Virus record (IMG/VR): IMGVR_UViG_3300017770_000161
Coordinates: 1-24,269 of that record
DNA: 24,269 nt
Strand: one strand, 5' to 3'
Origin: a virus
Both the position numbers and the translations under genes were made by a program. The notes below the pieces were generated by a model. The model saw only the letters and a list, made by a program, of their open reading frames with translations. It searched no databases and had not been told where the DNA came from. Positions 1-24,269 of this stretch are shown here, piece by piece (the first letter of the stretch is position 1; each line of letters starts with the position of its first letter).

Positions 1-273
1 CTTAGCATTGCCAAGCTTAAAGGTATCAACGTCACCGAAGCCATCGTAACTACCCATACCTTCTATGGTTATAGTACCTTTAGCACCGACTATTCTCTGC
101 TCTCCGTTATGTGTACCATATACAGGTTCACATGACCAAGAGTATGTTACACCACTATCACGTAGTCTTTCTACATAATTAGCGTGTGGTACGTAGTCTC
201 CGAACTTTCCAGCAGGTGCTTTTTTTACAAGTTCCTGTGGAAATGGGGACAACAGTTTATTGTTATTAGTCAT
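1..273 (-). CDS. Rad52-like single-strand annealing protein, N-terminal part (runs off window)
   Basis: 91 N-terminal codons are present; the gene continues past the left edge. The start is an ATG at 273 preceded by GAAAGGA with good spacing. The protein contains FPQELVKKAPAGKFGDYVPH, then YVERLRDSGVTYSW, then a segment with TITIEGMGSYDGFGD. This order (lysine before a DYV-H motif, 'RL' helix, 'YSW', then a beta-rich G-x-x-T/I-x-G segment) resembles the N-terminal annealing fold of phage Rad52/Sak-type proteins, which load and anneal single-stranded DNA during phage recombination and replication. The family call rests on remembered motif similarity only. The neighbours (phosphoesterase, zinc proteins) fit an early DNA-metabolism region. 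It could instead be another DNA-binding protein; the missing C-terminus would help decide. Confidence 0.55.
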   Translation of the reverse strand, partial: MTNNNKLLSPFPQELVKKAPAGKFGDYVPHANYVERLRDSGVTYSWSCEPVYGTHNGEQRIVGAKGTITIEGMGSYDGFGDVDTFKLGNAK

Positions 274-289
274 AACATTCCTTTCTTTG

Positions 290-331
290 TTTATTTATTA
301 TGCCGTTCCGAAAAAACGGCTAATAAATAAA
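290..331 (-). terminator. 17-bp intercistronic hairpin with UUUUCGG loop
   Basis: TTTATTTATTA (290-300) pairs with TAATAAATAAA (321-331), and GCCGTT (302-307) pairs with AACGGC (315-320), with one unpaired base at 301. On the transcribed minus strand the loop is TTTTCGG. It begins two bases after the stop codon of the 51-aa gene and ends about 10 bases before the GAAAGGA site of the Rad52-like gene. It could be an intrinsic terminator, or an intercistronic stem that stabilises or processes the mRNA. The outer A/T arms would supply a U-rich tail on either strand. Confidence 0.7.
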
Positions 332-332
332 G

Positions 333-488
333 TTATTTATTTACTATGTCTGTAAGTCTAGTCACTCCATGTTCTATTGGTATAAATTTAGTACCATTAT
401 CGGTATTAACTACAAAATATGGTTGTGAACCATACCCTGCATACTCAATAGAGACTCTCTTAACAGACTCATTTACTGTATTTGACAT
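333..488 (-). CDS. 51-aa hypothetical protein
   Basis: An open frame runs from ATG at 488 to TAA at 333, beginning MSNTVNESVKRVSIEYAG and ending in VTRLTDIVNK. It fills the space between the phosphoesterase stop (505) and the hairpin at 290-331, with 16 bases to the upstream gene and the stop right at the hairpin base. No clear Shine-Dalgarno motif precedes it, so translation would depend on readthrough coupling from the upstream gene. The composition is ordinary for a soluble protein, with alternating hydrophobic residues suggesting a small beta-rich fold. I do not recognise a family. Tight packing and matching strand support it; short length and the missing RBS count against it. Confidence 0.5.
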   Translation of the reverse strand: MSNTVNESVKRVSIEYAGYGSQPYFVVNTDNGTKFIPIEHGVTRLTDIVNK

Positions 489-504
489 ACTATATGTAGT
501 ATAC

Positions 505-1560
505 CTATACTTTATCCAGTTTTACAAGGTATTCAGCAGTTACTCCATGTCCTGGTTTACAGAATAACAGCCATTGACATGGTCTACCCATGCTTGCAAG
601 CTGCTCCATAGCATAACTGTTGTAGCTTTCTGTGCTTCCATTAACCCATAAACGTACATCGTTTACATACATTGTTGTAGGTGTATGGAAGTGTCCAGCT
701 ATTGCATAATCAAAGTCAGGCATTAGATTTCTTGATGCTAATGCTTTCCAACCTAGTAATTTCTTACCGAAACCATACCAAGGGAATCCGCTATGTCCTC
801 GTACATTATCTCCATGCCATACAAAGAATTTACAGTCTTTACCAAGGTCTGCTATACCAAACCAATGGTCTTCTGTTGTACTGTCTGGTACATGAAAAGA
901 AATTCTTTTATCTTTATCATATATCATTGACATTATCTTTCCTAGCATACGGTCACTGTTGCTGTCTGGGTGATAATCTTTTCTTGCTCTACCACCAAGA
1001 CTACCGTGATTACCTATAACCCATGTAACTTCTACTTCTTTGAAGTTAGCTAACAACACATCAAAGAACTGTGTCAATATTCTAGGACCATCTATTGTTA
1101 CCTGACTATAAAGACTTGCGTCTATCAAATGTGATTGTCCTGGGAATATAAGCTCTCCTTCTACAATGTCACCCGCAACTAATACTGCGCATTTGTTAAC
1201 AGGATGTGCATTTCTTTGAAGATTAGCTAGTTCTACTATCTTATGTGCATATGCAACAACACGTTTTTCTGCTATTGCTGTGTCATAATCTGGTGTTATT
1301 TTAGCTAACTGTATATCTGATAATATAGCTACTGCAACTTCTTCATTCTTATTAGCTTTACTTAATGTTGGTTTAGGAACATTAGGTTTAGCCCATGTAG
1401 ATACATTCATTCGCACAGCATCGTACATAGCTTCAATTAAATCAGCTTTTTTGTTTTTAGCTCTATCTAATTGCTTAAGTAATTTAAGATTATCAGCTTT
1501 TAATTCCTGAATTTTCAGTGATTCAGCTTCGGCTATTAGTTTATCAACGTCTTTACTCAT
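505..1560 (-). CDS. calcineurin-like metallophosphoesterase with N-terminal coiled coil
   Basis: This 351-aa protein has a charged, probably coiled-coil N-terminus (residues about 5-50) followed by a metallophosphoesterase domain. Motifs seen in order are SDIQ (81-84), GDIVEG (130-135), GNHG (183-186), WHGD (248-251) and GHFH (289-292), the usual di-metal ligand set of calcineurin-like phosphoesterases. In the first motif (normally DxH) the His is replaced by Gln84. Family members hydrolyse phosphomonoesters or phosphodiesters; in phages related enzymes act on nucleic acids (SbcD/Mre11-like) or nucleotides, but the substrate here is unknown. The ATG at 1560 overlaps the stop of the upstream HTH-like gene by 8 bases, so the two are probably translationally coupled. 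The family call is firm; the substrate is not. Confidence 0.85.
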   Translation of the reverse strand: MSKDVDKLIAEAESLKIQELKADNLKLLKQLDRAKNKKADLIEAMYDAVRMNVSTWAKPNVPKPTLSKANKNEEVAVAILSDIQLAKITPDYDTAIAEKRVVAYAHKIVELANLQRNAHPVNKCAVLVAGDIVEGELIFPGQSHLIDASLYSQVTIDGPRILTQFFDVLLANFKEVEVTWVIGNHGSLGGRARKDYHPDSNSDRMLGKIMSMIYDKDKRISFHVPDSTTEDHWFGIADLGKDCKFFVWHGDNVRGHSGFPWYGFGKKLLGWKALASRNLMPDFDYAIAGHFHTPTTMYVNDVRLWVNGSTESYNSYAMEQLASMGRPCQWLLFCKPGHGVTAEYLVKLDKV

Positions 1561-1795
1561 TGTTTACTACTTTCATAAAGTGATTACGTATAGCTGATTC
1601 TGATATTTTAATACCATATTCTTCTCTTAACAATCTGTGTACAACATATGGTTTTATGTTATGTCCAGAAGTTAATCGTTCTATACATCCTTGCCAGAAT
1701 GGCATTGCTTCATCTGTTATTCTGTCAGCAACTGAACTTGTCTTACCATGTTCAGCTTCCTTCAGAAGTTTATCTATATCTTTCATACTTGTCAT
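1553..1795 (-). CDS. small HTH-like protein coupled to the phosphoesterase
   Basis: An 80-aa protein (77 aa from the second Met). Residues about 48-72, with the pattern NIKPYVVHRLLREEYGIKIS followed by ESAIRNHF, look like a helix-turn-helix in which the second helix (SESAIRNHF) would be the recognition helix. Its stop overlaps the ATG of the metallophosphoesterase by 8 bases, so the two are a unit; it may guide or regulate that enzyme. The start is uncertain. The first ATG (1795) sits inside a perfect TATAAT (1794-1799), whereas the second ATG (1786) lies 7 bases beyond it and would suit a leaderless mRNA. Neither ATG has a Shine-Dalgarno site. Function unknown. Confidence 0.7.
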   Translation of the reverse strand: MTSMKDIDKLLKEAEHGKTSSVADRITDEAMPFWQGCIERLTSGHNIKPYVVHRLLREEYGIKISESAIRNHFMKVVNNE

Positions 1796-1799
1796 TATA
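1794..1799 (-). promoter_or_regulatory. candidate -10 box for a leaderless transcript
   Basis: Reading leftwards, TATAAT is followed by 7 bases and then ATG (1786). A weak -35 (TTGTAT) lies 16 bases upstream. A -10 box 6-7 bases before an ATG is the arrangement of leaderless mRNAs, which are common in actinobacteria. A perfect hexamer at the end of a 275-base non-coding stretch is suggestive, but A/T richness makes chance matches likely. Confidence 0.4.
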
Positions 1800-1854
1800 T
1801 ATTCATTTATTTAAAATACAAGGTTTTAATATGTTGGCGTGATAGCAAAACAGA

Positions 1855-2063
1855 AACACGAGTCGTACCCCCTAGGTACGCGAAGTGTTGAAGTTTAGCT
1901 AGAGAGGCCAAGATAATCAGAGTGGTGTTCACTATAGGTCACTGTTGACATGATGAATAAAATACCCTGTTGCAAGTTCTCTTTGCACTCTATTCCACTC
2001 TAATTATTGATGTAATGCTTAAGCAAAGGAAAGGAACTCTGCCACACTTGCGTGTTGCATTAC
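1855..2063 (-). ncRNA. candidate structured RNA upstream of the HTH/phosphoesterase genes
   Basis: The stretch 1796-2070 has no convincing gene but several nested inverted repeats. GTAATGC (2012-2018) pairs with GCATTAC (2057-2063) and encloses ACAC-loop-GTGT (2044-2055), whose loop is GCAA, a GNRA tetraloop, only on the minus strand. ATAATcAGAGTGG (1913-1925) pairs with CCACTCTaATTAT (1995-2007) across a single mismatch and encloses GTCA-CTGT-TGAC (1938-1949) and TGCAA/TTGCA (1971-1987). CGTACC/GGTACG (1864-1880) is closed by AACAC/GTGTT (1855-1889) across a 4x4 internal loop. The set could be a long 5' leader or an independent small RNA. A 13-codon ORF with an AAGGAG site (ATG at 2060) lies within it and could be a leader peptide. 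No known RNA family was recognised. Confidence 0.4.
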
Positions 2064-2070
2064 TCCTTAA

Positions 2071-3498
2071 CTATACTACATTCAGTTTTAATGCATGTTC
2101 CTTTACTTCTTCTATGTTCTTAAGGTTAATAATGTTGTATTTTCTAACTAATTTATTTACATCAGCCATTAGATTAAAGCCATTTGTATCACCATGCGCA
2201 CCAAACACAGCCATATCTGATACCCATATTCTTCTAGCTGGTTGTTTACCTAACCACTCTAAAGCAGGGCCGTCTACAACATTACCATAACCTGAATGCT
2301 CATCTAGATACTTTTCAGTTACACGTTTACCATTCTTTGCAATAATACGTAAATCACCTGTATTACTTTTACCATTGTACATAGCAATAGTAACAGCAGG
2401 TAACTGCTGCATAACTTCTAAGATATCTTGACCATTAAATGACATAGAACCTGATGCATCAATAAGTATTGTGCCTCCAAGTGCTGTTACTTTCTGTTTA
2501 AATATCTTTTTATCTATACAATATCTGTTTATATACTTAGGATTGTAACCAAAGTCAGCTGGTCTGTATGACCTACCATTCTTAAGTCTACTTTGTAAGT
2601 TAACAGTTAATGGTGGTTGATGCGTAAACATTACACCCCATTCACCGTGACCATCAGAACTACTATATAATAATTCAGTAATATCATCTCTAGTACGTTG
2701 TTCTAAAGAACCACCACCTAACTCATTAGATTCTTGAGCTTTACCTTCGCCTTCTCCTTCTTGTTGCGAAGATGTAGGTTTTGGTGCTGGTTTATATACT
2801 TCATCATGCTCAGGTTTATCTCTGAACATATCAAGTATTTTACTTAGTGGTTCTGCATACTTTTGTACTTTACGATAACTAATAGTTTGACCCCAGCTAT
2901 GATTAGTAATATTATGCATAAATTTAGTAATAACTCTTTGTGCATACATAATTTGATTTTTACGAAAATCAGTAACATTAGGGTCATTTCGTATCATGTC
3001 AAAACATGATGACATAACAATCCATTCATCATTATATTTATATCTATCATACTTACGGTCAGGGTCATTATCTGGTACTCGCCATCTACTAGCTAGACCC
3101 ATAAGTATTATTTCTGCAATACCTGACTCATAAACTAATTTCATAGTTTTTTGTTGTATTACATCTAAACACTCTGATGGCTCAGATAATGCAAGTTTGT
3201 TCTCATGTAAAAGATGGTTAACTCTAACTTCTTCTAGTACATGAACAGCTTCTGCACGTACACCTGGTTTTAGCTTACCCATAGTCTTTGGACTCCACTT
3301 GGCATGACCAAGTTCATGTCTACGTATCATACGACTATGATTGATACCACATTCCTCGCACTCTCTATCGAGTGGAACTGTCATCTGTCTGTTGAGATTG
3401 TCTGTAGAACCATCAGGACTGTTGTTAACAGTACCTACTACTTCCCATTTCTCACCAGTAACAATTTCTGGATATGGATAAGCTTTACTGTTAGGCAC
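2071..3498 (-). CDS. CobT-like VWA protein with HELGH metallopeptidase motif
   Basis: A 475-aa protein. The N-terminal part has RRHELGHAKWSP (HELGH at 61-65) followed by a helix containing LEEVRV (about 88-93), the zinc-ligand pattern of gluzincin-type peptidases. The middle (about 235-285) is low-complexity, rich in E, G, S and Q. The C-terminal part is a von Willebrand A domain with an intact MIDAS motif DASGSM (D347, S349, S351) and a later VSD near 428. The start is GTG, overlapping the stop of the AAA+ gene by 8 bases, indicating coupled translation. MoxR-type AAA+ ATPases and VWA proteins form chaperone- or chelatase-like complexes, and phage pairs of this kind are often labelled CobS/CobT. 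The substrate is unknown; a role in metal insertion or protein remodelling is inference. Confidence 0.8.
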   Translation of the reverse strand: MPNSKAYPYPEIVTGEKWEVVGTVNNSPDGSTDNLNRQMTVPLDRECEECGINHSRMIRRHELGHAKWSPKTMGKLKPGVRAEAVHVLEEVRVNHLLHENKLALSEPSECLDVIQQKTMKLVYESGIAEIILMGLASRWRVPDNDPDRKYDRYKYNDEWIVMSSCFDMIRNDPNVTDFRKNQIMYAQRVITKFMHNITNHSWGQTISYRKVQKYAEPLSKILDMFRDKPEHDEVYKPAPKPTSSQQEGEGEGKAQESNELGGGSLEQRTRDDITELLYSSSDGHGEWGVMFTHQPPLTVNLQSRLKNGRSYRPADFGYNPKYINRYCIDKKIFKQKVTALGGTILIDASGSMSFNGQDILEVMQQLPAVTIAMYNGKSNTGDLRIIAKNGKRVTEKYLDEHSGYGNVVDGPALEWLGKQPARRIWVSDMAVFGAHGDTNGFNLMADVNKLVRKYNIINLKNIEEVKEHALKLNVV

Positions 3499-4216
3499 GT
3501 GCTAATGTAACAGCGTCTATCAATTCCTCTGCTTTTTCTGCAAAGATTAATTGTGCTGCTATTTCTGGAGTAAAGCCATTATCTTGTAAGTTAAAGAACT
3601 CTGTCCATGCACGTACTGAAATACGTTCTTCATCATCCTCTACTAATGTTGTATCATTAATTACACCATGCCACTCATCTGGAAATTTTTCCATTGCTTT
3701 AGGGTGTATACTGTCAACATATATTTTTACAGGAAATCTGTCTTTCAAAGCCAATGGTAATGACTCTGGTGGACTGTTAGTTGTAGCTACGACTTGAAAG
3801 CCGTCAGCTGGTTTAACTGTCTCCTTTGTATCGTTATTTAATGTCAACATTGCTATTTCTTGGTCGTCAAGAATAGCATGTAGAAACGTCATTGCATCTG
3901 GTGATGCATGGTCTATCTCGTTAATTACAAGACGACCACCATTTTTCCATGATTGTATTGCAATACCGTCATGCCACTCAAAAGTACCTGTGGTAGATGG
4001 TTTGTAAAAACCTTCTAAGTTTGCACTAGCAGTGTCTTCTGTCATAGTTATTTGATAGATATTATCTATTTCTTTTTCTGCTGATTTACTATACGCTTTA
4101 GGCGTATTAGTTTTAACAGCACTGTATGTCTTACCTGTACCAGGTGGGCCATAAAGTAATACTCTACGGCTATTGCCCAATACAGATTCTACTAATTCCC
4201 AGCAATCTTTTGCCAT
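3491..4216 (-). CDS. MoxR/CobS-type AAA+ ATPase
   Basis: A 241-aa single-domain AAA+ ATPase. Walker A is GPPGTGKT (23-30), Walker B is LVINEID (96-102), sensor 1 is TTN (145-147) and the arginine-finger region is ALKDRF (156-161). The insert between Walker A and B contains LEGFYKP, like the pore-facing segment of MoxR proteins. It is shorter than most cellular MoxR proteins (about 300 aa), so the C-terminal lid is reduced. The start ATG at 4216 has a strong GAAAGGAG site. The partner VWA protein starts inside its stop codon region, so the two are probably made together and work as a complex in which the ATPase remodels a target recruited through the MIDAS domain. The target cannot be read from the sequence. 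Confidence 0.88.
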   Translation of the reverse strand: MAKDCWELVESVLGNSRRVLLYGPPGTGKTYSAVKTNTPKAYSKSAEKEIDNIYQITMTEDTASANLEGFYKPSTTGTFEWHDGIAIQSWKNGGRLVINEIDHASPDAMTFLHAILDDQEIAMLTLNNDTKETVKPADGFQVVATTNSPPESLPLALKDRFPVKIYVDSIHPKAMEKFPDEWHGVINDTTLVEDDEERISVRAWTEFFNLQDNGFTPEIAAQLIFAEKAEELIDAVTLARA

Positions 4217-4240
4217 GATTAGCTCCTTTCGTATCTGTAT

Positions 4241-4705
4241 TTATTCCTTAGTATCTCTAAGAAAATCTTCTATTTCGTCACTCATGTGATTTGTATGCTT
4301 AATAACAGCATTTTCTGTAAGTGTATTAAGCTCATCTTCGTCATCAATTAAGCTAGCTTGTATAGCTGTTGGCTCTAACAATATCCAGTCTGAAAACAAA
4401 CCTTTATCATCAAGAAATTCAGCAAATTTAAGCACTGTTTCTTTATCAAATTCGTCTTCATCAGGTAGAATACCTGGGTATCTAGTCATTGTTTCTGCTT
4501 TAACAACAGTGTCAATTTTGATAGCTCTAGCAATAGCTTGTTCTAATGAACTTGCTTCTACTTCGTATCGATTAGCTATACCATTTTCTATATCTAGTTC
4601 TTTATCATCATCTATTTTTTCAAACACTTGTTGTCTGAAATATGATATTTGTACTTGATACTTTTTTAATGGTTTGTTTTGAACCTTAATTAAGTGTCCA
4701 TGCAT
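4241..4705 (-). CDS. acidic hypothetical protein, 154 aa
   Basis: The start is taken as ATG 4705 (MHGHLIKVQNKPLKKY) because a GAAAGGA site lies just before it; an in-frame ATG at 4753 has no site and would lie within a hairpin-bearing leader. The protein has a basic, beta-like N-terminus (about 1-30), a helical middle (SSLEQAIARAIKIDTVVKAE) and an acidic C-terminal half with DDEDELNTL and ending in EIEDFLRDTKE. No catalytic motif, membrane segment or signal peptide is visible. It ends 24 bases before the AAA+ gene and is preceded by about 260 bases of highly structured non-coding sequence, which may control it. Family not recognised; its position suggests co-expression with the AAA+/VWA pair. 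Confidence 0.75.
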   Translation of the reverse strand: MHGHLIKVQNKPLKKYQVQISYFRQQVFEKIDDDKELDIENGIANRYEVEASSLEQAIARAIKIDTVVKAETMTRYPGILPDEDEFDKETVLKFAEFLDDKGLFSDWILLEPTAIQASLIDDEDELNTLTENAVIKHTNHMSDEIEDFLRDTKE

Positions 4706-4717
4706 AATATTCCTTTC

Positions 4718-4740
4718 GTTGCTCTGCGACAGAGAGTAAC
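4718..4740 (-). promoter_or_regulatory. small hairpin just upstream of the GAAAGGA site
   Basis: CTCTG (4722-4726) pairs with CAGAG (4730-4734) around a 3-base loop, with flanking GTT/AAC (4718-4720 and 4738-4740). It ends two bases before the GAAAGGA ribosome-binding site of the gene starting at 4705, in the same position as the stems before the genes at 273, 5711, 6111 and 6538. It may protect or expose the ribosome-binding site. Confidence 0.4.
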
Positions 4741-4776
4741 GGAAGGAATGCATATAACATTCCTCCCATACTCAAT

Positions 4777-5014
4777 GCTATCTTACACAGGGCATTATGT
4801 ATTTTATAGATAGCTCGTAACACACAATTGGTAGGAATTCAACCTACAAAGCGACCATACTTTCGTATTCGCTATACGCATTTACTTTTATGTGTTACAA
4901 GCTACGTACGTGTAACAACCTAGACGCTGGCTATAAAGGGGAACTAAATAGCCAGCTTGGACACATGGTCTAGGTTTTATAAAGTTGTCTGATTCGGGCA
5001 GGAATGACAACTTT
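4777..5014 (-). ncRNA. densely structured leader or small RNA with alternative stems
   Basis: Read on the minus strand, consecutive stems are as follows. AAAGTTGTC/GACAACTTT (4981-4989 with 5006-5014) has an inner ATTC/GAAT. AACCTAGAC/GTCTAGGTT (4917-4925 with 4968-4976) continues directly into GCTGGCTAT/ATAGCCAGC (4926-4934 with 4948-4956), making 18 bp with one 11-base bulge. TGTTACA/TGTAACA pairs 4893-4899 with 4911-4917. GTAACACA/TGTGTTAC (4817-4824 with 4891-4898) encloses an ATAC/GTAT stem with a GAAA tetraloop on the minus strand and GTAGG/CCTAC with a 7-base loop. Last is GCTATCT/AGATAGC (4777-4783 with 4808-4814). The segment near 4891-4899 cannot be in both of its helices at once, as in attenuators or riboswitches. 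It lies between the zinc-ribbon gene and the 154-aa gene. No tRNA fold fits. Function unknown. Confidence 0.5.
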
Positions 5015-5122
5015 AATATTGCATTTTGCACAACAAACACCAATAGATACAGGTTCTGCATTATTGGTATATTCATTGTGTATGACTTCGTCACATAACC
5101 AACATGTAAATGAATCAGGCAT
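4970..5122 (-). CDS. 50-aa zinc-ribbon-like protein
   Basis: An open frame from ATG 5122 to TAG 4970, starting MPDSFTCWLCDEVIHNEY, then VSIGVCCAKCNIKVV and a basic tail ARIRQLYKT. The CxxC (7-10) and CCxxC (30-34) pairs form a four-cysteine zinc-binding set, and the basic C-terminus would suit nucleic-acid contact. The ATG overlaps the stop of the preceding 77-aa gene by 8 bases, so it is probably translated by coupling; there is no room for a separate Shine-Dalgarno site. The codons for the last 15 or so residues include a perfect 9-bp inverted repeat (4981-5014), so coding and RNA structure overlap here. Likely a small DNA-, RNA- or protein-binding adaptor; the partner is unknown. Confidence 0.75.
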   Translation of the reverse strand: MPDSFTCWLCDEVIHNEYTNNAEPVSIGVCCAKCNIKVVIPARIRQLYKT

Positions 5123-5348
5123 AATCATCTGGTCCAATTACATCTAACATAGACTTACAATATATGCTTGGTCTATGTACGGTGAACTCTATGTCACCGT
5201 CATTAGGTATAAGACGAACCATTGCATCTATTTGTGCAACAGCGTCATCTACGTCAGTATCATATCCAAAATGAAAATCAACAGTTAAGATATTATCTTT
5301 TTGTCTATAGTCTTGATTTTCAAATACATATACGTCATTTTCTTTCAT
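5115..5348 (-). CDS. 77-aa acidic hypothetical protein
   Basis: Starts MKENDVYVFENQDYRQKD and contains LTVDFHFGYDTDVDDAVAQI followed by a hydrophobic segment and GDIEFTVHRP. Alternating beta strands and a central helix suggest a small alpha/beta fold. The ATG overlaps the stop of the upstream 56-aa gene in an ATGA, and the end overlaps the zinc-ribbon gene by 8 bases, so it sits mid-way in a chain of coupled genes. Net charge is strongly negative. No family recognised. Good coding spacing and overlaps make it a real gene; its role is unknown. Confidence 0.75.
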   Translation of the reverse strand: MKENDVYVFENQDYRQKDNILTVDFHFGYDTDVDDAVAQIDAMVRLIPNDGDIEFTVHRPSIYCKSMLDVIGPDDYA

Positions 5349-5515
5349 AATGTATCTGTATCGTATACGTTACTGATAACTGAATCTAAATCCATAAGCT
5401 TAGTTACAATAGCTTTATCAAGCTCGCTCATGTTTTGCATGGTGTTTTTAATACCTTCAAGTATCAAAACTATTTCAGTTAATTTTATATCAAGTTCATC
5501 TAATTTACTTGTCAT
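5345..5515 (-). CDS. 56-aa coiled-coil-like hypothetical protein
   Basis: The start is chosen at ATG 5515 (MTSKLDELDIKLTEIVLILE) because AAAGG lies 5 bases before it; an in-frame ATG at 5533 has none. Leucine and isoleucine recur at helical spacing through LDELDIKLTEIVLILEGI and a second amphipathic helix follows, so a short coiled coil or helical hairpin is likely. It overlaps the upstream gene by 11 bases and the downstream gene by 4 (ATGA). Function unknown; a small adaptor or oligomerising protein is possible. Confidence 0.72.
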   Translation of the reverse strand: MTSKLDELDIKLTEIVLILEGIKNTMQNMSELDKAIVTKLMDLDSVISNVYDTDTL

Positions 5516-5711
5516 TATTACCTTTCTTATCAACAGCTTTGCTTATTTGATAACTTACTGCTTCGTGAAGCATTGCACAATGATTGCCTATTTGTGTTTT
5601 AGCTCTATCATCATTACTCCAAGCTTGTAAGTCATTAAGTGTCCACTGAATAACTTGTCTTAACTCATCTACATCAAGTGTATTGAGTTTATTATCTAAT
5701 GTAATATTCAT
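5505..5711 (-). CDS. 68-aa hypothetical protein
   Basis: Starts MNITLDNKLNTLDVDELRQV after a clear GAAAGGA site that follows the 15-bp hairpin at 5729-5766. It is predominantly helical, with one Trp in each of two helices (IQWTLNDLQAWSNDD) and a basic tail (KKGNNDK). First member of a four-gene chain of overlapping reading frames running down to 4970. No recognisable domain, membrane segment or metal motif; function unknown. Confidence 0.75.
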   Translation of the reverse strand: MNITLDNKLNTLDVDELRQVIQWTLNDLQAWSNDDRAKTQIGNHCAMLHEAVSYQISKAVDKKGNNDK

Positions 5712-5728
5712 AGTTTCCTTTCACTTTA

Positions 5729-5766
5729 TATATATTACGTTCGCCCGAAAACGAACGTAATATATA
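5729..5766 (-). terminator. perfect 15-bp intercistronic hairpin with UUUUCGGG loop
   Basis: TATATATTACGTTCG (5729-5743) pairs perfectly with CGAACGTAATATATA (5752-5766). On the minus strand the 8-base loop is TTTTCGGG, nearly the same loop as the hairpin at 290-331. It starts about 10 bases after the stop at 5776 and ends shortly before the GAAAGGA site for the gene at 5711. Terminator, RNA-processing stem or stabilising 5' hairpin are all possible. Confidence 0.75.
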
Positions 5767-5775
5767 AATATTTAA

Positions 5776-6111
5776 CTATTCTACAACGTTACCGTCATAA
5801 TCATCATCTAAATCATCTTTAAATGAATCTGTGTCAACAGTACTAGCCATAGCTAGTTGTTTTTCTACATTCTCTTTACCTTTAAGAGATGTAGGACTTG
5901 CGTCATGCAATTCCCACAGTCTTGATTGTGCGTCAGCAATGATACGCAGTTGCTCTGCAACTTCAGTATCAGTTTTATCAAGGTGTAAAAAGTAAGGTCT
6001 ACTTTTACCTTGAGTTGCTGAATAGCCATGAGTGACAGCCATTTGACTCCACTCAGTCAGTTGTGCGCCTGTTTGCGCACAGATTACCTCGTAAGGTACG
6101 TTACTTGCCAT
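5776..6111 (-). CDS. 111-aa hypothetical protein with acidic tail
   Basis: Starts MASNVPYEVICAQTGAQLTE behind GAAAGGA. The N-terminal half has a beta-like VICAQTG and FLHLDKTDTEV, followed by a helix AEQLRIIADAQSRLWELHDA. The last 20 residues are very acidic (DDLDDDYDG), typical of DNA-mimicking or intrinsically disordered tails in phage proteins. It is flanked by two strong hairpins (5729-5766 and 6140-6209), so it forms its own mRNA segment. No family recognised. Confidence 0.75.
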   Translation of the reverse strand: MASNVPYEVICAQTGAQLTEWSQMAVTHGYSATQGKSRPYFLHLDKTDTEVAEQLRIIADAQSRLWELHDASPTSLKGKENVEKQLAMASTVDTDSFKDDLDDDYDGNVVE

Positions 6112-6139
6112 AATATATATCCTTTCTATTATGTATCAT

Positions 6140-6209
6140 CTATGTCTTTCATAGATAAATTTTTCTTTCACACCACGCTCTGAAAGAAAATATTTAGCTA
6201 AAGACATAG
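6140..6209 (-). terminator. two-tier intercistronic hairpin
   Basis: CTATGTCTTT (6140-6149) pairs with AAAGACATAG (6200-6209), enclosing TTTTCTTTC (6161-6169) paired with GAAAGAAAA (6182-6190) around a 12-base loop. It lies between the stop at 6233 and the GAAAGGA site of the gene starting at 6111. The gap 6112-6232 has no other content. It could terminate or process the transcript, or present the downstream ribosome-binding site. Confidence 0.7.
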
Positions 6210-6232
6210 TTATACAAGAAGGATAGTAAGGC

Positions 6233-6538
6233 CTAAGCCTCACTACCTTCAAATAATGATAATTGCTTGATATTATCAACTTGTTTAATTAATTTAGGCA
6301 ATTTATTTAATTGACGTGCAATATAAGTCTTAGACTCTTTATGTAGTGCAATTAAGTTCGGCTTGCCTCCAGCTGTCGGTTGTGCAACACAGTCGCCGTG
6401 TAGGTACGACTTCCATGTTATCCAGCCCTTCTGTGGTCCGAAGTAGCTTTTTATAGGATGTCTTTCGTCTGGAAATACTTCTTTATGACATATGCCACAA
6501 TCGATAGTATCTATCCATTTAGTATATTCTTTATTCAT
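6233..6538 (-). CDS. 101-aa zinc-finger-like protein
   Basis: Taken from ATG 6538 (MNKEYTKWIDTIDCGICHKE) behind GAAAGGA. A GTG at 6592 would add 18 residues with another CxxC (MSCQVC), but that GTG lies inside a hairpin stem (6563-6596), so the later start is preferred. Motifs: CGIC, then HPIKSYFGPQKGW, then SYLHGDCV. The CxxC plus H/C pair can hold one zinc, and the arrangement resembles small phage zinc-finger proteins that bind nucleic acid. The C-terminal half is a basic helix (ARQLNKLPKLIKQ). It is the first gene of the leftward set and the nearest to the long structured region at 6678-7127. Precise role unknown. Confidence 0.7.
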   Translation of the reverse strand: MNKEYTKWIDTIDCGICHKEVFPDERHPIKSYFGPQKGWITWKSYLHGDCVAQPTAGGKPNLIALHKESKTYIARQLNKLPKLIKQVDNIKQLSLFEGSEA

Positions 6539-6562
6539 AACTTTCTTGTCCTTTCGTATGAA

Positions 6563-6596
6563 TTTTGTTGTCTTACAGACCTGACAAGACACAAAA
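6563..6596 (-). promoter_or_regulatory. 11-bp hairpin before the 101-aa gene
   Basis: TTTTGT (6563-6568) pairs with ACAAAA (6591-6596) and GTCTT (6570-6574) with AAGAC (6586-6590), with one bulged base and an 11-base loop. It ends about 10 bases before the GAAAGGA site, as in the other left-arm genes. Its presence argues against the upstream GTG start at 6592. Confidence 0.5.
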
Positions 6597-6677
6597 TCCT
6601 TAAATACGGAAGGACTTAGAAAGTTGAATGAATAGAATATCTATGGATGATACTAGATTGGCATTGACATAAAAGTA

Positions 6678-7127
6678 TTACAGACCAAGACGCACTCGAA
6701 AGCCTCGGCGACAAAGGTCTGTAACATTAAGTTATCCTCACTGTACTGTAAGCACAATACAGTAGAGGCAAGTAACTTAATGAACAGCTGGAATGTAACT
6801 CATTGTACGGATAACACTGTAGTTATATATAGTATCCATATGTATGCATAGTCATATCAATACACTACATATGGTATTAAATCAATACGGGATACTATAT
6901 ATAGTAGGTCACTTTACCGTAAGGTAAAGACATTCAGTACAGTATACAATATATTGTAGGTCTATCTATATATACTTCAGTACTGAATGTTGTTTGACCT
7001 ACCAGTGTTAACCTTGATGTTCTACAGGTATACAGTAAGGCTAGAAATATATGCTGGTAATTCTGTAATACAGTAGGTGGCTACAGTCTTTTTAGGCACT
7101 AGCGGGCATTAGTAATTGTGTGCCTAA
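6678..7127 (+). ncRNA. large multi-helix non-coding region upstream of terL
   Basis: The 775 bases between 6538 and 7314 hold no credible gene. From 6678 stems follow each other almost without linkers: TTACAGACC/GGTCTGTAA (6678-6724); then abutting CATTAAGTTA/TAACTTAATG (6725-6782) with CCTC/GAGG and TACTGT/ACAGTA inside; TATATATAGTATCC/GGATACTATATATA (6824-6837 with 6890-6903) overlapping CCATATGTA/TACATATGG; then abutting a three-way junction: GTAGGTCA/TGACCTAC (6904-6911 with 6995-7002), CTTTACC-GTAA-GGTAAAG (6912-6929) and ACATTCAGTAC/GTACTGAATGT (6930-6940 with 6980-6990). TTAGGCAC/GTGCCTAA (7092-7127) follows. GTAA is a GNRA loop on the plus strand only, favouring rightward transcription. 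A structured RNA, replication origin or packaging (cos/pac) site are the candidates. 6597-6677 and 7128-7249 show nothing further that I could support. Confidence 0.5.
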
Positions 7128-7249
7128 TCAAACGTTTTCTAATGTCCTTGGGTACTGCCTTTGTCTTTCTAGTGTACTGTCTTGCCAGTCAGCAGCTTTC
7201 TACATCCCGATTGCACCTTCACCTGTAACAAATTACTTGTGTTTGATGT

Positions 7250-7278
7250 TTGTAATTGACAGTATGTTACCATATAAT
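7250..7278 (+). promoter_or_regulatory. sigma70-like promoter for the packaging/head operon
   Basis: TTGTAA (7250-7255), 17-base spacer, TATAAT (7273-7278). Transcription would start near 7285, about 29 bases before the terminase ATG. The -10 box is perfect, the -35 matches 4 of 6. AATTAC/GTAATT inverted repeats overlap the -35 and could bind a regulator. Confidence 0.65.
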
Positions 7279-7313
7279 TAGCACTACGCAAACATCTACA
7301 GAAAGTTAGTTAA

Positions 7314-9224
7314 ATGGGTCAAAATGTTGTATGTATAGCTCAAGGCTGTAGGAAGCGATTAAGTGGGAAACAAAGAAAATTTTGTTCACCTACCTGTCAA
7401 AAGAGACAGTTCGCAGCCGACAAGCGACATAATGACAAGGTTGAGAAACCAATTAACCGTGAACTAAAATCTGATGATGGCGACTACGCTAGTGTTAGAC
7501 GAGGTACGTATTACCGAGCTTTCGTAAGTGAAGGATACGCCGAGTTACTAGCTAATGGAGACATTAGTGTAGCTGAGGTATCTTTACTCCTTGAGACTAG
7601 CTCGGCTACCGTCTCTCGAATGGCAGCTGCCTACAAAATTGACACCAGGAACTCCATCGCTGCTGACGGATGGGAAATATCAGAGGATGCACAAAAGAGT
7701 TTAGAGAATTTTTCTAGCTTCCGCGAAAAATATTTTCGTACGGAACTAGGTAAGAAGTATGAAACAGCCCCCTTCCATACTAATTGGATAAATAACATTA
7801 TAGATTCTATTAATAACGGTAAAGAATTATTAATATTAAGCCCCCCAAGACATGGAAAGACAGAACTGTTAATACATTTTGCTGTGTATCAGATATGCAA
7901 GAATCCAAACTTACGTATCATGTGGGTAGGTGGAAACGAAGATATAGCTAAAAATGCTCTTAGCGCAGTCCTAGACGTGCTTGACACGAACGAAGAACTC
8001 AGAGAGGCATACTGTCCCCCAGGTACATCTTTTAAACCAGATAACCGTTCTGGTAAGAACTGGTCACAGAATCAATTTACTGTAGGTACAAGAACTGTAG
8101 CTGGTATTAAATCACCAACTATGGTTGCTGTAGGTAAAGGTGGAAAGATATTATCTCGTGACTGTGACTTGATTATTGCTGATGACATTGAAGACCACCA
8201 AACTACTATGCAGGCAGGTGCAAGAGAATCTACAAGACAATGGTGGACAACAACATTATCTTCACGTAAAGAGGAACACACAGCTGTTGTCGTAATTGGT
8301 TCAAGACAACACCCTGATGATTTATATAACCATCTTTTAGAGTCAGATAACTTTACTTCTATAGTTGAATCTGCACACAAACTAGAATGTGAACTACCAG
8401 AACATACAAGTGAAGTACATACTGATTGTATGCTATGGTCTTCTAAACGTTCACACAAATGGTTAATGTCTAGATTACATTCTGCTGAATCAACAGGTGG
8501 TAGGCAAATATTCGAGATGGTGTACTATAACCAAACATACATAGAAGGTACACAAATCTTTACTATGAATATGGTTGACCAATGCATGCGACCTGATTTA
8601 GTTATGGGACAACATTATAGAAATTTACATTTAGTAGCTGGACTTGACCCTGCATCATCAGGATTCCAGGCATCAGTACTTTGGGGTATAGATGCATATA
8701 GAGGCGAATTGTTTTTAGTAGATTTAGAAAATAGGCAAGGGGGCGGAGTAAGGGCTGCACTTGACCAAATGTCAGATTGGTTACACAAGTATGATTGTCG
8801 TCAATGGATAGTAGAAGAAAACGGTTTTCAAACTGCTATACGTCAAGATGATAAAATAAAAGAATTTACACTACGTAGTGGTATTCAGTTACAAGGACAC
8901 CTAACAGGTAAAAACAAACATGACCCACTATATGGTGTAGGTGCAATGGCTGATTTGTTTGAAAATAGAAAAATACATTTACCTACAGGTGATTCAGAAA
9001 GTAGTGCTAAAATACAAAAATACAGACAACAGTTGTTATACTTTGATGGTAAACCTGTTTCAAAGCGAAACAAGGAAAAAACTGATATAGTTATGGCTAG
9101 TTGGTTTCCGATGAAGGTATTTAGACGTATGCAAAAAGAACGTCTAGCTGACGTTGGAACAGACTACGAACCAAGTTATGGAGATTTTAAATTAACTAAT
9201 ATGAATGATGCACCATGGGGATAG
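7314..9224 (+). CDS. terL: terminase large subunit with N-terminal zinc finger and HTH
   Basis: 636 aa. The packaging motor that pumps phage DNA into the prohead and cuts it. ATPase: Walker A-like SPPRHGKT (176-183), Walker B LIIADD (286-291), coupling region VVVIGSRQHP (325-334). Nuclease (RNase H fold): GLDPASSG with D445, then IVEENG with E501/E502, and a late acidic residue in KTDIVMASW. Unusually, the N-terminus has a four-cysteine motif (C7-x4-C12-x11-C24-x3-C28, including FCSPTC) and a likely helix-turn-helix (about 84-108, ISVAEVSLLLETSSATVSRM). These look like the DNA-recognition part usually supplied by a separate small terminase, and no small-terminase gene precedes it here. Length exceeds typical TerL (about 450-550) by this extension. 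The ATG has only a weak AGAAAG site. The portal start overlaps its end. Confidence 0.93.
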   Translation: MGQNVVCIAQGCRKRLSGKQRKFCSPTCQKRQFAADKRHNDKVEKPINRELKSDDGDYASVRRGTYYRAFVSEGYAELLANGDISVAEVSLLLETSSATVSRMAAAYKIDTRNSIAADGWEISEDAQKSLENFSSFREKYFRTELGKKYETAPFHTNWINNIIDSINNGKELLILSPPRHGKTELLIHFAVYQICKNPNLRIMWVGGNEDIAKNALSAVLDVLDTNEELREAYCPPGTSFKPDNRSGKNWSQNQFTVGTRTVAGIKSPTMVAVGKGGKILSRDCDLIIADDIEDHQTTMQAGARESTRQWWTTTLSSRKEEHTAVVVIGSRQHPDDLYNHLLESDNFTSIVESAHKLECELPEHTSEVHTDCMLWSSKRSHKWLMSRLHSAESTGGRQIFEMVYYNQTYIEGTQIFTMNMVDQCMRPDLVMGQHYRNLHLVAGLDPASSGFQASVLWGIDAYRGELFLVDLENRQGGGVRAALDQMSDWLHKYDCRQWIVEENGFQTAIRQDDKIKEFTLRSGIQLQGHLTGKNKHDPLYGVGAMADLFENRKIHLPTGDSESSAKIQKYRQQLLYFDGKPVSKRNKEKTDIVMASWFPMKVFRRMQKERLADVGTDYEPSYGDFKLTNMNDAPWG

Positions 9225-11002
9225 AAAACTTAGACCTTAAAACATACAATGAAATTATTGAAAGCGCCTCTGAGTTAGTCGGTGGACAAGCAGTACAAGA
9301 AAGACAAGTAAGTAAATCTCGTATTAAAGCTATTTTAAATGGTGGTAGTGAAGGCATGAAATCTTTACTTGGTGATTCAATGAGTGCAGAAGATGCTGAT
9401 TTATTACCTGCACCAAACTTATTACAATCAGGTATTGATAGATTAGCTCAAAAAATATCTGGTGTACCACAAGTACGTGTAGATATTCTTAATGGTAACG
9501 AATCAGAGAGAGCTAAATTTCAAGCAGAAAAACTAGAACGAATAGTAACGTCTTATGATGCAACACAAAATCTAACAGGACAGTTAGCACAAGCATCTAG
9601 ATGGTTACCAGGTTATGGTTATTGTGCTTGGGTTATATCAACTAAAGTAGATAGCAATGGATTTGTATATCCTAGTGCTGAACTACGTGACCCCTATGAT
9701 ACATTTCCAGGAAACTTTGGACCTGACCAACAACCTAGAGAACTAGCAGTTCTTAGACGAGTGCCTAGATATAAACTTGCACAAATCTATCCAGAGTTTA
9801 AAGATGAAATTATGAGAAAAGATGATGATGAAACAGGAGAAGATTATACACCTGTTCCTACAGAATTTATGAGTTATGATACAAACAATGCACAAGATTG
9901 GGAAGATAACACACGAGCTGGATTAAGAATAATAGAATACTATGACCAAGGTGGTACATACATAGTATTTCCTGAACGTAAATTAATTTTAGATTTTATA
10001 CCAAACGTTCTTTCTACTCCACCGTTTGTGTTTATGAAACGTATTTCTTTCGACCAACTCAAAGGACAATATGACCATGTCATAGGTTTAATGGGTATGA
10101 TGGCAAAAATAAACATTATGTCTGCTATCGCTATGGAAGACGCAGTATTTACAGAAACAAACATTTCTGGTGAACTAGAATCTGGACAATATAGAAAAGG
10201 TAGATTTGCCGTTAACTATTTGTCACCAGGTACACAGGTCAGCAAACCACAAAATAACATGCCATATCAATTGTTCCAACAAGTGGATAGATTAGAAAGA
10301 CAATTGAGGCTTGTTGGTGGTTATCCTGTTACTGATGATGCACAGTCACCTAATTCGTTTGTAACAGGAGCTGGTTTACAAGAACTTAATGGCGCTATGT
10401 CATTAATGATAAACGAGTACAGAGAAATTATTAAAAACGCAATTGTTGAGATGGATGCTAAAAGATTAGAAATGGACGTAGTCTTAGCATACACAACAAA
10501 TGTGACAAAAAAACCTATGGTAGGTTATATTAATGGTTCTTCTTTTTCAGAAAACTATCAACCATTAAAAGACATAGGTGGAGATTTAAGAACTAGACGT
10601 ATTTATGGAGTAATGGCAGGATTCGATGAGCCACAAAAAATTGTAACTGGTTTGCAATTGTTACAAGCTGGTGTTATAGATACAGAAACATTACAAGATA
10701 ACATAGATGGTTTAGAAAATATACAAAAAGTACAAGAACGTATTAGAAAAAATAAAGCAGAAGGTGTTTTGTTTGATTCAATATTATCTAGGTCAGCACA
10801 AGGTGACCCATCTGCAACAATGGCAGCTATAGCAATCTACGAGCAACCGAATGCTATAACTGATATTATGAAACAATTTTACACTCCTGAAGAACCTGGT
10901 ATGACACCAGAACAGGAAGCAATGATTCAACAACAAATGTTGGGTGGACAGGGCTTGCCACCACAAGCCCCACCATCCATATCAGAAGCATTTGGTTTGT
11001 AA
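9215..11002 (+). CDS. portal protein
   Basis: A 595-aa protein overlapping the terminase gene by 10 bases. Position directly after TerL, length, an N-terminal segment with LLPAPNLLQSGIDRLAQKIS, a stretch with YCAWVISTK and a long helical C-terminal half (NAIVEMDAKRLEMDVVLAYT) fit the phage portal family, the twelve-subunit ring through which DNA enters and leaves the head. The C-terminus is rich in P and Q (PEEPGMTPEQEAMIQQQ), as is common in portals facing the head interior. No catalytic residues are expected. The next small gene starts within its stop codon (TAATG). Confidence 0.85.
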   Translation: MGIENLDLKTYNEIIESASELVGGQAVQERQVSKSRIKAILNGGSEGMKSLLGDSMSAEDADLLPAPNLLQSGIDRLAQKISGVPQVRVDILNGNESERAKFQAEKLERIVTSYDATQNLTGQLAQASRWLPGYGYCAWVISTKVDSNGFVYPSAELRDPYDTFPGNFGPDQQPRELAVLRRVPRYKLAQIYPEFKDEIMRKDDDETGEDYTPVPTEFMSYDTNNAQDWEDNTRAGLRIIEYYDQGGTYIVFPERKLILDFIPNVLSTPPFVFMKRISFDQLKGQYDHVIGLMGMMAKINIMSAIAMEDAVFTETNISGELESGQYRKGRFAVNYLSPGTQVSKPQNNMPYQLFQQVDRLERQLRLVGGYPVTDDAQSPNSFVTGAGLQELNGAMSLMINEYREIIKNAIVEMDAKRLEMDVVLAYTTNVTKKPMVGYINGSSFSENYQPLKDIGGDLRTRRIYGVMAGFDEPQKIVTGLQLLQAGVIDTETLQDNIDGLENIQKVQERIRKNKAEGVLFDSILSRSAQGDPSATMAAIAIYEQPNAITDIMKQFYTPEEPGMTPEQEAMIQQQMLGGQGLPPQAPPSISEAFGL

Positions 11003-11160
11003 TGGAAGAATACGTAGAAAACGAATTTTGGGATATGGTGTACAACGAATACGGTGTACAAGATGAATTTGATGTATTATCTGAAGATGTACAAAACATA
11101 ATATATCCAGCAGAAGGTATTATTATTTTTATAACTAAGGATTTTTATGGCAAAAAGTAG
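11002..11160 (+). CDS. 52-aa hypothetical protein after portal
   Basis: Starts MEEYVENEFWDMVYNEYGVQ at a TAATG overlap with the portal stop and ends FITKDFYGKK, overlapping the next gene by 14 bases. The first 33 residues are acidic and aromatic, followed by a hydrophobic run (IIYPAEGIIIFI). The coding overlap on both sides indicates a real, coupled gene. The family is not recognised; a minor head component or assembly factor is possible from position only. Confidence 0.65.
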   Translation: MEEYVENEFWDMVYNEYGVQDEFDVLSEDVQNIIYPAEGIIIFITKDFYGKK

Positions 11161-11530
11161 ACGTGGAGGATATAGACAACCTACTGCTAATACTTCTAAT
11201 GCTGTTTCTGGTCCTGGTGCATTAAGCCAAAGAACAGACGGCAATGCTTCTGCACCTGCAGCTGCATCTGGTGGAGACTACGGTCAAAGAAAAGCTATTG
11301 AAGAACAAGTATCTGCTGGTGGTGGATTACCTAAAACACAATCTATTGCACCTCCTAATGTTTTTGCACCTACAGAAAATCCAAATGAACCTATAACAGC
11401 TGGTGTACCTATAGGAGCTGGAGAAACACCAACTATAATTTCTGATAATACTGATATAATTTTACAAGCATTGTATCAAACTAACCCTTCACCAATAATC
11501 TTGGAGTTAATAAACAACAGGAACGTGTAA
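11147..11530 (+). CDS. conserved Gly/Pro-rich virion-module protein
   Basis: 127 aa, start ATG 11147 behind AAGGA. The N-terminus MAKSRRGGYRQPTANTSNAV leads into SGPGALSQRTDG, followed later by FAPTENPNEPITAGVPIGAG. This basic start, SGPG..S.RTDG motif and 'P.EP.TAG.P.G.G' segment recur, from memory, in proteins encoded just after the portal in many actinobacteriophages. The function there is unassigned; a disordered head-assembly or minor capsid role is plausible. The C-terminus is a short helix (IILELINN). The next gene starts in its stop codon (TAATG). Identity of the family is moderately sure, function is not. Confidence 0.7.
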   Translation: MAKSRRGGYRQPTANTSNAVSGPGALSQRTDGNASAPAAASGGDYGQRKAIEEQVSAGGGLPKTQSIAPPNVFAPTENPNEPITAGVPIGAGETPTIISDNTDIILQALYQTNPSPIILELINNRNV

Positions 11531-14500
11531 TGGGTAGTTATTACATAGAAGATTATTTTAAAGAAAATGAATTTAATCGTGCAAACAAACTTGCACAAAA
11601 TCAAATAAAAAATTACAAAGTTGCTTTTGAAGGTCAAAGTGAAGTATTTAATAATATACAAAAAATAAGTGACCAGTACAGTGCTTTACCGACTGACGTT
11701 GTAGTTGCACTAGCAATAAATGGAGTTAATCCTGATTATTCATCACTAGGCGATATTGAAGATGAAGTTGTAAATTTAAAAGTTAAAAAAGAAGCTGACT
11801 TATGGACTGAACTTTATGAAAAATATCAACCTGAAGATATGGAAAAAAACATGAAAATGACTGTTGGTGATTTATTAACAGGAGGTTTTGCTCCAGGTGG
11901 TACTAAACCAGGTGATGTTCAGTACGGTGTATGGGCATTTGCAGGATTAGATGCTTTATTTCAAACATTTGGACCTTCAGGTAAATGGTCTCTTTTAGCT
12001 TCTGGTGCTAATGCTTTAGTTCCTGGACAAGTTATGCAAGTAGGTAGGTCACAAGCATATTTACGTGATATACGTTATTACGACAAATTGTTGCAAGATG
12101 GTTATACACCTACAGAAGCACAAGGAATGTTACAAACTGATGTTAGTTGGACTGAAATAGAAGATATTGGTAAGGATACAAATATTGTTGGTGATATTAA
12201 AAAACATATAGATATGATACAAGAAGCTCATAAACTAGGTGGAGAACCTTTATTAGCTAATATGATGAGACAAGTTTTAAATGGTAAACCAGTAAACTTT
12301 GATAGAGGTACAAAAGCTACACTTGAATCAATAGATGCAACAAAAACACCTATGTTTCATGATTTAACTACACAATACGGTTATTCAGAAGAAGAAGCTA
12401 AAAAGTTTATTTACAGTAATATTGGTGAGCCTATTAAACAATTTGATGAAGATGGTGAAATACATTATACATCCGCAGAAAATCCTAACAAAATTAATTT
12501 TTATGCTGGTAGAAGTAAACAAAGATACATGTGGTCAGGACAAACTGCACAAGATTTTTACAAACCTCAATGGTCAGATAAAAATATTCTCATGGAATAC
12601 TCACCAGGGAGAGTTATATCTTCAGAAATTGTACAACCTGGCTCTACAGCTTTTAATACTTTGTCAGGTACATTAGATGCTACTTATCAAATAGTTCCTG
12701 AAATACTTGCTGGTAAAGGATTAAAAGGTATACGTAATGTTAAAAAAGGTTTTAGAGGTATAAACAAAGCTATGGAAGCTACTGAACTTGGTTTAGTAAA
12801 ACAAACTGGTAAAACAATTAAAATATCTCCTAATGCAATAGCAGACGATATTATTGAAACTGTAGCAGATGAAGTTGATGCTGTTACTGGTAAAGGTAAC
12901 TTTGATAAATTTGTTAATTTTAACAGTAATACATTAACAAAATATTCTGACGATGTTGTGGCTAATCGTAAACAAGTACGAGCTGCTGCTAAGAAATTAA
13001 AAAAAGAATACACAGTATTTGGTAGAGTACCTAGATTTTTTCAAACAACAAAAGATGAGGTACTTAATCAACCATTAATGGATAACTTTTTTAATGCTTT
13101 AGCAAAAACTGACCAAACAGTTGAACATGCAGTAGCTACAAATCCTATATTAAAAGAACTACATCCTGAAGTAATATCAGAAATATTAGAAGAATCTAAT
13201 CCTTCTGTAATTAAAAAAATGTTTGGTGATATGGTAGACCAAGGATATGTAGTTAAAGCTACACCAGAAACAGGATTAACACAGGATTATATACAAACAT
13301 TAGATACAATATCTGATGGGTTATTACCTGTTAAAGGTTCTTTTACTTTAAATAAAATATCTCAGAATCTTGCACAAACAGGTACACGATTACAAACAAA
13401 AAGCAATCCTGCAAAAAGAGCATTAGGTAGAGTTGCTTCTACTGTTGGTAATGAAAACGCAGCATACAGAAACTTAGGTTCTTTTGTTGGAGAACAAGGT
13501 AGAAAAGTAAGAGATTTATTTCCTGGCAGAAAACTTACACAATTAAAACCAGTAAATAAAAATGAAACAATTTTAGATACTACACAAGCTGCTGGCGAAA
13601 TGATTAAAAAACAAAAAATTGTTGATGAGCTTGACCCTACATATGGAAAATTAGAGTTTGAAAAATATATGGGATTTAGTTCATCATATAATTCGTCATT
13701 TAATCCTTATTATAGAAAACTACTAGGAGTAGTACCTTATTTAGGTATTCCATTAAACAACTTTGCAACAGGTTATAAACAATTAGCTAGTCATTTACAA
13801 GTGACAGGTTACACAATAGAAGAAGCATCACAACAATTGCGTAAATTTAGAAATTTAGATTTTAATGATAAACCAAAAATTAGAAAATTTGCATATGACC
13901 AAATGCAAGCAGATGTTGCATTAATTAAAAAACGTGGTGGTAATGATGAAATAGTTGCACAAATTGTAGAAGAACAATTTAATGGTATTCAAAAATCTAA
14001 AATATATGCTACTGGTAGAGATGGTGAAACATTACCCAATCCTGGTTCTAGAAATGAAGTTATTAGATTAACTGACCCTAAAGATGGTAAACCTAAAAAT
14101 GTAGAACATGTTACTGCACACTTGTTTTCTGAAATGTCAGATAATGTTGTACCTCTTTTAGATTACAGAATAGTCAATAGAGCTATGGGTAAAGTATTTA
14201 GAGCGCAACCTGGTGGAGAAGCAATTACTGGTGTAAGAGGGTTTGCATACGATTCTAAAGAATTTGTAAAATTTGCATCTCCATTTAGTGATAGAACAAC
14301 TAATCCATTTAAAGGTGGATTAATTAATACTAAAAAATTAAATGATGATGCTGCAACAATGTTAGCAGAATACTATACACGTAATGTTTTTAAACCTTTA
14401 GTACTATTAAGAGCTGCTTTTTTTACTCGTGTGTTTATTGAAGAACAAGCACGTATAGCTGTATCTGGAATGGATGGCTTTTTTAATCATCCTTTTAGAT

Positions 14501-17331
14501 ACATACAATGGTTATCTAGTGGTGTAGAGGATTCTAAATGGGCTAAGTTACCAGGAATAACTGCAGCAAATGCAGATGGTGTAGAGCTTTTAGCTTCATC
14601 ACAAGCTAGAGAAGCAGCACAAAAAACATTTTTAAGTTCAGATTTTCTTTCAACAGCTAAATACAACAGAGATGTTAAAGGTTTAGAGTATATTACTAAA
14701 TCTAAAGTTGATAGTTCTAATGTAAAAGATTATACATTAGGTGCTTTTAACGAGTTAATTCAATTAAGAGATGATGAAATATCTAGACAAGTAGCTAGAT
14801 ATAGATATGGTAGTAAAGAATTAAATGATTGGTTATATAGTGAAGCAGGATTTGCTGCTAGAAAAAAACTATACGATTGGGGCGGTAATGATTTAAAACC
14901 TATGCTTGCTGATAAAGATTTTATAGACCAATACGTACAATCTATTGAAGCACGTATACGTGTTAAAACTGGTGGTATTGTAAAAAAAGGTGTTGATTAT
15001 CGTAAAGTAAACAATACAAGAAAGTATAGATACAGTTTAACTTCAGGTGATGTTGGTGATGATAAGTTACGTTATGCAATAGCAGAAGGTAAATTGTTTG
15101 ATTCTAGTTTTGATTTAAAAAATGCTGCTACAGCTACAAGAAAAGACTATTTAGACTTTAGCGAAAATCCTGAAAAAACAATAAAATATTTTAAGAAACA
15201 AAAAGTATTAGACAGGTTAGAACTATTTTTTACAGATGAAGGATTAAATCTTGACATAGGTGATGTTAAGTTATCACAAAAAATAGATGATGGTAGTAAA
15301 CCAGGTGTACAAGATTTACTAGATGGTTTAGATAATGCTACCAATGCTGTATTCGAAAATTTAATGACTAAACCTATTGGTTATTTAAATAGGTCAATTG
15401 TTTTTAAACAAAACAGATGGCTTTACGTTGGTAATAAATTTCAATATATGAGTGATGGATTACGTAATAAATATATAAAAGAAGCAATAGATTCTGCTGT
15501 ACCTAAATCTGTTGTAGATGAATTAAAAGGTTTAAAAAAACTATATCCTTCTGGTGCTATAGATGATTATTATACAATGAATAATCAATCTAAAGCTTTT
15601 GGATTATCTATGACTAAACAATTATTATATGATACAACACAAAAGCATGCATTAGCAGATAAATTTACAAACATATTTCCATTTGCTGAAGTTTGGTTTG
15701 AAGTATTTCAAACATGGGGTAAGTTATTAGCAGAAAATCCTACAGTTTTACGTAAAGCACAAGTTACTACTAGGGGATTTGGTGGCGCTGATGCTTTAGG
15801 TGCTAGTTCAGATAATGGATTCTTCACACCTGCACCAGGTAACAGTGATGAAGAAATGTTTGTTTATCCTTGGGGTGGTTTTATGACCGATGTTATTTTT
15901 GGAAAAGATACCGAAGGCGTGGGTATTTCTCCTAAAGGTTATGTAGCAGGTATAAACTTATTAGGACAAGGTTTTGTTCCTGGACCTAACCCAATGGTTT
16001 CTTTTGCAATTAATAAAGTATTACCAGAAACAGCTTGGGCTGATGAAGTTAGAGAAAGAATGTTTGGTGTATTTACACCTCCAGAAAAACTTACTGACGC
16101 TTTAAGACCTGATAAATTAATATCTGCATCATATAAAAAGTTTATTGCATGGATGAAAGACCCTGAATCTTTTGAAGTTATTAATGATAGTTCTAGTGAA
16201 ACAGAAAAAATGCGTGCTAATGAAACTATAGATATATTTAGATATGGTATGGCTGCAGGTATACACAATCAATTGTATGATGACGGAAAATTAAATAAAC
16301 ATCTTGATAAATTAAATCCTGATGGTTGGTCAGAAGATACTATAAGCAAAAAACAAATTAGTGAAGCATACTTAGAATATTCAAAATATGCATCAGGCGA
16401 TTTGTTTATGTTTCAATTTATTTTGCAATTCTTTGGGCCTACTGGAATGAAACCAGAATACGTAATTGATGATAAAAATGGTAATCAATGGGGTAATGCT
16501 GTTCTTTATGAAGAATATGTACGTATACGTAATAAAAATAACAATGACTATTTAGCAACACATAATGAGTTTTTAGAGTTATATGGTTTTGAACATCCGT
16601 GGGTAACAAGTCCAAGGTCACAAACAACAGGTCCTAAAGAACCTTATACTGCTGCAGCTGCTAGATGGAAACAAGAAAATAAAGAAATATACGATATGTT
16701 ACCTAAAGGCACTGCTAATTATTTAAATCTTGATAATCCATATGATGAAAGAAGTTTTACTGAACTTAATGTAAATAGACAACAAATGTCTCCTGATTTA
16801 TATAGACGTAATGTAAATGACACAATAGGTTTTTTACGTTATAAAACATACAGCGAAAAAGTAGAAAGATTAGATGCGTCTAATGAACAAAAAATCTTAC
16901 TAAAACGTTTTTATAGAAATGCACTTATTGACGAACTACCTGGTTTTCAAACAGATGAAGAAGGCGTAGTAGCACAAACATCATCTATAACTAAATATAT
17001 AGAAATGAAAGACAAATGGGTTACTAAAACAGATACAGGGTATATACCAACAGAAAGTTTAAGTAATCAAGATGCTGCTAAAGGCTTTGCTGAAATGTTA
17101 CCTTTTTGGGAAGAAATGGAAAATATATCTAAAGATTTTAGTCCTTCAAGAAATCCTGATTGGTGGTTAAGTTCTGAAGATGTTAAAGCTAGAACTATGC
17201 GTATATGGATGTATAATAAAGCACAACAGATTATAGCAGAATATCCTGAGTTTTGGGGTGTGTGGACTGGAGTTATGTTAAAGTTATATAGAGACGACCA
17301 AGAATATTTAGATTACTTACCAGAAAGTTAA
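11530..17331 (+). CDS. very large putative internal virion (ejection) protein
   Basis: 1933 aa, by far the largest product here and about a quarter of the window. It is mainly helical and lysine/asparagine-rich, with few cysteines. Hydrophobic stretches that could insert in membranes include VWAFAGLDALFQTFGPSG (about 135-152), KPLVLLRAAFFTRVF (about 957-972) and SGDLFMFQFILQFFG. Near the C-terminus a block with FPFAEVWFEVFQTW and GQGFVPGPNPMVSFAI resembles segments of large internal core proteins of phages. Its place between portal and scaffold, and the long helical make-up, fit proteins carried inside the head and ejected with DNA. No lysozyme, protease or transferase motif was found, so enzymatic activity is not claimed. 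It starts at TAATG. Confidence 0.6.
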   Translation: MGSYYIEDYFKENEFNRANKLAQNQIKNYKVAFEGQSEVFNNIQKISDQYSALPTDVVVALAINGVNPDYSSLGDIEDEVVNLKVKKEADLWTELYEKYQPEDMEKNMKMTVGDLLTGGFAPGGTKPGDVQYGVWAFAGLDALFQTFGPSGKWSLLASGANALVPGQVMQVGRSQAYLRDIRYYDKLLQDGYTPTEAQGMLQTDVSWTEIEDIGKDTNIVGDIKKHIDMIQEAHKLGGEPLLANMMRQVLNGKPVNFDRGTKATLESIDATKTPMFHDLTTQYGYSEEEAKKFIYSNIGEPIKQFDEDGEIHYTSAENPNKINFYAGRSKQRYMWSGQTAQDFYKPQWSDKNILMEYSPGRVISSEIVQPGSTAFNTLSGTLDATYQIVPEILAGKGLKGIRNVKKGFRGINKAMEATELGLVKQTGKTIKISPNAIADDIIETVADEVDAVTGKGNFDKFVNFNSNTLTKYSDDVVANRKQVRAAAKKLKKEYTVFGRVPRFFQTTKDEVLNQPLMDNFFNALAKTDQTVEHAVATNPILKELHPEVISEILEESNPSVIKKMFGDMVDQGYVVKATPETGLTQDYIQTLDTISDGLLPVKGSFTLNKISQNLAQTGTRLQTKSNPAKRALGRVASTVGNENAAYRNLGSFVGEQGRKVRDLFPGRKLTQLKPVNKNETILDTTQAAGEMIKKQKIVDELDPTYGKLEFEKYMGFSSSYNSSFNPYYRKLLGVVPYLGIPLNNFATGYKQLASHLQVTGYTIEEASQQLRKFRNLDFNDKPKIRKFAYDQMQADVALIKKRGGNDEIVAQIVEEQFNGIQKSKIYATGRDGETLPNPGSRNEVIRLTDPKDGKPKNVEHVTAHLFSEMSDNVVPLLDYRIVNRAMGKVFRAQPGGEAITGVRGFAYDSKEFVKFASPFSDRTTNPFKGGLINTKKLNDDAATMLAEYYTRNVFKPLVLLRAAFFTRVFIEEQARIAVSGMDGFFNHPFRYIQWLSSGVEDSKWAKLPGITAANADGVELLASSQAREAAQKTFLSSDFLSTAKYNRDVKGLEYITKSKVDSSNVKDYTLGAFNELIQLRDDEISRQVARYRYGSKELNDWLYSEAGFAARKKLYDWGGNDLKPMLADKDFIDQYVQSIEARIRVKTGGIVKKGVDYRKVNNTRKYRYSLTSGDVGDDKLRYAIAEGKLFDSSFDLKNAATATRKDYLDFSENPEKTIKYFKKQKVLDRLELFFTDEGLNLDIGDVKLSQKIDDGSKPGVQDLLDGLDNATNAVFENLMTKPIGYLNRSIVFKQNRWLYVGNKFQYMSDGLRNKYIKEAIDSAVPKSVVDELKGLKKLYPSGAIDDYYTMNNQSKAFGLSMTKQLLYDTTQKHALADKFTNIFPFAEVWFEVFQTWGKLLAENPTVLRKAQVTTRGFGGADALGASSDNGFFTPAPGNSDEEMFVYPWGGFMTDVIFGKDTEGVGISPKGYVAGINLLGQGFVPGPNPMVSFAINKVLPETAWADEVRERMFGVFTPPEKLTDALRPDKLISASYKKFIAWMKDPESFEVINDSSSETEKMRANETIDIFRYGMAAGIHNQLYDDGKLNKHLDKLNPDGWSEDTISKKQISEAYLEYSKYASGDLFMFQFILQFFGPTGMKPEYVIDDKNGNQWGNAVLYEEYVRIRNKNNNDYLATHNEFLELYGFEHPWVTSPRSQTTGPKEPYTAAAARWKQENKEIYDMLPKGTANYLNLDNPYDERSFTELNVNRQQMSPDLYRRNVNDTIGFLRYKTYSEKVERLDASNEQKILLKRFYRNALIDELPGFQTDEEGVVAQTSSITKYIEMKDKWVTKTDTGYIPTESLSNQDAAKGFAEMLPFWEEMENISKDFSPSRNPDWWLSSEDVKARTMRIWMYNKAQQIIAEYPEFWGVWTGVMLKLYRDDQEYLDYLPES

Positions 17332-17332
17332 T

Positions 17333-18517
17333 ATGGTTGAATATATAAAAGAAAAAGGAACTCTTACCGAATTTGAAGATGCGTTAAAAGAATACGCGTC
17401 ATTATTAGGTATAGAAGGAGAAAGTTTTAATGTTGCTAGTGTTTTAGCATCATTATCAGACAATGTTTATTTTGAAGATGAAAATACATTAAATGCAATT
17501 AAAGATGCATATAACACTAAAAATATAGATACATTTAAAGTCTTATTAAAAAGTGCTATTGATATTAAAAATGCACAGTTAACAGGACAAGGTGCAGGTA
17601 ATAACTTAGTACAAGCAGCACAGACTATATCAGATGTAACTGGACAAATGTTTACTGTAGAACAGTTAAAAGATATAGCAAACGCACAATCAGATTCAGA
17701 TTCACCTTTAAGATTTACAGAATCTGGTGAAGAAGTTAGACAAGAATCTTTTTTTGAAAACGTTGCATGGGATGAAATTATAAACTTGTACGCTACACCT
17801 AATGAAATAACAGCTTTTCAGAAATACTTATACGATTCAGGAATTGTTGAACAAGGTTATTTTGCTGGCACAGAAGGTCAACAAAGTGAAAAGTTACAAA
17901 ATAAAATAACTGAAGTTATGAATTACATAGATAATAATATTGTTACTAATGCAGAAGTAAGAGATGCAATAAGAAAAGAAAAACCTGTTTATTTTACATC
18001 TGTACAACAAAGAGAACAAGATGCTAGTTTTGAACGTAATTTATTTAATTACGGTTTAAAAGAATTTATTAGAACTGGACAAGCTGAAGAAGACTTTCAA
18101 CGTGGTTTACAAGAAAAAGAAATAGCACAAAGGTATATACCTCCTAGTGAAAACGAATTAGAAGATTATACCGAAGCATATTTTTATGCAAAAATTGGTA
18201 GAAAACCTACATCAGAAGAATTAGATGTATGGGCTACAAATTTAGCTAGTAGTTATTCTACAGAATATGCACAATCAATAGCAGCAAGTAGAGCATTTGA
18301 TGATGCAAAATTTGTACAAGATAAAATGTCTAGTACTGATACTATAAGTACAGCTACAGGGCCTGATTTATCAAAATTTTCTACACAAACACAACAAGAA
18401 ATATTTGAAGAAGACTTTGAATCACAAATGCAAAAAGAAATAGATGTATTTGAAGCAGGTCAACGTAAAAAAGATTATCAAAATCAATTACTTAGTGTTA
18501 TGTTTGGAGGTTCTTAA
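17333..18517 (+). CDS. 394-aa putative internal virion protein
   Basis: Starts one base after the giant gene's stop. Acidic and helical. It contains NEITAFQKYLYDSGIVEQGY (from about residue 156), and near 275-305 a segment YTEAYFYAKIGRKPTSEELD. The 'GR.PT..EL' pattern is, from memory, seen in large internal or structural proteins of actinophages. The C-terminal 40 residues are a charged helix (SQMQKEIDVFEAGQRKKDY). No membrane segment or signal peptide. Likely a companion of the neighbouring virion proteins; family assignment is tentative. Confidence 0.6.
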   Translation: MVEYIKEKGTLTEFEDALKEYASLLGIEGESFNVASVLASLSDNVYFEDENTLNAIKDAYNTKNIDTFKVLLKSAIDIKNAQLTGQGAGNNLVQAAQTISDVTGQMFTVEQLKDIANAQSDSDSPLRFTESGEEVRQESFFENVAWDEIINLYATPNEITAFQKYLYDSGIVEQGYFAGTEGQQSEKLQNKITEVMNYIDNNIVTNAEVRDAIRKEKPVYFTSVQQREQDASFERNLFNYGLKEFIRTGQAEEDFQRGLQEKEIAQRYIPPSENELEDYTEAYFYAKIGRKPTSEELDVWATNLASSYSTEYAQSIAASRAFDDAKFVQDKMSSTDTISTATGPDLSKFSTQTQQEIFEEDFESQMQKEIDVFEAGQRKKDYQNQLLSVMFGGS

Positions 18518-18639
18518 TGGAAGAAAAAGAAGTTGTTAAAGAAGAAGTTGAACAAGTTGAAGATACTGAAAAAATTATGTATCAAAATTTGTTACAAAAA
18601 TCATATGCAGGCATTAAATTTATGTTAGGAAGTTATTAA
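18517..18639 (+). CDS. 40-aa acidic microprotein
   Basis: Starts in the preceding stop codon (TAATG) and ends in the following start (TAATG). MEEKEVVKEEVEQVEDTEKI is a highly charged helix, followed by QNLLQKSYAGIKFMLGSY, which is more hydrophobic. The exact overlap at both ends argues that it is translated, serving perhaps to couple its neighbours or to bind one of them. No family recognised. Confidence 0.65.
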   Translation: MEEKEVVKEEVEQVEDTEKIMYQNLLQKSYAGIKFMLGSY

Positions 18640-19877
18640 TGTCATATGAAGTAAAAGGCCCTGATGGTTCAGGAATTATATACATAGAAGATACTAAAGA
18701 ATACAAAATTATTGTAGATAAAGGTGATGCAATTTATGTATTTGATACACCAGATAATGCTAAGTTATCTGATTTATCTTCTTATCAAACTTTTACAGGA
18801 GACAACAATCGTGTAACACAATCAGAAAAAGATGCACGTAAAGACATGCAAAGTCAAGGTATTCTTATAACTACAACTAACGAAGCATTTCTTAGTGGTT
18901 TTTACAAAGATGATAAATTAGTAAGTGTTCCTAGAAATATAAGCAACATAGAATCTTTTATAGATGCTGATGCTGTAGATGTATTAGTTGGATTTGACGA
19001 AGCAGTAGCTAGTTTAAAAAGTGATGCACCTTGGTGGAACAACGCAAATTATGTAGATACTTTAAATAAATATGTTTTATTAGCTGATGGTAATGTATCA
19101 CTTGGTTATCAAAACTTTAAAAATAGTGATGAGTACGGACAACTTATATCTGGTATGGGATATACAAAATCAATGATTAATTCTTATGATACTAAACGTA
19201 CTGACCCTATACAATATGAACGTAATTATTTAAATTATTTAGATGTAGTTAATGCAACATTATTAAAAAATGGTGCTGAAATACCTGAAGAAGCTGCACA
19301 ATACATGGCTAGACAATGGGCTAATGGTGTATGGACACAAACAAAAGTAGTAAATCAAATTAATGCAGCTACTGATGATTACTCACCTTACAATATAGAT
19401 ACAGGATTACTTGGTGTATTAGAAGGTAAATTAGTTACTAAAATTACAACAGGTGAAGATTTAGCACAACAGTTAATGGATAAATATTTACCATCTAGTC
19501 AACACGGTACAATAAACATACAAGAAGAAGGTGGTAAATTACGTAACATTGGTAACTATCAAGCACAGTTTATTTCTGATTTGAAAGCTAAAAGATTTGC
19601 TACGTATCAAATGTATGATGAAAACATTCCTTGGGAAAATATATTAATTGCAAAAAAACAAGCAATTAAAAATATATGGGGTGTAGATATATCTGTAAAT
19701 GATGATGTATTAGATACAATTATAAGAATGAATGATACAGCAAAAGAAAATGGTTATCTTAGACAAGAAGGTCTTAATAGAAATATACCTAAAGTTGTAT
19801 CAGAACTTAATACAGCTATGATGTCACAGTTAGGTACTGGTATTATAGAATCTCAACAATACGTGGAAGGTAGATAA
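18639..19877 (+). CDS. 412-aa putative virion structural protein
   Basis: Starts at TAATG behind AGGAAG. The N-terminus is beta-rich (IIYIEDTKEYKIIVDKGDA). From about residue 133 a helical part contains NVSLGYQNFKNSDEYGQLIS, then ERNYLNYLDVVNATLLKNG and a later helix ending in VNQI. The same order of features (helix with 'R/K-x-S-x-x-Y/W', then a 'Y...L...G' helix) is seen in the following 338-aa protein, suggesting a shared module. Role inferred from position among head genes: an internal or minor virion protein. No catalytic motif seen. Confidence 0.6.
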   Translation: MSYEVKGPDGSGIIYIEDTKEYKIIVDKGDAIYVFDTPDNAKLSDLSSYQTFTGDNNRVTQSEKDARKDMQSQGILITTTNEAFLSGFYKDDKLVSVPRNISNIESFIDADAVDVLVGFDEAVASLKSDAPWWNNANYVDTLNKYVLLADGNVSLGYQNFKNSDEYGQLISGMGYTKSMINSYDTKRTDPIQYERNYLNYLDVVNATLLKNGAEIPEEAAQYMARQWANGVWTQTKVVNQINAATDDYSPYNIDTGLLGVLEGKLVTKITTGEDLAQQLMDKYLPSSQHGTINIQEEGGKLRNIGNYQAQFISDLKAKRFATYQMYDENIPWENILIAKKQAIKNIWGVDISVNDDVLDTIIRMNDTAKENGYLRQEGLNRNIPKVVSELNTAMMSQLGTGIIESQQYVEGR

Positions 19878-20893
19878 TGGTTAGAGTATATCGTAGTGAC
19901 TTAGGTTTTGGACAAGGTACAGACGGTCAAAACTATTATGAAGTATCACCTGAACGTGCTTTAGAACTAGAAGCTGCAGGTTATTCAACTAATCCTAATG
20001 ATGCAGATGCAGGAAGGTCAGCCCCTGGAGGTTCAATATACACAGGTACAGACACAGCAGATGCTTATGCTGAATCAAGTGGTGGTACAAGTACAAGTGG
20101 TTATCAAAAAGGTTTAGAAAAAGCTAATGCTTTGTATTCATTTTTACCACCAGCATTACTAGATACATTTGCACAAAGCTGGGCAAAGTATGGAGATGCG
20201 AATATAGCTATGGGTGCAGTACGTAAATCTTCTGTTTGGAAACAAGAGTTTGGTTATTTACAAAGAGCAGATGGTACATTAATTATGAGTGAAATAGATG
20301 CATTAGCAACTAAAGCTACATATAAAAGCACATTAGCTGAAGTAGGTATTACAGATTTTAAAGAATTTGAAAAACAATTTGAACAATTAATATCAACAGA
20401 AGTATCTGGATTAGAGTTCCAACAACGAATTGATACAGTTTATTCAGGTGTAGTTAATCAAATACCTGAAGTAGAAAAACTATTTAGAGATAAATACGGT
20501 ATTACATTAGACCAACCTACAATATTTGGTGCATTAATTAATCCTGATATACAAGACAAAGTACTTACAGGAGATATACAAACTTTACAGTTACAAGCAG
20601 AAGCATCGTCTAGAGGTTTTAGTACTACGTTTAGTAGGTTTGATGAATTAAGAAAACTTGGTTTAACACAACAAAGTGCATCTTCTTTATATGAATCAGC
20701 TGGAGATATAATGCAATCAGCTAAAGGTGTTGGTAGAACATTAGATATAGAAACACTAGAACAAGCTGCTATTGGAGATATAGAATCTAAACAACAAATA
20801 GAAAAATCTGCTAGAGAAGCTATGTCTGAAAGTTCTTTTATAACTGGTTCTAGAAAAAAAGGTGACAGAATTACTGGACTTACAACAAGTTAG
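19877..20893 (+). CDS. 338-aa putative virion structural protein
   Basis: Starts at TAATG. The N-terminal 70 residues are low-complexity (G, S, T, D, A), then a helical body: LPPALLDTFAQSWAKYGDAN, RKSSVWKQEFGYLQRADGTL, MSEIDALATKATYKSTLAEV, and STEVSGLEFQQRID. The pattern 'R.S..Y/W...F......G.L.MSE..Y.......L...G......EVS..EF..R' matches, from memory, helical domains found repeatedly in actinophage virion proteins. It is the last gene of the first head block and ends just before the candidate promoter at 20896. Function by position only. Confidence 0.6.
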   Translation: MVRVYRSDLGFGQGTDGQNYYEVSPERALELEAAGYSTNPNDADAGRSAPGGSIYTGTDTADAYAESSGGTSTSGYQKGLEKANALYSFLPPALLDTFAQSWAKYGDANIAMGAVRKSSVWKQEFGYLQRADGTLIMSEIDALATKATYKSTLAEVGITDFKEFEKQFEQLISTEVSGLEFQQRIDTVYSGVVNQIPEVEKLFRDKYGITLDQPTIFGALINPDIQDKVLTGDIQTLQLQAEASSRGFSTTFSRFDELRKLGLTQQSASSLYESAGDIMQSAKGVGRTLDIETLEQAAIGDIESKQQIEKSAREAMSESSFITGSRKKGDRITGLTTS

Positions 20894-20895
20894 TG

Positions 20896-20901
20896 TATAA
20901 T
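20896..20901 (+). promoter_or_regulatory. candidate -10 box for scaffold/capsid transcript
   Basis: A perfect TATAAT lies three bases after the stop of the 338-aa gene. The best -35-like hexamer (TGGACT) has a short 15-base spacer. A separate promoter here would give the capsid genes their own transcript with a leader of about 190 bases. Moderate support only. Confidence 0.4.
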
Positions 20902-20918
20902 AAGTTTATGCGTTGCGT

Positions 20919-21065
20919 GGTCCGCTAATAGACCTGCAAATCGGCTTTCAGGCCTACGTTGAAAGCTTGTATTAAATACGTAGAGTAATGGACTTGTAGC
21001 TTATAGCTACCAGAGATGCAAGTCAAGTGGTAAGGTAGCACCACGGCAAGATGCCTATGGTCTTG
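20919..21065 (+). promoter_or_regulatory. structured capsid-operon leader with candidate H-type pseudoknot
   Basis: The 204-base gap before the scaffold gene is visibly richer in G+C than its surroundings. GCTTTCA (20944-20950) pairs with TGAAAGC (20960-20966); CTACGT in its loop (20954-20959) pairs with ACGTAG (20978-20983), giving an H-type pseudoknot with no bases between the two stems on one side and an A/T-rich 11-base crossing loop. Further stems: GGTC/GACC (20919-20934), GACTT/AAGTC (20991-21024) with GTAGC/GCTAC inside, GTGGT/ACCAC (21027-21044) and CAAGA/TCTTG (21047-21065). It may regulate translation of scaffold and capsid. No known riboswitch consensus was recognised. Confidence 0.5.
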
Positions 21066-21086
21066 TCTGATAGGTTAACACATAGT

Positions 21087-21092
21087 GGAGGT
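21087..21092 (+). promoter_or_regulatory. strong ribosome-binding site for scaffold
   Basis: GGAGGT 5 bases before ATG 21098. The same hexamer stands 5 bases before the capsid ATG (21585-21590). Most other head genes rely on TAATG overlaps and weak sites, so these two genes stand out as highly translated. Confidence 0.8.
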
Positions 21093-21097
21093 ACAAG

Positions 21098-21562
21098 ATG
21101 GAAGAATTTGATGCACCGCAAGAACATGGTGTAAAACAATTACGCGAAACAGTTGAACGTAAAGACGAACAACTTAAGAAACTAGAAGCTGAACTGGCAT
21201 CTTTTAAAGATAAAGAGCTAGATAATGTTTTTGGTAAGTTGGGATTACAAACAGACAAAGGTTTCGGTAAGGCATTAAAACAAGTGTACAATGGACCTGT
21301 TGATACAGAATCTATTGCACAGTTTGCTAAAGACGAATATGGTTTTGAAGCTAGTGGAACTGTCACAGAACAACCACAAACTGAAGACGTACCAGTAGCC
21401 CAAGATGATGCTCGTGCTAGAGTAGCTGCACTTGACGCAAATTCACGTTCAGATGTACCGTTAGACGTAATGAGTCAACTAGACCAAATAGTTGCTACAG
21501 GTGATACTAAGGCAAGTATTAGAGCTAGATTGGCATTACTCGACCAAGAAGAAAAAAAGTAA
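21098..21562 (+). CDS. capsid scaffolding protein
   Basis: A 154-aa, highly charged protein directly before the major capsid gene. Residues about 10-40 (QLRETVERKDEQLKKLEAEL) form a clear coiled coil; a globular stretch follows (FGKLGLQTDKGFGKALKQVY), then a P/Q/T/D-rich linker and a C-terminal helix with ASIRARLALLDQEEKK. The size, position, coiled coil and charged C-terminal helix fit phage scaffolds that nucleate prohead assembly and then leave. No protease motif was seen here. It is preceded by GGAGGT and a structured leader. Assignment rests on position and composition. Confidence 0.75.
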   Translation: MEEFDAPQEHGVKQLRETVERKDEQLKKLEAELASFKDKELDNVFGKLGLQTDKGFGKALKQVYNGPVDTESIAQFAKDEYGFEASGTVTEQPQTEDVPVAQDDARARVAALDANSRSDVPLDVMSQLDQIVATGDTKASIRARLALLDQEEKK

Positions 21563-21595
21563 CAGTTTAATACAAGATAATAACGGAGGTAAATT

Positions 21596-22723
21596 ATGGG
21601 AGCTATTTCGCTTACCAATAATTCAATTTACGCACAGAAAATTAATAACTTTTCTGGCGAGCTATTCCGTGTCGGTGGTCAAAGAACACCTTTCTTATCT
21701 GCAACTGGAGGATTAAACGGAGGTAAGGTTTTACAATCTACATTCTGGCAAATCCAAGCAGCTGACAATGCAACTGTATCTTCTGAACCTACTAAAGGTC
21801 AAGAAGGTGCGCAACCTACAGAATATTTAGGTCGCGATAGAGTAGCATTCACAGGTGTAACGCAGGTATTCCATAAAGGTGTAAAGATGACTTACACAGC
21901 AATGGCATCATACGGAAACCAAAATCCATTCGACTTGTCTGCAAATATTGCAAACAGTTCTGATGGTGATGGAACACTTACAGCTGGAGATAAGCTAGCG
22001 CTTGCTGGTGGAAATCCAATTGTTGACGAATTTGCAGAGCAAATGTCTCTAGCAATGGAAAAAGTAGCAAGAGAAGTAGAGTGGTTTGCATTCAACGGTA
22101 CATTTGCAGATGGTGCTAATACAACACCAGGTGCTGGTACAAGAGAAATGCGTGGACTTGCAGAATACTTAGCTCTTAACGCTAATGCTAATAACTCAGT
22201 AGCCGCTGGTGGTATCAATGGTAACATTTACTATAACGATACAGCTGGAGATGGCTCTGGAACAGACCAAAAACTACACTGGGATACAATCGCTGGTGCA
22301 TTAAAGAGGCTTTATGATGCTTCTGCACCAATGCTTAATCCTGTTTTGTGTGTAAGCCCACAACAATTGTTAGACCTTAACAAAGAGCTAACAGTTGATG
22401 GTGCTATATCTGGTGCATTAACAGCTGCTGTTTTACCAAGAGATAGAAATATCGCTGGTATCGACATTGATACAGTTGTAACACCATTTGGTTCAATTGG
22501 TATGATGGTCATTGACCCTAATATCATTACTGCAAACAAAGCATTTATTGTAGACTTTGCATTCGTACAACCAGTATTTACCAACATCCCAGGATTTGGT
22601 ACAGTATTCGTACGTGACATTGACCAAGATGATTACGCAAGAGTAGCAAAAGCAATCTACATGGAAATGGGATACGACTTCGGTCCTCCTTCATACCACT
22701 GTATGATTAATGATGTTGCTTAG
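21596..22723 (+). CDS. major capsid protein (HK97 fold, probably SU10/DUF5309-like)
   Basis: 375 aa with GGAGGT before the ATG. The N-terminal part contains RTPFLSATGG and FWQIQAADNATVSSEPTKGQ, then a segment with FTGVTQVFHKGVKMTYTAMA, and the end has RVAKAIYMEMGYDFGPPSYH. This arrangement resembles, from memory, the SU10-like/DUF5309 branch of HK97-fold capsid proteins. An acidic Gly/Asp-rich insert (NSSDGDGTLTAGDK) and a second Gly/Asn-rich one may be surface loops. Codons ending in C (ATC, TTC, TAC) are visibly more common than in neighbouring genes, fitting high expression. A hairpin follows the stop. Confidence 0.85.
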   Translation: MGAISLTNNSIYAQKINNFSGELFRVGGQRTPFLSATGGLNGGKVLQSTFWQIQAADNATVSSEPTKGQEGAQPTEYLGRDRVAFTGVTQVFHKGVKMTYTAMASYGNQNPFDLSANIANSSDGDGTLTAGDKLALAGGNPIVDEFAEQMSLAMEKVAREVEWFAFNGTFADGANTTPGAGTREMRGLAEYLALNANANNSVAAGGINGNIYYNDTAGDGSGTDQKLHWDTIAGALKRLYDASAPMLNPVLCVSPQQLLDLNKELTVDGAISGALTAAVLPRDRNIAGIDIDTVVTPFGSIGMMVIDPNIITANKAFIVDFAFVQPVFTNIPGFGTVFVRDIDQDDYARVAKAIYMEMGYDFGPPSYHCMINDVA

Positions 22724-22784
22724 ATAGCAAAAAATTTAGTAGAAACTTTCGGGTTGTAGCAATACCTCTCGAAAGTTCTGCTAT
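22724..22784 (+). terminator. hairpin after the capsid gene
   Basis: AACTTTCG (22744-22751) pairs with CGAAAGTT (22770-22777); an outer ATAGCA/TGCTAT (22724-22729 with 22779-22784) can close it, and a short TTG/CAA stem lies in the loop. There is no U-run directly after, so it is more likely an attenuator or mRNA-stabilising stem that lowers downstream expression than a full terminator. Confidence 0.55.
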
Positions 22785-22796
22785 AGTTAGGAAAAT

Positions 22797-23132
22797 ATGA
22801 GTAATACATACGCAAAAACAGCAACAATAGCATCTGGTGAAACTGCAAGTGACGTTATAGATACTAAAGGTATGGCTTTAGCAGGAGTAAGATTTCCCGC
22901 AGCTTTTACAGGAGCTACTGTAACAATACAATATAGTTTAGATGGAACAGCTAATATGAATACAGTAAATAATGCTGCAGGTGCAGCAATAACATTCACA
23001 AAAGCCTTAAACGGTTGGTGTGCAGTTGACCCGTATACATTTGCATTAGTAAAAGGCGGATACATTAAAGTAGTTTCTGCTAGTTCTGAAGCTGCTGAAA
23101 GACAAATAGATTTAGTATTCGTTAGCGTCTAG
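22797..23132 (+). CDS. small beta-rich head protein (possible decoration protein)
   Basis: 111 aa, behind AGGAAAAT. It starts MSNTYAKTATIASGETASDV, then FPAAFTGATVTIQYSLDGT and ends in IDLVFVSV. Alternating beta strands throughout, with a DG turn in YSLDGTA, indicate a compact beta-sandwich. Proteins of this size and fold right after the capsid gene are often head-decoration or stabilising proteins. Similar sequences starting 'MSNTY.KTATIASG' are, from memory, widespread but unassigned in phages. Role inferred from position. Confidence 0.65.
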   Translation: MSNTYAKTATIASGETASDVIDTKGMALAGVRFPAAFTGATVTIQYSLDGTANMNTVNNAAGAAITFTKALNGWCAVDPYTFALVKGGYIKVVSASSEAAERQIDLVFVSV

Positions 23133-23140
23133 GAGTTACT

Positions 23141-24157
23141 ATGAGTTTAAACATAGGACACCTTATAGACAGGGTTTTTAGAGAGTATCTAGAACCTAAC
23201 GATGACGTATCGTCTTTTACAGTTTTAAAAGATGGTATGACTGATTCTTCTACAGATACAATAATTGATTATGATAATACGTATCTAACATCTGAAGAAG
23301 AAGATGCATTAGGAACTGGTGCTTACATCGAAGTAGGAGAAGAACTAATGCTAGTTGCTTCATTAAATACTTCATCACAACAAATAACTGTTGTTAGAGC
23401 TGCACGTGGTACAACAATTTCTGCACATACTACAGGTGATTTATTAAAAATTAATCCTCCATTTACTCGTAAAGTAGTCTTTGATGCTATATCAGACCAA
23501 GTAGAAAACCTTTACCCTACCTTATTTGCTGTTGAAACAATAACTGCTACTGCAAGTACAGGTTATGTTATATTAGGTACACATGGTTCAGATGCAGATA
23601 CATATAATTATTTAGTAAACCCTATAAAAGCTATATCACAGTACACAGATTTTGCAAGTAATTCAGATTCAACAGGTAGTATGTTTGCACCTGTATCTGT
23701 ACAGTTAATACAATTACCTAATCCATTTGTTTATACAGATGATTCAGGTACTGAAAGAACTAAAACATATACTGATGGACCGTCAGTAGTTAATGCATTA
23801 CAGTTTTATAGTATTGCTTCTGGTAATTCAGCATATGTTACTTTTAAAAAGAAATTTATTGCACCTGCTAATGAAGCAACAACATTAGCTTCTATAGGTT
23901 TAGAATCAGAATATGAACCAATAGTTATGGCAGGAGTAGCTGCACAAATAATGTCAGGTAGAGATATACCTATGGCAACACAAAATTATATAACTGAATC
24001 TTTACAAGCTGCTGTATATCCTGTAGGTTCATCAACAAGTATTAGAAATTCATTATTACAATATCAACAAATACTTATACAACAAGCTAGAAAAAACTTA
24101 AGAGCAAGGTATCCTGAATCCGTATCAATAAACGGCACACATAATCCAGGTATATAA
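23141..24157 (+). CDS. putative head-tail connector or virion structural protein
   Basis: 338 aa, ATG behind AGGAG, which lies over the stop of the preceding gene. The N-terminal helix (IGHLIDRVFREYLEPNDD) is followed by a beta-rich part containing EVGEELMLVASLNTSSQQIT and VVRAARGTTISAH, then a helix RKVVFDAISDQVENLYPTL and a C-terminal helical part (LQYQQILIQQARKNLRARYP). Position after the small head protein fits a connector or neck protein. No enzymatic motif is visible. Ends in TAATG with the next gene. Confidence 0.6.
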   Translation: MSLNIGHLIDRVFREYLEPNDDVSSFTVLKDGMTDSSTDTIIDYDNTYLTSEEEDALGTGAYIEVGEELMLVASLNTSSQQITVVRAARGTTISAHTTGDLLKINPPFTRKVVFDAISDQVENLYPTLFAVETITATASTGYVILGTHGSDADTYNYLVNPIKAISQYTDFASNSDSTGSMFAPVSVQLIQLPNPFVYTDDSGTERTKTYTDGPSVVNALQFYSIASGNSAYVTFKKKFIAPANEATTLASIGLESEYEPIVMAGVAAQIMSGRDIPMATQNYITESLQAAVYPVGSSTSIRNSLLQYQQILIQQARKNLRARYPESVSINGTHNPGI

Positions 24158-24269
24158 TGGTAAGAGTACCTCTTGCATCTGAGATAACAAATCCTAAAAG
24201 ACACGGGTATAGTTTACAATTAGACGATTTACTTATGCGTACAGCTACAGGTCCTAATAGAGTTTTAAC
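24157..24269 (+). CDS. start of a further head-tail gene (runs off window)
   Basis: The first 37 codons are present, from the ATG of a TAATG overlap: MVRVPLASEITNPKRHGYSL, then QLDDLLMRTATGPNRVL. The beginning is not recognisable to me; its position and strand suggest a neck or tail component. The gene continues past the right edge. Confidence 0.6.
   Translation, partial: MVRVPLASEITNPKRHGYSLQLDDLLMRTATGPNRVL

Follow-up and report, generated by a model that had tools for sequence, protein, structure and literature searches.

Evidence for a large folded noncoding RNA encoded opposite the terminase gene in a broad group of phages

Introduction

In the aquatic phage sequence studied here, the gap that separates the leftward genes from the large terminase gene (terL) most likely encodes a large folded noncoding RNA, which is read from the minus strand and whose core has been kept by matched mutations in dozens of phages. 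The sequence, hereafter the window, is a 24.3-kb virus record (IMG/VR virus record IMGVR_UViG_3300017770_000161; 24,269 nt). A first-pass annotation had noticed tightly packed stems and a three-way junction in this gap, and had likened them to the large structured RNAs of phages or to an origin or packaging site. The likeness to a large structured phage RNA has gained support from covariation, but the plus strand on which it had been drawn has not: wobble pairs and a promoter-like box favour the minus strand.

At the level of sequence comparison, the data establish a conserved fold on a defined strand, which occurs once per positive record, lies at the boundary between divergently oriented genes and is shared by a broad group of phages. 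From this, we infer transcription, a promoter, both ends of the RNA and an action in trans. In the interpretation that we consider probable, the element is a free-standing structural RNA of roughly 590 nt that is transcribed leftwards from its own promoter, divergent from terL, and acts in a manner similar to GOLLD and ROOL. It would consist of a compact conserved 5' domain, in which closing helices surround a branched core, and of a 3' part with long stems that vary between lineages. Made from a single genomic copy, it would fold to a defined shape and work through that shape, be it as a homo-oligomer, as a scaffold or as the partner of a protein, rather than as the controller of one neighbouring gene. 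Such an action through shape has been proposed for GOLLD and ROOL. More tentatively, with rather less than even confidence, we suggest that it represents a new class of large phage RNA that is widespread in aquatic phages, has no kin in Rfam and acts in trans as a folded or self-assembled particle during infection.

So far, the large structured RNAs of phages fall into a small number of classes, the best known being GOLLD and ROOL. A further class would offer an independent case for comparison, one whose strand is defined, for which a promoter is likely and a search model exists, and which has many members; its RNA could be produced and probed in vitro directly.

Genomic setting and sampling of relatives

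The left part of the window carries leftward genes, including those for an exonuclease and a CobS-like AAA ATPase, while its right part carries rightward structural genes, of which terL (7314-9224, plus strand; phrog_38, E 1.3e-62) is the first and which include a gene for an SU10-type capsid protein. The RNA element is located in the 714-nt gap that separates the leftward genes from terL, and no ORF of at least 60 aa was found on either strand from 6592 to 7314. The first leftward ORF downstream of the RNA spans 6233-6538 (minus strand) when counted from its ATG start; its longer GTG form has no match in Pfam or PHROG.

Relatives were collected in several ways. A TerL search of IMG/VR yielded 80 loci, among which the gap could be aligned and was best conserved beside terL. 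With a DNA pattern derived from the best-conserved part of the gap, additional loci were retrieved, including one from a contig that had been binned with a gammaproteobacterium. Among the loci found with this pattern, L096 is the most divergent; its TerL, which is 52% identical to that of the window, was used as a query and yielded 80 more relatives. The core of the element (97 nt, 7139-7235) occurs in 77 distinct versions in the first set of relatives and is also present in divergent phages with a TerL that is only about half identical. When the window region and a divergent member were searched against phage records at the nucleotide level, neither gave a match, and the TerL matches in the same records were all below 60% identity (22-29% among the matches listed). 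The only copy found in the bacterial genome collection resides on PAEL01000115.1, part of a metagenome-assembled genome of a Mediterranean gammaproteobacterium; the core was sought in 117 relatives of this bacterial bin and found in none of them. This contig may either indicate a host or be a stray phage contig.

The conserved core

The conserved part of the element extends from 7127 to 7247, with the core at 7139-7235 inside it, so that the strongly conserved structure falls beyond position 7127, where the first-pass annotation had placed the right-hand boundary. The covariance model built for the core, R1, matches the window at 7139-7235 of the minus strand over its full length with 113.7 bits (E 3e-24), a score to be read with the window's lineage being part of the seed; divergent members from outside the seed score 44-60 bits.

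Covariation was assessed with our own script, which re-places substitutions on a tree and is similar to R-scape, albeit simpler. It was applied to three alignments, of which that of 67 members was fitted to the model and therefore leans its way, while those of 80 and 33 sequences do not. In the structure-free alignment of 80 sequences, five pairs exceed the tree-based null at E below 0.05, each of them formed in at least 76 of the 80 sequences; they are located in the hairpin at 7201-7215, the hairpin at 7176-7189, the pair 7165-7172 and the long-range helix 7127-7133/7241-7247. In the core alignment of 33 sequences, read on the minus strand, all 561 of 561 cells pair, both-sided changes are seen in 11 of 17 pairs, and the covariation score is 0.606 compared to 0.165 +/- 0.015 for shuffles. 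In the model-aligned set of 67 members, which includes the divergent ones, nine column pairs are significant, and all nine belong to the model. The covariation analysis proposed in the first-pass annotation thus yields pairs beyond a tree-based null and supports a structured RNA, with a support that spans the first 120 nt or so of the RNA.

From the outside inwards, the following helices were found, all on the minus strand. The outer closing helix (7127-7133/7241-7247), which has 7 bp in the window's lineage, encloses the core; five of its seven pairs appear in at least two Watson-Crick types among the 80 sequences, and the pair 7130-7244 is significant. The core-edge helix (7143-7145/7228-7230) is 94.4% paired, with both-sided changes in three of three pairs and a significant pair at 7143-7230. 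It is followed by a helix at 7151-7153/7221-7223, which is 100% paired and in which one pair changes from G-C to A-U. The remaining core comprises a hairpin with the heptaloop A[UC]CGGGA (7201-7204/7212-7215; three significant pairs) and a helix at 7155-7159/7191-7195 (two significant pairs), which surrounds two smaller elements: a hairpin at 7176-7179/7186-7189 (two significant pairs) and the pair 7165-7172, which closes a UAGAAA loop and is significant as well. In the close group, the latter pair switches from C-G to G-C while the loop stays unchanged. Both UAGAAA (7166-7171) and A[UC]CGGGA (7205-7211), given as on the minus strand, are unpaired and nearly invariant in the close group; in the divergent group, GGACUGGGAUUACCAC replaces UAGAAA.

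The strand of the RNA

Within the covarying helices, wobbles appear as G-U on the minus strand and as A-C on the plus strand, which identifies the minus strand as that of the RNA. The same 33 core sequences are 100% paired on the minus strand versus 92.3% on the plus strand, and the tree events that touch wobbles amount, in the minus reading, to 21 G-U and 0 A-C. Read on the plus strand, the variable core pairs contain about 100 A-C cells and only isolated G-U. Individual helices follow this trend: the hairpin 7201-7204/7212-7215 has G-U on the minus strand where the plus strand would give A-C, and the pair 7159-7191 is U-G, G-C or U-A on the minus strand, but mostly C-A on the plus strand. 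The consensus fold also differs, with -14.75 kcal/mol on the minus strand against -5.86 on the plus strand. Cells that favour the plus strand are few compared with this evidence; they comprise two invariant wobbles, G-U at 7150-7224 and U-G at 7149-7225, a count in the outer helix of 4 U-G against 6 C-A, and a single terminal G-U in the 14-bp arm described below. Such a one-strand asymmetry of wobbles would not be expected of cruciforms or of double-stranded binding sites.

Two coarser measures were tried and set aside. The fold of the gap is better than that of dinucleotide-shuffled sequences on both strands (z -6.8 on the plus and z -6.0 on the minus strand, with 0 of 20 shuffles as good on each), so that fold energy cannot pick the strand; likewise, z-scores over 13 records gave no consistent separation. 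Over all mechanically predicted stems of at least 9 bp, G-U and A-C were about equally frequent (125 and 141), because most such stems are unconserved, and only the covarying helices are informative. More generally, a region that looks rich in stems when one strand is read by eye may encode its RNA on the opposite strand, and wobble counts across relatives can settle which of the two it is.

The distal part and the three-way junction

Within the element, conservation is lowest in the stems on which the first-pass annotation had focused. They exist base for base as described there, with perfect stems abutting from 6678 to 6782 and from 6890 to 7002. On the minus strand of the distal part, S1 (6678-6686/6716-6724; 9 of 9 pairs) abuts S2 (6725-6734/6773-6782; 10 of 10 pairs), which contains inner stems at 6736-6739/6765-6768 and 6740-6745/6758-6763; this arrangement (6678-6782) is kept in the closest relatives. 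A 14-bp arm follows at 6824-6837/6890-6903 (minus strand), of which 12-14 of the 14 pairs are kept in 13 relatives. The three-way junction (6904-7002, minus strand) is built from P1 (6904-6911/6995-7002; 8 bp), P2 (6912-6918/6923-6929; 7 bp, loop GTAA on the plus strand) and P3 (6930-6940/6980-6990; 11 bp), and its linkers were also correctly given: P1 adjoins P2 and P2 adjoins P3 directly, while four bases (6991-6994) separate P3 from P1. A candidate for an additional stem in the inner arm was dropped, as 0 of its 6 pairs form.

As for their conservation, S1, S2, P2 and P3 have no counterpart at the aligned positions of two relatives (L014 and L016). One compensated pair each was observed for S1 and S2, in a single relative (L012), and one for P3, in ten relatives. 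The three-way junction does not hold as a conserved core, given that 8 of 13 close relatives have lost two of the eight pairs of P1 with no compensating change; it is best seen as a lineage-specific distal ornament. The GTAA tetraloop, which had been taken for a GNRA loop, loses its relevance on the minus strand, where it reads UUAC.

By eye, motifs of about UGCCCGCU, UUACCAG and UUUAAUACC (minus strand, near 7099-7110, 7054-7060 and 6870-6880, respectively) recur in the same order in the divergent group, which suggests that homology may reach past the modelled core.

Distribution

At E below 2e-7, R1 matches 46 sources, and in all of them the core is on the strand opposite terL; each of 24 longer records contains exactly one copy. 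In the window's lineage, the RNA is the immediate upstream neighbour of terL; in the divergent relatives, other genes intervene and the distance between the core and terL reaches about 2.5 kb. In about 20 records with a related TerL, many of them short fragments, the models detected no copy. These include L234, L236, L254, L258 and L262, among others, in which TerL is about 62% identical to that of L096 and the core went undetected. In such records, the core may have been lost, may have diverged beyond the reach of the models or may lie outside the fragment. A tRNA search of the window and 31 related loci found none.

Proposed promoters, ends and transcription unit

The proposed RNA would run leftwards over about 590 nt, from about 7257 to 6668 on the minus strand. 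Its length was estimated from motifs and the absence of genes, its 5' end from the proposed -10 box, and its 3' end is a guess based on the last stem and the T-rich flank of this stem, where the scan detected no terminator. The putative promoter consists of TTGCGT (7291-7286), a spacer of 16 nt and TAACAT (7269-7264), preceded by TG, on the minus strand. At the aligned position of this strand, most relatives, though not all, have a TGnTAnnnT box, which is followed at a nearly fixed distance by an ACAAAYA start. The window's own box, TAACAT, is weak, and a generic promoter scan does not report it. This promoter-like box at the 5' end of the RNA removes the puzzle of a missing upstream promoter, which arose from the plus-strand reading. 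On the plus strand, the promoter scan found a likely terL promoter (TTGTAA-17-TATAAT, 7250-7278; 10 of 12), the TATAAT of which is conserved in the window's lineage, and the two promoters are thus likely arranged back to back.

A scan of the minus strand between the RNA and the leftward genes found no terminator, and the RNA may therefore be co-transcribed with them; the sole minus-strand site, at 6247-6222, lies directly after the first leftward ORF and is a terminator-like hairpin, GGTAGTGAGGCTTAGGCCTTACTATC, with a T-rich tail.

Alternative explanations

The main rival to a free-standing RNA is that the transcript serves the leftward operon as a structured 5' leader of great length, controlling the elongation or translation of its first genes in cis. 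Although we regard it as rather unlikely, it is a serious rival, because the RNA heads leftward genes that no detected terminator separates from it. These genes begin 0.55-1.1 kb downstream of every copy examined, and the first downstream ORFs fall into a single family across 8 divergent records and into a different one across 5 records of the window's lineage. Yet, while the RNA core stays, this ORF changes between lineages (also in L286, L292 and L297), being often of one family within a lineage. Moreover, few leaders would be expected to span such a distance. In 15 relatives, an ORF of at least 60 aa is first reached 0.55-1.1 kb downstream, which is about the length of the noncoding stretch in the longest noncoding cases; one record has a 102-aa ORF at 425. 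The variable distance to terL and the variable family of the first downstream ORF together indicate that the RNA has no fixed partner among its neighbouring genes.

An origin of replication, to which the RNA would contribute as a structured primer or as a single-stranded initiation signal, is improbable. It would accord with the structure being confined to one strand and with the location of the gap at the minimum of the cumulative GC skew, but the orientation of the genes alone yields such a minimum. Some large plasmid RNAs do belong to replication regions, which counts in favour of this explanation.

Still less probable is a packaging RNA or a packaging site that works with the terminase, as considered in the first-pass annotation. 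It is suggested by the window's lineage, in which terL has the RNA immediately upstream, but the RNA is encoded on the opposite strand and points away from terL, from which it is separated by up to about 2.5 kb and other genes in divergent relatives; a double-stranded site, in turn, would lack the wobble asymmetry. We give very little credence to a functional RNA on the plus strand that is centred on the GTAA-capped junction. Although single sequences fold at slightly lower energy on this strand, which also has the GTAA loop and a few G-U cells, this reading is opposed by the wobble counts (about 100 A-C cells against isolated G-U; 21 events to 0), by the unconserved P1 and by the absence of a conserved upstream promoter on the plus strand. 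Finally, that the stems reflect chance or palindromic protein-binding sites in DNA, without any RNA, is suggested by the fast change of the distal stems, but is already contradicted for the core by the tree-based covariation, the fold z-scores and the one-strand wobbles; we consider it next to impossible, although single distal stems may be of this kind.

Comparison with known RNAs

The element shares two traits of large structured phage noncoding RNAs in that its structure is backed by covariation, over the first 120 nt or so, and in that it is noncoding over several hundred nucleotides, judged by the lack of ORFs of at least 60 aa and by the 0.55-1.1 kb that precede the first downstream ORF in 15 relatives. 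A cmscan of the window and six relatives against Rfam 15 matched no family, ROOL and GOLLD included; sub-threshold matches at permissive settings were mostly to microRNA models and were taken as chance. Searches with individual models were likewise negative for GOLLD (RF02032; 8 records), which is weak evidence by itself given that 14 control genomes gave no match either, for ROOL (RF03087), for which the controls were also silent, and for group-II-D1D4-1 (RF01998). Among the titles and abstracts listed by searches of the open-access PMC literature, none describes the element. Judged against these titles and abstracts and Rfam, its novelty is provisional.

GOLLD, a large structured RNA of phages, combines a conserved with a variable region and has marine members; ROOL is often found near tRNA islands, and among the noncoding RNAs of bacteria, OLE and raiA are stable, large and structured (PMC12286853). 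The RNA proposed here resembles GOLLD (RF02032) in being large, phage-borne and partly conserved, partly variable. However, the conserved region of GOLLD is at its 3' end and that of our RNA at its 5' end (minus strand), and GOLLD is commonly, though not obligatorily, located near tRNA islands, whereas our RNA has no tRNA neighbours. A homo-oligomeric cage is a further mark of GOLLD. ROOL (RF03087) is of similar size, with a model of 574 positions, and likewise stems from phages and prophages, but its model does not match, and the tRNA islands found near ROOL are missing here. The phi29 pRNA, a part of the DNA packaging motor, is also a structured RNA encoded by a phage, and in the window's lineage a packaging gene is nearby; by contrast, our RNA is far larger, is encoded opposite terL at a variable distance and has no match in Rfam. 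OLE and raiA, finally, are similar as large structured noncoding RNAs, but are bacterial, while our RNA is phage-borne and, again, without a match in Rfam.

Other features of the window

Amid the structural genes, a 1,933-aa ORF (11530-17331, plus strand) has no match in Pfam. A second match to the core inside this ORF was weak (E 0.09) and was regarded as chance. Among the leftward genes, at 2071-4216 (minus strand), the CobS-like AAA ATPase (3491-4216; AAA_5, and phrog_249, which is labelled porphyrin biosynthesis) adjoins a 475-aa protein (phrog_33218), with which it possibly forms a CobS/CobT-like pair.
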